From Rhodanobacter sp. PCA2 (lineage in GTDB: Bacteria; Pseudomonadota; Gammaproteobacteria; Xanthomonadales; Rhodanobacteraceae): a stretch of 60,236 nucleotides of DNA. The stretch is taken from positions 1-60,236 of the forward strand of contig NZ_NJIC01000053.1 in the NCBI RefSeq assembly GCF_013620825.1. The letters are read 5' to 3'. Below are positions 1-60,236 of the stretch, piece after piece; position 1 is the stretch's first letter, and each line of letters opens with the position of its first letter. A model generated the notes under the pieces. It ran no database searches and was not told the DNA's origin. It was given only the letters and a program-made list of their open reading frames with translations. The position numbers were made by a program, and so were the translations under genes.

Positions 1-45
1 GCGGAGCTTTTCCGCTGTGGGACATTTCGTCCCGGTGAGCCGCCC

Positions 46-73
46 ATTCTACATCGTTTTCTCGGTCCGTCAA
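46..73 (-). promoter_or_regulatory. Strong sigma70-type promoter reading off the left edge (rrn P2-like)
   Basis: On the minus strand a -35 TTGACG (73-68) and a -10 TAGAAT (51-46) are separated by 16 bp. The promoter points out of the window and no coding frame follows. It lies downstream of a second promoter (140-168), the tandem arrangement typical of rRNA operons. The link to an rRNA operon is inferred, since no rRNA sequence is inside the window. Confidence 0.6.
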
Positions 74-139
74 CAGCGCGCGAAGATTTGTTTCGGCGGG
101 TTGGCGTCCCGTGCTGCCGATGCAGCGGCGGGGCGGCGA

Positions 140-168
140 ATACTAGGGAGGCACCCCCACCTTGGCAA
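140..168 (-). promoter_or_regulatory. Upstream tandem promoter, GC-rich discriminator (rrn P1-like)
   Basis: On the minus strand -35 TTGCCA (168-163) and -10 TAGTAT (145-140) have a 17-bp spacer, followed by a very GC-rich initiation region. An AT-rich stretch (170-190) lies just upstream, where an UP element or Fis sites would sit. It is about 90 bp upstream of the second promoter and points the same way, suggesting stringently controlled stable-RNA transcription. Bases 1-250 otherwise hold nothing I can assign. Confidence 0.55.
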
Positions 169-250
169 GTATTTTCTTCGAAGAATTTTCACTCTTTCGC
201 GCAAGCCGCTGATCTGGCGCGAAACATTCCCCGAAGATCGCGTGCGTTGC

Positions 251-1462
251 TCAGCCGGCGGTCAACTTCACCCGGGCGAAGTTGCGCTTACCCACCTGCA
301 GCACGCCTTCGAAGCCCGCGCAGAACACGCGCTGCGCGTCCTCCACGACTTCCGCGTCGATGCGCACCGCGCGTTCCTTGAGCTTGCGGTTCGCCTCGGA
401 GTTGCTGGCGGTGAGTCCGGCCGCGGTGAGCAGCGCGGGCAGGCGGAAACCCTCGGCGGGCGCCGCGATCTCGCTGAGCGGCAGCAGCGAGGTGTCGCCC
501 TCGCCGCGCACCACCGCGTGCCAGCCGGCGATGGCCTGCTCGGCGGCGGCGGCATCGTGGAACCGCGTCGCCAGCTCGCGCGCCAGGCGCAGCTTGGCGT
601 CGCGCGGGTTCAGCGCGCCGCTTTCGATCTCGCGCTTCATGCGCGCGAGTTCGTCCATCGACACGTCGAAGCTGAGCAGTTCGAACCAGCGCCACATCAA
701 CGCGTCGTCGATCTTCATGGTCTTGGTGACGATGTCGATCGCCGGCTCGTCGATGCCGATGTAGTTGCCCAGCGACTTGGACATCTTGTTGACGCCGTCC
801 AGGCCTTCCAGCAGCGGCATGGTGAGCACGATCTGCGGCTTCTGCCCGAAGTGCTCCTGCAGGCCGCGGCCCATCAGCAGGTTGAACTTCTGGTCGGTGC
901 CGCCGAGCTCGACGTCGGCCTGCAGCGCCACCGAGTCGTAGCCCTGCACCAGCGGATAGAGGAATTCGTGGATGGCGATGGACTGCTGCGCCGCGTAGCG
1001 CTTGGCGAAGTCGTCGCGCTCCAGCATGCGCGCCACGGTGTGCTGGCCGGCGAGCTTGATCATCTCCGCCGCGCTCATCTTGCCGAACCACTCGGAGTTG
1101 AAGCGGACCTCGGTGCGTTCGCGATCCAGCACCTTGTAGACCTGCGCGGCGTAGGTCTCGGCGTTCTTCAGCACGTCCTCGCGGGTGAGCGGCTTGCGGG
1201 TGACGTTCTTGCCGGTGGGGTCGCCGATCATGCCGGTGAAGTCGCCGATCAGGAAGATCACCTGGTGCCCCAGATCCTGGAACTGGCGCATCTTGTTCAG
1301 CAGCACGGTGTGGCCGAGGTGCAGGTCCGGCGCGGTGGGGTCGAAGCCGGCCTTGACGCGCAGCGGGCGGCCGCCCTTCAGCCGTTCCAGCAGGTCCTCG
1401 CGCTTGATGATTTCGTCGGCGCCGCGCGCGATCGCGGCCAGCGCCTGCTCGGGTTCGTTCAT
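251..1462 (-). CDS. tyrS: Tyrosyl-tRNA synthetase
   Basis: A class I aminoacyl-tRNA synthetase that charges tRNA-Tyr in the cytoplasm. The 403-residue product has the HIGH-type motif HLGH at residues 48-51, KMSKS at 226-230, and a C-terminal S4-like RNA-binding region from about residue 335. Length and motif spacing fit the bacterial family. The start is the ATG at 1462; the same frame stays open much further upstream only because it shadows other genes. It is divergent from the M23 peptidase gene and is the last complete gene before the rrn-like promoters at the left edge. Confidence 0.96.
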
Positions 1463-1530
1463 GCATCCCTCGGGGGTCAGGTAGTTGTCATGACAGCCAA
1501 TCACGGGATGGCAATCACGTTTCTGCGTTA

Positions 1531-1559
1531 ATTGTGCGTTAACCGAAAACCCAACGCAA
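1531..1559 (-). promoter_or_regulatory. Putative tyrS promoter
   Basis: On the minus strand -35 TTGCGT (1559-1554) and -10 CACAAT (1536-1531) are 17 bp apart, about 70 bp upstream of the tyrS ATG. The region is locally AT-rich. Prediction from consensus only. Confidence 0.45.
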
Positions 1560-1578
1560 ACCCTTGATGGGAAAGGCA

Positions 1579-1608
1579 TTGACGCACTTGTTACATGACG
1601 ATTATGGT
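1579..1608 (+). promoter_or_regulatory. Putative promoter of the M23 peptidase gene
   Basis: TTGACG (1579-1584), an 18-bp spacer and TATGGT (1603-1608). If used, transcription starts near 1615, which makes the ATG at 1649 a better start than the in-frame ATG at 1595. Confidence 0.45.
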
Positions 1609-1648
1609 ACGCGGGTTTGTTATTTTGTACGACGAGGCTGGGCGCAGT

Positions 1649-3091
1649 ATGGGTGAGGAAAACCGGGGGGGGCGCCGCGCGCGCAAGCAGGCCATTTGCC
1701 GCAAGGCGCAGCGCCAGCATGTGGGCTTCTACGCGCGTTGTGCACATTGGTCGTTCGACCGTTCGGAATCCACCACGCCGTTGCGCTGGCATCGCGAGCG
1801 CTGGGTGCTGGCCGGCACCGCGCTCATGGTGACCCTGCTTTCCGGCTTCATCATGCCGGCGTGGGCCACCGCGATGAAGCCGGCGGCCACGGTCGAAGCG
1901 CACACGCTGCTGCCGCTGGCGCTGCCGAAGCTGGCGCCCATCGTTCCGGCCGCATCCACGGTGGACGACTGGCAGGTGGTGCGGGTGCAGCCCGGCCAGA
2001 CGCTGTCGGACATCTTCAGCGGCCGCGGGCTCAGCCTCACCGATCTGCAGAAGGTGATGGATGCCGCCGGCAACGCGAAGTCCGCGCTGCACAACATCCG
2101 TCCCGGCCAGGAGTTCGACTTCCTGCTCGGTCCCGGCGGCAGCCTGCGCGGCTTCCGCTTCGACCAGGACCAGGCGAACCGCGCGATCGTGCGCCTCGAC
2201 GGCGCGCAGCCCACGCTCACCCTGCAGGCGCGCGACATGGACGTGCGCGAACAGGTCGCGCATGGCGTGATCCGCAGCAGCCTGTACGCCGCGGGCGACC
2301 AGGCCGGCCTCAGCGCCGCGATGGTCGGCAAGCTGGCCGACCTGTTCAAGTACGACATCGACTTCGTGCAGGACCTGCGCGAAGGCGACAGTTTCACCGT
2401 GATCTACGACGACCTCTACCGCGACGGCGCCCGTTTCGGCGAAGGCGACATCGTGGCCGCGGAGTTCGTGAACCAGGGCAAGCGCTACACCGCCTACCGC
2501 TTCAGGAAGGCCGACGGCGACTACGGCTGGTTCAGCGAGGACGGCCGCCCGATCCAGAAGGCGTTCCTGCGCATCCCGGTGGACTTCACCCGGATCTCCT
2601 CCACCTTCAGCTCCGCCCGCATGCACCCCATCCTCGGCCGCATGCGCGCGCACAAGGGCGTGGACTACGCCGCCCCGTCGGGCACGCCGATCCACGCCGC
2701 CGGCGACGGCGTGATCAAGTTCCGCGGCTGGGAACGCGGCTACGGCAACTTCGTGGTGATCCAGCACAACAAGGACATCAGCACCGCCTACGGCCACATG
2801 TCGCGCTTCGCCGGCAGCGAGCGCGTGGGCCAGCGCGTGAAGCAGGGCCAGATCATCGGCTACGTCGGCATGACCGGCCTCGCCACCGGCCCGCATCTGC
2901 ACTACGAATTCCGCGTGGACGGCGTGCAGCGCAATCCGCAGACGGTGACCCTGCCCAGGCCCGAACCGCTGCCGGCGGCCCAGATGGCGCAGTTCAAGGC
3001 GACCGTGGTGAAGCCGCAACTCGCGCGGCTGGAACAGATCGACCAGCGCATCAAGCTGGCCCGCAACAACACGCCGCGCACCGACAACTGA
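1649..3091 (+). CDS. M23 family metallopeptidase with LysM/OapA-like domain, membrane anchored
   Basis: A probable cell-wall endopeptidase or an amidase activator of the MepM/NlpD kind, acting on periplasmic peptidoglycan. From the chosen start it is 480 residues: a basic cytoplasmic N-terminus, one membrane segment at about 51-73, an OapA/LysM-like region near 107-140, and a C-terminal M23 (LytM) domain. The zinc-ligand signatures are intact: HKGVD in the first motif and HLHYEF in the HxH motif, so it is likely catalytically active. The start at 1649 is preferred over 1595 because of the promoter. It is followed 13 bp later by anmK, another peptidoglycan gene, suggesting co-transcription. 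Confidence 0.9.
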
Positions 3092-3104
3092 GCCCCGTTC
3101 CCGC

Positions 3105-4223
3105 GTGAGTGAAACGCCCGCGCTGTATCTCGGCCTGATTTCCGGCACCAGCGCGGACGCCATCGACGCTGCCCTGGTGTCGTTCGAGCACGAACGACCG
3201 CGCCTGCTCGCCGCACGCGCGCATCCCTGGCCGGATGCGCTGCGCGAACGCATCCTTGCCGTGGCGCAAGGCGAAACCGCGCTGGACCTCGACGCATTCG
3301 GACGGCTGGACGTGGCGCTGGGCCATGGTTTCGCCGAGGCTGCGCTGACCCTGCTGCGCGACAGCGGCACGCCGGCCTCCGCCGTGCGCGCGATCGGCTC
3401 GCACGGCCAGACCGTGCGCCATCGCCCCACGGGCGAGCACCCGTTCACCCTGCAACTGGGCGATCCCGCCACGATCGCCGAACGCTGCGGCATCGACGTG
3501 GTGGCGGACTTCCGCCGCGCCGACATGGCCGCCGGCGGCCAAGGCGCCCCCCTGCTGCCGGCCGTGCACGCGATGCTGCTGGCGCGTCCCGGCCACGTTC
3601 GTGTGGTGCTCAACCTCGGCGGCATCGCCAACATCACCGCGCTGGGCGCCGACGGCAGCGTCGTCGGCTTCGACACCGGCCCCGCCAACGGCCTGATGGA
3701 TGCGTGGTGCCTGCGCCAGCGGGGCGAAGCGTTCGACCGCGACGGCATGTTCGCGGCCAGCGGCAAGGTCGACCAGGCACTGCTCGATGCGCTGCTGGCC
3801 GATCCCTATTTCGCCTTGACGCCGCCCAAGAGCACCGGCCGCGAGCACTTCCACCTCGACTGGCTGGCCGCGCATCCGCGAATGGATTTGCTGGCACCGG
3901 CCGACGTGCAAGCCACGTTGCTGGAATTCACGGCGCGCAGCGTGGCCGAAGCGATCGAACGCCATGCGCCGGCAGCGGAAGACGTGCTGGCCTGCGGCGG
4001 CGGCGTGCACAACGCCGCGCTGATGTGCCGGCTCGCCGAACTGCTGGCGCCACGCTCGCTGGCAAGCACGGCGGCGTTCGGCGTCGATCCGGATTTCCTC
4101 GAGGCCACCGCGTTCGCATGGCTGGCCCGGCAGCGCCTGCTCGGCCTGCCCGGCAACCTGCCCGCGGTCACCGGCGCACGCGGACTGCGCCAGCTCGGTG
4201 CGATCCATCCCGCGCCGCGCTGA
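3105..4223 (+). CDS. anmK: Anhydro-N-acetylmuramic acid kinase
   Basis: Phosphorylates 1,6-anhydro-MurNAc released during peptidoglycan turnover to MurNAc-6-phosphate, returning it to the recycling pathway. The 372-residue protein begins with the family signature around [10 protein letters not shown], and contains GSHGQTVRH and NLGGIANIT in the sugar-kinase fold; length is normal. The start is GTG, 13 bp after the peptidase stop. An AmpG-type muropeptide permease is encoded nearby at 4648-5901 on the other strand, so peptidoglycan recycling functions cluster here. Confidence 0.95.
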
Positions 4224-4229
4224 ACCGGT

Positions 4230-4529
4230 TCACTCGAACAGACGCATCTCGCCCGCGGTCGGCGCCAGCTGGTCGCTGCGTGCGACCGACAGCGCCAGCG
4301 CCGTCTCGCGGAACACTGCCTGTTCGGCCGCGTTCCACGCCCCGGTCTGGGCGGCGAACTCGCCGGCATCGACCTGCGTCTCGGCCTGCGCGCCCAGTTC
4401 GGCCGCGCCCAAGCCGCGCCGCAGCGCATGCAGCAACACCTCGTTCACCGTCCACTGCTGGTGCTTCGCGAACGCCTGGATGCGCTCGGCCAGCAGATGA
4501 TCGACATTGCGTATCGTGAAGTCGGGCAT
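4230..4529 (-). CDS. Small ribbon-helix-helix (Arc/CopG/FitA-like) DNA-binding protein
   Basis: A 99-residue protein. The N-terminal 40 residues (beginning MPDFTIRNVDHLL, then a helix pair) resemble the ribbon-helix-helix domain of FitA/VapB antitoxins. The rest is an acidic, alanine-rich tail. The start is supported by an AAGGAG ribosome site about 6 bases upstream. No partner toxin (PIN domain or other) lies next to it: the neighbours are anmK, convergent, and the ampG-type gene. It is either a solitary transcription factor or an orphan antitoxin; function is unassigned. Confidence 0.75.
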   Translation of the reverse strand: MPDFTIRNVDHLLAERIQAFAKHQQWTVNEVLLHALRRGLGAAELGAQAETQVDAGEFAAQTGAWNAAEQAVFRETALALSVARSDQLAPTAGEMRLFE

Positions 4530-4647
4530 TCGTCGCTCCTTGCGCGGCGTACCCCCTGTGGCGCGATCATCGCCGGCACCGGAACGCCGTACAAGTCCCG
4601 TTCTGCCGATTCGTGGCCTGCGCCGCAGCCGCAGCGTGAACGGGCTC

Positions 4648-5901
4648 TCAGTGCGGGCGCGCCAGCTCGGCGCGGTCGATCGCGCGACGCAGCGCAAAGA
4701 TCAGCAGCAGCCCGGGCAGCGCCGACAACACGGTGATCACGAAGAAATCCGACCAGCCCACCTTTGGCACCAGCCACGCCGCCAGCGGCCCGAGGAACAC
4801 CCGGCCCACCGCCGCCAGCGAGGACAGCAGCGCGTACTGGGTGGCCGAATAGCGCACGTTGCACAGTGCCGTCACCAGCACCACGAAGGCGGTGCTGCCC
4901 AGGCCGCTGAAGAAATTCTCCGCGCCCACCACGGCCGCCAGCGCCAGCAGGTCGGGGCCGCTGTGCACCAGCCAGATGTAGCCCAGGTTCACCAGCGCCT
5001 GCAGCACGCCCAGCAGCAGCAGCGCCGGGAACAACCGCATCCGCGTCACCACCCAGCCGCCGGCCAGCGCGCCCAGCAGGCCGGCGGCGAGGCCGAAGGT
5101 CTTGTTGATCGCGCCGAGCTGGGTCAGCGTGAACTGCGGCACGCGCAGCAGGAAGGTGGTGGACAGCGACAGTGCGAACGCGTCGGACAGCTTGTACAGC
5201 ACCATCAGCGCCAGCCACGCCAGCGCCAGCATGCCGTAGCGGTGGAAGAAATCGGCGAACGGCTCGATCACCGCCTCAGCGAAATTGCGCGCGGGGCGCT
5301 CGTCGGGCGCCTCCGGCGAGGTGGCGGTGACCGCCATCGCCGCCAGCATCAGCGCGCCCATCAGCCGGTACACCCAGGCCCAGCCCATGTGGTCGGCGAG
5401 GATCAGCGACAGCGCGCCGGACACCAGCATCGCGGCACGATAGCCGCCCTGCGCGGACGCGGTGCCCCAGCCGCGCTCGGCCGGCGGCAGCAGGTCGGTG
5501 CGGTGCGCGTCGTAGGCGGTGTCCTGCGTGGCCGAGGCGAACGCCAGCAACACGCCCAGGAACGCCAGCGTGGCGGCGCCGCCCTGCGGCGTGTAGAAGC
5601 TCATGCTGATCAGCGCGACGCCGCACAGCAGCTGCATCATGAAGATCCAGCCGCGACGGCGGCCCATGAACGGCAGCGGCAGGCGGTCCAGCAACGGCGC
5701 CCACAGGAACTTGAACACGTAGGCCTGGCCGATCAGTGTGATCCAGCCGATGTCGCGCAGGCTCATCCCCGCGGTGGTGAACCAGGCCTGCAGCGCGCTG
5801 CCCGACAGCGCCAGCGGCAGGCCGGAGGCGAAGCCCAGCAGGCCGATGCTGAGGATGCGCCAGGAGCGTCCCGGGGCGACGGCCGCGCCCTCAGTCGGCA
5901 T
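4648..5901 (-). CDS. ampG: AmpG-type muropeptide MFS permease
   Basis: Inner-membrane major facilitator protein importing GlcNAc-anhydroMurNAc muropeptides for recycling. The 417-residue product is hydrophobic throughout (10-12 membrane segments). It starts with the AmpG-like stretch ILSIGLLGFASGLPLAL and contains FKFLWAPLLDR after the second helix and the basic loop GRRRGW. Its first codons overlap the end of xth by 11 bp, so the two are probably translated from one message. The family includes related transporters of unknown substrate, but anmK nearby supports the recycling role. Confidence 0.87.
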   Translation of the reverse strand: MPTEGAAVAPGRSWRILSIGLLGFASGLPLALSGSALQAWFTTAGMSLRDIGWITLIGQAYVFKFLWAPLLDRLPLPFMGRRRGWIFMMQLLCGVALISMSFYTPQGGAATLAFLGVLLAFASATQDTAYDAHRTDLLPPAERGWGTASAQGGYRAAMLVSGALSLILADHMGWAWVYRLMGALMLAAMAVTATSPEAPDERPARNFAEAVIEPFADFFHRYGMLALAWLALMVLYKLSDAFALSLSTTFLLRVPQFTLTQLGAINKTFGLAAGLLGALAGGWVVTRMRLFPALLLLGVLQALVNLGYIWLVHSGPDLLALAAVVGAENFFSGLGSTAFVVLVTALCNVRYSATQYALLSSLAAVGRVFLGPLAAWLVPKVGWSDFFVITVLSALPGLLLIFALRRAIDRAELARPH

Positions 5902-6658
5902 AGTCGACGGTGTAGGGCGCGTGGTCGGAGAAGCGCTCGTCGCGGTAGATCGCGCAGCGCTTCAGGCGCCCGGCCAGCGCGGGCGTGACGAGTTGGTAGT
6001 CGATGCGCCAGCCGACGTCGTTCTCGCGGGCGCGGCCGCGGTTCGACCACCAGGTGTAGTCCTCGCCCTCGGGGTGCAGCGTGCGGTAGCTGTCCACCCA
6101 GCCGCCCTCGACCAGGCCGTTGAGCCAGGCGCGCTCCTCCGGCAGGCAGCCGGAGTTCTTCTGGTTGGATTTCCAGTTCTTGATGTCCTTCTCGCTGCGC
6201 ACGATGTTCCAGTCGCCGCACAGCACGTAGTCGCGGCCGCTCCTGAGCCATTCGTCGAGGGTCGGCGCGAGCCAGTCCATCGCCTTGAACTTGAACTGCT
6301 GGCGCTCGTCGCCCGACGAACCCGACGGCACGTACAGCGACACCACGCTGAGCTTGCCGAAGCGCGCCTCGACGTAGCGGCCCTCGTTGTCGAAGGCGTC
6401 CCAGCCCAGCGCGGTGCGCACTTCGTCCGGCTCGCGCTTCGCGTAGATCGCCACGCCCGAATAGCCCTTCTTGCTGCTGGCGTCGCGGTAGAAGCAGTGG
6501 TGGCCGTCGGGGCGGAACATCGGATCGGCGAGCTGGTCTTCCTGCGCCTTGGTTTCCTGCAGGCAGACCACGTCGGCCCGCTGCTGGCGCAGCCACTCGA
6601 ACACGCCCTTGGTCGCGGCCGAGCGGATGCCGTTGGCGTTCAAGCTGATGATGCGCAT
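5891..6658 (-). CDS. xth: Exodeoxyribonuclease III (AP endonuclease family)
   Basis: A DNA repair nuclease that cuts at abasic sites and degrades 3' ends in base excision repair. The 255-residue protein has the exonuclease/endonuclease/phosphatase fold signatures in order: [10 protein letters not shown] at the N-terminus, the metal-binding Glu in LQETK, GDWNI in the middle, and the catalytic SDHAPY near the C-terminus. Length fits ExoIII rather than the longer Crc relatives, although paralogous Crc-like roles cannot be excluded by sequence alone. It is divergent from the GNAT gene and coupled to ampG downstream. Confidence 0.92.
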
Positions 6659-6696
6659 GCGCGACTCCCGGAACGATCGTGGGCATCATAGCAACC

Positions 6697-7191
6697 ATGC
6701 CCGCAGCGCCCATCATCCGCGTTTCCCCGGTCACCGCAGCCCTGCGCGATGCCGTGCTGCGCGTCCGCGTGCGCCCGGAGCAGGACCGCTTCGTGAGCCC
6801 GCCCGCGCACACGCTGCCCGATGCCGAGCAATGCCCCGGCAGCGAGCCGATGGCGATACTGCTGGACGCCGCCGTGGTGGGCTACTACCGCATCGAACGC
6901 AGCGCGCGCAGCCTCGCCGGCCGCGACGAGGATGCCGATGCGCTGGGGCTGCGTTCGTTCCAGCTCGATGCCGCCTGCCAGGGACGCGGCCTCGGCGTGA
7001 CTGTGATGGAGGCCTTGCTGGCCGACCTGACACAACGTCATCCGCAGGCGCGCCGCATCGTGCTCATGGTGAACAGCGCCAACGCCGCCGCGCTGGCGCT
7101 GTACCGGCGCGCGGGCTTTGCGGACAGCGGCACGCTGTACCATGGCGGCCGCTCCGGCCCGCAGCACCTGCTGTGGCGTGCCCTTCCCTGA
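6697..7191 (+). CDS. GNAT family N-acetyltransferase
   Basis: A 164-residue acetyl-CoA-dependent acetyltransferase of unknown substrate. The acetyl-CoA loop is visible as [15 protein letters not shown], preceded by the beta strand SFQLDAA and followed by [21 protein letters not shown], the usual GNAT motif B. The ATG at 6697 is preferred to the upstream GTG at 6679. It ends 11 bp before pyrE and may share its transcript. Confidence 0.85.
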
Positions 7192-7202
7192 AGAGAATCC
7201 CC

Positions 7203-7850
7203 ATGCACGACTACCAGCGCGACTTCATCGAACTCACCCTGCAGCGCGAAGTGTTGCGCTTCGGCGAGTTCACGCTGAAGTCCGGGCGGCAGAGTCCGTA
7301 CTTCTTCAACATGGGCCGCATCGATTCCGGCGCCGCGCTGGGCCGCCTCGGCCGCGCCTACGCCGCGGCGGTGGTGAACGCGGGTATCGACGTGGACATG
7401 CTGTTCGGCCCCGCCTACAAGGGCATCGCACTGGCCGCGGCCACCGCGATCGCGCTGGCCGACCAGCACGCCCGCGACCTGCCCTGGGCCTACAACCGCA
7501 AGGAGGCCAAGGACCACGGCGAAGGCGGCGTGCTGGTGGGTGCACCGCTCAAGGGCCGCGTGCTGATCGTGGACGACGTGATGACCGCCGGCACCGCGGT
7601 GCGCGAGTCGCTGGCGCTGATCCGCGCCCACGGCGCCGAACCGGCCGGCGTGCTGATCGCGCTGGACCGGCAGGAACGCGGCCAGGGCGAACTCTCCGCC
7701 GCGCAGGAAGTGGCGCGCGACTACGGCATCCCGGTGATCGCGATCACCAGCCTTGCCGACGTGCTGGCGTACGCGGGCGAACGCCCGGAGCTGGCGGCCG
7801 AGCACGCGCGCCTGCTGGCCTATCGGGAACGCTACGGCGTCGACGGCTGA
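7203..7850 (+). CDS. pyrE: Orotate phosphoribosyltransferase
   Basis: Converts orotate and PRPP to OMP in de novo pyrimidine synthesis. The 215-residue protein opens with the family stretch [19 protein letters not shown] followed by [11 protein letters not shown], and contains the PRPP-binding loop [13 protein letters not shown]. The ATG at 7203 follows a GAAGAGAA-like ribosome site. Length and motifs are complete. Confidence 0.97.
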
Positions 7851-7934
7851 ACGCCCGGCCGCGATTGGGCGAAGCCGGTCACGCCCGGCGATGGCCGCCA
7901 CCCTGGCCGCCGGCTGCAGCGCGGCTGCGGCGTC

Positions 7935-7940
7935 TATACT
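7935..7940 (+). promoter_or_regulatory. -10 element upstream of the DUF4124 gene
   Basis: TATACT at 7935-7940, 18 bp before the start codon, with no convincing -35. It suggests the downstream gene is transcribed separately from pyrE. Confidence 0.35.
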
Positions 7941-7957
7941 TCCGCGAGGGGGTACTC

Positions 7958-8605
7958 ATGCGAAAGTCACTGTCCATCCTGCTCGTCGCCGCGCTGACCG
8001 CCAGCACGGCGGTCTGCGCCCAGCAACACGCGAACACCAGCGGCCTGCGCTACAAGTGGGTGGACGGCCAGGGCCACCTGCATTTCAGCGACGGCCTCAC
8101 CCAGGACGCGCTCAAGTACGGCTACGACGTGGTCAACGACCAGGGCGTGGCCGTGCAGCACGTGCAGCGCCAGCTCAGCCCGGAGGAACGCGCCGCGGCG
8201 CAGAAACTCGCCGCGGAGCAGGCCGCCGCCCAGCGTGCCGCCCGGGACCGCGTCCGCGCCGACGAGCAGATGCTGGCCGCCTATCCCGACGAAGCCTCGT
8301 ACAAGGCTTCGCTGCAGCAGACGCTGGCGGGCCTGGACCAGCAAATCCACACCAGCAAGGTCAACCTGCGCAGCCAGGAGCAGGCGCTGACCGATCTGCT
8401 GGGCCGCGCCGCCGAACTCGAACATGACAAGCAGCCGCTGCCGAAGTACCTGCAGGACGGCATCGCCAAGCAGCGCGGCGTGGTGAGCGAACTGCAGGCG
8501 GTGCTGCAGCGCCAGCAGGCGCAGCGCGACCAGGCCGCCCAGGCGCAGACGCAGCAGCTCGCGCATTACCGCGCCGTGCAAGCCGCGCAGCAGAACCAGC
8601 CCTGA
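7958..8605 (+). CDS. Exported DUF4124-domain protein with coiled coil
   Basis: A 215-residue secreted protein of unknown function. Residues 1-22 form a signal peptide with a likely cleavage after VCA. A DUF4124 module follows (YKWVDGQGHLHFSDG), a small all-beta domain common in Xanthomonadales and pseudomonad periplasmic proteins. The remaining ~140 residues are rich in Ala, Gln and Glu and probably form a long coiled coil. It has its own -10 element and ends before a hairpin shared with the convergent phosphomannomutase gene. Confidence 0.85.
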   Translation: MRKSLSILLVAALTASTAVCAQQHANTSGLRYKWVDGQGHLHFSDGLTQDALKYGYDVVNDQGVAVQHVQRQLSPEERAAAQKLAAEQAAAQRAARDRVRADEQMLAAYPDEASYKASLQQTLAGLDQQIHTSKVNLRSQEQALTDLLGRAAELEHDKQPLPKYLQDGIAKQRGVVSELQAVLQRQQAQRDQAAQAQTQQLAHYRAVQAAQQNQP

Positions 8606-8616
8606 CAGCCGCGCCA

Positions 8617-8643
8617 CGAAGGCCCGGCCATGCCAGGCCTTCG
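8617..8643. terminator. Hairpin between convergent genes
   Basis: CGAAGGCC (8617-8624) pairs with GGCCTTCG (8636-8643) around an 11-base loop. It sits between the stop codons of the DUF4124 gene and the phosphomannomutase gene. There is no U-tract, so it may act as a weak or Rho-assisted bidirectional end. Confidence 0.4.
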
Positions 8644-8650
8644 CATGCGA

Positions 8651-10981
8651 TCAGAACGGCAGCTTCAGCGCCGGATCGACGGCGCGCAATTGCACGCGGA
8701 ACGCCTGCTGGATGCGCTCCAGCGCCGCCGCGTTGTCGGCATCGAAGCGCAGCACCAGCACCGGCGTGGTGTTCGACGCGCGCACCAGGCCCCAGCCGTC
8801 CGGCCAGTCGGCGCGCACGCCGTCGATGGTGATCAGAGTGGCGTCGCCGAAGCTCGCCTGCGCGCGGAATTTCTCCATGAAGCGGTAGTGCTCGCCCTCG
8901 GCCAGCTCGATCTTCAGCTCCGGCGTGGAGACGCCCTTGGGCAGGGTGGCGAAGATCTCTTCCGGCGTGCGCTCCTCCAGGTCGCCGGCAAGGATCTCCA
9001 TCAGCCGCGCGCCGGCGTAGATGCCGTCGTCGAAGCCGTACCAGCGCTCCTTGAAGAAGAAGTGCCCGCTCATCTCGCCGGCCAGCTCCGCGCCGGTCTC
9101 GCGCATCTTGCCCTTGATCAGCGAGTGGCCGGTGCGCCACATCAGCGGACTGCCGCCGGCCGCCAGGACCTGGCCCTTGAGGTGGCCGGTGCACTTCACG
9201 TCGTAGATGATGGTGGCGCCCGGCTGGCGCGCCAGCACGTCGCGCGCGAACAGCATCAGCAGGCGGTCCGGGTAGATGATCTCGCCCGCCTTCGTCACCA
9301 CGCCGAGGCGGTCGCCGTCGCCGTCGAACGCCACGCCCAGATCGGCGCCGGTCTGCTTCACCGCGAGGATCAGGTCCTCGAGGTTGTGCGGGTCGGACGG
9401 GTCCGGATGGTGGTTCGGGAAGGTACCGTCCACCTCGCAGTACAGCGGCACCACGTCGCAGCCGATGCCCGAAAGCACCTGCGGCGCCACCGCGCCGGGA
9501 ATGCCGTTGCCGCAGTCCACCACCACCTTCAGCCGGCGCTCGGCCTGCACGTCGGAGACGATGCGCTCCAGGTAGTCCGGCAGCACGTCGACCTGGCGCA
9601 GGCCACCTTCGCCGCCATGCTCCAGCGCGTTGCCGGCGATGCGCCGGTACAGGTCCTGGATCGCGTCCTCCGACAGCGTCTGGCCGCCGACCACGATCTT
9701 GAAGCCGTTGTAGTCGGGCGGGTTGTGGCTGCCGGTCACCGCCACGCCGCAGCCGGTGCCGTAGTGGTAGGTGGCGAAGTACACCACCGGCGTGGGCACG
9801 GCGCCGAGATCGATCACGTCGATCCCCGCGGCGCGCAGGCCGTCGGCCAGCGCGCCGGCCAGTTCCGGCCCGGACAGGCGGCCGTCGCGGCCCACCACGA
9901 TCTCGGTGAGCGCCTGCTCGCGCATCAGCGTGCCGATGGACTGCCCCAGCAGGCGCGCCACCTCGGCGGTCAGCGTGCTGCCCACCACGCCGCGGATGTC
10001 GTAGGCGCGGAAGATCACGGGATCGACCGCGACCGTGGAGGTGAGCCGGGCCGCGGGTGCCGGCGGCGCGGCGGCGGGCCTGGCGGGCGGCGCGGCGGCG
10101 CGGGTGGCTTGCCGGGACGACTGGAACTCCTCGATATCGATATCCGGTTCGGCCGGGACGACATCGCGACGCCGCAGCCGCCACCACAGCAGGTACAGCC
10201 CGCCGCCGATGCCGGCCAGCGCGAGCAGCGCCGCCAGCGGCCACGAGCGCGGCAGCACGATGAACGCCACCGGCAGCGCCGCGGCGACGCTGAAGCCGCT
10301 GCCCGGCACCGCCCTGGCCTCGACCTCCGCCTCTGCTCCGGGGCTGCCGTTCGAAAGGATGCGCATGTCGCTGCGGGCGTCGCCCTGGCGCAGGTCCAGC
10401 CGGCCGGCGGCGGGCGATACCGCTTCGAATGCCTGCCGCACCGGGGCGAACGGCAGCTCCACCCACAGCCACGCCTGCGCCCGCTGCGGCGGTCCCAGCG
10501 GCAGCACCAGGCTCAGCCGCCGGTCGCCCGCGCCGTGCGACACGCTCTGCATCGGCGGCAAGCCGTCCTCCGCCTGCGCACCCATCAGCTGGGCCGCCTT
10601 GGCGTAGCCGAACTCGCGGAAATTCGCGTGCAGCACCTCGTCGAGGTTGCCGCTGTAGACGTCCAGTTGCAGGGCCTGCGGCAGCTGCGCGTGCAGCGCC
10701 GCCAGCAAGGCGGCGCGATCGCCCTGCAGCAGGGTCGGATCCAGCGCCGACGCGGCCTTCGCCACCGTGGCGTGCTGCGCGGCGACCACTTGCGCGAGCT
10801 GCTGCGCGGCCTGGTCCCGCGCCTGCTGCACGCGGGCCGCCGCGGCATTCTCGTCCGCGATCAGCCAGGTTTGCCAGGCGCAGAACGCACCCAGCAGCAC
10901 CAGCAGCGTGCCGGCGGCCAGAGGCCCCAGGCGCCGCCAGTCGGGCTGCGCCCGCCATCGCGATCCGTTTGCGTCGTTCAT
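8651..10981 (-). CDS. algC: Phosphomannomutase/phosphoglucomutase with N-terminal membrane region
   Basis: Interconverts hexose-6-phosphates and hexose-1-phosphates, supplying mannose-1-P and glucose-1-P for LPS and exopolysaccharide. The 776-residue protein is longer than the ~460-residue AlgC enzyme because of a ~310-residue N-terminal part. That part has a membrane segment near 20-40, a periplasmic-like segment, a second membrane segment and a Pro/Ala-rich linker. The C-terminal enzyme has the phosphoserine loop VTGSHNP, the metal loop DGDGDR and the sugar loop EMSGHFFF, all intact. The ATG at 10981 has an AGGGGA site 7 bases upstream; earlier starts lack one. It lies 61 bp after dut on the same strand. 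Confidence 0.9.
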   Translation of the reverse strand: MNDANGSRWRAQPDWRRLGPLAAGTLLVLLGAFCAWQTWLIADENAAAARVQQARDQAAQQLAQVVAAQHATVAKAASALDPTLLQGDRAALLAALHAQLPQALQLDVYSGNLDEVLHANFREFGYAKAAQLMGAQAEDGLPPMQSVSHGAGDRRLSLVLPLGPPQRAQAWLWVELPFAPVRQAFEAVSPAAGRLDLRQGDARSDMRILSNGSPGAEAEVEARAVPGSGFSVAAALPVAFIVLPRSWPLAALLALAGIGGGLYLLWWRLRRRDVVPAEPDIDIEEFQSSRQATRAAAPPARPAAAPPAPAARLTSTVAVDPVIFRAYDIRGVVGSTLTAEVARLLGQSIGTLMREQALTEIVVGRDGRLSGPELAGALADGLRAAGIDVIDLGAVPTPVVYFATYHYGTGCGVAVTGSHNPPDYNGFKIVVGGQTLSEDAIQDLYRRIAGNALEHGGEGGLRQVDVLPDYLERIVSDVQAERRLKVVVDCGNGIPGAVAPQVLSGIGCDVVPLYCEVDGTFPNHHPDPSDPHNLEDLILAVKQTGADLGVAFDGDGDRLGVVTKAGEIIYPDRLLMLFARDVLARQPGATIIYDVKCTGHLKGQVLAAGGSPLMWRTGHSLIKGKMRETGAELAGEMSGHFFFKERWYGFDDGIYAGARLMEILAGDLEERTPEEIFATLPKGVSTPELKIELAEGEHYRFMEKFRAQASFGDATLITIDGVRADWPDGWGLVRASNTTPVLVLRFDADNAAALERIQQAFRVQLRAVDPALKLPF

Positions 10982-11042
10982 CGCCATTCCCCTGCCCCCA
11001 CAGGTGCCCATTCCACCCGGCCCGACCGCACGGCGGACCGGC

Positions 11043-11510
11043 TCACTTGATGCCCGTGGAACCGAACCCGCCGGCGCCACGCGCGCTGGGCGCGAACTCG
11101 TCCACCACGCGCAACCGCGCCTGCGCCACCGGCACCAGCAGCAACTGGGCGATGCGGTCGCCCACGCCCACGGTCACCGGCTCGCGGCCGCGGTTCCAGC
11201 AGGAAATCATCAGCGGACCCTGGTAGTCGGCGTCGATCACGCCGACCAGGTTGCCCATCACCAGCCCTTGCTTGTGGCCCAGGCCCGAGCGCGGAACGAT
11301 CAGCGCGCACCAGCCCGGATCGCCGATGTGGATCGCGATGCCGCTGGGCACCAGTGCGCTGTCGCCCGGCGCCAGCGTCAGCGGGGCATCGAGCGCGGCC
11401 CGCAGGTCCATGCCGGCGCTGCCCGGGGTGGCGGGTTCCGGCAACGGGATGCTCGCGCCCAGGCGCGGATCGAGGATCTTCAGCTCCACGTCCAGCAACG
11501 CCGCGCTCAT
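11043..11510 (-). CDS. dut: dUTP diphosphatase
   Basis: Hydrolyses dUTP to dUMP, keeping uracil out of DNA and feeding dTMP synthesis. The 155-residue trimeric dUTPase shows its ordered motifs: [28 protein letters not shown], the GDRIAQ region, and the C-terminal arm GAGGFGSTG. Its ATG overlaps the coaBC stop by 4 bp (ATGA), so translation is coupled. The coaBC-dut order is conserved in many gammaproteobacteria. Confidence 0.97.
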
Positions 11511-12712
11511 CCGCGCACCGCGCGGTAGCGTTCGGCCACGCAGGCGACGAGCTGGCGCGCCAGCTCGGTCTTGCCGGCCCGGGTCAGCGCCAGCATGCCG
11601 TCGGTCCAGTACACGTCCAGCGCGTTGTCGGCGGCCTCGAAGCCCAGCCCTTCGCCGACGCGGTTCGCGGCGATCATGTCCAGATGCTTGCGCTGCAGCT
11701 TGTCCAGCGCGTAGTGCGCCACGTCGTGCGTCTCCGCCGCGAAGCCGACCAGGAACGGATGCACCGGCTGCGCCGCGAGGCCGCCGAGGATGTCGGGGTT
11801 TTCGGCCAGCTTCAGCACGAGGTCGGCGCCGGCCTGCTTCTTGAGCTTGCGTTCGGCCACTTCGTCGGGCCGGTAATCGCCCACCGCGGCCGCGCCCACG
11901 TAGATCTGCGCGGCCACGCAGGCCTCGAACACCGCCGCCTGCATCTGCGCCGCGCTGCGCACGTCGATGCGGCGCGCCACGCCGGGCGGCGTGGCCAGGC
12001 TCACCGGACCGGCCACCAGGGTCACCCCCGCGCCGGCCTCGGCGGCGGCCTGCGCCACCGCGAAACCCATCTTGCCGGAGCTGCGGTTGCCGATGAAGCG
12101 CACCGGATCGATGTCCTCGAACGTGGGACCGGCGCTGACCACCACTTGCAGCCCGGCCAGCGCACCGCCGCCAAACGAGGCGGCCAGCGCATCGCGCAGT
12201 TCGTGCGGCTCCAGCATGCGGCCTGAACCCACGTCGCCGCAGGCCTGTTCGCCCGCCGCGGGACCCAGCACCTGCACCCCGCGCTGGCGCAGCAGCGCCA
12301 TGTTCGCCTGCACCGCCGGGTGCGCCCACATCTGCTGGTTCATCGCCGGCGCCACCGCCAGCGGCGCGGCGCTGGCGAGGCACAGCGTGGTGAGCAGGTC
12401 GTCGGCGTGGCCATGGGCCAGCTTCGCGACGACGTCGGCGCTGGCTGGCGCAACCAGGATGCGCTCGGCCCAGCGCGCGAGTTCGATGTGGCCCATCGCC
12501 GCCTCGGCCGAGGCATCCCACAGGCTGCTGCGCACGGGTTGGCCGGACAGCGCCTGGAAGGTGGCTGCGCCTACGAAATGTTCGGCGCCCGCCGTCATCA
12601 CCACACGCACTTCGGCGCCCTGCTCGCGCAGGCGGCGGACCAGTTCGCAGGATTTGTAGGCGGCAATGCCGCCGGACACTCCCAGCAAGATGCGGCGTTC
12701 GGCAAGACTCAT
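11507..12712 (-). CDS. coaBC: Bifunctional phosphopantothenoylcysteine decarboxylase / phosphopantothenate-cysteine ligase
   Basis: Catalyses two consecutive steps of coenzyme A synthesis. The 401-residue protein has an N-terminal flavoprotein decarboxylase ([11 protein letters not shown], the catalytic His in GHIELARW, and PAMNQQMW). The C-terminal CTP-dependent ligase shows NRSSGKMG and the KLKK motif. Both halves are complete. It is divergent from radC, with about 100 bp between them, and overlaps dut. Confidence 0.96.
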
Positions 12713-12811
12713 GGTGTAGGCAGGGCCTGACGTGCGGGCAGACGGCTAGCTTACCGGATTCCTGCCGGGCTACTGCTGACTGCATCGCGGGGTCGCAGGC
12801 ACGCTGCGGGC

Positions 12812-13483
12812 ATGAGCATCCGCGACTGGCCCGAAGGCGAACGCCCCCGCGAGAAACTGCTGGCCCGCGGCAGCGGCAGCCTGTCCGACGCCGAGCTGCT
12901 GGCCGTGCTGCTGGGCAGCGGCGTGCGCGGCAAGGACGCGATCGCGCTGGCGCGCGAACTGCTGGTCGGCGCAGGCAGCCTGGCCGTCCTGTTGAGCCGC
13001 CCCGACCAGGCGGTGCGCACCGTCGGCCTGGGACCGGCCAAGCGTGCCCGCATCGCCGCCGCGCTGGAGCTGGCGCGGCGCAGCCTTGCCGAGCAGTTGC
13101 GGCAGCAGCCCGCGCTGGAGAATCCCCGCGACAGCGGCGACTACCTGCGCGCCCGGCTGCGCCACCTGCCCTACGAGGTGTTCGGCTGCCTGTACCTCGA
13201 CAACCGCCATCGCGTGCTGGCGTTCGAGGAGCTGTTCCGCGGCACCGTGGACGGCGCCAGCGTGCATCCGCGCGAGGTGGTGCGCGCCTGCCTGCAGCAC
13301 AACGCCTGCGCCGTGATCTTCGCCCACAACCACCCCAGCGGCGTCGCCGAACCCAGCGCGGCCGACCGCGCGATCACCCGCGAGTTGCGCGACGCCCTGC
13401 AACTGGTCGGGGTGCGGGTGCTGGACCATCTGGTGATAGGCAGCGACGAGCCGGTATCCATGGCGGCGCGCGGCCTGCTCTGA
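12812..13483 (+). CDS. radC: RadC family JAMM-domain protein
   Basis: A 223-residue UPF0758 protein with an N-terminal helix-hairpin-helix-like region and a C-terminal JAMM/MPN domain carrying the metal motif HNHPSG followed by Asp ten residues on. Historically called a DNA repair protein, but its actual role is unsettled. It is in its usual place opposite coaBC-dut. The stop at 13483 opens the longest gene-free gap of the window. Confidence 0.93.
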
Positions 13484-13561
13484 GGGCACCGGGAAAGCGC
13501 CCGCGGGCCGTTCCGGATGCCGGCATGGTGCGGGCCACGTGTCCGGGCGGCAGCTGCAGGC

Positions 13562-13593
13562 AAAAAAAACGGTGCGGGACGAGCCTGCACCGT
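13562..13593 (-). terminator. Intrinsic terminator, minus strand, without an upstream gene
   Basis: ACGGTGC (13569-13575) pairs with GCACCGT (13587-13593) around an 11-base loop. On the minus strand the hairpin is followed by eight U residues (from 13569 down to 13562). On the plus strand no U-tract follows, so this is not a radC terminator. No minus-strand coding gene lies between it and argS, which suggests an unannotated leftward RNA. Confidence 0.7.
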
Positions 13594-13810
13594 GATTGCC
13601 GATTATGGGGAGCGGAGAGAGCGGCATCTCCGTGTGCCTTGGAGTGGGAGGGGAGTCGCCACCAGCACGCAGGCAGTGTGGCGGTGCCGCATGACAACGG
13701 GGTGACTACCGCGCGTCCCGGCGACTACGGCCAGGGGCGCCTTAGTTATGCACAAAAGCCCCCGATGGGCACTTGCAGGCCTCAGCGCAGGCGCGACTTC
13801 AAGCATGCGC
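13594..13810 (-). ncRNA. Candidate leftward small RNA (speculative)
   Basis: Inferred from the orphan terminator at its 3' end and the AT-rich, promoter-like stretch at about 13811-13838 on its 5' side. The minus-strand RNA would be roughly 200-250 nt and include C-rich unpaired runs near 13607 and 13650, and a small hairpin (GGAGA/TCTCC, about 13613-13632) before the terminator. I cannot match it to a known RNA family and the 5' end is a guess. Confidence 0.25.
13746..13754 (+). promoter_or_regulatory. DnaA box
   Basis: TTATGCACA, an exact match to the consensus TTATNCACA. It is one of two exact matches in this gap. No dnaA, dnaN or gyrB gene is nearby, so it is more likely a DnaA-titration or regulatory site than an origin. 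Confidence 0.55.
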
Positions 13811-13909
13811 TATATTTGTATGATTCATATGCACTTTTCCCCATGTAAGCCAGGTGACGCGGCGCTCGGCGGCCAGCCGGGGCCCATGGCCGTCGCTTTC
13901 CCCACAGAC

Positions 13910-13918
13910 TTATCCACA
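13910..13918 (+). promoter_or_regulatory. DnaA box
   Basis: TTATCCACA, the highest-affinity form of the consensus, in the same orientation as the box at 13746 and 164 bp from it. A weaker 7/9 match, TTCCCCACA, lies four bases upstream (13898-13906). The pair sits about 105 bp before the argS start. Confidence 0.6.
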
Positions 13919-14022
13919 AGTGGCGCCATGCACCGCAGCATGCCGCCACCGGATGGGGGTGGCGATGGCCCGCTGCGCGCGTCTGCTAGGATTACCGGTT
14001 CCATCCCGGAATCGCCGCGCCC

Positions 14023-15735
14023 GTGAAAGCCCAGCTGCACGAACTGGTCCTCGAGGCCATCCACGCCCTGCAAACCCAGGCCGTCCTGCCCGCCGACCTG
14101 GCGATTCCTGGCTTCGTGATCGAGCGCACGCGCAGCCGCGAACACGGCGATTTCGCCTGCAACGCGGCGATGCTGCTGGCCAAGCATGTCCTCAGCCCCG
14201 TCGAAGGGGCCGCGCGCGCCAAGCCGCGCGAACTGGCCGAGAAGCTGGTGGCCGCGCTCCCGCCCGGTGAATTGCTGACCCGGGTGGAGATCGCCGGCCC
14301 CGGCTTCATCAATTTCTTCCTCGCCGCCGATGCCAGCCAGTCGCAGGTGCGCCGCATCCTCGAACAGGGCGCGCGCTACGGCCGCAGCGCACTGGGCGCG
14401 GGGCGCACCGTGGGCGTGGAATTCGTCTCGGCCAACCCCACCGGCCCGCTGCACGTGGGCCACGGCCGCAACGCGGCGCTGGGCGACTGCGTGGCGCGCC
14501 TGCTGGACGCCAGCGGCTGGGACGTGAAGCGCGAGTTCTACTACAACGACGCCGGCGTGCAGATCGCCAACCTTGCCGTCTCCACGCAGGCGCGCGCGCG
14601 CGGCCTCGCGCCGGGCGACGCCGGCTGGCCGCAGGACGGCTACCGCGGCGACTACATCGCCGACGTGGCCAAGGCCTACCTGGCCGGCGACAGCGTGACC
14701 GTGGAAGGCCACACCGTCGCCGGCGCGAAGGACGTGGAGAACCTCGACGCGATCCGCGCCTTCGCCGTGGCCTACCTGCGCCACGAGCAGAACCTGGACC
14801 TGCAGGCCTTCGGCGTGGGCTTCGACGTGTACTTCCTCGAATCCTCGCTCTACACCGACGGCAAGGTGGAGGAAGCCGTGCGCGAGCTGGTCGCCCACGG
14901 CCACACCTACGAGGAAGGCGGCGCGCTGTGGCTGAAGACCACCGACTTCGGCGACGACAAGGATCGCGTCATGCGCAAGTCGGATGGCACGTACACCTAT
15001 TTCGTGCCGGACGTGGCCTACCACCTCAGCAAGTGGCAGCGCGGCTACGGCAAGGCGATCACCGTGCTGGGCTCGGACCACCACGGCTCGCTGGCGCGCG
15101 TGAAGGCCGGCCTGCAGGCGCTGGACGCGGGCATCCCCAAGGGCTACCCCGACTACCTGCTGTACCAGATGGTCACCGTGATGCGCGGCGGCGAGGAGGT
15201 GAAGATCTCCAAGCGCGCCGGCAGCTACGTCACCCTGCGCGACCTGATCGACGAAGTGGGCCGCGACGCCACGCGCTACTTCCTGATCTCGCGCAAGGGC
15301 GACTCGCAGCTGGTGTTCGACATCGACCTCGCCCGTTCGCAGACCAACGACAACCCGGTCTATTACATCCAGTACGCGCATGCCCGCGTATGCTCGGTGC
15401 TGCGCCAGGCTGGCGAGAAGGGATTCACGTTCGACCAGGACAACGGGCTGGCGCAGCTCGCGCGGCTGGACAACGAGCACGAGCAGGCCCTGCTCACCGA
15501 GCTGTCGCGCTACCCCGAGGTGGTGGAGGCGGCGGCGACGAACCTGGAGCCGCACCTGCTCGCCATCTGGCTGCGCGAACTGGCCAACGCGTTCCACACC
15601 TACTACAACTCGCACCAGTTCCTGGTCGAGGACAAGGACTTGCGCGACGCCCGCCTCGCCCTCGTGGTGGCCACCCGGCAGGTGCTGCGCAACGGTCTCG
15701 ATTTGCTGGGCCTGGGCGCCCCGGAGAGCATGTGA
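14023..15735 (+). CDS. argS: Arginyl-tRNA synthetase
   Basis: Charges tRNA-Arg. The 570-residue protein has the N-terminal Add1 domain, the class I motif HVGH at about residues 144-147 within [15 protein letters not shown], and KISKR near 393 in place of KMSKS. It ends with the DALR anticodon-binding domain, in which residues near the C-terminus fit AFHTYYNS. The start is GTG. Its TGA overlaps the ATG of the SPOR gene by one base, so the two form an operon. Confidence 0.96.
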
Positions 15736-16439
15736 TGGCAGCACGCAAAGGCAAGGGCCGGCAGGCGGTACGCAACAGCGGCGGCGGCATTCCCGGCTGG
15801 GTCTGGGCCATCGTCGGCGTGCTCATCGGCGCCGTGGCGGTGATGGTGCTGATGCGCCACTCGCTGATGCCGATGGCGCCGAAGACCGGGCCGCAGGCGA
15901 ATCCCCAGGCCACCGCCGAAACGCCGAGCGAAACCGGCGCGGTGGCGCCGGGCAACGCCGAGAGCACGGCGAAGAAGCCGCAATTCGACTTCTACTCCGT
16001 GCTGTCGGAGAAGGAAGTGCGCATTCCGGACGCCGAGATCAGCGCGCAGGCGAAGGCCGAGCAGCAGAAGCAGCAGGCCGCGGCGGCCGCGAACGCCCAG
16101 CCCGCGCCGGCCGCCGTGCCGCCCACGGCGCCCGGCAATACCCCGGTAGCCACCCAGAACGTGGTCGCCGCGCCCCCCGCCGCGGTGCCCAAGCCGTCCG
16201 CCGGCAGCGGCTACCTGCTGCAGGTCGGCGCGTTCCCGAACGCGGCCGATGCGGAAACCGTGAAGGCCAAGCTCGCCATGCAGGGCTTCGTGGCGAACGT
16301 GCAGTCGGTGCAGGTGAACGGCCAGACCTTCCACCGCGTGCGGCTGGGGCCGTTCCCCACCGCCAGCGCGCTGGAGTCCACCAAGCAACGCCTCGCCGGC
16401 GCCGGCATCAATTCGATCGCGCTGAAAGAAGGCAAGTAA
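15735..16439 (+). CDS. SPOR-domain membrane protein (FtsN-like)
   Basis: A 234-residue bitopic inner-membrane protein: a basic cytoplasmic tail, a membrane segment at about 21-42, a Pro/Ala-rich periplasmic linker, and a C-terminal SPOR domain (about 155-232) starting at GSGYLLQVGAF. SPOR domains bind denuded septal glycan, so a role in cell division is likely. Whether it is the true FtsN cannot be decided from sequence, although argS-adjacent SPOR genes are common in the order. Translation is coupled to argS by a one-base overlap. Confidence 0.9.
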   Translation: MAARKGKGRQAVRNSGGGIPGWVWAIVGVLIGAVAVMVLMRHSLMPMAPKTGPQANPQATAETPSETGAVAPGNAESTAKKPQFDFYSVLSEKEVRIPDAEISAQAKAEQQKQQAAAAANAQPAPAAVPPTAPGNTPVATQNVVAAPPAAVPKPSAGSGYLLQVGAFPNAADAETVKAKLAMQGFVANVQSVQVNGQTFHRVRLGPFPTASALESTKQRLAGAGINSIALKEGK

Positions 16440-16464
16440 GCCCCCTCGTCGAGGCAAGACCATC

Positions 16465-17217
16465 ATGACCGTCAAGACCGCCTGGATCACCGGCGCCACC
16501 GCCGGTTTCGGCGCCGCCACCGTGGACCGCTTCGTGGCCGGCGGCTGGCGGGTGATCGCCAGCGGCCGCCGCGCCGAACGCCTGCAGCAACTGGCGGACC
16601 GGCACGGCGCCGGCAAGCTGCACACGGCGGCGTTCGACGTCCGCGACGAAGACGCCATGCGCGCCGCGGTCACCGGCCTGCCGGCGGACTTCGCCGGCAT
16701 CGACCTGCTGGTGAACAATGCCGGCCTGGCGCTGGGCACCGCGCCGGCGCAGCAGGCCGATCTCGCGCAGTGGAAGCAGATGATCGACACCAACGTGACC
16801 GCGCTGGCGACGATGACCCATCTGCTGCTGCCGGGGCTGATCGAACGCCGCGGCGCCATCGTCAACATCAGCTCGATCGCGGGCAGCTACCCCTACCGCG
16901 GCGGCAACGTCTACGGCGGCACCAAGGCCTTCGTCACCCAGTTCTCGCAGAACCTGCGCACGGACCTGCACGGCACCGGCGTGCGCGTCACCTCGATCGA
17001 GCCGGGCATGGCCGAAACCGAATTCACCCTGGTGCGCACCAGCGGCGACAAGGCGGCTTCCGAGAAGCTCTACGCCGGCGCCCACCCGATCGCCGCCGGC
17101 GACATCGCCGACACGATCTGGTGGATCGCCAACCTGCCGCCGCACCTGGACATCACGCGCCTGGAAATCATGCCGGTGAGCCAGTCGGCGGCCGGCCTGC
17201 AGGTGCACCGGGACTAG
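16465..17217 (+). CDS. Short-chain dehydrogenase (YdfG-like)
   Basis: A 250-residue classical SDR with the cofactor loop GATAGFG near residue 9, the NNAG motif, the catalytic Ser in NISSIAG and the YxxxK pair in YGGTK. It most resembles the NADP-dependent 3-hydroxy acid / serine dehydrogenase group represented by E. coli YdfG, including the C-terminal residues TRLEIMPVSQ. It lies 25 bp after the SPOR gene, so probably in the argS operon. Substrate is not established. Confidence 0.88.
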   Translation: MTVKTAWITGATAGFGAATVDRFVAGGWRVIASGRRAERLQQLADRHGAGKLHTAAFDVRDEDAMRAAVTGLPADFAGIDLLVNNAGLALGTAPAQQADLAQWKQMIDTNVTALATMTHLLLPGLIERRGAIVNISSIAGSYPYRGGNVYGGTKAFVTQFSQNLRTDLHGTGVRVTSIEPGMAETEFTLVRTSGDKAASEKLYAGAHPIAAGDIADTIWWIANLPPHLDITRLEIMPVSQSAAGLQVHRD

Positions 17218-17259
17218 CCGGCCGCGCGCCGCGGCGACGGCCACGGCGCGGGCGAACGC

Positions 17260-18453
17260 TCAGACGCCTTCCCCACCCCGGTGCACGTCGTGGGTGACGA
17301 ACGGGCGCGCCGGGCCCGGCGGTTCCAGCCACTGCGGGTGCGACAGCGTGTGGTGCATGTCCGCGAGGCCGCTGTGCCAGTGTTCCTGCATGCTGCCGAT
17401 GCTGAACTCGAAATCCTTGTAATGGCCTTCGTACGGCTTGTCGCGGTAGATCAGGTGGATCAGGTTGGTGCGCGCGCAGGACGCGGCCGCCTCGGCGCGG
17501 CGGTAGGCGGGGTCGCCGCGGCGCGCGGCCGGCACCAGCGCCATCAGGTCGTGCAGCAGGCGCTGCTGTTCCTGCATCAGGCGCATGTACTCGGTGATCA
17601 TGCGGGTGCGGCTGGAATACTGGATGTCCTTGCTGCGCTCGGCGACGCCGCCCATGTCGCGCGGCAGCGGTCCCTGCGCGCTCCACAGATCGACCTGGAA
17701 GATCAGCGCGTCGCTGCTGCTCCGTCCGGTCAGGACCTTGTACAGCGGCGTGTTGGAGACCATGCCGCCGTCCCAGTAGTACTCGCCGCCGATCTCCACG
17801 GCGGGAAAGCCGGGCGGCAGCGCACCGGAGGCCATGAAGTGCTCGGCGCGCAGCGGCCCCTGCGTATTGTCGAAATAGGCGAAGTTGCCGGTGCGCACGT
17901 TCACCGCGCCCACCGAGACGCGCATGGCGCGCGCATCGTTGATGCGGTCGAAATCCGCCAGCCGCTCCAGCGTCGCGCGCAGCGGCGCCGTCTCGTACCA
18001 GCTCGCCGTGACCGGGGCCGGATGCGACTGCAGGAAGGGCGGCGGCATGCGCGGCACGAAGAAACCCGCCTGCCCCTCGGTCAGCGCCCGCCACGCCGCC
18101 CATGCGCTGAAGCCGTTCTGCACGGGCACCGGCCAGTCCGAGCTGTCGAACGCGGGAAGGGCCGGGAGCGCCGGCAGCAGCGCCGACTGGCAGATCGTGC
18201 TCCAGAATTCCTGCAGGCGCTCGACGCGCTTCTCCGGCGGATTGCCGGCGATGATCGCCGCATTCAGCGCGCCGATCGAGATGCCGGCGATCCAGTTGGG
18301 GTGCACGCCAGCCTCGGCCATCGCCTGGTACACGCCTGCCTGGTAGGCGCCCAGCGCACCGCCGCCCTGCAGCACCAGCGCGACGATCGGGTAAGTCTGC
18401 CCGACCGCCTCGGCAAGCGTCGGCGCGGCCGTCCTGTTCTTTCCGCCAGCCAT
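17260..18453 (-). CDS. Patatin-like phospholipase
   Basis: A 397-residue lipid acyl hydrolase. It shows the oxyanion loop GGGALGAYQAG near residue 30, the nucleophile elbow GISIG near residue 60 and the dyad Asp in DGGMV, so the Ser-Asp dyad is intact. No signal peptide is visible. It lies 4 bp downstream of acetoacetate decarboxylase in the same direction, with 3-hydroxybutyrate dehydrogenase next. The three probably form one operon handling stored polyester or ketone-body carbon; the direct substrate of this member (phospholipid or polyhydroxybutyrate oligomers) is unknown. Confidence 0.88.
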   Translation of the reverse strand: MAGGKNRTAAPTLAEAVGQTYPIVALVLQGGGALGAYQAGVYQAMAEAGVHPNWIAGISIGALNAAIIAGNPPEKRVERLQEFWSTICQSALLPALPALPAFDSSDWPVPVQNGFSAWAAWRALTEGQAGFFVPRMPPPFLQSHPAPVTASWYETAPLRATLERLADFDRINDARAMRVSVGAVNVRTGNFAYFDNTQGPLRAEHFMASGALPPGFPAVEIGGEYYWDGGMVSNTPLYKVLTGRSSSDALIFQVDLWSAQGPLPRDMGGVAERSKDIQYSSRTRMITEYMRLMQEQQRLLHDLMALVPAARRGDPAYRRAEAAASCARTNLIHLIYRDKPYEGHYKDFEFSIGSMQEHWHSGLADMHHTLSHPQWLEPPGPARPFVTHDVHRGGEGV

Positions 18454-18457
18454 GCGC

Positions 18458-19201
18458 TCAACCCTCCGCCAGGTAATCGTGCACCACCGTGCCCAGTTCC
18501 AGCGTGAGGTCGGTGATGTAGTGCACGGCCGATTCCACCTTGAGCACCGGCAGGTCGGCCACCGGCGCCAGCGCGTGCGGGTGCAGCTCCAGCGAGGCCG
18601 GCCCGGTCCAGGCGCCCTTGAGCGCGACGTTGCTGGTGAAGTAGCGGACCAGCTCGCAGATGCGCGGCGTGCCGTCCACGTGCGGGATGATCTTCAGCAG
18701 GTAGTTCGGCGCGGCGAGGCCGGCGAGCACGGCGGCATGGTCCGCCGCGCGATGCTTGAAGCCCATGGTGGCCTTGGCCACGCGCACCTTGCCGTAATCC
18801 AGCGTGCCGACCAGGGTGTCGATCTCGGTTTCCAGCACCGGGCTGGCGAGTTTCTTCGGGAAGCCCCACAGCTCGCGGCCGCCGGCGATCGGCGGATGGT
18901 CGTCGAGGTACATCGAGTGCACGTAGCCGCCGCGCTCGCCGCGGAAGCTCACCGGGATCACCTGGCCGGATTCGGTGTAGTCGCCGAAGCCGGTGGAGTC
19001 CGGCATGCGGATGAATTCGTACCTGACCAGCGGCTCGGCGACTTCGAGCGGCTCGGGCACCACCGCGCGCAGTGCGTCGGGGTCGGTGCGGTAGGTGACG
19101 ACCAGGAACTCGCGGTTGACGAAGCGGTACGGTCCCGGCGGGAAGGCCGGGCTGGTCAGCGGCATGGCGAAGGCGTTCGCCTTCACGTCGGCGATCTTCA
19201 T
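18458..19201 (-). CDS. adc: Acetoacetate decarboxylase
   Basis: Decarboxylates acetoacetate to acetone and CO2 using a Schiff-base lysine. The 247-residue protein matches the family in length. It contains [10 protein letters not shown], whose adjacent lysines carry the reactive residue and the one lowering its pKa, and conserved Arg/Glu in [12 protein letters not shown]. It sits between 3-hydroxybutyrate dehydrogenase (which makes acetoacetate) and a patatin gene. Some family members are decarboxylase-like proteins with other substrates, but the active-site lysines and context favour the named activity. Confidence 0.9.
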
Positions 19202-19277
19202 GGGCGTTTCCTCGTGGCGCTGCGGCGGGCGTGCGCCGTCCGGCGCACGCAGCGGGTATGGCGCGGGAAAACGCGGC

Positions 19278-20063
19278 TTACTGCATGTACCAGCCGTGGC
19301 TCACCACGAAGCTCTGCCCGGTCAGCGCGGCCGACGGGAAGGTGGCGAGGTAGAGCGCGGTCTGCGCGATGTCGTCGACCGTGGTGAACACGCCGTCCAC
19401 GGTGTCCTTCAGCATCACGTTCTTGATCACGTCGGCCTCGCTGATGCCCAGCTCCCTGGCCTGCTCGGGAATCTGCTTCTCCACCAGCGGCGTGCGCACG
19501 AAGCCGGGGCAGATCACGTGCGAGCGCACGTTGTGCTCGGCGCCTTCCTTCGCCAGCGTGCGCGCCAGGCCCAGCAGGCCGTGCTTGGCCGCCACGTAGG
19601 GCGCCTTGAGCTTGGACGCTTCGTGCGAATGCACCGAGCCCATGTAGATCACGATGCCGCCGCGGTTGCCCTGGTACATGTGGCGCAGCGCGGCGCGGGT
19701 GGTGAGGAAGCCGCCGTCGAGGTGGATCGCCAGCATCTTCTTCCAGTCGGCGTAGCTGAACTGGTCGATCGGGTTGATGATCTGCACGCCTGCGTTGGAG
19801 ATCAGGATGTCCAGCGCGCCGAAGGTGGCGACCACCTTGTCGGTGCCCGCATCCACCGCGGCCTCGTCGGTGACGTCCATCGCGATGCCGATGGCCTTGC
19901 CGCCCGCGGCGTTGATCTCGGCCGCCGCCGCATCCGCCGCCTGCTGGTTGATGTCGCAGATCGCCACCTTGGCGCCCTGCTTCGCGTACAGCTCCGCGAT
20001 CGCCTTGCCGATGCCGCTGGCCGCGCCGGTGATGAGGGCCACCTTGCCGTCGAGACTGCTCAT
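19278..20063 (-). CDS. bdhA: D-3-hydroxybutyrate dehydrogenase
   Basis: NAD-dependent oxidation of D-3-hydroxybutyrate to acetoacetate, the step after polyhydroxybutyrate depolymerisation. The 261-residue SDR has GAASGIG near residue 13, NAGVQ, the catalytic Ser in GSVHSHEA and [24 protein letters not shown] is typical of this subfamily. The start has an AAGGAG site 9 bases upstream. It is the first gene of the bdh-adc-patatin cluster and has an inverted repeat over its predicted -35 region, so it is probably regulated. Confidence 0.92.
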
Positions 20064-20090
20064 GATGCTGCTCCTTGTGGGGGAAATCGC

Positions 20091-20132
20091 ATTGTAGGGA
20101 ACAGGTATGACTGCACTATCGGGCTTTAGTGC
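20091..20132 (-). promoter_or_regulatory. bdhA promoter with a candidate operator
   Basis: On the minus strand a -10 TACAAT (20096-20091) lies about 28 bp before the bdhA ATG. The expected -35 position falls inside a perfect inverted repeat, GCACTA (20113-20118), 8 bp, TAGTGC (20127-20132). A regulator bound here would block the polymerase or replace the weak -35. The binding protein is unknown. Confidence 0.45.
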
Positions 20133-20177
20133 GACGCAAGATCCTTCTCTCCCGCACGCGGGAGGAAACGCGGCGGC

Positions 20178-22064
20178 TCAACCTTCCTCGGCGAGGTAGG
20201 TATAGGCGGTGAGGCCACCGTCCAGCGCGCGGTACAACTGCTCCGCCGCATCGCCCGCGATCCCCGCGGCGGCGATGCGCTCGCGGTAGCTGGCGCGCAG
20301 CACGGCGAGGTCGTAGCCCACGTAGTCCAGCATCAGGTCGGTGGTGTCGCCGCGGCGCTTGTGCGCAAAGACATGCGAGTCGCCGGCTACGCGCACGTTC
20401 ACTGCATCGGTGTCGCCGAACAGGTTGTGGATGTCGCCGAGCGTCTCCTGGTAGGCGCCCACCATGAAGATGCCGAGGCGGTAGCTCTCGCCGTGCTTCA
20501 GCGCGTGCAGCGGCAGCGAGACGTCCACGCCCTCGGCGTCGACGTAGTGGTCGATGCGGCCGTCAGAGTCGCAGGTGAGGTCGACGATCGCGCCGCGCCG
20601 CGTGGGCTGCTCGTCCAGCCGCGCGATCGGCGCGATCGGGAAGATCTGCTCGATCGCCCAGATGTCGGGCACCGATTCGAACACCGAGAAGTTGACGAAG
20701 TACTTGTCCACCAGCTTCTCGTCCAGCTCGTCCAGCGCGGCGCGATGCGAGCGTTCGCCGGGCAGCAGGCGCGCGCGCACCGCGTTGGCGATGGCGTAGT
20801 ACATCTCGTCCAGCCGCGCGCGGTCGGTCAGCGCGAGCTGGCCCAGCGCGTACAGCGCCTGGCCTTCGGCAAGGTGGTGCTGGGCCTCGTGGAACAGTTC
20901 CAGCGCGGGGCGCTGGTCGAGTTCGGCGTGCACCTCGCGCAGGCGGCGCAGCACGGCCGGCTCGTCGTCGCGCGGGGCGGAGATCGCGCCCTGCGGCACC
21001 TCCTCCACCTCGCTCACGTTGACCACCAGCACGGCGTGGTGCGCGGTCATCGCGCGGCCGGCCTCGGTGAGGATGTGCGGGGCCTTCAGGCCTTCCGCCT
21101 CCACCGCCTCGGCCAGCGACTGCACGATGGTGGCGGCGTACTGCTCGATCGAATAGTTGATCGAGTTGTGGCTGCGCGAGCGAGAGCCTTCGTAATCCAC
21201 GCCCAGGCCGCCGCCCACGTCCACGATCTCCAGCGGCACGCCCATGCGGGTGAGCTCGACGAAATAGCGCGTGGCCTCGCGCATGCCGTTGGCGATGTCG
21301 CGCACGTTGGAGATCTGCGAGCCCATGTGGAAGTGCTGCAGCTTCAGCGCGTGCTTGAGCCCGGCCTTGTCCAGCCGCCCGATGAGGGTGAGCACCTGCG
21401 CGGGCGACAGGCCGAACTTGCCCTTGTCGCCGCCGGTGTTCTGCCACTTGCCGGCGCCGATGGAGGCGAGGCGCACGCGCACGCCGAGCAGCGGCTCCAC
21501 GTCCAGCGCCTTCGCCTCGGCGAACACGTGGTCCAGCTCGGAGAGCTTCTCGATCACGATGTGCACGCGCAGGCCGAGCTTCTTGCCGATCAGCGCGAGG
21601 CGGATGTATTCGCGGTCCTTGTAGCCGTTGCAGACCACGATGGAGCCGGGCCGGGCCATCGCCAGCACCGCCATCAGTTCGGGCTTGGAGCCGGCCTCCA
21701 GGCCGAAGCCCTCGGTGCCCGCGGCCACCAGCTCGCCGGCCACGCCGCGCTGCTGGTTCACCTTGATCGGGTAGATGGCGGTGTAGCCGGCGCCGTAGCT
21801 CCACTCGGCGATGGCCTTGGCGAACGCGGCCTGCAGCCGGGCCAGGCGGTCGGCGAGGATGTCCGGGAAGCGCACCAGCAGCGGCAGGCGCAGGCCTTCG
21901 GCGCGGGCGCGCTCGACGATGGCCGGCAGCGACAGCGCCGGGCCGCGCGCGCCCTGCGGACGCACCGCGATCTCGCCGGCCTCGTTGACATCGACGTAGC
22001 CGTCGCCCCAGTGGGCAACGGCGTAGGTGTGGCGGGCGTCAGCGACGGTCCAGGGCTTCGACAT
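20178..22064 (-). CDS. speA: Biosynthetic arginine decarboxylase
   Basis: A PLP enzyme converting arginine to agmatine, the entry to putrescine and spermidine. The 628-residue product has the alanine-racemase-like barrel, with the PLP lysine in YPIKVNQQ near the N-terminus, the Gly-rich phosphate loop VDVGGGLGVDYEGS and the C-terminal beta domain. Length matches the SpeA family. The ATG at 22064 has AAGGAG 9 bases upstream. It is divergent from speE, with only about 200 bp between the start codons. Confidence 0.95.
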   Translation of the reverse strand: MSKPWTVADARHTYAVAHWGDGYVDVNEAGEIAVRPQGARGPALSLPAIVERARAEGLRLPLLVRFPDILADRLARLQAAFAKAIAEWSYGAGYTAIYPIKVNQQRGVAGELVAAGTEGFGLEAGSKPELMAVLAMARPGSIVVCNGYKDREYIRLALIGKKLGLRVHIVIEKLSELDHVFAEAKALDVEPLLGVRVRLASIGAGKWQNTGGDKGKFGLSPAQVLTLIGRLDKAGLKHALKLQHFHMGSQISNVRDIANGMREATRYFVELTRMGVPLEIVDVGGGLGVDYEGSRSRSHNSINYSIEQYAATIVQSLAEAVEAEGLKAPHILTEAGRAMTAHHAVLVVNVSEVEEVPQGAISAPRDDEPAVLRRLREVHAELDQRPALELFHEAQHHLAEGQALYALGQLALTDRARLDEMYYAIANAVRARLLPGERSHRAALDELDEKLVDKYFVNFSVFESVPDIWAIEQIFPIAPIARLDEQPTRRGAIVDLTCDSDGRIDHYVDAEGVDVSLPLHALKHGESYRLGIFMVGAYQETLGDIHNLFGDTDAVNVRVAGDSHVFAHKRRGDTTDLMLDYVGYDLAVLRASYRERIAAAGIAGDAAEQLYRALDGGLTAYTYLAEEG

Positions 22065-22196
22065 GGGGGGTCTCCTTGCGGGAAGGCATGTCGTCGCAGC
22101 GGCGAGCCTTGACGCGGGGAAGCACGATGGGCCGGAAGCCTCGCACGCCGCGGGGCCGATCATGCCGGCCGGGGCGCATCGCGCACCGGAAAGGCC

Positions 22197-22232
22197 ATTG
22201 TAACAGCCCATTCGCGACAGCTCGGCTACAAT
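22197..22232. promoter_or_regulatory. Overlapping divergent promoters of speA and speE
   Basis: TACAAT occurs on the minus strand at 22202-22197 (speA) and on the plus strand at 22227-22232 (speE). The two -10 elements are 24 bp apart, so the -35 regions overlap and both promoters could be controlled from one site. Neither -35 is close to consensus, suggesting activator dependence. Confidence 0.4.
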
Positions 22233-22270
22233 GACCGGCCTTGTCACGCGCCCATCCGCCAGGAACACCC

Positions 22271-23125
22271 ATGTCGCAGCAGATCAGCTGGTTCACCGAG
22301 GCCCACCAGGCTTCCGGCTCCTCCATCGGCTTCCGTACCGAGCAACTGCTGCACGCGGAGAAGACGCCGTTCCAGACCATCGAGATCCACCAGACCACGG
22401 ACTGGGGCAAGCTGATGGTGATCGACGGCTGCGTGATGCTCACCACCCGCGACAACTTCCTCTACCACGAGATGATGACCCACCCCGCGCTGTTCACCCA
22501 TGCGCGCGCCAAGCGCGTGGTGATCATCGGCGGCGGCGACTGCGGCACGCTGCGCGAGGTGCTCAAGCACGAGGAAGTGGAGCACGCCGTGCAGGTGGAG
22601 ATCGACGAGCGCGTGACCCGCCTCGCCGAGGAATACTTCCCCGAGCTGTGCGAGTCGAACGGCGACCCGCGCGCCGAGCTGCTGTTCATCGACGGCATCA
22701 AGTACATGGCCGAGGCCGAGCCGGAGTCGATCGACCTGGTGATCGTGGATTCCACCGATCCGGTGGGCCCCGCCGAAGGCCTGTTCAACGCCGCGTTCTA
22801 CGCGAGCTGCTTCAAGGCGCTGCGCCACGGCGGCCTGCTGGTGCAGCAGAGCGAATCGCCGCTGGCGCACCTGGAGCTGATCAAGTCGATGCGCGCCGCG
22901 ATGCGCACCGCCGGCTTCAACGCCGTGAAGACCCTGCCCTTCCCGCAACCCTGCTACCCCACCGGCTGGTGGAGCTGCACCATGGCGCGCAAGGGCGGCG
23001 ACCTCAGCGGCTTCCGCGAGCGCGGCGCGCTCAGCAAGAACTTCGCTACCCGCTACTACAACGCCGAGATCCACAAGGGCGCGCTGGCCCAGCCGGAGTT
23101 CATGCGCGAGGCGCTGGGCGAATAA
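22271..23125 (+). CDS. speE: Spermidine synthase
   Basis: Transfers aminopropyl from decarboxylated S-adenosylmethionine to putrescine. The 284-residue protein shows the family's LMVIDGCVMLTTRDNF strand, the nucleotide loop IIGGGDCGTLREV, and the catalytic DSTDPVGPAEGL. The ATG at 22271 has an AGGAA site 7 bases upstream. Paired with speA it gives the decarboxylation and aminopropylation ends of the pathway; agmatine-to-putrescine and speD genes are outside the window. Confidence 0.96.
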   Translation: MSQQISWFTEAHQASGSSIGFRTEQLLHAEKTPFQTIEIHQTTDWGKLMVIDGCVMLTTRDNFLYHEMMTHPALFTHARAKRVVIIGGGDCGTLREVLKHEEVEHAVQVEIDERVTRLAEEYFPELCESNGDPRAELLFIDGIKYMAEAEPESIDLVIVDSTDPVGPAEGLFNAAFYASCFKALRHGGLLVQQSESPLAHLELIKSMRAAMRTAGFNAVKTLPFPQPCYPTGWWSCTMARKGGDLSGFRERGALSKNFATRYYNAEIHKGALAQPEFMREALGE

Positions 23126-23170
23126 GGGGCGGAACCGGGCAACGCCGCGCGCCGAATCCCCGCCCCGGCT

Positions 23171-23365
23171 CTAGAACATCTTCGCCCGCTGCTTCGGCAG
23201 CAGCACCAGCGCCAGCGTCGCCAGCGGCCCGAACGGCACCGAGAGCAGGAACCACAGCAGCCCGCTGCGGTTCTTGCCTTGCGCCAGCCCCGCGTTGATC
23301 AGCGCCAGCGTGCCCCAGCCGGCGAACCAGGGCGCGCCCTCGGCGAAACTGGAAAAATGATTCAC
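23171..23365 (-). CDS. Small two-helix membrane protein
   Basis: A 64-residue hypothetical protein starting at GTG 23365, chosen because GGAGG lies 7 bases upstream; the longer frame to 23422 has no such site. Two hydrophobic segments (about 14-27 and 36-55) flank the polar loop QGKNRSG, and the tail is basic. Similar short proteins with a KNRS/GLLWF hairpin recur in Xanthomonadales and are sometimes mislabelled NusG-related. Function unknown. Confidence 0.7.
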   Translation of the reverse strand: MNHFSSFAEGAPWFAGWGTLALINAGLAQGKNRSGLLWFLLSVPFGPLATLALVLLPKQRAKMF

Positions 23366-23528
23366 TGCATGTCCTCCGGCCCCTGTGCTGTGGAGCGCGC
23401 CGGGCGCGCGAACGGGCCTCATCCTAGCAACCGTGGCCGCCGCCGGCGCGCGCAGGCTCAGTCGGCGTTCAGAGCATCCTCAACGGGGCGCCGCTAAGCT
23501 GGCGCCTCCGTTATCGATGGAGCACCCC

Positions 23529-24566
23529 ATGCGCGGATGGCATAGCCTCGCCCTTGCCGGCACCCTGGCGTTGATCGCCGCACCCGCGGCGCGCGCCGCC
23601 ACGCCCATGGCCGAGCCCGCCGCCGGTAATGCCCGCGAGCAGGCGCTGCAGGCGTTCCAGCACGACCTGGTCAGCGTGCTGGCGTTGCGCGCCACCGCGC
23701 AGCCGCTGCTGGGCGCCGCGCTGCTTGCCCGCCCGCTGCCGCAGCAGCCCAGGACCGGCAGCTTCCACGCGCTGATCAGCCGCGCCGCCGCGGCCAGCGA
23801 CGCCGGCCCCGCCGTGCAGTGGATGCGCCTGGCCGACTGCGACCCCAAGGGCGACGCCTGCCCGAACGCCGGCGCGCTGCGCAAGCTCACCGAGCTGGCG
23901 CCGGACAACGCCGCGGTGTGGCTGCTCAAGCTGGGCACGGACACCCGCAACATGAAGACCGAGGGCGCGCGCGCGGACCTGGCGAAAGCCGCGGACGCCA
24001 GGACCTACGACGACTACACCGGCAGCAGCCTGGCGGCGCTGGCCGAGGTGGTGGACGCGCTGCCGCCCCCGCCGGCCACGCAGGGCGCGGGCGGCCCGCT
24101 GGGCGTGCAGGCGCTGATCGTGCTCGGCAACGCCCGCATGCAGCCGCGGCCCGCGCTGCCGGTGGTGGCGCAGACCTGCGACAACGCGGGCGACGACGAC
24201 GCGCTCAAGGCCGACTGCCGCAAGCTGGGCAAGCTGCTGGAACTGGGCTCCAGCCCGCTCGCGCAATCGCTGGGCCTGCACCTGCGCGAAGTGCTGGGCG
24301 ACCCGGCGGAACAGGCCGGCGCGCACGAGCAGCGGCGCAACCTGATCTGGCAGGTGCAGAACTACTCGCAGCTGGCGCTGCGCGCCCAGGACGATCCCGC
24401 CCTGGCGCAGCGGCTGCTGGCCACCGCGAAACAGGGCGGCACCGAGATGAGCCAGATGATCGCGGTGCTGCGCGCCAGCGGCGTCTCCGTCACCGCGCCG
24501 GGTAGCTGGCAGCCGCCGGCCCCGGAGGCCGGGCAGGCCGCTCCCGCTCCGGCACACTCCCCATGA
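23529..24566 (+). CDS. Exported protein of unknown function
   Basis: A 345-residue protein with an N-terminal signal peptide (cleavage likely after ARA near residue 22). It is alanine-rich and mostly helical, with TPR-like character around LAPDNAAVWLLKL. Four cysteines are spaced as two pairs in the mature part (DCDPKGDAC, and TCDNAGDDDALKADC), suggesting periplasmic disulfides. A GATGGAG site precedes the ATG at 23529. I do not recognise a domain that gives a function. Confidence 0.75.
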   Translation: MRGWHSLALAGTLALIAAPAARAATPMAEPAAGNAREQALQAFQHDLVSVLALRATAQPLLGAALLARPLPQQPRTGSFHALISRAAAASDAGPAVQWMRLADCDPKGDACPNAGALRKLTELAPDNAAVWLLKLGTDTRNMKTEGARADLAKAADARTYDDYTGSSLAALAEVVDALPPPPATQGAGGPLGVQALIVLGNARMQPRPALPVVAQTCDNAGDDDALKADCRKLGKLLELGSSPLAQSLGLHLREVLGDPAEQAGAHEQRRNLIWQVQNYSQLALRAQDDPALAQRLLATAKQGGTEMSQMIAVLRASGVSVTAPGSWQPPAPEAGQAAPAPAHSP

Positions 24567-24615
24567 CCGGGAACACCGGTTAGGCTTGGCCCACCTTCGC
24601 GGAACGGGGCGACCC

Positions 24616-25251
24616 ATGCTTACGACGCTGGTGGCAAGCAGCAAGGGCGGTTGCGGCAAGAGCACGCTGGTGACGCAGCTGGCGTCGCACTGGGCACAGG
24701 CCGGCCAGAACACCGCCATCGTGGACGCCGACCGCCAGGGTTCCAGCTACCGCTGGGCCGGGCGGCGCCCCGACAACGTACCGGGCGTGCTGGGTCTGGA
24801 AGGCGGCCGCAAGGCGCTGCAGCGGGTGCCCCCGGACACCCGGCAGCTGCTGATCGACACCGCGGCCGGCTCCGGCGAGCGCGAGCTCGAGCCCTACATC
24901 GAGGAGGCCACGGTGCTGCTGGTGCCGGTGCTGCCGTCCAGCTTCGACCTCGACGCCACCACCCACTTCCTGGACGAGCTGCAGGCGATCAAGCGCATCC
25001 GCACCGGCAAGCTGCCGGTGGCGCTGGTGGCGAACCGCCTCAAGCCGTGGACCCGCGCCAGCCAGGAGGCGGTGGAGCGGCTGGCCGCCGAATCGCCGTT
25101 CCCGGTGGTCGCCCAGTTGCGCGACAGCCAGGCCTACGTGCTGCTCACCGCGCTGGGCAAGGGCATCTTCGATTACCAGTCCGAACAGGTGCGCAACCAC
25201 CAGGAGGACTGGAAACCGCTGCTGCGCTGGATCAAGCGCCACGCCGCCTGA
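24616..25251 (+). CDS. Orphan ParA/MinD-family ATPase
   Basis: A 211-residue ATPase with the deviant Walker A motif KGGCGKST at about 10-17, a switch I-like DADRQGSS near 41-48 and the Walker B region QLLIDTAAGSG. These are the marks of ParA-type positioning ATPases. No parB-like gene or partner is adjacent, so it is not a chromosome partition pair; orphan ParAs often place flagella, chemoreceptor arrays or other cargo. The ATG at 24616 was chosen over the in-frame ATG at 24586, which lies too far from a ribosome site. Confidence 0.85.
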   Translation: MLTTLVASSKGGCGKSTLVTQLASHWAQAGQNTAIVDADRQGSSYRWAGRRPDNVPGVLGLEGGRKALQRVPPDTRQLLIDTAAGSGERELEPYIEEATVLLVPVLPSSFDLDATTHFLDELQAIKRIRTGKLPVALVANRLKPWTRASQEAVERLAAESPFPVVAQLRDSQAYVLLTALGKGIFDYQSEQVRNHQEDWKPLLRWIKRHAA

Positions 25252-25288
25252 GCGCGCCGCGCCCACCTTTCACCGGAGTCTTCCATCC

Positions 25289-25762
25289 ATGCACGAACTG
25301 ATCCTGCTGCGCCACGCCGAGGCGGTGCCCGCCGAAGGCCACGGCAACGATCACCAGCGCCCGCTGAGCGAACACGGCCGGCGCGAGGCGCAAGACGCCG
25401 GCGCGTGGCTGGCCAAACACGGGGCGCGCCCGCTGCGCGCGCTGTGCTCGCCCGCCCGGCGCGCCGAGGAGACCGCGCAGCTGGCGCTGGCCGCGCTGGC
25501 CGACCCGCCGCCGCTGCAGCAGGCCGGCGAGATCTACGACGCCACGCCCGGCGAACTGCTGGCCCTGCTGGACCAGCACGCCGACGCCGGAACGGTGATG
25601 CTGGTGGGCCACAACCCCGGCATCGAACGGCTGGTGGCCCTGCTGGTGGAGGGCCGTTCCGACGAATTCCGCGGCATGCCGCCGGCGGGACTGGCGGTGC
25701 TGCACCTCAACGGCCCGCTGGAGCCCGCCAGCGCGCGGCTGGACGCGTTCTGGTCGCCCTGA
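25289..25762 (+). CDS. sixA: SixA-like histidine phosphatase
   Basis: A 157-residue member of the histidine phosphatase superfamily. The catalytic RH pair is in LLRHAEA at residues 7-9, the second conserved Arg is in CSPARRAEETA, and the distal His is in LVGHNPG. Short SixA proteins dephosphorylate HPt domains of phosphorelays or the nitrogen-PTS protein NPr. A ribosome site (CGGAG) lies upstream. The target here is unknown; the gene follows the ParA-like gene by 37 bp. Confidence 0.87.
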   Translation: MHELILLRHAEAVPAEGHGNDHQRPLSEHGRREAQDAGAWLAKHGARPLRALCSPARRAEETAQLALAALADPPPLQQAGEIYDATPGELLALLDQHADAGTVMLVGHNPGIERLVALLVEGRSDEFRGMPPAGLAVLHLNGPLEPASARLDAFWSP

Positions 25763-25857
25763 TCCGCCGATCCCGCGGCAACGGCGCGCGGGCGACGGAA
25801 CGGAAGGCCCCGGAGGCTGTCCCAACGCGGCCCCTCCCGGGGCACGATGCCCCGCCC

Positions 25858-27759
25858 ATGCCACCGTCCATGTCGCCCCGCTGGCTACTGCTCCCCATCC
25901 TGCTGCTCGTCGCGCTGCTGCAAGGCTGCACGCTGAGCCGCGCCCAGATCCGCGAGGCCGGCGCCATCGTCGCCGCCAGTCCCGGCCGCGAGGACACCTG
26001 CCACCAGGCCGACCACTGCGCCACGCCCTCGCCCCTGCTCGAAGCCGCGCAGCAGGCGATCGCCGAATCCACGCCCGCGCAGCCGGTCAACACCGTCGCC
26101 CTGCTCGACGACAGCGAGGCCGCGCTGGCGGCGCGCATCAGCCTGATCCGCGCGGCGCAGCACAGCATCGACGTGCAGACCTACATCTGGGACGAGGACG
26201 ACATCGGCCAGCTGGTGCTCAACGAACTGGTGCAGGCCGCGCGGCGCGGGGTGCAAGTGCGCATCCTCGCCGACCAGCTGTTCTCGTTCGGCGACGTCGA
26301 CCTGCTCGACCGCCTCGCCCGGGCCAGCCCCAACCTGCAGGTGAAGCTGTACAACCCCACCTTCCACAACGCGCAGACGCCGCCGCTGGAATTCGCCGCC
26401 GGCATCGCGTGCTGCTTCATGAAGTTCAACCAGCGCATGCACAACAAGCTGCTGCTGGTGGACGACGCCATCGGCATCACCGGCGGGCGCAACTACCAGA
26501 ACCGCTATTTCAACTGGGACCCCGACTTCGACTACGTGGACCGCGACGTGATGGCCGGCGGCCCGGTGGGCCGGGAGATGGCCGAGAGCTTCGCGCTGTT
26601 CTGGAACCACAAGCGTTCCGTGCCGCTGATCCGCCTGCGCGACGTCAACCGGCGCATCCGCAGCGACACGGCGCCGCCCGGCTGGCCCGCGCCGCACTAC
26701 ACCGATCCGGCGCGGGTGGCGCGCGTGCAGGCCGATGCGGAGGATCCCGACTGGCTGGCCGCGTGGATCGGCGACGACACCCTGCGCGTGAGCCAGGTGA
26801 ACTATTTCAGCGACCTGCCGGCCAAGACCGACGAACCGCACAAGCGCGACGCCCTCGAACTCACCGCCCGCCTGATGCGCATGCTCGCCGGGGCGAAGCA
26901 GGAAGTGGTGCTGCAGACGCCCTACCTGGTGCTGAGCACGCGCGCGCAGAACCTGTTCAAGCGCCTGCACAAGGCAGATCCGCCGCCCCGCATCATCGTT
27001 TCCACCAACTCGCTGGCGGCCACCGATGCGTTCGCGGTCTACGCACTCTCCTACAAGCACCGCCTGCGCTACCTCACCGAGTACGGCTTCCAGATCCACG
27101 AACTGAAACCGCACGCCGAAAGCGCCGAGGAAGACTGGGAAGAGGCCAACGAGGACCAGGACGCCGGCCCCACCGGCCAGCCCATCGTCCACGGCGGCAA
27201 GAAGCGCGGGCGTTTCCCCGGCAACGAGCGCCGCCCCGGCCTGTTCGGCAGCAGCGGCAAGCGCAACCGGCCCGCGCCGCTGCGCAGCAGCGGCCGCCGC
27301 TACAGCCTGCACGCCAAATCCATGGTGGTGGACGGCCGCTTCGCGATGGTCGGCTCGCACAACTTCGACCCGCGCTCGGACCACTACAACACCGAGGCCG
27401 GGGTGATCGTCTACGACCCGCGCTTCGCCGACGCGGTGCGCGACTCGATCCTCGAGGACACGCTGCCGCAGAACGCCTGGGTCATCGCCCGCACCGAGCC
27501 CACCATCCCCGTCCTGGGCGACATCAGCGAGGGCATCGCCGACGTCTCCTCGCGGCTGCCGCTGTTCGACCTGTGGCCGTTCCGCTACGCGACGAGCTAC
27601 GAGATCAAGCCCGGCTGCGCTCCGCTGGCCCCCGACAACCCGAAATTCAAGGAATGCTACACGCCGGTGGGCGACTTCCCCGACGTGGCGGTTTCGCCGA
27701 AGCTGATCTACACGCGGCTGATCACCGCGTTCGGGGCGGGCGTGAAGGGCATCCTGTGA
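25858..27759 (+). CDS. Phospholipase D / cardiolipin synthase family lipoprotein (ClsC-like)
   Basis: A protein of about 633 residues with two HKD motifs, HNKLLLVDD in the first half and HAKSMVVDGRF in the second, each followed by Asn/Gly-rich strands. The N-terminus has a signal peptide ending in the lipobox LLQGC, so the protein is probably lipid-anchored. It resembles ClsC, which joins phosphatidylglycerol and phosphatidylethanolamine into cardiolipin, more than secreted phospholipase D. An unusual low-complexity insert (acidic, then Lys/Arg/Gly-rich) precedes the second HKD. The exact start (25858 or 25870) is uncertain because neither has a strong ribosome site. Confidence 0.87.
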   Translation: MPPSMSPRWLLLPILLLVALLQGCTLSRAQIREAGAIVAASPGREDTCHQADHCATPSPLLEAAQQAIAESTPAQPVNTVALLDDSEAALAARISLIRAAQHSIDVQTYIWDEDDIGQLVLNELVQAARRGVQVRILADQLFSFGDVDLLDRLARASPNLQVKLYNPTFHNAQTPPLEFAAGIACCFMKFNQRMHNKLLLVDDAIGITGGRNYQNRYFNWDPDFDYVDRDVMAGGPVGREMAESFALFWNHKRSVPLIRLRDVNRRIRSDTAPPGWPAPHYTDPARVARVQADAEDPDWLAAWIGDDTLRVSQVNYFSDLPAKTDEPHKRDALELTARLMRMLAGAKQEVVLQTPYLVLSTRAQNLFKRLHKADPPPRIIVSTNSLAATDAFAVYALSYKHRLRYLTEYGFQIHELKPHAESAEEDWEEANEDQDAGPTGQPIVHGGKKRGRFPGNERRPGLFGSSGKRNRPAPLRSSGRRYSLHAKSMVVDGRFAMVGSHNFDPRSDHYNTEAGVIVYDPRFADAVRDSILEDTLPQNAWVIARTEPTIPVLGDISEGIADVSSRLPLFDLWPFRYATSYEIKPGCAPLAPDNPKFKECYTPVGDFPDVAVSPKLIYTRLITAFGAGVKGIL

Positions 27760-27777
27760 GCGGCACGGCCACGCGGC

Positions 27778-28710
<933 letters not shown>

Positions 28711-28864
28711 TTAGCAAGAGTGGCCGCCGTCGCCGCTGCGGCGAGGAGCCGCGCGGGTCCGTCGCCGACCGCGAAGCGCCGCTGAACACCCCGCATCACT
28801 GCCGGAATACAGGCTAGGCAGCGCGAAAAACGCTCGCTAGGCTGCATCAACGATGAGGACACCC

Positions 28865-30049
28865 ATGACTCCACTGGCGATCGGCGCCTGCACCGTCTCC
28901 TCCGCGCTGGGCTGCGGATTGGCGGCGCAGCACGACGCGCTGCGGCACGGCCGCGGCGGCCTGCGCCCCAACGATTTCGGCAGCGCGCCGCGGCTGGGCT
29001 GGATCGGCCGCGTGGACGGCGTGGAAGCCGTCGCCCTGCCCGCCGGGCTCGCCAACTGGGATTGCCGCAACAACCGCCTCGCCTGGCTGGGCCTGCAACA
29101 GGACGGCTTCCTCGACCGCGTGCACGCCGCACGCGCCCGCTACGGCGCACATCGCGTGGCGCTGCTGCTCGGCACCTCCACCGCCAGCATCGGCACCACC
29201 GAGGAGGCGTATCGCCGGCTCGACGCCGACGGCCGCTTCCCTGTCGACCTGCGCCGCCCCGCCCTGCACGCGCCCGACTCGCTGACTGCGTTCGCCGCGG
29301 CCGCGCTGGGGCTGGAAGGGCCATGCCTCACGATCTCCACCGCCTGCTCGTCCAGCGCCAAGGTGTTCGCCAGCGCGGCGCGCCTGCTCGCGCTGGGCCT
29401 GGCCGACGCCGCCGTGGTGGGCGGCGTGGACAGCCTCTGCGACAACGTGCTGTTCGGCTTCAACGCGCTGGAGCTGATCGCGCCCGCCGGCTGCCGGCCG
29501 TTCGACGCGAACCGCGACGGCATCTCGATCGGCGAGGCGGCCGGCTTCGCGCTGCTGGAGCGCTTGGACGCCGCGCCCGACGCCCCGCGCCTGCTCGGCT
29601 ACGGCGAGGCCAGCGACGCCTGGCACATGTCCTCGCCGCATCCCGACGGCCATGGCGCCGAACTCGCGCTGGACGCGGCGCTGGCCCGCGCGGGGCTGGA
29701 CGCGGCCCGGGTCGACTACGTGAACCTGCACGGCACCGCCAGCCGGCAGAACGACGCGATGGAGGCCGCGCTGGTGGGGCGCCGCTTTCCCGCGCACGCC
29801 CGCGCCAGCTCCACCAAGGGCTACACCGGCCACACCCTGGGCGCGGCGGGCATCGTGGAAGCGACGATCGCGCTGCAGGCGATCGAGCACGGCTTCGTGC
29901 CCGGCAACCTCGGCGCCGCCACGCCCGATCCGGCCTGCGGCCCGCAATTCGCGTGGGAAGGCGAATCGCGGCAGGTCGACGTGGCGCTGAGCAATTCCTT
30001 CGGTTTCGGCGGCAACAACGCCTGCCTGATCTTCGGACGCGCCGCATGA
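28865..30049 (+). CDS. Beta-ketoacyl-ACP synthase (aryl polyene/xanthomonadin type)
   Basis: A 394-residue condensing enzyme that extends acyl chains on an acyl carrier protein. The catalytic triad is intact: Cys in STACSSSAKV, His in NLHGTASRQ and His in [18 protein letters not shown] site precedes the ATG at 28865. Its closest functional kin appear to be the ketosynthases of aryl polyene pigment loci (ApeO/ApeR-like) rather than housekeeping FabF, because a KS-like partner gene, glycosyltransferase, acyltransferase, ACP and XanB2 follow. Its stop overlaps the next start by 4 bp (ATGA). Confidence 0.88.
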   Translation: MTPLAIGACTVSSALGCGLAAQHDALRHGRGGLRPNDFGSAPRLGWIGRVDGVEAVALPAGLANWDCRNNRLAWLGLQQDGFLDRVHAARARYGAHRVALLLGTSTASIGTTEEAYRRLDADGRFPVDLRRPALHAPDSLTAFAAAALGLEGPCLTISTACSSSAKVFASAARLLALGLADAAVVGGVDSLCDNVLFGFNALELIAPAGCRPFDANRDGISIGEAAGFALLERLDAAPDAPRLLGYGEASDAWHMSSPHPDGHGAELALDAALARAGLDAARVDYVNLHGTASRQNDAMEAALVGRRFPAHARASSTKGYTGHTLGAAGIVEATIALQAIEHGFVPGNLGAATPDPACGPQFAWEGESRQVDVALSNSFGFGGNNACLIFGRAA

Positions 30050-30686
30050 ACGCGCTGCAGCTGCACGTCGAAGGCATCGGCCTGTGGTCGCCGTGGGCGG
30101 AGGCGAACACGCAGGCCAGCGTGGTCGGGTCGCGTCCGCTCATCGCCAGCGCCTGGCCGGCCACTTCCACCGCCAGCCGCACGCTTTCCGGTGCGCGGCG
30201 GCCGAGTTGTCGCCCACCCGCTTCCACCATTCCGTGCACAACGCGCCGGCCGGATACTGGACCATCGCCACCGGTTGCCGCGCGCCGTCCAGCGCGGTCT
30301 GCGCGGGCGCCCGCACGTTCGGCGCCGCGCTGCTGGAAGCGGCGACCCAGGCGCTGGCCGAGCGGCGCCCGGTGCTGCTGGCGTGCTACGACATCGCCGG
30401 ACACGGCCCGCTGCTGGAGATGACCGCCTGCACCCACGCCTTCGGCTGCGCCCTGCTGCTGGCGCCGGAAGCCGGCGCGACCACGCTGGCCACGCTGCGG
30501 CTGCAGACCTCGACCAATCACGCTGCATCCACGCCGCTGCCGGCTACGCTCGTTGCCGAAGCGCAGGGCAATCCCGCGGGTGTCGCGCTGGAGCTGCTCG
30601 CGCCGCTGGCCGGGAACGGTGGCCGCTGCCGCCTCGCCATCGCCCCCGCACTGGATCTGCTGGTCGACGTGGAGCGCATCGCCTGA
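30046..30686 (+). pseudogene. Beta-ketoacyl synthase-like gene disrupted by an internal inversion
   Basis: The first ~14 codons (MNALQLHVEGIGLW) read in frame with the 4-bp overlap from the ketosynthase. From about 30209 a different plus frame gives ELSPTRFHHSVHN, then AGYWTIATGCRAPSS and a normal C-terminus to the TGA at 30686. The missing middle is on the opposite strand: the minus strand of about 30085-30208 encodes RRAPESVRLAVEVAG, then QALAMSGRDPTTL and VFASAHGD, which are the expected residues of this KS-like (PF13723-type) family. Flipping the piece in place does not restore one frame, so codons were also lost. The gene is non-functional as sequenced, through mutation or assembly error. 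Confidence 0.75.
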
Positions 30687-31474
30687 ACGCTGCCCTGCCC
30701 CGCTGGTGCGTGCTGATCCCCTGCCTCAACGAGGAGCGGGCGATACGCGGCGTGGTCGAATCGGTACTCGCGCTGGGCGCGCCGGTGATCGTGGTCGACG
30801 ACGGCTCGGACGACCGCACGCCCGCCATCCTCGCCACGCTGCCGGTGACGTTGCTGCGCCACACGCAGCGCCTCGGCAAGGGGCAGGCCTTGCGCGACGG
30901 CTTCCGCGAGGCGCTGCGCCAGGGTTACGAGGCGGTGCTGACCATGGACGGCGACGGCCAGCACCTGGCCGCCGACATCCCCCGCATCGTGGCCGCTGCG
31001 GCCGCCTGTCCCGGCCAGCTGGTGATAGGCGCGCGCCTGCTGGACAAGGCGCAGCAGCCCAAGGCGCGCCGCCGCGCGAATGCGTTCGCGGACTGGGGCA
31101 TCTCCTGGGGTTGCGGCCAGCCGGTGGCGGACACGCAGAGCGGCCAGCGCTGGTATCCGCGCGCCGCGCTGGACCTGGCCGACCTGCCCGCCGAGGATTT
31201 CGTGTTCGAGGCGGCGATCCTGATCGCCGCGTCGCGCGAGCTGGGCATGGGCGTGGTCGCGGTGCCGATCGCCTCGCGCTACCCGGCCACCGCGCGGCAC
31301 AGCCACCTGCTGCCGGTGCGCGACACCTTGCGCATCACCGCCTACACCATAGGCCGCGTGCTGCACTACGGCCGGGTGGCGCGCAGCTACCGGCGTTCGC
31401 ACACCGCGCCGCGGGTGATCGACAGTGCGCCGGAAGGCAGCCCCGCGCTTGCGCCCATGCACGGCACGCGCTGA
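30683..31474 (+). CDS. Family 2 glycosyltransferase
   Basis: About 263 residues with a GT-A fold: nucleotide-sugar region IPCLNEERAI, VVDDGSDD, and the metal motif DGDGQH. Family 2 members of this type occur in aryl polyene loci and in dolichol-phosphate sugar transfer. No ATG, GTG or TTG is available near the expected N-terminus. The best start is CTG at 30683, overlapping the TGA of the preceding pseudogene (CTGA), so it may have depended on translation of that gene. The start is therefore uncertain and expression may be impaired. Confidence 0.8.
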   Translation: MNAALPRWCVLIPCLNEERAIRGVVESVLALGAPVIVVDDGSDDRTPAILATLPVTLLRHTQRLGKGQALRDGFREALRQGYEAVLTMDGDGQHLAADIPRIVAAAAACPGQLVIGARLLDKAQQPKARRRANAFADWGISWGCGQPVADTQSGQRWYPRAALDLADLPAEDFVFEAAILIAASRELGMGVVAVPIASRYPATARHSHLLPVRDTLRITAYTIGRVLHYGRVARSYRRSHTAPRVIDSAPEGSPALAPMHGTR

Positions 31475-31484
31475 GCGCGGCGCC

Positions 31485-32438
31485 TCACTCCGCGTCGCGG
31501 CGGTGCGCTGCGTGCGCGCCGGTGTCGGCGGCGGGCGCCGGCTGCCAGAAATCGTGGAAGTTGAACCAGTTGTACGGCAATGCCCGCACGTAGTGCTCCA
31601 GCCGGGCGGCGTAGCGCGCCAGCAGCGCGTCCAGCGCCGGGCCGCGGCTGTCGCGCGGGATCGCCACCCGTTCGGCGAACGGTTCGAACACCAGCCGGTA
31701 GCGATTGCCGCCCAGGTACAGGCCGAAGCACAGCAGCACCGGCACCTGCAGCGCGTTCGCCAGCAGCCACGGCCCCACCGGCAGCGGCGCCGGCGCGCCG
31801 AGGAATTCCACCGTGCGCTGCGCCTCCTGCTCGCCGGCCCGATCGGCCAGCAAGGCCACCATCGCGCCCTGGCGGCAGGCCTCGGCCGCGGCCAGCACCA
31901 CGCTGGCGCCACCTTGCGAGGCATCGATCACCGCCGCGCCCACGTCCGGCGCCAGCTCTTCCAGCAGCTCGGTCATGGCCGGCGTCTTGCCCTTGTCCAG
32001 CACCACGCGCAGCGTCGCGTCGGGGCGCCGCGCACTGAGCGCGCGCAGCGCCTCGAAGCTGCCCTGGTGCGAACCAACCAGCAGCACGCCACGCCCCTCG
32101 GCGATGCGGCGTTCCAGTTCCGGCAGCCCCTCGATCTCGATGCGGAAGCCGCGCTCGCCGTGGGCCAGCAGGTAGATCCGGTCCAGCGAGGTGGCGGCAA
32201 AGGCGTGAAACTGGCGCAGCATCTCCCCCACGCCGGGCGGGCGCCCGAACACGCGCGCGAGGTATTGCCGCGAGGCGCGCCGCTCGGTACCGCGGCGCAG
32301 GAAGAAGTACAGCGTCACCGGATACAGCAGCAGGCGGCCGAAGCGCCGGCCGCCGAGCAGCGCCAGCGTGCGGATCAGCCAGATGGCGAAGCGACCGCCG
32401 CCTTCGCGCTGCTGGCGCCAGTGCAAGGCCTCGCTCAT
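31485..32438 (-). CDS. LpxL/HtrB-like acyltransferase (pigment locus)
   Basis: A 317-residue membrane-associated acyltransferase of the lipid A lauroyl/myristoyl transferase family, with an N-terminal hydrophobic anchor near 18-45 and the catalytic HX4E in GSHQGSFEAL. In aryl polyene/xanthomonadin loci a member of this family transfers the polyene acyl chain to a lipid carrier; the neighbouring ACP supports that over lipid A synthesis. It is convergent with the glycosyltransferase gene (10 bp between stops) and follows the ACP gene by 15 bp. Confidence 0.87.
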   Translation of the reverse strand: MSEALHWRQQREGGGRFAIWLIRTLALLGGRRFGRLLLYPVTLYFFLRRGTERRASRQYLARVFGRPPGVGEMLRQFHAFAATSLDRIYLLAHGERGFRIEIEGLPELERRIAEGRGVLLVGSHQGSFEALRALSARRPDATLRVVLDKGKTPAMTELLEELAPDVGAAVIDASQGGASVVLAAAEACRQGAMVALLADRAGEQEAQRTVEFLGAPAPLPVGPWLLANALQVPVLLCFGLYLGGNRYRLVFEPFAERVAIPRDSRGPALDALLARYAARLEHYVRALPYNWFNFHDFWQPAPAADTGAHAAHRRDAE

Positions 32439-32453
32439 GGCGTCACGGCGGGC

Positions 32454-32726
32454 TCAGCCGGGCGCGCGGTGCGCTTCGACGAAAGCGCTGAGCTCGCGCA
32501 GGCTGGCGAAGATGTGCTTGTTGTCGGGGTGGTCCGAGCGCAACTGGAAGCCGTAGTGCCTGGACACCGCCAGCGCGATCTCCAGCGCGTCGATGGAATC
32601 CAGCCCCAGCTCGCCGCCGAACAGCGGCGCGTCCGGGTCGAGCGTGGCCGGATCGACCGCTTCGAGGTTCAGGCTTTCCACGATCAGGGTGGCCAGCTCG
32701 TGCTGGGCGGCAGTCAATTCGGCCAT
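32454..32726 (-). CDS. Acyl carrier protein (xanthomonadin/aryl polyene type)
   Basis: A 90-residue ACP carrying the growing acyl chain on 4'-phosphopantetheine. The attachment serine is in LGLDSIDALE, slightly different from the DSLDTVE of fatty-acid AcpP. The start is the ATG at 32726. It is the first gene of a leftward ACP-acyltransferase pair and is divergent from the XanB2-like gene, 59 bp away. It probably serves the pigment ketosynthase and acyltransferase. Confidence 0.9.
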   Translation of the reverse strand: MAELTAAQHELATLIVESLNLEAVDPATLDPDAPLFGGELGLDSIDALEIALAVSRHYGFQLRSDHPDNKHIFASLRELSAFVEAHRAPG

Positions 32727-32785
32727 GTGCGTGAAAGCTCGCGAAGCGTCGGTCTGGACAGGAATTTGCGGCCGCGGAGTGTAAC

Positions 32786-33808
32786 ATGGCGTCCTTGTCT
32801 TTCCCGGTTGCAAGTATGACTGAGGGTTGTGAAAGCAGGTGGGTCGAACCCGGCCCGGCGCGCGCCCCGCGCATCTCCTACCGCTTGAACGATGCCGCCG
32901 CCCTGCTGGCCGAACCTGGCACGCTGGCGGTGTTCGGCTTCGGCCATGCCGCCTCCGACCCGGACGATCCGCGCTGGCTGCGCGTGCCGCTGGAAGCGCT
33001 GGATGCGCCCGCGCCGCTGGAAGCCTGGCAGGTCGACGACGCGGTGCAGCACGGCCGCGATGGCGCGCTGCGCTGGTCGGCCGGCGGCGGCTGGCTGTTC
33101 GCCGCGGTCGAACTGGACGAACGCGAGCACGGCGGCCCCGCCGGCGCTGCCCGCGAGGCCTATGCGCAGTTGCGCGACTTCATACGCGGGCGCGCCGAAC
33201 ATCGCGTGCTGCGCATCTGGAACTACCAGGCCGCGATCAACGCGGGCCATGGCGACGCCGAGCGCTACAAGCTGTTCTGCGACGGCCGCGCCGAAGGCTG
33301 CGGCGACTGGTTCGCCGACGGCTACCCCGCCGCGACCGCGATCGGCCACCACGGCGATCCGCACCTGCTGCAGATCTACCTGCTGGCCGGCCCACATGCC
33401 GGCACCGCGGTGGAGAACCCGCGCCAGGTCAGCGCGTGGCGCTACCCGCGCCAGTACGGCCGCACCTCGCCCGGTTTCGCCCGCGCGATGACGCTGCCCG
33501 CGGGGGATGCGCTGGCGATTTCCGGCACCGCCGCCGTGGTGGGCCATGCGTCCGCGCACGAGGGCGACCTCGCCGCCCAGCTGCAGGAAATCCTGGTGAA
33601 CCTGGAAGCGCTGCTGGCCAGCGCGGGCATGCCCGCCGGCTTCGACACCCACGCCCCGCTGAAGGCCTACGTGCGCCACCCCGCCGACGCACCGCGCGTG
33701 CGCGAGCTGCTGCAGCAGCGACTGCCCGGCGTGCCGGTGCTGCTGCTGCAGGGCGACGTCTGCCGCAGCGAGCTGCTGGTGGAACTGGACGGCTGGCGCT
33801 ACGCCTGA
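32786..33808 (+). CDS. xanB2: Chorismatase, XanB2-like 3-/4-hydroxybenzoate synthase
   Basis: Hydrolyses chorismate to 3-hydroxybenzoate (starter of xanthomonadin) and, in Xanthomonas, 4-hydroxybenzoate for ubiquinone. The ~340-residue protein fits the FkbO/Hyg5/XanB2 family. Signatures include RIWNYQAAINAGHGDAERYK, FCDGRAEG, ENPRQVSAWRYPRQYG, TSPGFARAM and ISGTAAVVGHAS. It is often labelled pteridine-dependent deoxygenase-like in databases. The ATG at 32786 has GGAG 6 bases upstream; 32816 is an alternative. Its place beside ACP, acyltransferase and ketosynthase genes marks the locus as aryl polyene. Confidence 0.85.
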   Translation: MASLSFPVASMTEGCESRWVEPGPARAPRISYRLNDAAALLAEPGTLAVFGFGHAASDPDDPRWLRVPLEALDAPAPLEAWQVDDAVQHGRDGALRWSAGGGWLFAAVELDEREHGGPAGAAREAYAQLRDFIRGRAEHRVLRIWNYQAAINAGHGDAERYKLFCDGRAEGCGDWFADGYPAATAIGHHGDPHLLQIYLLAGPHAGTAVENPRQVSAWRYPRQYGRTSPGFARAMTLPAGDALAISGTAAVVGHASAHEGDLAAQLQEILVNLEALLASAGMPAGFDTHAPLKAYVRHPADAPRVRELLQQRLPGVPVLLLQGDVCRSELLVELDGWRYA

Positions 33809-33821
33809 GCCGGCGGCGCGA

Positions 33822-35195
33822 TCACTTCGGCGCCTTGGTCGGCCGCTGCCAGCCCGCCAGCGTGAGCTGGCGGCCGCGCGCCACGGTGAGTTCGTTGGCG
33901 GGGGCGTCGCGGGTGATCACGGAACCGGCGCCGATGGTGGCCCGCTCGCCTATCGTCACCGGCGCCACCAGCGCGCTGTTGGAGCCGATGAAAGCGCCGT
34001 CCTCGATGTGCGTGACGAACTTGTTCACGCCGTCGTAGTTGCAGGTGATGGTGCCTGCGCCCACGTTGACGCCGCGGCCGATCACGGTGTCGCCGAGGTA
34101 GCTGAGGTGATTGGCCTTGCTGCCCTCGCCGATGTGGGTCTTCTTGGTCTCGACAAAGTTGCCCACGTGCACGCCGGCATCGAGTTCGGTGCCGGGGCGC
34201 AGCCGCGCGAACGGGCCGATGGTGCAGGGGCCGTGGGTGACCACGCCATCCAGGTCGCAGTGCGCCAGCACCACGGTGCCGGCGGCGAGCCGCACGTCCT
34301 TGAGCCGGGTGAACGGGCCCACGCGCACGTCGTCGCCGAAGCTCACCTCGCCTTCGAGGATCACGTCGATGTCCAGCTCCACGTCGCAGCCGGTGCAGAC
34401 CTCGCCGCGCACGTCCAGCCGCGCGGGGTCGGCCACGCGCACGCCGGCGAGCTGCAGCGCGCGCACCGCACGCCGGCGATGCTCGGCCTCCAGTTGCGCG
34501 AGCTGCACGGCGTCGTTCGCGCCGGAGGCCTCCACCGGGTCGTCGCATTCCACGCTGAGCGCCGGACGCTTCTCGGCCGCGGCCATCGCGAAGATGTCGG
34601 TGAGGTAGTACTCGCCCTGCGCGTTGTTGCGGTCGAGCTTGCCGATCCAGCCGCGCAACGCCTGCGCCGGGGCGACCAGGATGCCGGTGTTGACCAGGTC
34701 GATCACACGCTGCTCGTCGCTGGCGTCCTTCTCCTCGACCACCGTGCGCACATGTCCGTTGCCGTCGCGCAGCACGCGGCCATAGCCGCGCGGGTCGGCG
34801 AGGCGGACCGCCAGCAGGCCGAAGCCGCCTTCCACCGCGGCCAGCTTCTGCAGGGTTTCGGCTCGGGTCAGCGGCACGTCGCCGTACAGCACCAGCACCT
34901 GGGCATCGTCGGCCACGCCGGGCAGCGCCTGCTCCACCGCGTGGCCGGTGCCGAGGCGCTCGGCCTGCAGCACCCAGTGCAGGTCCTCCTGATCCGCGAA
35001 CGCCGCCCGCACCTGGTCGCCGCCGTGGCCGTAGACCACGTGCAGCGCATCGGGCTGCAGCGAGCGCGCGGTGTCCAGCACATGCGCCAGCAACGGGCGG
35101 CCGGCCAGCGGCATCAGCACCTTGGGGCGGGCGGACTTCATCCGGGTGCCGGCGCCGGCGGCGAGGACGATGACGTGCAGCGGGGCGTGGCTCAT
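33822..35195 (-). CDS. glmU: Bifunctional GlcNAc-1-P uridyltransferase / GlcN-1-P acetyltransferase
   Basis: Makes UDP-GlcNAc, precursor of peptidoglycan and LPS. The 457-residue protein has the N-terminal pyrophosphorylase signature LAAGAGTRM followed by [10 protein letters not shown], and a C-terminal left-handed beta helix of hexapeptide repeats with [18 protein letters not shown]. Both domains are complete. It lies downstream of the ATP synthase operon in the same direction, as in many gammaproteobacteria, but here a lipoprotein gene and hairpins intervene. Confidence 0.97.
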
Positions 35196-35294
35196 GCGTG
35201 TCTGCCTTGACCTGACATGGCGGGAAAGTCTATCAGTTCGTCCGGTCCGGTCCCGGACCCGGGCATGGCAGGAGGATGGCGGTGCAGCGCGAGC

Positions 35295-35834
35295 TCAGCG
35301 TTGCGCCGGCACGGACGACACCGTCGCCTTGCCGGCGCGGCATTCGAAGCGGAACGCGTACATCAGGCTGAACGGCCTGGTGGCGCTGTCCACCTCGTGG
35401 CTGTTGCCGTCCGCATCGGCGGCCCAGTGGTTGATGCGCAGCGGGTTGAACTGCCACTGCAGCACGGCCGTGCGCACGGCGGCGAAGAACGCCGGCCAGG
35501 GCGGCATGCCGGACATGTCGTCGGTGAGGATGCCGCGCACGTCGCCGACCTTGCCCGCCTCGTCCACGATCACCTTCACGTCCACCTCCTGCAGCGGCGC
35601 GCAGGCGGCAAGCTGCTCCGGCGGATAGACCGGCGCCACGCGACGGAACGGCGTCCCTCCCGTAGCGGTATCGCCCATGGCCAGCTGGTAATGCGCCATG
35701 TGGCCGTCGTCGAGCATGCGATAGCTGGTCGAACCCTCGTTCGGCGCCCTGGCGGGCGGCGCGGCGACCGTGGCGCAGCCCGCCAGCCCCAGCACAAGCA
35801 GGCCGGGCAGCAGCGTTCCCATGCGTGCCGTCAC
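35295..35834 (-). CDS. Lipoprotein with TonB C-terminal-like domain
   Basis: A 179-residue protein starting at GTG 35834, with GGAG 7 bases upstream. A signal peptide ends in the lipobox LAGC (Cys at about residue 20). The mature part contains APVYPPEQLAACAPLQEVDVKV, resembling the TonB C-terminal fold but lacking the Pro-rich spacer and N-terminal anchor helix of energy transducers. It is probably a periplasm-facing lipoprotein of unknown function. It lies between glmU and atpC. Confidence 0.75.
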   Translation of the reverse strand: MTARMGTLLPGLLVLGLAGCATVAAPPARAPNEGSTSYRMLDDGHMAHYQLAMGDTATGGTPFRRVAPVYPPEQLAACAPLQEVDVKVIVDEAGKVGDVRGILTDDMSGMPPWPAFFAAVRTAVLQWQFNPLRINHWAADADGNSHEVDSATRPFSLMYAFRFECRAGKATVSSVPAQR

Positions 35835-35921
35835 GATGCATCTCCTTGCGGCGGATGCAGGCGACGCTATCAGATTACAAGTGTAATTTGAAGCGACGCG
35901 GAAACGGATGCCGGATGCAGG

Positions 35922-35944
35922 AACGCCGGCACTGGGCCGGCGTT
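35922..35944 (-). terminator. Hairpin downstream of the atp operon
   Basis: AACGCCGG (35922-35929) pairs with CCGGCGTT (35937-35944) around a 7-base loop, about 105 bp after the atpC stop. It has no U-tract, so it may be an inefficient terminator or an mRNA 3'-end stabiliser. Confidence 0.4.
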
Positions 35945-35969
35945 CTCTGAGGCGATGCCTGTCTCTGTC

Positions 35970-36040
35970 GAAGCGACCGCTTCATCCCGAGTGCGGCCAT
36001 GGATGGCCGCCTCCTGGTTCCGCCCTGCGTTCAGGGACGA
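35970..36040. repeat. GGCCATGGATGGCC-type intergenic repeat after atpC
   Basis: GCGGCCATGGATGGCCGC (about 35981-35998) is followed 12 bp later by a second hairpin-forming sequence, GCGTTC, four bases, GAACGC. The same two-hairpin architecture with the same core occurs three times between atpA and atpH. It is likely a dispersed Xanthomonadales intergenic element. Confidence 0.5.
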
Positions 36041-36050
36041 ACGCAAAAGA

Positions 36051-36473
36051 TCAATGCTTGAGGTTCTTGCGCAGCCGTTCCAGCGCCTGCAACTGGGCCA
36101 TCGCCTGGGCCAGCTTGGCCTGGGCCTCGGAGACTTCCAGCGCGTCGGTACGGTTCGCCAGCGCGTCCTCCGCTTCCTTCTTCGCGCGCTGCGCGGCGGC
36201 TTCGTCCAGGTCGGCCGCGCGGATCGCGGTGTCGGTCAGCACGGTGACGACCTGCGGCTGCACCTCGAGGATGCCGCCGGACACGTAGAACTGCTGGCGC
36301 TCGCCGGTGACCGACACCACGTCGACGTGGCCCGGCTTCAGGCGGGTGATCAGCGGCGCGTGGCGCGGCGTGATGCCCAGCTCGCCCAGCTCGCCGGTGG
36401 CGATCACCATCGTCGCATCGCCGTGGAAGATCTCGGCTTCGGCGCTGACGATGTCGACTCGGATGGTGGTCAT
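36051..36473 (-). CDS. atpC: ATP synthase F1 epsilon subunit
   Basis: Central-stalk subunit regulating ATP hydrolysis. The 140-residue protein has the N-terminal beta sandwich ([14 protein letters not shown], then [14 protein letters not shown]) and the C-terminal helical hairpin ending RLRKNL. Last gene of the atp operon. The atpD-atpC gap is about 100 bp, longer than usual. Confidence 0.97.
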
Positions 36474-36574
36474 GGTTGCTTACTCGTCGCGTACGCGGAA
36501 AACGGAGTGGTGAAGAAAAGCAGGCCCGGATCGCAGTACTGTCGCCAGCTTGCCCGTGCCTTGGCGAAAGCCGC

Positions 36575-39008
<2,434 letters not shown>

Positions 39009-39030
39009 TCGTCTCGCTCGCTATGCTCGC

Positions 39031-39103
39031 CCGGGATTCGGGATGGGAGATTCGGGATACGCAAAAGCCGGGGTTCGCGGCTCTGCCAAATCCCGATTCC
39101 CGA
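39031..39103. repeat. GGGATTCGGGAT inverted-repeat element between atpG and atpA
   Basis: CGGGATTCGGGA (39032-39043), a partial copy of the same unit (ATTCGGGAT at about 39050), an internal hairpin (AGCCGGGGTTCGCGGCT), then the reverse complement TCCCGATTCCCG (39091-39102). It fills nearly the whole 100-bp intergenic gap and would fold into a long stem in the mRNA. Similar GGGATTCGGGAT runs are widespread intergenic repeats in Xanthomonadales. Confidence 0.65.
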
Positions 39104-39108
39104 CTTCC

Positions 39109-40659
<1,551 letters not shown>

Positions 40660-40696
40660 GGGTCGATATCCTGAAATTTGAAAGCCTTTTAAGAGT

Positions 40697-40876
40697 CCGG
40701 CCATGGATGGCCGGTTTTTGCTCTTCGCGAAACGGACTTCGCGTGAAACTTTTGATCACCGGTCGCGGACGGCCGGTTTTTGCTCTTCTGCGAAGGGACT
40801 TCGCATGAAACCTTTGTCGTGCGGCCACGGGGCCGGTACAGCTTCGCGAAGCGGGCTTCGCGTGAAACTCAGTTCG
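40697..40876. repeat. Three tandem 62-bp repeat units between atpA and atpH
   Basis: Units begin at 40697, 40759 and 40821, an exact 62-bp period. Each has a GGCC-containing palindrome (CCGGCCATGGATGGCCGG in the first), a T-rich run (GGTTTTTGCTCTTC in units 1 and 2) and a GCGAA-TTCGC hairpin ending TTCGCRTGAAAC. Unit 3 is the most diverged and runs into the atpH stop codon at 40869-40871. The same palindrome core is found after atpC. Confidence 0.7.
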
Positions 40877-41402
40877 TCAGGGCGGTGCCCAGGCGCTCGA
40901 GGCGCCCGCGAGCGGAGCCGTCGATCACTTCGCTGCCGGCGTCGATCACCACGCCGGCCAGCAGCGAGGCGTCGACCGAGGTCTGCAGTTCGATCTCGCG
41001 CTTGAAGCGGCGCTTCAGCGACGCCTTGAGCTGCTCGGCCTGCGCCGCGTCCAGCGCCATCGCGCTGGTCACCTTAACCAGCAGCTGCGACTCGGACTCG
41101 CGCCGGTACTGCTCGTACAGCGCGGCCACGTCCGGCAGCAGCGCCATGCGGCGATGCTCGGCCAGTTCGCCCAGGAACTGCGCGAACGGCGCATCGGCCG
41201 CCATGCCCTCGGGCAGGTGCAGCGCCACCAGCTGCTTCGGCAGCACGCGCGGATCGTTGCCCAGCGTCGCCACGCGCGGATCGGCCGCCACCTGGGCCGC
41301 GAAGCCCAGCGCCTGCGACCAGGCCGGCAGCGCGCCCGCCGCATGCGCCAGCTCGAAGGCGGCACGGGCGTACGGGCGGGCGAGTGTGATCGATTGCGCC
41401 AT
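40869..41402 (-). CDS. atpH: ATP synthase F1 delta subunit
   Basis: Peripheral-stalk subunit joining F1 to the b dimer. The 177-residue protein begins TLARPYARAAFELA and has the C-terminal KVTSAMALDAAQAEQL and VDASLLAGVVIDAG blocks. It starts 3 bp after the atpF stop. The third copy of the 62-bp repeat covers its last codons. Confidence 0.96.
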   Translation of the reverse strand: MAQSITLARPYARAAFELAHAAGALPAWSQALGFAAQVAADPRVATLGNDPRVLPKQLVALHLPEGMAADAPFAQFLGELAEHRRMALLPDVAALYEQYRRESESQLLVKVTSAMALDAAQAEQLKASLKRRFKREIELQTSVDASLLAGVVIDAGSEVIDGSARGRLERLGTALTN

Positions 41403-41405
41403 GGA

Positions 41406-41876
41406 TCAGACCTCGGCGGCGAGCTGGTCGAGCAGCGCCTTGTGCGTGGAGGCGTCCACCTCGCGCTGCACGATCTTCGACGCGCCCTGCACGGCCAGCG
41501 CACCCACGCGCTCGCGCAACTGCTCGCGCGCCTGCTGCGCCATCGCGGCGATGTCGTCCTGCGCGTTGGCCTTCAGCCGGTTGATCTCGACGATCGCGTC
41601 GGCGCGGGCCTTGTCGAGGATGCCGTTGGCCTGCTGCTGCGCCTTGTCGATGATCTCGGAGGCCTGCTGGCGCGCCTTGCGGATCTCGTCCGCCACCTTG
41701 GTGTCGGCGCTCTTCAGCTCGGCGTGCGCGCGCTCGGCGGCGCTGAGGCCCTCGGCGATCTTGATCTGCCGTTCCTCGATGGCCTTGGTGATGTGCGGCC
41801 AGATGAACTGGACGCAAAACCAGATGAGGATGGCGAAAGCAATCATTTCGCCGATCAGGGTGCCGTTGGGAAGCAT
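41406..41876 (-). CDS. atpF: ATP synthase Fo b subunit
   Basis: Peripheral stalk of the enzyme. The 156-residue protein has one N-terminal membrane helix (about 8-26, [19 protein letters not shown]) and a long charged coiled coil. Normal length. The atpE-atpF gap carries a perfect hairpin (see 41937-41960). Confidence 0.97.
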
Positions 41877-41936
41877 CGCTGCGTTACCTGTTACGTGGAT
41901 TTACGGGTACGGGCGCCGAAGCTCCCGCACAAGGCA

Positions 41937-41960
41937 ACGGCGCCGTCGGGACGGCGCCGT
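41937..41960. repeat. Perfect hairpin between atpE and atpF
   Basis: ACGGCGCCGT occurs twice (41937-41946 and 41951-41960) separated by CGGG. Because the unit is its own reverse complement, the pair forms a 10-bp stem with a tetraloop. It lies 12 bp downstream of the atpE stop and has no U-tract. A role in partial termination or in protecting the atpE mRNA, where c subunit is needed in excess, is an inference. Confidence 0.6.
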
Positions 41961-41972
41961 GAACCAGGACGA

Positions 41973-43142
<1,170 letters not shown>

Positions 43143-43508
43143 TCAACCCTTGAATCTGAATGCCGCCAGATAAACCGCGTAGGCAGCCACCAGCCCCGTC
43201 ACGGCAGCCAGCGGCGGCAACTTGTATTTGAACAGGAGCAGCCCCAGCCCGCCGACGACCACTGCCCACTTGAGCAGCATGCCGAGCAGCAAGCGGACGA
43301 AAGCCGTCGCGCCACCGACCAGCCGACCGAAGACCTGCGCGGACATCAGCGCGGTACCCAGCGCCACCACACATCCCCCAGCCGCGGCCGAAACCGCCTC
43401 CCGATGCCCCTGCGGCAGAAACATCGCACCGACCACCGCCGCCGCCGCGAGTTGCAGCAGCACGATGCGCAGTGCGAGGCGTCGGCCGGCGTCGAGACTG
43501 TTGAACAC
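43143..43508 (-). CDS. atpI: ATP synthase subunit I
   Basis: A small membrane protein assisting assembly of the c ring. The 121-residue product starts at GTG 43508, chosen because GGAGAGG lies 4 bases upstream; the same frame is open further but without support. It has four hydrophobic segments and the family tail VYLAAFRFKG. First gene of the operon. Confidence 0.87.
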   Translation of the reverse strand: MFNSLDAGRRLALRIVLLQLAAAAVVGAMFLPQGHREAVSAAAGGCVVALGTALMSAQVFGRLVGGATAFVRLLLGMLLKWAVVVGGLGLLLFKYKLPPLAAVTGLVAAYAVYLAAFRFKG

Positions 43509-43576
43509 GTGACCTCTCCGCACCGGTCCCCGCCGCGCAGCCGATACCAGCCGCAAAGCGCGATCCAATCCGTAAA

Positions 43577-43606
43577 AGTATATCAGCGGCCCGCTTGCAG
43601 CGACAA
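43577..43606 (-). promoter_or_regulatory. Putative atp operon promoter
   Basis: On the minus strand -35 TTGTCG (43606-43601), an 18-bp spacer and -10 TATACT (43582-43577), about 70 bp before the atpI start. It lies just downstream of the phasin terminator, so the operon has its own promoter. Confidence 0.5.
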
Positions 43607-43676
43607 GCCGCGAGGCTGCGGCAACTTGTCCTCCGGAGGCGCCCCGAACCGACCGCCAGCACCCCTGGGCCAAGCA

Positions 43677-43710
43677 AAGAAAAGGGCCGGACTGGGGAAG
43701 TCCGGCCCTT
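43677..43710 (-). terminator. Intrinsic terminator of the phasin gene
   Basis: A 12-bp perfect stem, AAGGGCCGGACT (43682-43693) with AGTCCGGCCCTT (43699-43710), and a 5-base loop. On the minus strand it is followed by a U-rich tract (43683-43677). It sits about 60 bp after the phasin stop and upstream of the atp promoter, insulating the operon. Confidence 0.85.
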
Positions 43711-43768
43711 GCTGCCATGCGGTGGGGGAAGCCGCCGACAGGGTGTCACCTGGGTGTCTCGCCGCTGA

Positions 43769-44155
43769 TTACTTCGCGGCCTTCTTCACGGCCGGCGCAG
43801 CGGCGGCGGCGACGTCGTTGGCAGCCTGACGCTGCTCCTGCACCAGCGCCTGCAGCGATTCTGCAGCCTTCTGCGTCACGGCGATGATTTCCTGCGAAAT
43901 CGCCACGGTGCGCTCGGCCTGCTCGCGGCTCAGGTTGGCGCCCTTCTCCCACAGGGTGCGCAGGGAGTCGGCGTCGCGGGTCTCCAGCGCCTCGGCCACG
44001 AACGCGGCCGAATCGTGCGCCTGCTGCTCCAGCGCCTTGAGCTGCAGCCCGGCGACCGTCTCCAGGCTCTTCAGGGCCACGGACTGCGCCTTGAACGCGC
44101 CGTCGGTGAGCTGCTTGGTGTAAGCGAAAAACTGGCTGTTGAACTGCTGAGTCAT
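43769..44155 (-). CDS. Phasin family protein
   Basis: A 128-residue amphipathic, mostly helical protein of the phasin_2 type that coats polyhydroxybutyrate granules. It has the characteristic start TQQFNSQFFAYTKQLTDGAF, few charged clusters and an Ala/Lys-rich tail ending AAPAVKKAAK. The start is the ATG at 44155. It is monocistronic, with its own promoter, PhaR-like operator and strong terminator. Together with bdhA and adc it suggests storage-polymer metabolism. Confidence 0.9.
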   Translation of the reverse strand: MTQQFNSQFFAYTKQLTDGAFKAQSVALKSLETVAGLQLKALEQQAHDSAAFVAEALETRDADSLRTLWEKGANLSREQAERTVAISQEIIAVTQKAAESLQALVQEQRQAANDVAAAAAPAVKKAAK

Positions 44156-44192
44156 GAGCGTGCCCTCTTGGGGTATTCGGTTAGTGGGAGCG

Positions 44193-44221
44193 ACTCTAGC
44201 AAGCCTTTTTGTGCAATGCAA
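44193..44221 (-). promoter_or_regulatory. Phasin promoter with a PhaR-like operator
   Basis: On the minus strand -35 TTGCAT (44221-44216), a 17-bp spacer and -10 TAGAGT (44198-44193). TGCAATGCA (44212-44220), fitting the TGC-N3-GCA pattern described for PhaR-type phasin repressors, overlaps the -35. Repressor release when polymer accumulates is the known logic in other bacteria; here it is inferred. Confidence 0.5.
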
Positions 44222-44282
44222 TATATTTTTTCTCGAACGGCCGGATCGCTTGGAAAATATTCATGTAAGACAATATATTGCA
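44217..44282. repeat. 11-bp inverted repeats upstream of the phasin promoter
   Basis: TGCAATATATT (44217-44227) and its exact reverse complement AATATATTGCA (44272-44282) flank 44 bp of AT-rich DNA. The left arm overlaps the PhaR-like site. Spacing of about 55 bp between arms is near five helical turns, compatible with looping by a dimeric regulator. Function is inferred. Confidence 0.5.
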
Positions 44283-44308
44283 TGTCATGACAGTATCGTC
44301 GCGGCGCA

Positions 44309-44671
44309 TCAAAGACTGGCTCTGCTGCAGCTGGCGCCGGAGGTGCAGGTCTCGTGCACCACCACCTCGTCCAGGCCCGGCAGGCGCGACACCAGCCGCT
44401 GGAAGATCCAGCGTGCCAACACCTCGCTGGTCGGATTCTCCAGACCTTCGATGTCATTGAGGTAACGGTGGTCCAGTTGATCGAACAACGGCGCGAAAGC
44501 CGCCTTCACGTCCGCGAAGTCCATCACCCACCCGCTGTGCGCGTCGGGCTCGCCCGCCACGTGCACCTCCACGCGGAACGAATGCCCGTGCAGGCGCGCG
44601 CACTTGTGCCCGGCCGGCACGTTCGGCAGGCGGTGGGCCGCCTCGATCTGGAAAACCTTGAAGATGCGCAT
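44309..44671 (-). CDS. queD: 6-carboxy-5,6,7,8-tetrahydropterin synthase
   Basis: Second enzyme of queuosine (7-deazaguanine) synthesis. The 120-residue protein has the zinc-binding histidines in EAAHRLP and LHGHSF, the catalytic Cys in HKCARLHGH, and [11 protein letters not shown]. The final residues after HETCTSG (ASCSRASL) differ from the usual CEYRG-like ending, so the extreme C-terminus may have drifted or shifted frame. The start is the ATG at 44671. It is close to, and in line with, a tRNA gene upstream. Confidence 0.92.
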
Positions 44672-44727
44672 GCTGTTGCTCCGGCGGTCCGTCGACCGCG
44701 GATCGCACGGGCGCGGGATGGAGCGCA

Positions 44728-44804
44728 TGGTGGCTATGGGTGGACTCGAACCACCGACCCCAGCATTATGAGTGCTGTGCTCTAACCGGCTGAGCTACAT
44801 AGCC
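44728..44804 (-). tRNA. tRNA-Met (CAT), elongator
   Basis: A 77-nt cloverleaf with encoded CCA. Acceptor GGCTATG/CATAGCC, D stem GCTC/GAGC, anticodon stem CAGCA/TGCTG with loop CTCATAA (anticodon CAT), T stem GGTGG/CCACC; all pairs are canonical. The first base pair G-C and the body match elongator tRNA-Met; initiator tRNA would lack the 1-72 pair. A tRNA-Ile2 (lysidine-modified CAT) is less likely given the similarity to elongator Met. Confidence 0.93.
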
Positions 44805-44996
44805 ATGGGGGAAGCCGCCGCGCCGGATCGCGTTGATCGCGACAATGCCGGTTGCGGGGCGCGGCAGTTTAATGGGGCGCACGCCGCGGTTCAAGCTTTC
44901 GGCTTGCCGCGACCCGGCGTGCATGATTGAATCGGGCCATGCGCCTAGCGCGCGCCAGCCGCTGCCGGCGGCGCGACCGGGCCCGAGGATGACGAG

Positions 44997-45557
44997 ATGA
45001 TCGACATCGATGGCTACCGTCCGAACGTGGGCATCGTGCTGCTGAATGCAGACGGCCGCCTGTTCTGGGCGCGCCGCATCAACCGCGACGGCTGGCAGTT
45101 CCCGCAGGGCGGCATGCGCAGCGACGAGACGCCGCTGGAAGCGATGTACCGCGAGCTGGAAGAGGAAACCGGGCTGACCCCCGAGCACGTCGAGGTGGTG
45201 GCAGCCACCCGCGGCTGGCTGCGCTACAAGCTGCCGCAGCGCTACGTGCGCCACCACCAGCATCCCACCTGCATCGGCCAGAAGCAGGTGTGGTTCCTGC
45301 TCAAGCTGGTCAGCGACGAGGCCTCGCTGCGGCTGGACTCCGGCGAGAAGCCCGAATTCGACATCTGGCGCTGGGTGGATTTCTGGTATCCGGCCGCCCA
45401 TGTGGTGAACTTCAAGCGGCAGGTCTACGAACGCGCGCTGCGCCACTTCGCGCCGCTGGTGGAAGGCATGTGCCGGATCGAACTGGGCCACGCGCCGCCG
45501 CGCGAGGGCGACGAGCCGCCGGCGGACGAGCACCGGCATGGCTGGCGCGTCGCCTGA
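44997..45557 (+). CDS. rppH: RNA pyrophosphohydrolase
   Basis: Removes pyrophosphate from 5' ends of mRNA, triggering RNase E decay. The 186-residue Nudix protein has the Nudix box from [17 protein letters not shown] to EEETGL, the N-terminal [11 protein letters not shown] and the [13 protein letters not shown] block of the RppH subgroup. Length fits the family. The start ATG follows a GAGGA site. It is divergent from the tRNA gene. Confidence 0.95.
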
Positions 45558-45578
45558 ACGGGCGGGCGTCGCCAATAG

Positions 45579-45607
45579 TTGACAATCATTCGCATTTGCG
45601 TTCTTAT
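45579..45607 (+). promoter_or_regulatory. bfd promoter overlapped by a Fur-like box
   Basis: -35 TTGACA (45579-45584), a 17-bp spacer and -10 TCTTAT (45602-45607). TGACAATCATTCGCA (45580-45594) matches 12 of 15 positions of the 7-1-7 Fur consensus, so iron-loaded Fur would block the promoter. The transcript would start very close to the ATG at 45615, possibly leaderless. Confidence 0.55.
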
Positions 45608-45614
45608 GCGCGGC

Positions 45615-45824
45615 ATGTACATCTGCCTGTGCAACGCCGTCACCGACCACGACATCCGCCGCGAAGTCGCCGGCGGCGTGCGCACGTTCGCGGAACTGCA
45701 GGCGCGCACCGGCTGCTCGGACTGCTGCGGCTGCTGCGAGCCCGAGGCGCGCGCCTGCCTGCAGCAGGCGATCGAGCAGATCGAGGCCACGGCCACGCTG
45801 CCGGCCTTCGTCGCGGTCGCCTGA
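45615..45824 (+). CDS. bfd: Bacterioferritin-associated ferredoxin
   Basis: A 69-residue [2Fe-2S] protein that reduces bacterioferritin to release iron. It has the Bfd cysteine pattern: CLC near the N-terminus, then CSDCCGCC about 32 residues later (an extra pair beyond the four ligands). The ATG at 45615 is chosen because the in-frame ATG at 45606 lies inside the predicted -10. It is followed by bfr 110 bp downstream, the classic pair. Confidence 0.9.
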   Translation: MYICLCNAVTDHDIRREVAGGVRTFAELQARTGCSDCCGCCEPEARACLQQAIEQIEATATLPAFVAVA

Positions 45825-45856
45825 ACCGGCGACCCGCCGCCGCGGCGCTGCGCGCG

Positions 45857-45875
45857 AACCATTGCCATTTGCGTT
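45857..45875 (+). promoter_or_regulatory. Fur-like box upstream of bfr
   Basis: A 19-bp sequence matching the bfd box (45584-45602) at 16 of 19 positions, sharing the half ending CATTTGCGTT. A -10 TATAGT lies at 45900-45905. The repeat before both genes suggests common iron control, though bfr and bfd are often regulated in opposite directions. Confidence 0.45.
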
Positions 45876-45934
45876 ACGTGCGTTTCCGGGCGAACTTCGT
45901 ATAGTCGTCGCATCCACGCGCACGGGAGACGGGC

Positions 45935-46405
45935 ATGAAGGGCGACGCCAAGGTCATCGAGTTCCTCAACAAGGTGCTCTACAACGAGCTGACCGCGATC
46001 AACCAGTACTTCCTGCATTTCCGCATGTTCAAGGACTGGGGCTACACGGAGCTGGCCGAGCACGAGTACAAGGAGTCGATCGAGGAGATGAAGCACGCCG
46101 ACCACCTGATCGAGCGCATCCTGTTCCTCGACGGCCTGCCGAACCTGCAGCACCTGGGCAAGTTGCGCATCGGCGAGAACGTGCCCGAGTGCATCCAGGG
46201 CGACCTCGACCTGGAACTGGCCGCCGCCAAGGACCTGCGCGCCGCGATCGCGCACTGCGAGGGCATCGCCGACTACGTCAGCCGCGACCTGTTCAAGGGC
46301 ATCCTGCACGACGAGGAAGAGCACATCGACTGGCTGGAGACCCAGCAGGGCCTGATCCGGGACATCGGCACGGAACGCTACCTGCAAAGCAAGATGCAGA
46401 GCTGA
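45935..46405 (+). CDS. bfr: Bacterioferritin
   Basis: A haem-containing 24-mer iron store. The 156-residue protein keeps the haem ligand Met52, the ferroxidase residues Glu18, Glu51 and His54, and the later Glu/His pair in [12 protein letters not shown]. Length is normal. It has a Fur-like box and TATAGT upstream and follows bfd. Confidence 0.95.
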
Positions 46406-46481
46406 CCGCGATGGCGGTCATGCCATGGCAAGGCGCTCGAAGTATGCTTGTACCACCTGCCCGCGCCCCCATCTGAAGGCC

Positions 46482-46859
46482 ATGGATACCGTCGTCCCTC
46501 TTCCCACCGTTCCCGACTACCGCAGCAGCGGCGCGCCGCTGCTGTTCACCGAGGCCGCCGCGCGCAAGGTGCACGAGCTGATCGAGGAAGAGGGCAATCC
46601 CGCGCTCAAGCTGCGCGTGTACATCTCCGGCGGCGGCTGCTCGGGCTTCCAGTACGGCTTCACCTTCGACGAGGCCCGGGCGGAGGACGACTTCGCGCTG
46701 GAACGCGAGGGCGTGACCCTGCTGTGCGATCCGCTGTCGCTGCAGTACCTCACCGGCGCCGAGATCGACTACAGCGAGAACCTCAGCGGCTCGCAGTTCG
46801 TGATACGCAACCCGAACGCGAAGACCACCTGCGGCTGCGGTTCCTCGTTCTCCGCCTGA
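46482..46859 (+). CDS. erpA: A-type iron-sulfur carrier (ErpA-like)
   Basis: Delivers Fe-S clusters to target proteins such as isoprenoid-pathway enzymes. The 125-residue protein has the three ligand cysteines, in [10 protein letters not shown] and [10 protein letters not shown]. The extended N-terminus and [17 protein letters not shown] favour ErpA over IscA. The start is the ATG at 46482, preceded by a GAAGG site. It follows the bacterioferritin pair, forming an iron-themed neighbourhood. Confidence 0.9.
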
Positions 46860-46861
46860 AC

Positions 46862-47833
46862 ATGGGCTCGGCTACGCAGGGCAACACCTTCGCCGGCCTC
46901 AGCCTCATCCTCGACCGCATGGCCGAGCGCCGCGACGACGCGGCCTGGGTGGCCGCGCAGGCGGCGGCGCCCACGGCGCGCTTTCTGCTGCTGGACGCGG
47001 ACACCCGCGCCTTCCTGCAGGCCGGGCACGATGCGTTGCGCTGGCTGGACGGCGGCGAACGCGAACGGCTGTGCGCGAATGCCCCCGCATGGCTGCTGGG
47101 CATCGCCGGGGGCCGTCCGCATTTCCTGGTCACGCTGGCGGACGACGCTGACGCCGGAACGCTGGAAACCCGGTTGCACGCGCGCCGCGCCAGCCTGCGC
47201 GAGGCCGGCCTGCTGCTGCCCGCCGACGAGGCCGGCCTGTTCGCCTACGCCAAGGGCCTGGCGCACTGGCAGCACGAGACGCGGCACTGCACGCACTGCG
47301 GCGCGCCGCTGGACATCGTCTCCGCCGGCCACCGCATGCATTGCACGAACGCCGCCTGCGGACGCATGCATTTCCCGCGCACCGACGCCGCGATCATCGT
47401 GATCGTGGAGCACGACGGCGCCTGCCTGCTCGGCCGCCAGGCCGGCTGGCCGCCCGGGCGCTACTCCACGCTGGCCGGCTTCATCGAGCCGGGCGAGGCG
47501 CTGGAGGATGCGGTGCGCCGCGAGGTGGCCGAGGAATCCGGCGTGATCGTGGGCGAGGTGACTTACCACTCCTCGCAGCCCTGGCCGATGCCGGCTTCGC
47601 TGATGGTGGGCTTCACCGCGGTGGCGGTCGATCCCGCGATCCGCCTGCGCGACCGCGAGCTGGAGGACGCGCGCTGGTTCACGCCGCGGCAGATCGTCGA
47701 CGGCATCGCCGACGGCAGCCTGCTGCCGTCCACGCCGTTGTCCGTGTCCTACCGGCTGCTGCAGCACTGGCTGCGCGAGCGCGCCGGAATGGAGCTGGAC
47801 GCCCTGCTCGCGGCGCGCGCCGAACACGCCTGA
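46862..47833 (+). CDS. nudC: NAD(+)/NADH diphosphatase and RNA deNADding enzyme
   Basis: A 323-residue Nudix hydrolase that cleaves NAD(H) and removes NAD caps from RNA. It has a zinc ribbon (CTHCGAP, then CTNAACGR), the Nudix box starting GFIEPGEALEDAV and ending REVAEESG, and the NADH-pyrophosphatase signature SQPWPMPAS. It begins two bases after the erpA stop, so the two are co-transcribed. With rppH two RNA 5'-end hydrolases lie within 3 kb. Confidence 0.95.
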   Translation: MGSATQGNTFAGLSLILDRMAERRDDAAWVAAQAAAPTARFLLLDADTRAFLQAGHDALRWLDGGERERLCANAPAWLLGIAGGRPHFLVTLADDADAGTLETRLHARRASLREAGLLLPADEAGLFAYAKGLAHWQHETRHCTHCGAPLDIVSAGHRMHCTNAACGRMHFPRTDAAIIVIVEHDGACLLGRQAGWPPGRYSTLAGFIEPGEALEDAVRREVAEESGVIVGEVTYHSSQPWPMPASLMVGFTAVAVDPAIRLRDRELEDARWFTPRQIVDGIADGSLLPSTPLSVSYRLLQHWLRERAGMELDALLAARAEHA

Positions 47834-47870
47834 AGCATCGCCACGCCATGTGACGGCAAGGCGCCTCGCA

Positions 47871-47876
47871 TACAAT
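47871..47876 (+). promoter_or_regulatory. -10 element of the ampE-like gene
   Basis: TACAAT at 47871-47876, 24 bp before the ATG. The same -10 hexamer precedes speA, speE, bdhA and the DUF481 gene in this window. No good -35 is visible. Confidence 0.35.
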
Positions 47877-47899
47877 GCGGCGACTCTCCGGAGAAGTGC

Positions 47900-48769
47900 A
47901 TGGCCATCCGTCTGCTCGTCGCCCTGATCGCCCTCGGCCTGCTGCACTGGCAGCCGCGTCTCGCGCACTGGCGCAACGACGCCGGCTTCCGCCGCTGGGT
48001 CGCCCAGTTGAGCGACACCACCGGCACCGGCCGCGTGGTGCTGGCGCTGCTGCTGCCGCTGGTGCTGTGCGCGCTGGCGATCTGGCTGCTGCATTTCCTG
48101 CCGCTGGCCGACCTGCTGCACCTGGCATTCGCGCTGGCGGTGCTGCTGTTCTGTTTCGGCCCGCACGCGTTCGAGGCGGATCTGGAGAAGATCCTGGCCG
48201 CGCCGGACGGCGCCAGCCGCGAAGCCGCCGCCCAGGCGCTGGGCGAGGACGGCGAGCACGTGGCGTGGCGGGCGCCCGAGGTGGGCGAGGCCACCGTGTA
48301 CGCCGCGTTGCGCCGCCGCTTCGGCGTGCTGTTCTGGTTCTTCCTGCTGGGCCCGCTGGGCGCGTTGCTGTATCGGCTGGCCCGCGCCCTGGGCCACGAC
48401 GACAGCCTGCGCCTGGACGACGAGGCACGCACCACCGCGCGCCATTTCGCGAACGTGCTGGACTGGCTGCCCGCGCAACTGATGGTGTTCACGCTGGCCC
48501 TGGTGGGCCACTGGGATGCGGTGATCGGCGCGTGGCGGCACTGGCACCAGCAGGCGCTGCCGAACGGCTGGTACCGCGAAGGGCCGGGTTTCCTGGGCGC
48601 CGCCGCCCGCGCCGACATCCAGGTGGACATCGAGGGCGGCGATGGTTACGCGGAGGAGCGCAGCGATCCGCTGGCGGAGCTGCGCCGGCTGCGCAGCGCG
48701 CTGCTGCGCGCCCTGCTGGCGTGGCTCACCGTGGTGGCGCTGATCGTGATCGGCGGCTGGATGAGCTGA
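47900..48769 (+). CDS. ampE: AmpE-like inner-membrane protein
   Basis: A 289-residue membrane protein related to AmpE, associated with AmpD and beta-lactamase signalling in enterobacteria. It has about four hydrophobic segments (near 1-15, 45-90, 138-160 and 268-285). The AmpE pattern includes FGPHAFEADLE, RFGVLFWFFLLGPLGALLYR and HFANVLDWLPAQL. A GGAG site precedes the ATG. No ampD is adjacent. In this family the molecular role is unclear; some relatives resemble cobalamin-synthesis CobD/CbiB, but residues and length fit AmpE better. Confidence 0.83.
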   Translation: MAIRLLVALIALGLLHWQPRLAHWRNDAGFRRWVAQLSDTTGTGRVVLALLLPLVLCALAIWLLHFLPLADLLHLAFALAVLLFCFGPHAFEADLEKILAAPDGASREAAAQALGEDGEHVAWRAPEVGEATVYAALRRRFGVLFWFFLLGPLGALLYRLARALGHDDSLRLDDEARTTARHFANVLDWLPAQLMVFTLALVGHWDAVIGAWRHWHQQALPNGWYREGPGFLGAAARADIQVDIEGGDGYAEERSDPLAELRRLRSALLRALLAWLTVVALIVIGGWMS

Positions 48770-48791
48770 GCTTCGCCCGGCACGACGTCCG

Positions 48792-50666
48792 TCACGCCAT
48801 CTCTCCGCGCAGCTCGCGCACGCGCGCTTCCAGCGCCGCTGCGGTCGCCTGCTCCGGCGACACCGGCGCATCCACCACCAGTTCCACCCGCGCGCGGAAG
48901 CGCCGTGGCAGGCGCGCGCGATGCAGCGCTGAATCGCGCTTGCTCCACATGCTGCCCCACAAGCCGCGCAGCGCCATCGGCACCACCGGCACCGGGCGGC
49001 GCGCGAGGATCTTCTCCACGCCGGGCCGGAACGGCGCGATGGCGCCGTCGCGGGTCAGCGCCCCCTCGGGGAAGATGCACACCAGTTCGCCGTCGGCCAA
49101 GGCGGCGTCGATGGCGTCGTAGGCCTGCTGCAGCACGGCCGGATCTTCCTTGTGCCCGGCGATGGGAATGGCTTTCGCGGTCTTGAACAGGAACCTCAGC
49201 AGCGGGATGTTGAAGATCTTGTAATACATCACGAAGCGCGTGGGCCGGCGCAGGTGCGCCATCAGCAGCAGCGGGTCGACGTAGCTCACGTGGTTGCACA
49301 CCAAGAGCGCCGGGCCTTCCTCCGGAATGTGCTGCAAGCCGTCGGCTCGCACGCGGTACAGCGTGCCGGTGAGCACCCAGGTGACGAAGCGCAGGATGAA
49401 CTCCGGCACCAGGGTGAAGATGTAGGTCGCCACCAGCACGTTGAGCAGCGCGGCGACCAGGAAGATCTGCACCGCCTCCAGCCCCAGCGCGCCCAGCGCC
49501 AGGCCGAAACCCGCGGCGGTCACGATCAGCGCGGCATTCACGATGTTGTTGCCGGCGATGATGCGCGAGAGCTTTTCCCGCGGCGCGCGCGCCTGCACGA
49601 ACGCGAACAGCGGCACCACGTAGAGCCCGGCGAAGGCGCCGATCAGGGTGAGGTCGAGCACCACGCGCCAGCTGCCCGGCGTGTGCAGGAAGCCCAGCCA
49701 GTCCAGCCCGCGCACGGACGCGAGGCCGTGCCGCGCGAAATACAGATCAACGCCGAACACCGTGAGCCCGAACGCGCCCAGCGGCACCAGGCCGATCTCC
49801 ACGCGCCGCCCCGACAGCTTCTCGCAGGCCAGCGCGCCGATACCGCTGCCGATGGAGAACAGCGTCAGCACCAGGGTGTAGACCGTGTTGTCGCCGCCCA
49901 GCGTGGCGCGCGTGTAGATCGGCAGCTGTGCGATCAGCACGGTACCGAAGAACCAGAACCAGGAGATGCCCAGCACCGCGTTCCACACCGCGCGGTCGGC
50001 GTGCGTGATGCGCAGCACGCGCGCCGTCTCGCCGAACGGATTCCAGTTGAGCCGGAGTTCCGGCGCGGTGGCCGGCGCCGGCGGAATCGCACGACACGCC
50101 AGGTAGCCGGTCACCGCCACGGCTATGGTGACCGCCGCCGCCAGCCACGGACCCACCCCCGCCACGCCCATCACCACGTTGCCGGCGATCATGCCCAGCA
50201 GCATCGCCAGCTGCGTGCCCATTTCCACCAGCCCGTTGCCGCCCACCAGCTCGGCGGGCTTCAGCGCCTGCGGCAGGATCGCGTACTTGATCGGTCCGAA
50301 CACCGTGGAATGCAGGCCCATCATGAACAGCACCACCAGCAGCAGGCTGACGTGGTGCGTGATGAAACCCACCGCGGCGATCGCCATCGCCGCGATCTCG
50401 AACAGCTTCACCCAGCGGATGATGCGCGTCTTCTCGAACTTCTCGGCGAGCTGCCCCGCGCTGGCGGAAAACAGGAAGAACGGCAGGATGAACAGCGCCG
50501 GCGCGAAGTTGGTGTAGACCGAGGCCGCGTGGTCATCCAGCCCCAGCTGGAACGCCACCAGCATCAGCAGCGCATTGCGGAAGGCGTTGTCGTTGAACGC
50601 CCCCAGCGCCTGCGTCCAGAAGAACGGCGCGAAACGGCGCTGGCCGAACAGGGCGAACTGGCTCAT
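48792..50666 (-). CDS. Fused MFS lysophospholipid transporter and PlsC-type acyltransferase (LplT-Aas-like)
   Basis: A 624-residue two-domain membrane protein. Residues 1 to about 415 form an LplT-like major facilitator domain (FFWTQALGAFNDNAFRNALL at the start). Residues from about 430 form a 1-acyl-glycerol-phosphate acyltransferase with the catalytic HX4D in CNHVSYVDPLLL and FPEGALTRDG. The domains match E. coli LplT and the N-terminal half of Aas, which import and reacylate lysophospholipids. The acyl-ACP synthetase half of Aas is absent. The start is the ATG at 50666. Confidence 0.9.
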   Translation of the reverse strand: MSQFALFGQRRFAPFFWTQALGAFNDNAFRNALLMLVAFQLGLDDHAASVYTNFAPALFILPFFLFSASAGQLAEKFEKTRIIRWVKLFEIAAMAIAAVGFITHHVSLLLVVLFMMGLHSTVFGPIKYAILPQALKPAELVGGNGLVEMGTQLAMLLGMIAGNVVMGVAGVGPWLAAAVTIAVAVTGYLACRAIPPAPATAPELRLNWNPFGETARVLRITHADRAVWNAVLGISWFWFFGTVLIAQLPIYTRATLGGDNTVYTLVLTLFSIGSGIGALACEKLSGRRVEIGLVPLGAFGLTVFGVDLYFARHGLASVRGLDWLGFLHTPGSWRVVLDLTLIGAFAGLYVVPLFAFVQARAPREKLSRIIAGNNIVNAALIVTAAGFGLALGALGLEAVQIFLVAALLNVLVATYIFTLVPEFILRFVTWVLTGTLYRVRADGLQHIPEEGPALLVCNHVSYVDPLLLMAHLRRPTRFVMYYKIFNIPLLRFLFKTAKAIPIAGHKEDPAVLQQAYDAIDAALADGELVCIFPEGALTRDGAIAPFRPGVEKILARRPVPVVPMALRGLWGSMWSKRDSALHRARLPRRFRARVELVVDAPVSPEQATAAALEARVRELRGEMA

Positions 50667-50763
50667 GCATATCCATGGCAGCGGAGTCGGCGCCCAGCTT
50701 AGCCGATGCTCCGGACATCGCAGCGAGCCACCCCGGGACGTGGGGCGGCTCGCTCGACGCGTG

Positions 50764-51519
50764 TCAGTTGCGTGACTGCAGCTTCGACAGCAGGCGCAGC
50801 ATTTCCAGGTACAGCCACACCAGGGTGACCACCAGCGCGAACGCGCCGTACCACTCCATGTACTTCGGCGCGCCGGCATTCACGCCTTGCTCGATCATGT
50901 CGAAATCCAGCACCAGATTCAGCGCCGCGATCGCCACCACGACCAGGCTGAACAGGATGCCGACGCCGCTGCTGGCGGTGATGAAACCGAAGGAGTGCCC
51001 GAAGAAACCCATCACGAAGCTGGCGAGGTACACCAGCAGCACGCCGCCGGTGGCGGCGACCACGCCCGCGCGGAACTTGTCGGTGACGCGGATCACCCCG
51101 CTGCGGTAGGCCAGCAGCAGCACCGCCATCGTGCCGAAAGTCAGCGCCACCGCCTGGATCACGATGCCGGGATAGCGCATCTCGAAGATCGCCGACAGCG
51201 CGCCCACGAACACGCCTTCCGCCAGCGCGTACAGCGGCGCGGTGACCGGTGCCCAGGTCTGCTTGAACGCGGTGATCATGGCCAGCACGAAACCGACCAG
51301 CGCGCCGCCCAGCGCCAGCGGGGCCACCGCGCCCAAACTGTCCGGCCCGGCAAAGCGGCTCCAGCTGAACGCCGCGCCTATCACCACCAGCGCCAGCAGC
51401 AGGCCGGTCTTGTTGACCGTGCCGTTCAAGGTCATCGCACCGCCGTCGCGGCTGAACACCGCGCCGCTGGCCGCGTCGAGGAAGATGTTCTTGTTGAGTG
51501 CGGGATTGCCGCTTTGCAT
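50764..51519 (-). CDS. Bax inhibitor-1/YccA family membrane protein
   Basis: A 251-residue, seven-helix membrane protein of the Bax inhibitor-1 superfamily. It has a YccA-type acidic C-terminal helix (FDMIEQGVNAGAPKYMEWYGAFAL) containing the conserved Asp pair region. YccA in E. coli modulates FtsH proteolysis. The ATG at 51519 has a TGGAG site upstream. Bases 51322-51398 of this gene are repeated exactly at the right end of the window. Confidence 0.9.
   Translation of the reverse strand: MQSGNPALNKNIFLDAASGAVFSRDGGAMTLNGTVNKTGLLLALVVIGAAFSWSRFAGPDSLGAVAPLALGGALVGFVLAMITAFKQTWAPVTAPLYALAEGVFVGALSAIFEMRYPGIVIQAVALTFGTMAVLLLAYRSGVIRVTDKFRAGVVAATGGVLLVYLASFVMGFFGHSFGFITASSGVGILFSLVVVAIAALNLVLDFDMIEQGVNAGAPKYMEWYGAFALVVTLVWLYLEMLRLLSKLQSRN
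51322..51398 (+). repeat. 77-bp sequence duplicated at the window end (copy A)
   Basis: This internal piece of the YccA-family gene is identical over 77 bp to 60160-60236; the flanking base differs (G versus A). Copy A reads through an intact gene, so it is the native locus. Confidence 0.95.
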
Positions 51520-51642
51520 GTCGATACTCCAGTCGAATCCTGTCCATCCTAGCCGTTCGCGCCGCCATGTGCCGGCGGCGACCTCGCCTGCACGCCGCAG
51601 GTGCGAAGATGCGGGACACCTCGACTGAATGAGACCGCCAGC

Positions 51643-51855
51643 ATGAGCCAGCAGTTCCACGTCGGCGACCATGTGCGCTGGAATTCCGAGGCCGGCTACG
51701 TCACCGGCCACATCGTGAAGGTGCACACGGCCGACACGCTGTACAAGGGCCACCCGCGGCGCTGCAGCCCGGACGACCCGCAATACGAGATCCGCAGCGA
51801 CCGGACCGAGCACATCGCGATGCACAAGGGCGCGGCGCTGCAGAAGATCGCGTGA
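51643..51855 (+). CDS. Small DUF2945 (tudor-like) protein
   Basis: A 70-residue protein of the DUF2945 / hypervirulence-associated TUDOR family. It has the pattern FHVGDHVRWNSEAGYVTG, then IVKVHTADTLYKGHPRRCSPDDPQYEIRSD in shorter blocks, and a C-terminal HKGAALQKI. It forms a small beta barrel; function unknown. Its last codons overlap the GTG of the DUF488 gene by 4 bp, so the two are translationally coupled. Confidence 0.87.
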   Translation: MSQQFHVGDHVRWNSEAGYVTGHIVKVHTADTLYKGHPRRCSPDDPQYEIRSDRTEHIAMHKGAALQKIA

Positions 51856-52400
51856 ACGCCGCCGCGCCCGCCACGATCTGGACGATAGGCCATTCCACCC
51901 GCACGCTGGAGGAATTCCTCGCCCTGCTCGCGGCCTTCCGCATCGAGGCGATCGCGGACGTGCGCCGCTTCCCCGGTTCGCGGCGCCAGCCGCAATTCGC
52001 GCGCGATGCGCTGGCGCAGAGCCTGCCCGCGCACGACATCGCCTACCAGTGGATTCCCGAACTGGGCGGGCGCCGCCGCGCGCGGCCGGATTCGCCGAAC
52101 ACCGCCTGGCGCAACGCCGCGTTCCGCGGCTACGCCGACCACCTCGCCAGCGCGGAATTCGCCGCGGGCCTGGCGGCGCTGCTGGCGTTCGCCGCCCGCC
52201 AGCGCACCGCGGTGATGTGCGCCGAAGCGGTGTGGTGGCGCTGCCACCGCGCGATCATCGCCGACGTGCTGAAGCAGCGCGGCATCGAGGTGGTGCACAT
52301 CCTCGACCGGCAGCACGGCACGTTGCACCCGTGGACCTCGGCCGCGCACGTCGAGAACGGCGAGCTGAGCTACGCGGCGCCGCAGCCGCCGCTGCTGTAG
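51852..52400 (+). CDS. DUF488 family protein
   Basis: A 182-residue protein of uncharacterised function. It has the DUF488 signatures TIGHSTRTLEEFLALL at the N-terminus, ADVRRFPGSRRQPQF, and CAEAVWWRCHR with its conserved Cys. The fold is thought to be a small alpha/beta hydrolase-like or nuclease-like domain. GTG start overlapping the DUF2945 stop (GTGA). It is convergent with the WYL regulator (4 bp between stops). Confidence 0.88.
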   Translation: MNAAAPATIWTIGHSTRTLEEFLALLAAFRIEAIADVRRFPGSRRQPQFARDALAQSLPAHDIAYQWIPELGGRRRARPDSPNTAWRNAAFRGYADHLASAEFAAGLAALLAFAARQRTAVMCAEAVWWRCHRAIIADVLKQRGIEVVHILDRQHGTLHPWTSAAHVENGELSYAAPQPPLL

Positions 52401-52404
52401 CGCC

Positions 52405-53388
52405 TCAGCGCGGCGGGTTCTGGTACGTGCCCTGGGCCAGCTGCAGCAGGATCTTCATCTCCTCGCGCAACGACAGCGGCGCGATCACCTCGGCGTCCGG
52501 GCCGTACTTGAGCACGTCCATCAGCAGCTCCCGGGAGTTGGAGTAGGGCAGCTGCAGCTCGTAGCGGCCGTCGCCCAGCCACTCGCCCTTCTGCTGCGAA
52601 TGCCAGTGCTCGTCGGCCACCCAGCGCGCGGCGTGCGCGGAGAAGCGGATCGTGGCCCAGGCCTTGGGCTGGCCGGCGAAGATGCCGTAGCTGGAGGCCA
52701 GCGTCTGGTCCAGTTCCGCCTCCGGCACGTCGCGGGCGGGCGCGTCCAGCGCCTGCGCCTCGGCGATGCGGTCCACCGCGAAGCTGCGCAGCGCCTCGCG
52801 GTCGTGGTCCCACACGTCCAGGTACCAGTTGTCGCGGTAATGGGTGAGTCGCTGCGGCGACACGGTGCGGCGGCTGTCGGCGCCGGTGGTGCGCGCGCGG
52901 TAGCGGAAGCGCAACTGCTTCCGCTCCAGCACCGCGCCGGCCACGATGCGGAACGCCTGCTGGTCCAGCTTGCGTGCGCCCCAGGGGATCACCCGGATAC
53001 GCTCGATCGGCAGCGCCTTGCCGCTGCCGCGGTCGGACAGCAGGTGCTCGATGCGCGACTTGAACGGCGCCAGCGCGCCGGACAGCACGCCCGGGCTGCT
53101 GCGGCCGATCAGTTCGTTCAGCGCCAGCAGCGCCGCCAGTTCGTCGGAGGTGAGCCACAGGCCCGGCAGTTCGAAACGTTCGCCCTCGACCTGCTCGTAG
53201 CGGAACGCGGCGTGCTCGCCGCCGGCGCTCTCGATCGGCGCGCCCAGCGCATCGCGCAGGAAGCCGATGTCGCGGTACAAGGTGGCGCGCGAGCATTCCA
53301 GCTCGTCCATCAGCCTGGGCAGCGGCACCGGGTAGTGCGCCGACTTCAGCAGGCGGTGCAGGGTGAGGATGCGTTCGTAGCGGTCCAT
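52405..53388 (-). CDS. YafY/WYL-domain transcriptional regulator
   Basis: A 327-residue regulator: N-terminal DeoR-like winged helix (residues 1-60, with MDELECSRATLYRDIGFLRD as the recognition region), a central WYL domain (about 140-220, with RYRARTTG and NWYLDVWDHD), and a WCX C-terminal extension ending at LREEMKILLQLA. WYL domains bind nucleic acid or small ligands; several control DNA-damage or defence genes. No defence system is adjacent. The start is the ATG at 53388. It is divergent from an unknown membrane protein gene. Confidence 0.9.
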   Translation of the reverse strand: MDRYERILTLHRLLKSAHYPVPLPRLMDELECSRATLYRDIGFLRDALGAPIESAGGEHAAFRYEQVEGERFELPGLWLTSDELAALLALNELIGRSSPGVLSGALAPFKSRIEHLLSDRGSGKALPIERIRVIPWGARKLDQQAFRIVAGAVLERKQLRFRYRARTTGADSRRTVSPQRLTHYRDNWYLDVWDHDREALRSFAVDRIAEAQALDAPARDVPEAELDQTLASSYGIFAGQPKAWATIRFSAHAARWVADEHWHSQQKGEWLGDGRYELQLPYSNSRELLMDVLKYGPDAEVIAPLSLREEMKILLQLAQGTYQNPPR

Positions 53389-53545
53389 GGCGGGCTCGGC
53401 GTTCGCGGTGGCGAGGCAGGACGGGGTTCCTAGCATGGGTACGGCCGGCGGCGCCCGCAAGCCCGGCGGGCCCTGGCCCGGACCCCGCACGGCCGGGTGG
53501 CTTAAGCTTGGGGAACCCCGACCTCCCCCGAACGGTAGCCCATCC

Positions 53546-54466
53546 ATGCAGCCCATCCGCGAATCGCCCGACGCGGGCGTCGTCGGCGCCGTGCCGCCGC
53601 GCCGCCACCCGATCCGGGCCGTCGCCTTGCTGCAGGTGCTGGCCGCCGCCGGCTACGGCGTGTGGCTGTGGCTGGGCCTGGCGCTGCTGCTGGGGCTGGG
53701 CCAGTCCGGTCGCAGCGGCACCCTGGTGCCGCTGGCGCTGGGTGCCGTGCTGGTGGGCGCCGCCCCGCTGCTGGCCTGCCTGCGCGTGCCGGGGCTGACG
53801 CAGTGGCACGGCTGGCAGCCGCGCCCGGGCCATCGCCCCACGCGTTCCGCCCTGACCGCCCTGCTCACCTGGCTGCCGGTACTGGCGGTGGCCGGGCTGG
53901 CGCACGGCGACAACAGCTTCTGGGTGACCCGGCTGGCCGGGGCCACCTTGATGCTGTGCTGCCTGGTCAGCCTGTCGCAGGCCACCCACGACGACCGGGC
54001 GACCCTGCCGGCCCCGCTGCAACGCGCCACGGCCCTGCTGCCGGCCAGCCGCATCACCACCGCGACCTACACCGGCGGCCTCTGGATGTGGCTGAGCGTG
54101 CTGACGCAGCAGGGGGCGTTCCAGGACGGCCGCGGCGCGTATCTGTGGGCGCTCCTGCTGCTGGCGCTGGCGCTGGGCCTGGGGCTGCTGGAAAGCGGGA
54201 TGTGGCAGTCCCTGCGCGGCGAACCCGAGGCGGCCACCGGCGAGGCCGCCAGCCGCCACCGGTTTCCCGCCCGCCTGCTCGCGGCGCTGCTGACCTATGC
54301 CCTGCCGTGTACCGCCCTGCTGCTGGGCGGCGCCACGGGCCACCTGGCGGCCGCCGCGGTGGCCGCCGCCAGCGCCCTGCTGGGCCAGATGCTGGAACGC
54401 CAGTTGTACGAATCCGCGCTGGCCGACGCCGCCGCGCAGCCCCCGGCAACGGCCCGTGTTCATTGA
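53546..54466 (+). CDS. Multi-pass membrane protein of unknown function
   Basis: A 306-residue hydrophobic protein with seven or eight predicted membrane segments (first near 25-50), short loops and a polar N-terminal tail. The layout is reminiscent of DmsC/NrfD-type membrane anchors, but I see no diagnostic residues and no molybdoenzyme genes nearby, so I leave it unnamed. The start at 53546 is the only ATG before the first helix. Confidence 0.7.
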   Translation: MQPIRESPDAGVVGAVPPRRHPIRAVALLQVLAAAGYGVWLWLGLALLLGLGQSGRSGTLVPLALGAVLVGAAPLLACLRVPGLTQWHGWQPRPGHRPTRSALTALLTWLPVLAVAGLAHGDNSFWVTRLAGATLMLCCLVSLSQATHDDRATLPAPLQRATALLPASRITTATYTGGLWMWLSVLTQQGAFQDGRGAYLWALLLLALALGLGLLESGMWQSLRGEPEAATGEAASRHRFPARLLAALLTYALPCTALLLGGATGHLAAAAVAAASALLGQMLERQLYESALADAAAQPPATARVH

Positions 54467-54503
54467 AAATTCAAGCCGTTCCGTTAAGGTGTCCTACTCG
54501 CAT

Positions 54504-54509
54504 TACAAT
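54504..54509 (+). promoter_or_regulatory. -10 element of the DUF481 gene
   Basis: TACAAT at 54504-54509 within a locally AT-rich leader, 26 bp before the ATG at 54536. The -35 is weak (CGTTAA at a 16-bp spacing). Confidence 0.4.
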
Positions 54510-54535
54510 TGTTTAACGCAACGGAATCCCCACCG

Positions 54536-55354
54536 ATGAACAAGACCCTGATCGCCGCCCTGCTGCTGGCAACGTGCGCCAGTTTCTCCGTGCAGGCGCA
54601 GGACGCGGACAGCAGCAACAACAAAAGCGCCGACAACGGCGGCTGGTCCGGCTCCGGCGAGTTCGGCTTCGCCTCCGCCACCGGCAACACCCGCTCGCAG
54701 AACGTGAACGCCAAGCTCGGCCTGAACCAGGAAAACGAGCAGTGGAAGAACAGCTTCTTCCTCGACGTGCTGCGCACCAAGGTGCAGCAGAAGGTGATCG
54801 ACACGGCCGGCAACACGGTCAAGCAGTTCGACACCACCGCGAACCGCTACGACGGCGGCGCCTCCGTGGGCTACAAGCTCGATCCGCGCAGCTACATCGT
54901 GGGCGCGGCCCGCTACGACCATGACCAGTTCGGCGCGAACATCTGGCAGGGCGTGGTTTCGCTTGGCTACGGCTACATCGCGCTGAAGGATGCCCGCAAC
55001 GAGCTGTCCTTCGAAATCGGCCCCGGTTACAAGAAATACCGCCCGGCCGACCTCGCCGTGGTCACCAACGGCGTGACTGTCGAGGAACGGCAGGCGGTGC
55101 TGCACGAGGTGGTGGCGCGCGGCCTGGTCAACTACAAGTTCCGCCTCACCGACAACACCTCGTTCGAGGACACGTTCCTCACCGAAGCGGGCTCCAAGAA
55201 CACCTACCTGCAGAACGACGCCGGCCTCGCCGTCAGCATGACCAAGAAGATGGCGCTGAAGGTGGGCTTCCAGGTGCGCCGCAACAGCGACGTGCTGCCG
55301 GGCATCAAGAAGACCGACACGCTGACCACCACCAACCTGGTCTACAACTTCTGA
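54536..55354 (+). CDS. DUF481 outer-membrane beta-barrel protein (YdiY-like)
   Basis: A 272-residue exported protein. It has a signal peptide (cleavage near VQAQ, residue 21), then alternating amphipathic strands beginning SGEFGFASATGNTRSQN and ending in LVYNF, the C-terminal aromatic typical of outer-membrane barrels. DUF481 proteins (YdiY) are salt- or acid-induced and of unknown transport role. It is followed by a strong terminator, so it is monocistronic. Confidence 0.9.
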   Translation: MNKTLIAALLLATCASFSVQAQDADSSNNKSADNGGWSGSGEFGFASATGNTRSQNVNAKLGLNQENEQWKNSFFLDVLRTKVQQKVIDTAGNTVKQFDTTANRYDGGASVGYKLDPRSYIVGAARYDHDQFGANIWQGVVSLGYGYIALKDARNELSFEIGPGYKKYRPADLAVVTNGVTVEERQAVLHEVVARGLVNYKFRLTDNTSFEDTFLTEAGSKNTYLQNDAGLAVSMTKKMALKVGFQVRRNSDVLPGIKKTDTLTTTNLVYNF

Positions 55355-55394
55355 GGCTTCGTCGTTGCGGCCATCCCGGGCCGCACTTCCCGGA

Positions 55395-55428
55395 CGGCCA
55401 CTGCATGCGCAGTGGCCGTTTTCGTTTC
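55395..55428 (+). terminator. Intrinsic terminator of the DUF481 gene
   Basis: CGGCCACTGC (55395-55404) pairs perfectly with GCAGTGGCCG (55409-55418) around a 4-base loop, followed by a TTTTCGTTT tract. It lies about 40 bp after the stop codon and just before the convergent hemC stop. Confidence 0.9.
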
Positions 55429-55446
55429 TGCCTTGCGTGCGGACGT

Positions 55447-56364
55447 CTAGGCGTCCGTGCCGAGGAATTCGGCCGCGCCCTGCGCAAACAGTTCCCGCGC
55501 CACGGCGCGCCCGAGCTCCGCGGCATCCTCGCCGTCCGCCTGCGCATGCAGCAGGCGGCCGCTGGCGGCGTCGCCCACCAGGCCGCGAAGGTGCAGGCCG
55601 CGTTCGGTGACCGTGCACCACGCACCCACCGGCACCGTGCAGCTGCCGCCCAGCGCCTGGTTCATCGCGCGCTCGGCGCTCACTTCGATCCGCGTGTCGG
55701 CATCGTCCAGCACGGCGAGCAGCGCCAGCGTGGCGGGCTGGTCGGCACGCGCCTCGATGGCGATCGCCGCCTGCCCCGGCGCCGGCAGCCAGTTCGGCGC
55801 GGCCAGGCGGCTGCGGATGCGCGCGGCGAGGCCCAGGCGCTCCAGCCCCGCGCAGGCCAGCACGATGGCGTCGTAGCGACCGTCGTCCAGCTTCGCCAGC
55901 CGCGTGCCCACGTTGCCGCGCAGGTCCAGCAGCTCCAGGTCCGGCCGCAGCGCACGCAACTGCGCCTGCCGGCGCAGCGAGGACGTGCCCACCTTCGCGC
56001 CGTGCGGCAGGGCGGCGAGGTCCGCGCAACTGTTGCTGACGAAGGCGTCCGCCGCATCCGCGCGGGGCAGGATCGCCGGCAAGGCGAAGCCGGGTTCCAG
56101 TTCCGCCGGCACGTCCTTCAGCGAATGCACGGCGAGGTCGGCGCGGCCTTCCAGCATCGCCACTTCCAGTTCCTTGAGGAACAGCCCCTTGCCGCCGATG
56201 GTCGCCAGCGGCTTGTCGAGGATCTCGTCGCCGCGGGTGGACAGCGGCACCAGCTCCACCGTCAGCGCGGGGTGCGCCGCGCGCAGCAGCGCCGCGACGT
56301 GCTCGGCCTGCCACAGCGCGAGCGCGCTCTTGCGGGTGGCGATGCGCAGGGTGTTCGGGATCAT
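55447..56364 (-). CDS. hemC: Hydroxymethylbilane synthase
   Basis: Polymerises four porphobilinogens into hydroxymethylbilane in haem synthesis. The 305-residue protein has the dipyrromethane-cofactor Cys in [10 protein letters not shown], the substrate Arg residues in [10 protein letters not shown] and RGNVGTRL, and HSLKDVP. Length normal. It lies downstream of the algZ-algR pair in the same direction, the order seen in Pseudomonas, where hemD follows; here hemD is not next to it. Confidence 0.96.
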
Positions 56365-56463
56365 GCGGGTTCCACGGTCTGGCCTGGGCGCCATTGTCGC
56401 CGATGCCGTGGCCCGGCGCAGGCAGCGGCGAATCGACGCAGCGCCCGCGCCCGGTCCACGCAC

Positions 56464-57168
56464 TCAGCCCATGCGCAGCAGCTTGCGCAGCGCCGGCAGG
56501 TTGCGCCGGCTCACCTCGGGACTGAAGTCGGTGCCGGCGAGGCGGGCCAGCACCCGGCCGTCGGCCAGGTTCTTCAGGCCGAGCAGGCGGGCCGGCGGCA
56601 CCAGGCAATTGCGGTGCAGGCGGATCAGCTGGTCGGGATAGGCTTCCTCCAGCTGGCGCAGCGACTCGTCGATCAGCAATTCGCCGCCGGCATGCCGCAC
56701 GCACACGTATTTCTCTTCGGCCAGCAGGCAGATCACCTCGCCCAGCGCCACGCGCACCTGTTCGTCGCGCACGCGCGCGTGCAGGTACGCGACGGCGGCG
56801 CGCGGCGTTTCGGCCAGCCGCTTGTTCGCGCGCTGCAGCGCTTCGCGCAGGCGCTCCAGCCGCACCGGCTTCAGCAGGTAATCCACCGCCTCCAGTTCGA
56901 AGGCATGCAGCGCGTGGTTCTCGTAGGCGGTGCAGAACACCACTTGCGGCCGCGCGCGTCCGGCCAGCCGCGCGGCCAGCGCCATGCCGTCGAGGCCGGG
57001 CATGTTGATGTCGAGCAGCAGCAGGTCGGGTTTCAGTTCGTCGAGCGCGGCCAGCGCGGCCTCGCCGTCGCCCACGCTGCCGGCGAGCTCCGCGCCCTCG
57101 CACTCGCCGAGCAGCGTGGCGAGCCGCATGCGCGCCAGCGGTTCGTCATCGACGATCAGGACGCGCAT
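56464..57168 (-). CDS. algR: LytTR response regulator (AlgR-like)
   Basis: A 234-residue regulator with an N-terminal receiver domain (phospho-acceptor Asp53 in LLDINMPG, acidic pair VDDEP, Lys in LLKPVRL) and a C-terminal LytTR DNA-binding domain (about 130-234, with EEKYVCVRHAGGEL and RLHRNCLV). In Pseudomonas and Xanthomonas AlgR-type regulators control exopolysaccharide, type IV pili and virulence. Its start overlaps the kinase gene by 23 bp. Confidence 0.9.
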   Translation of the reverse strand: MRVLIVDDEPLARMRLATLLGECEGAELAGSVGDGEAALAALDELKPDLLLLDINMPGLDGMALAARLAGRARPQVVFCTAYENHALHAFELEAVDYLLKPVRLERLREALQRANKRLAETPRAAVAYLHARVRDEQVRVALGEVICLLAEEKYVCVRHAGGELLIDESLRQLEEAYPDQLIRLHRNCLVPPARLLGLKNLADGRVLARLAGTDFSPEVSRRNLPALRKLLRMG

Positions 57169-58228
57169 CGGCACTCTCCTTGTTCTCGATCGGCAGCCGC
57201 AGGCTAACCACGTAGCGTTCGCCCTGCGGCCCGGCCTGCACCGCCGCGCGCGGGCCGTAGCGGAACGCCACGCGCCGGCGCACGCTGTCCAGGCCATGGC
57301 CGTTGCCGCCGCGGGCGGGCGAGGGCGGCAGGGGATTGGCGATCTCGATCACGATGGCGTCGCCGCGGCGTTCGCCGTGCAGCGTGACCACGCCGCCCTC
57401 GCGCAAGGGCTGGATGCCGTGGCGCACCGCGTTTTCCACCAGCGGCTGCAGCAGCAGGCGCGGCAGCGGAAACCCTGCCGGCAGGCCGTCCAGCTCGCGC
57501 TCCACGCGCAGGCGTTCGCCGAGGCGCAGCTGCTCGATCGCCAGGTAGCGGTCGAGCAGGGCCAGCTCTTCGCCCAGCGTGCCGTCGCCCCGTTCGTTCA
57601 TGCCCTCGTGCTGGCCCAGCGCGGCGCGGAACAGCTCGGCCAGGTCTTCCACCGTGCGCTCGGCCGCGGCGGGATCGACCGGGATCAGCGCCGCCACCGT
57701 GTTCATGCTGTTGAAAAGGAAGTGCGGCCGGATGCGCGCCTGCAGCGCCTCCACCTGCGCCCGCGTCACCGCGGCGAGGCGCAACCGCCACTGCGCGGAC
57801 ACGTAGAAGTAGCGCAGGATCGCCGCGCCGAGCAGGGCGGCGATCAGCACGTTGTCGAACACGAAGGTCGTGGGCCCGTCGCCGAGCAGACCCATCTGCA
57901 GGGCCTCGTCCAGGCTGTGCGCCAGCCAGCTCGCCACGCCGACGATCGGCATGATCAGCAACCACGCGGCGAGGTAGGGCAGGTGCCCCGGCAGCCGCTG
58001 CAGCCACGCGCGCAGCAGGCACAGCGTCACGCCGATCACCAGCGTCAGCCAGGTCACGAACAGGATGCCCACGCTGTAGCCGGAGAAATCGCGATGGTCG
58101 CCCGCGGCCAGCCACACCACGGTGGCGGCCAGCGCGCCGGCCACCAGCAGGGTGAACAGCACCGGCAGGCTGCAGAAATCCGGCAGCGGGCTGGGTTCGT
58201 CGTGCGGGTGCAGGAGGGTGAAGCGCAT
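57146..58228 (-). CDS. algZ: LytS/AlgZ-type sensor histidine kinase
   Basis: A 360-residue inner-membrane kinase: four or five membrane helices in residues 20-150, then the His_kinase domain (PF06580 type) with the phospho-acceptor His in IRPHFLFNSMN and an ATPase with N box ENAVRHGI and a GHGLDSVRRR loop. No large periplasmic sensor is present, so it senses within or at the membrane. It overlaps the algR-like gene by 23 bp. Confidence 0.9.
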   Translation of the reverse strand: MRFTLLHPHDEPSPLPDFCSLPVLFTLLVAGALAATVVWLAAGDHRDFSGYSVGILFVTWLTLVIGVTLCLLRAWLQRLPGHLPYLAAWLLIMPIVGVASWLAHSLDEALQMGLLGDGPTTFVFDNVLIAALLGAAILRYFYVSAQWRLRLAAVTRAQVEALQARIRPHFLFNSMNTVAALIPVDPAAAERTVEDLAELFRAALGQHEGMNERGDGTLGEELALLDRYLAIEQLRLGERLRVERELDGLPAGFPLPRLLLQPLVENAVRHGIQPLREGGVVTLHGERRGDAIVIEIANPLPPSPARGGNGHGLDSVRRRVAFRYGPRAAVQAGPQGERYVVSLRLPIENKESADARPDRR

Positions 58229-58258
58229 GCGCAGAGTATGCCGCAGCGCAGCGCCGGA

Positions 58259-58927
58259 TCAGGCCAGCCGCCGGCCCAGCCATGTGCGCAGGTCGGCAAT
58301 TTCCTCCGCGCAGACCGCATGCGCCATCGGGTAGCCGTGCCAGTCCACCCGATAGCCCAGCTCCTGCAGCAGGTCGCGGCTGGCGCTGCCGCGCGGCGGG
58401 ATCACCACCGGATCGAAGCTGCCGTGCGCCTGGAAGATCGGCACGTCCGCGTTCGCTGCGCTGCGCTCGGCGGCCAGCGTGTCGGCGATCGGCAGGTAGG
58501 TGGACAGCGCCACGATGCCGGCCAGCCGTTCGGCATGGCGCAGGCCCGCGGCCAGCGCGATCGCGCCGCCCTGCGAGAAGCCGGCGAGGAAGATGCGCTC
58601 GTCGGGCACGCCGCGCCCGCGCTCGCGGTCGATCAGCGCCTCGGTGGCGGCGATGGAGGCGCGGATGCCCGCCTCGTCCTGGCGCGATACCAGGTCGACG
58701 CCGTAGATGTCGTACCACGCGCGCATCGGCAGGCCGCCGTTGATCGTCACCGGCCGCACCGGCGCATGCGGGAACACGAAGCGCAGCGCCGGCCAGTCCG
58801 CCGCCACCAGCTCCGGCACGATGGGCGCGAAGTCGTGGCCGTCCGCGCCCAGCCCGTGCAGCCACACGATGCTGTAGCGGGGGTTGGCGGCGGTTTCGTG
58901 TTCGACGGCGGGAAGCAGGCTGGACAT
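58259..58927 (-). CDS. Carboxylesterase/phospholipase family hydrolase
   Basis: A 222-residue alpha/beta hydrolase of the acyl-protein-thioesterase/carboxylesterase-2 group. It has the oxyanion region WLHGLGADGHDF, the nucleophile elbow GFSQGG, the acid in GSFDPVV and the catalytic His in YPMAHAVCAEE. Cytoplasmic; substrate unknown. The start is the ATG at 58927. Confidence 0.9.
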   Translation of the reverse strand: MSSLLPAVEHETAANPRYSIVWLHGLGADGHDFAPIVPELVAADWPALRFVFPHAPVRPVTINGGLPMRAWYDIYGVDLVSRQDEAGIRASIAATEALIDRERGRGVPDERIFLAGFSQGGAIALAAGLRHAERLAGIVALSTYLPIADTLAAERSAANADVPIFQAHGSFDPVVIPPRGSASRDLLQELGYRVDWHGYPMAHAVCAEEIADLRTWLGRRLA

Positions 58928-58998
58928 GGGCGGGCACCGCGGGGGAAAGATGCGCAGCTTAGCGCCTGCCGCGATCCCGCTCCGCCCGGCGTCCGCCC

Positions 58999-59643
58999 TC
59001 AGGCGGCCGCGCCCAGCCGCGACAGCGCCCGCTGGTGCGAAGCGTGGATGTTGTCGCGCTCGGGCATGCTGCCGTCGGCGACATGGGCAAGCCACTCGTC
59101 GGTCGTCATCACGGCGGCGAAACGCGACTGCTCCACCACGGCGAACACGCGATGGATCTCTTCGGCGCTGGCATGGCCCGCACGGTTGGCGTAGGGCACG
59201 CTGCCCGAGGCGTCCATCAGGAACTCCACTGCCAGGCCCGCATCGAACGCGTGCTTGATCGTGGTGTCGTTGCAGTTGTGGGTCATGTAGCCCACCACCG
59301 CGAGGGTGTCGATGGCGTGCGCCGCCAGCCAGTCGCCGAGATCGGTGCCGGCGAAGGCGCTGGGCAGCGCCTTGAGCAGGTGGTGCTCGCGCGGGCGGCT
59401 GGCGACGACCGCGTGCAGTTCCCAGCCATGCGTACCGGCGGCGAACAGCGGCGAATCGGCCGGCGCGGTCTGCTGCACCACGACCACCGGGATGCCGGCG
59501 GCGTGCGCGGCGTCCATCGCGCGACCGATGTTGCGCAGCGAATCGGCCACCGGCGGGTACTGGATGTGCAGGCCGCCGCTGTCGTATTCGTTCTGTACAT
59601 CGATCACGACCAGCGCGCGGCGCGGGTGGCGGACTTCGGTCAT
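58999..59643 (-). CDS. Isochorismatase-like cysteine hydrolase
   Basis: A 214-residue protein of the isochorismatase-like family. The triad appears as Asp in VVIDVQNEY, Lys in HLLKALPSAF and Cys in MTHNCNDTT, so it is probably an amide hydrolase (nicotinamidase/N-carbamoyl type) rather than an isochorismatase. It is divergent from a GlxA-type regulator gene, a common pairing in which the regulator controls the hydrolase. Confidence 0.87.
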   Translation of the reverse strand: MTEVRHPRRALVVIDVQNEYDSGGLHIQYPPVADSLRNIGRAMDAAHAAGIPVVVVQQTAPADSPLFAAGTHGWELHAVVASRPREHHLLKALPSAFAGTDLGDWLAAHAIDTLAVVGYMTHNCNDTTIKHAFDAGLAVEFLMDASGSVPYANRAGHASAEEIHRVFAVVEQSRFAAVMTTDEWLAHVADGSMPERDNIHASHQRALSRLGAAA

Positions 59644-59773
59644 GGCGGTCTCCTCGAATGTCTGGGCCGGTTGGCCACGGCGACGCCATCATCCGCCTCC
59701 GCAGGTTTCGACAGGAGTGGCTTGATTGCCATTCATGGTTAGAATCGGGCCAATCGATACGGAGGTTCCCGAC

Positions 59774-60160
59774 ATGGCCAGGGCACGTGTGGCGGTGGTG
59801 GCGTTCGACGGAATCCGCCCGTTCCATCTGGGGGTGCCGTGTGCGGTGTTCGGCGAAACGGCCGACGAGGAAGCGTCGCCGTTCGAGCTGCGCGTATGCG
59901 CCGCCGAGCCCGGCGAACTGCGCACCCAGGCGGGTTTCGGCATCGTGGCGCGGCACGGCCTGCGCGCGCTGGCCTGGGCCGACATCGTGGTGGTGCCGTC
60001 GTGGCGCCACCCGCGCGAGACGCCGCCGGCGCCGCTGCTGGCCGCGCTGCGGCGGGCGCATGCGCGCGGCGCGCTGGTGGTCGGCCTTTGCGTGGGCGCC
60101 TTCGTGCTGGCCGAGGCCGGCCTGCTGGACGGCCGCCGCGCCACCACGCACTGGCGCTAG
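59774..60160 (+). CDS. GlxA/DJ-1-type AraC-family regulator, truncated at the window end
   Basis: The first ~128 residues of a DJ-1/PfpI-like regulator. It starts at ATG 59774, with GGAGG 8 bases upstream. It shows the DJ-1 elbow GLCVGAFVLAEAGLLDG and RRATTHWR, after which the family normally continues with more of the DJ-1 domain and an AraC helix-turn-helix (about 320 residues in all). Here TAG at 60158-60160 ends the frame exactly where the 77-bp repeat begins. The truncation is either an assembly join or a real disruption. Divergent from the cysteine hydrolase. Confidence 0.8.
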   Translation: MARARVAVVAFDGIRPFHLGVPCAVFGETADEEASPFELRVCAAEPGELRTQAGFGIVARHGLRALAWADIVVVPSWRHPRETPPAPLLAALRRAHARGALVVGLCVGAFVLAEAGLLDGRRATTHWR

Positions 60161-60236
60161 GCCACCGCGCCCAAACTGTCCGGCCCGGCAAAGCGGCTCC
60201 AGCTGAACGCCGCGCCTATCACCACCAGCGCCAGCA
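60160..60236 (+). repeat. 77-bp sequence duplicated from the YccA-family gene (copy B)
   Basis: Identical to 51322-51398 over all 77 bases and running to the very end of the window. It is in the same orientation and interrupts the regulator gene. The length of exactly 77 and its position at the contig end are typical of a de Bruijn graph k-mer overlap. Confidence 0.95.

What the first reader, a model, noticed from the sequence alone, without database searches (positions are those of the whole stretch)
30046..30686. Ketosynthase-like gene with an internally inverted segment
The plus strand carries the N-terminal codons (30046-30087) and, in another frame, the C-terminal two-thirds (from about 30209). 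The expected middle is readable only on the minus strand of about 30085-30208 (RRAPESVRLAVEVAG, then MSGRDPTTL and FASAHGD). Simple re-inversion does not restore a single frame, so codons were also lost at both edges. A ~120-bp inversion inside a gene without insertion-sequence remnants is rare and points to template switching during replication, an unusual recombination event, or an assembly error.
Basis: partly seen in the sequence, partly recalled or inferred. Interest (0 to 1): 0.75.

Follow-up and report, generated by a model that had tools for sequence, protein, structure and literature searches.

The report
Pigment gene broken by flipped segment
In this soil-type bacterium a gene of a yellow-pigment pathway is broken because a stretch of about 110 bases in its middle was copied in backwards and about 150 bases were lost; it is probably a DNA-copying accident in a pathway already being lost, and although neat it belongs to a known kind of mutation.

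Summary
Window 30085-30202 aligns on the opposite strand to both flanks in 18 of 20 fetched relative stretches; the other two show no match to the gene, one starting at a contig edge. In a second, overlapping set (the best 80 of 301 loci) 80 of 80 are uninverted. The gene is an ApeC-type chain-length factor (PF13723) of a xanthomonadin-like aryl-polyene locus. Against the eight closest relatives, 260 bases became 109 inverted bases, a net loss of 151 that also shifts the frame. No foreign bases are present. The left junction lies on a 9-bp inverted repeat in close relatives, the right one on 4 bp in the three closest. In the four-point scheme it is a 1-3-2-4, inter-strand template switch; similar not-quite-reciprocal inversions are known in starving E. 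coli. No exact inverted repeat longer than 7 bp now flanks the segment, so it is not a reversible inverton. It is this genome's only PF13723 match, and the pathway's ketoreductase is also wrecked: a decaying pathway. Reader supported; artefact unlikely but not excluded without reads. New member of a known kind.

The parts
28853..30049 (+). Intact ketosynthase (ApeO-type by position and NCBIfam PRK09185), overlapping the broken gene's start (ATGA)
   Evidence: open, 398 aa; PF00109/PF02801; NF006618, 504.5 bits, cutoff 407
30046..30093 (+). N-terminal piece of the chain-length-factor gene (MNALQLHVEGIGLWSP), in place
   Evidence: collinear with left flank in relatives; tblastn E=3e-6
30085..30093 (.). 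Left junction: 9-bp stretch TGGTCGCCG that fits both the left flank and the inverted piece; in close relatives it is an inverted repeat with arms 215 bp apart (start to start)
   Evidence: exact in both arms in 5 of 12 relatives displayed; positions in 4 of 5 relatives; chance
30094..30202 (-). Inverted piece (alignable 30085-30202), encoding RRAPESVRLAVEVAGQALAMSGRDPTTLACVFASAHGD on the minus strand; carries the Arg pair that aligns with AbApeC Arg30/Arg31 if chain and paper numbering agree
   Evidence: alignment to 7f28_A and 6qsp_B
30193..30202 (.). Right junction: last 4 bases shared exactly by inverted piece and right flank in the three closest relatives (9 of 10 bases in G002); 0-2 bases in eight others, 10 in one
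30203..30686 (+). C-terminal piece (AELSPTRFHHS...DVERIA), in place, still open to the ancestral stop
   Evidence: PF13723 profile positions 76-177
30084..30686 (+). Open frame now running through the inverted piece (antisense of the old gene) into the C-terminal piece; possible truncated product, probably non-functional
   Evidence: 200 aa from GTG; open frame of 218 aa
30682..31474 (+). Family-2 glycosyltransferase; the codon at the ancestral start is CTG here, ATG/GTG/TTG in 14 of 14 relatives compared
   Evidence: (PF00535)
31485..32438 (-). Acyltransferase (PF03279) of the aryl-polyene locus
32454..32813 (-). Acyl carrier protein (PRK09184)
32786..33808 (+). Chorismatase of the FkbO/Hyg5 type (XanB2 name and role as hydroxybenzoate supplier recalled, inferred)
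   Evidence: PF21168

Best explanation
The gene was an ordinary ApeC-type chain-length factor. During one round of DNA synthesis the growing strand left its template at the end of the left flank, annealed through the 9-bp inverted repeat TGGTCGCCG to the opposite parental strand about 215 bp ahead, copied about 109 bases backwards, and returned to its own template through a second, shorter homology at the start of the right flank. Whatever lay on either side of the copied piece was lost (net 151 bp). In the four-point scheme of template switching this is a 1-3-2-4 event, possible only between strands. The product is a dead chain-length factor: the stretch with the ACP-contact residues inverted, the frame shifted. 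It persists because the aryl-polyene pathway is decaying in this lineage. Shown: inversion, loss, junction homology on the left, absence of inserted bases, single PF13723 match, broken ketoreductase. Inferred: one replicative event, loss of pigment, relaxed selection.
For: Opposite-strand match between same-strand flanks in 18 of 20 relative stretches, the other 2 without a match to the gene, and in 11 of 14 other genus genomes, the other 3 showing no such match; 80 of 80 loci uninverted. Left junction homology of 9 bp: chance 0.0002-0.0005 per random junction in five relatives. Right junction: 4 bp in the three closest relatives, chance of 4 or more 0.035-0.047. No unassigned bases. No second intact copy in the genome: the relative's middle region gives 7 matches, the three disarranged pieces and four short ones of 22-86 bp elsewhere. 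Inverted piece still reads cleanly on the minus strand and the C-terminal 160 codons have no stop, so the event is recent on this scale. Same-pathway ketoreductase is reduced to residues 3-26 and 203-241 while G002 and G013 keep all 242. Event type and inter-strand logic: passages of PMC7954356. Bacterial precedent: in starving E. coli some inversions are almost but not quite reciprocal, with insertions or deletions of a few tens of bp at the junctions, laid to two template switches within one fork (PMC3161906, passages).
Against: No reads could be examined; the genome is a 62-contig draft. The pre-event sequence is only approximated by relatives (about 79-88% identical over the flanks of the closest eight); the 9-bp repeat is exact in both arms in 5 of 12 displayed, and one of the five tested (G007) lacks it. 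Nine-bp inverted repeats within 300 bp are common here (5 to 21 pairs per about 0.9 kb in five relatives), so only its place at the junction counts. The right-hand homology is within chance, and is 0-2 bp in eight of 12 relatives. [quoted passage not shown] for short imperfect repeats one group prefers break-induced replication to template switching (PMC8755829, passages); 1-3-2-4 is not the majority type in apes. A two-step inversion plus deletion gives the same product. Relaxed selection on the C-terminal piece is suggestive only: window branch 0.60-1.08, G004 and G014 0.26-0.27, but G002 0.24-0.57 and G013 0.48-0.69.
Confidence: 0.62

Rival explanations
1. [quoted passage not shown]
For: The order of the repeats in relatives (a, b, a', b') means that inversion at a/a' puts the b copies in direct orientation, and deletion between them gives exactly the observed product (geometry).
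Against: Needs two rare events at the same place; conservative exchange within 9 bp is inefficient (general knowledge). The second repeat is only 4 bp exact in the closest relatives. No relative examined shows the intermediate.
Confidence: 0.18
2. Artefact: a chimera made in whole-genome (phi29) amplification or library preparation and carried into the assembly.
For: [quoted passage not shown] No reads available.
Against: The assembly is 99.99% complete with 0.22% contamination in 62 contigs, unlike a typical single-cell genome (general knowledge); two chimeric junctions would have to be fixed in the consensus; no other minus-strand match at the syntenic place appears in the 3.4 to 22.3 kb of the window alignable to five relatives, though G007 gave 10 further minus-strand matches that are not at the syntenic place; no intact copy sits on another contig; an independent lesion in the same pathway makes a real loss plausible.
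Confidence: 0.13
3. A reversible intragenic inverton (phase variation) caught in one state.
For: The left junction lies on an inverted repeat in relatives; intragenic invertons are a recognised class (recalled; seen only as listings).
Against: In the window the longest exact inverted repeat with arms at the two edges is 7 bp, and none of the 25 imperfect pairs shown of 38 joins the two edges; 151 bp have been lost, so flipping back cannot give the old gene; no inverted copy in 80 loci or 18 relatives. Recombinases were not searched for.
Confidence: 0.02
4. A remodelled, functional gene: the frame 30084-30686, which joins a new N-terminus (antisense of the old one) to the old C-terminus, makes a working short chain-length factor.
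For: The frame is open over 200-218 codons and the C-terminal piece keeps a PF13723 match.
Against: The Arg pair described as important for ACP contact in AbApeC (PMC8358021, passages) lies in the inverted piece; about 50 codons are gone; the pathway's ketoreductase is also broken.
Confidence: 0.04

Closest known systems
Not-quite-reciprocal inversions of starving E. coli, laid to two template switches within one fork (PLoS Genet 2011, PMC3161906, passages only)
   Same: Bacterial; inversion whose two junctions lose or gain a few tens of bp; junctions with short homology or inverted-repeat structure; two inverted switches inside one replication fork proposed.
   Different: Found in laboratory isolates selected for lac amplification; here an allele in a natural genome inside one coding gene. 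Sizes of those inversions were not read.
Four-point template-switch mutations, type 1-3-2-4 (Walker et al. PLoS Genet 2021, PMC7954356, passages)
   Same: Order of points (left flank end, left end of copied piece, right end of copied piece, right flank start), single inverted fragment, local, inter-strand only.
   Different: Catalogued there in great apes, where other types are the majority; here a bacterial gene, about 109 bp, with a net loss of 151 bp.
Microinversions between human and chimpanzee (Sci Rep 2022, PMC8755829, abstract and passages)
   Same: Short inverted segment tied to short inverted repeats of 3 to 75 nt; template switching or microhomology-mediated break-induced replication proposed.
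   Different: Those are 17-33 nt and mostly pure inversions between two arms of one repeat; here two different repeat pairs are used and both edges are deleted.
Quasipalindrome-associated template-switch mutations of E. coli (PMC7202029, search listing only)
   Same: Bacterial replication template switching at imperfect inverted repeats.
   Different: Those convert an imperfect inverted repeat in place (recalled); here a long segment is inverted between distant repeats.
phi29 amplification chimeras (BMC Biotechnol 2007, PMC1855051, passages)
   Same: Inverted sequence, intervening deletion, short complementary stretch at the joint.
   Different: Laboratory artefacts described by their joints; here two joints return to the original strand, in an apparently ordinary assembly.
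ApeC / chain-length factor of aryl-polyene clusters (PDB 6qsp_B, 7f28_A; PMC8358021, passages)
   Same: Intact relatives match both chains by profile, are 263-265 aa and sit next to a ketosynthase.
   Different: The window copy is in three disarranged pieces.

Membership tests
ApeC-type chain-length factor (PF13723) - the original gene | Match to PF13723 above the gathering score | tested here: met
   C-terminal piece 68 bits against cutoff 25; 3 of 3 intact relatives match, first one 95 bits
ApeC-type chain-length factor (PF13723) - the original gene | Sequence similarity to solved ApeC chains | tested here: met
   Profile of 3 intact relatives: 6qsp_B E=8e-12, 7f28_A E=2e-6, the only two hits
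ApeC-type chain-length factor (PF13723) - the original gene | Encoded beside an ApeO-type ketosynthase in an aryl-polyene locus | tested here: met
   Overlapping NF006618 ketosynthase, ACP PRK09184, chorismatase, acyltransferase, glycosyltransferase
ApeC-type chain-length factor (PF13723) - the original gene | One continuous reading frame in the window | tested here: not met
   Three pieces on two strands; the two plus-strand pieces in different frames
Template-switch event, type 1-3-2-4 | Inverted fragment replacing the original, flanked by collinear sequence | tested here: met
Template-switch event, type 1-3-2-4 | Short complementary stretches at the switch points | tested here: inconclusive
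   Left: 9 bp, beyond chance. Right: 4 bp in the three closest relatives, within chance, 0-2 bp in eight of 12
Template-switch event, type 1-3-2-4 | Single event during replication | not testable with these tools
   Two-step inversion plus deletion gives the same product
Reversible inverton | Inverted repeats flanking the segment in the present allele | tested here: not met
   Longest exact pair 7 bp, 30093/30217; 151 bp lost
Reversible inverton | Both orientations in a population | not testable with these tools
   No reads held; 0 of 80 loci inverted
Transposon or insertion-sequence rearrangement | Foreign bases at the joints | tested here: not met
   No unassigned base between flank, inverted piece and flank

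The most novel reading that the evidence does not exclude
A natural bacterial fossil of one inter-strand (fork-crossing) template switch more than 100 bases long, primed by a 9-bp inverted repeat that exists because two parts of the gene encode WSP on one strand and HGDQ on the other; if so, coding inverted repeats of this size could help predict where bacterial genes are broken this way.
Probability: 0.5. Interest if true: 0.38.

Novelty: new member of a known kind. Interest (0 to 1): 0.28.

Why it matters
It is a clean example of a small inversion with flanking loss inside a bacterial coding gene, with intact relatives close enough to read both junctions. Such events are likely to be logged simply as pseudogenes or frameshifts (inference), so a systematic scan for minus-strand homology inside broken genes could measure how often natural bacteria mutate in the way described for starving E. 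coli. Locally it suggests that this strain has lost its aryl-polyene (xanthomonadin-like) pigment.

Tried and rejected
Chance antisense similarity: rejected; E 5e-7 to 2e-43 in 18 relatives, the same stretch each time. Intact second copy in the genome: none found. A 51-bp, 80% match of the left-junction stretch (30084-30134) to another contig and to four other genomes is short and gapped in the one case viewed; taken as composition-driven, not followed further. Reversible inverton: rejected on missing repeats and lost bases. Mobile element: no foreign bases. Widespread misassembly of the window: no other minus-strand match at the syntenic place against five relatives, but only 3.4 to 22.3 kb of 60 kb could be compared, and G007 gave 10 further non-syntenic minus matches not looked into. 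Substitution ratios: no firm conclusion. Papers: of the listings, one (PMC3161906) proved on its passages to be a bacterial precedent; the other listed papers were seen as listing only, except the passages. No claim of absence from print is made. Because the interest of the novel case was lowered from 0.42 to 0.38 and of the finding from 0.30 to 0.28. Not done: a genome-wide scan for other such events, a recombinase search, structure prediction.

Full report
WHAT IS THERE. The window is bases 1-60236 of contig C16 of a genome of 3.91 Mb in 62 contigs, 99.99% complete. I call it Rhodanobacter-like because genus relatives can be tied to named records by equal contig length: a Rhodanobacter denitrificans MAG (G002), Rhodanobacter sp. 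C06 (G004) and DHB23 (G007) (inference). Around 30 kb lies a small aryl-polyene locus: ketosynthase (28853-30049), the broken gene (30046-30686), a family-2 glycosyltransferase, an acyltransferase, an acyl carrier protein and a chorismatase of the FkbO/Hyg5 type, between a coproporphyrinogen oxidase gene and one with the domains of glmU (the gene name is recalled).

I aligned window 28.7-31.5 kb to 20 relative stretches. In 18, a left match ends at 30081-30099 (30035 in one), a right match starts at 30176-30210, and about 30085-30202 lies between them on the opposite strand at 70-92% identity. The remaining two, L155 and L156, match only downstream of the gene or at its very end; L156 begins at a contig edge. 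In the genus search 11 of 14 other genomes show the same; G005, G006 and G010 show no such match. With protein queries the middle piece is collinear with the C-terminal piece in 80 of 80 loci (the best 80 of 301 that one search found) and inverted in none, whereas the same query finds it on the minus strand of the window. The two sets overlap; for example L066 is G002.

ANATOMY OF THE JUNCTIONS. Fourteen relatives read from start codon to the conserved ELSPTRF motif in 309 nt (eight), 312 nt (five) or 315 nt (one), the window in 158. Giving the shared bases to the flanks, 260 bp became 109 bp: the inverted piece plus a net loss of 151 bp, not a multiple of three. At the left joint the nine bases TGGTCGCCG fit both neighbours; relatives carry them as an inverted repeat 215 bp apart (4 of 5), exact in both arms in 5 of 12 displayed. 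At random junctions in five relatives a shared tract of nine or more bases occurs with probability 0.0002-0.0005, although 9-bp inverted repeats as such are common here (5 to 21 pairs within 300 bp per about 0.9 kb). At the right joint 4 bases are shared exactly in the three closest relatives (9 of 10 over a wider stretch in G002), 10 in one more distant relative and 0-2 in eight; four or more occur by chance at 0.035-0.047, so this joint alone proves nothing. Every base is accounted for and nothing is inserted.

MECHANISM. The order in relatives is left flank and arm a, lost piece, arm b, copied piece, arm a', lost piece, arm b' and right flank. A growing strand that leaves at a, anneals at a' on the other parental strand, copies back to b and re-anneals at b' gives exactly the window. 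In the four-point notation (PMC7954356, passages) this is 1-3-2-4; as point 2 lies ahead of point 1, the paper's logic allows only an inter-strand switch. That type is not the majority in apes (same passages). In starving E. coli some inversions were almost but not quite reciprocal, with insertions or deletions of a few tens of bp at the junctions, and were laid to template switches within one fork (PMC3161906, passages); this is the nearest bacterial precedent I saw. Microinversions in apes have been laid to template switching or, for short imperfect repeats, rather to microhomology-mediated break-induced replication (PMC8755829, abstract and passages). [quoted passage not shown] A two-step path, inversion at a/a' followed by deletion between the then direct b copies, is geometrically equal and is kept as the main rival. 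phi29 amplification chimeras look alike (PMC1855051, passages). Completeness, the double junction and the absence of other syntenic local inversions in the comparable 3.4-22.3 kb speak against that, but only reads can settle it.

WHAT THE GENE WAS. Intact relatives match PF13723 (3 of 3) and, as a profile, the solved ApeC chains 6qsp_B and 7f28_A. ApeC is the chain-length factor that pairs with ketosynthase ApeO (PMC8253772 and PMC8358021, passages). Arg30 and Arg31 of the Acinetobacter protein, described as important for contact with the acyl carrier protein, align with the Arg pair at the start of the inverted piece if chain and paper numbering agree. A working product is therefore unlikely, although a frame of 200-218 codons runs through the inverted piece.

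A DECAYING PATHWAY. The broken gene is the only PF13723 match in this genome. Of 14 other genus genomes, 11 have a full-length match at another locus (nine of them besides the ortholog of this gene; G005 and G010 have only that other one), G002 and G007 have only the ortholog, and G006 has none. The relative G014 has a second aryl-polyene cluster. The own genome keeps counterparts of its MMPL and ApeI/ApeP dehydratase genes on contig C28. Its ketoreductase there is cut to residues 3-26 and 203-241 in broken frames, while G002 and G013 keep 242 of 242 residues and the G007 stretch has none. Other short-chain dehydrogenases exist, at best 44% identical, and could in principle stand in. The glycosyltransferase start is CTG here, against ATG, GTG or TTG in 14 of 14 relatives compared. 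Two clear lesions on separate contigs and a third possible one suggest that selection for the pigment has been lifted (inference). The inverted and C-terminal pieces still read without stops, so the inversion is recent on this scale; substitution ratios point the same way only weakly, as two relatives overlap the window's value or come near it.

VERDICT. It is a small inversion with net deletion, most likely one inter-strand template switch, that killed a pigment gene. It is a new member of a known kind, chiefly of value as a clean natural bacterial example.

Noticed in passing
L187 (G000:C28) 4658-4821: Ketoreductase of the aryl-polyene pathway reduced to out-of-frame remnants (residues 3-26 and 203-241), intact in G002 and G013; a second lesion in the same pathway on another contig.
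   Followed up: yes
window 30682-30686: The glycosyltransferase start overlapping the broken gene's stop is CTGA, whereas 14 of 14 relatives compared have ATGA, GTGA or TTGA; translation of the glycosyltransferase may be weakened.
   Followed up: partly
G014:C1:3406000-3425999 (L171) and G000:C28 (L187): G014 carries a second aryl-polyene cluster with its own chain-length factor; G000, G002 and G007 have no PF13723 match at such a second locus, and G000 holds a compact remnant with dehydratases.
   Followed up: partly
G007:C14:36800-40600 (L191): No ketoreductase match in the corresponding stretch of G007, suggesting a separate loss of the same gene there.
   Followed up: no
G005:C11:37000-39500 (L155): Glycosyltransferase present, but the ketosynthase and chain-length factor expected beside it give no match in the fetched stretch; this genome has one full-length PF13723 match elsewhere.
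   Followed up: no
window 30084-30134; G000:C5:13840-13889 (L003): A 51-bp, 80% match of the left-junction stretch recurs on another contig and in four other genus genomes; probably composition, not explained.
   Followed up: partly
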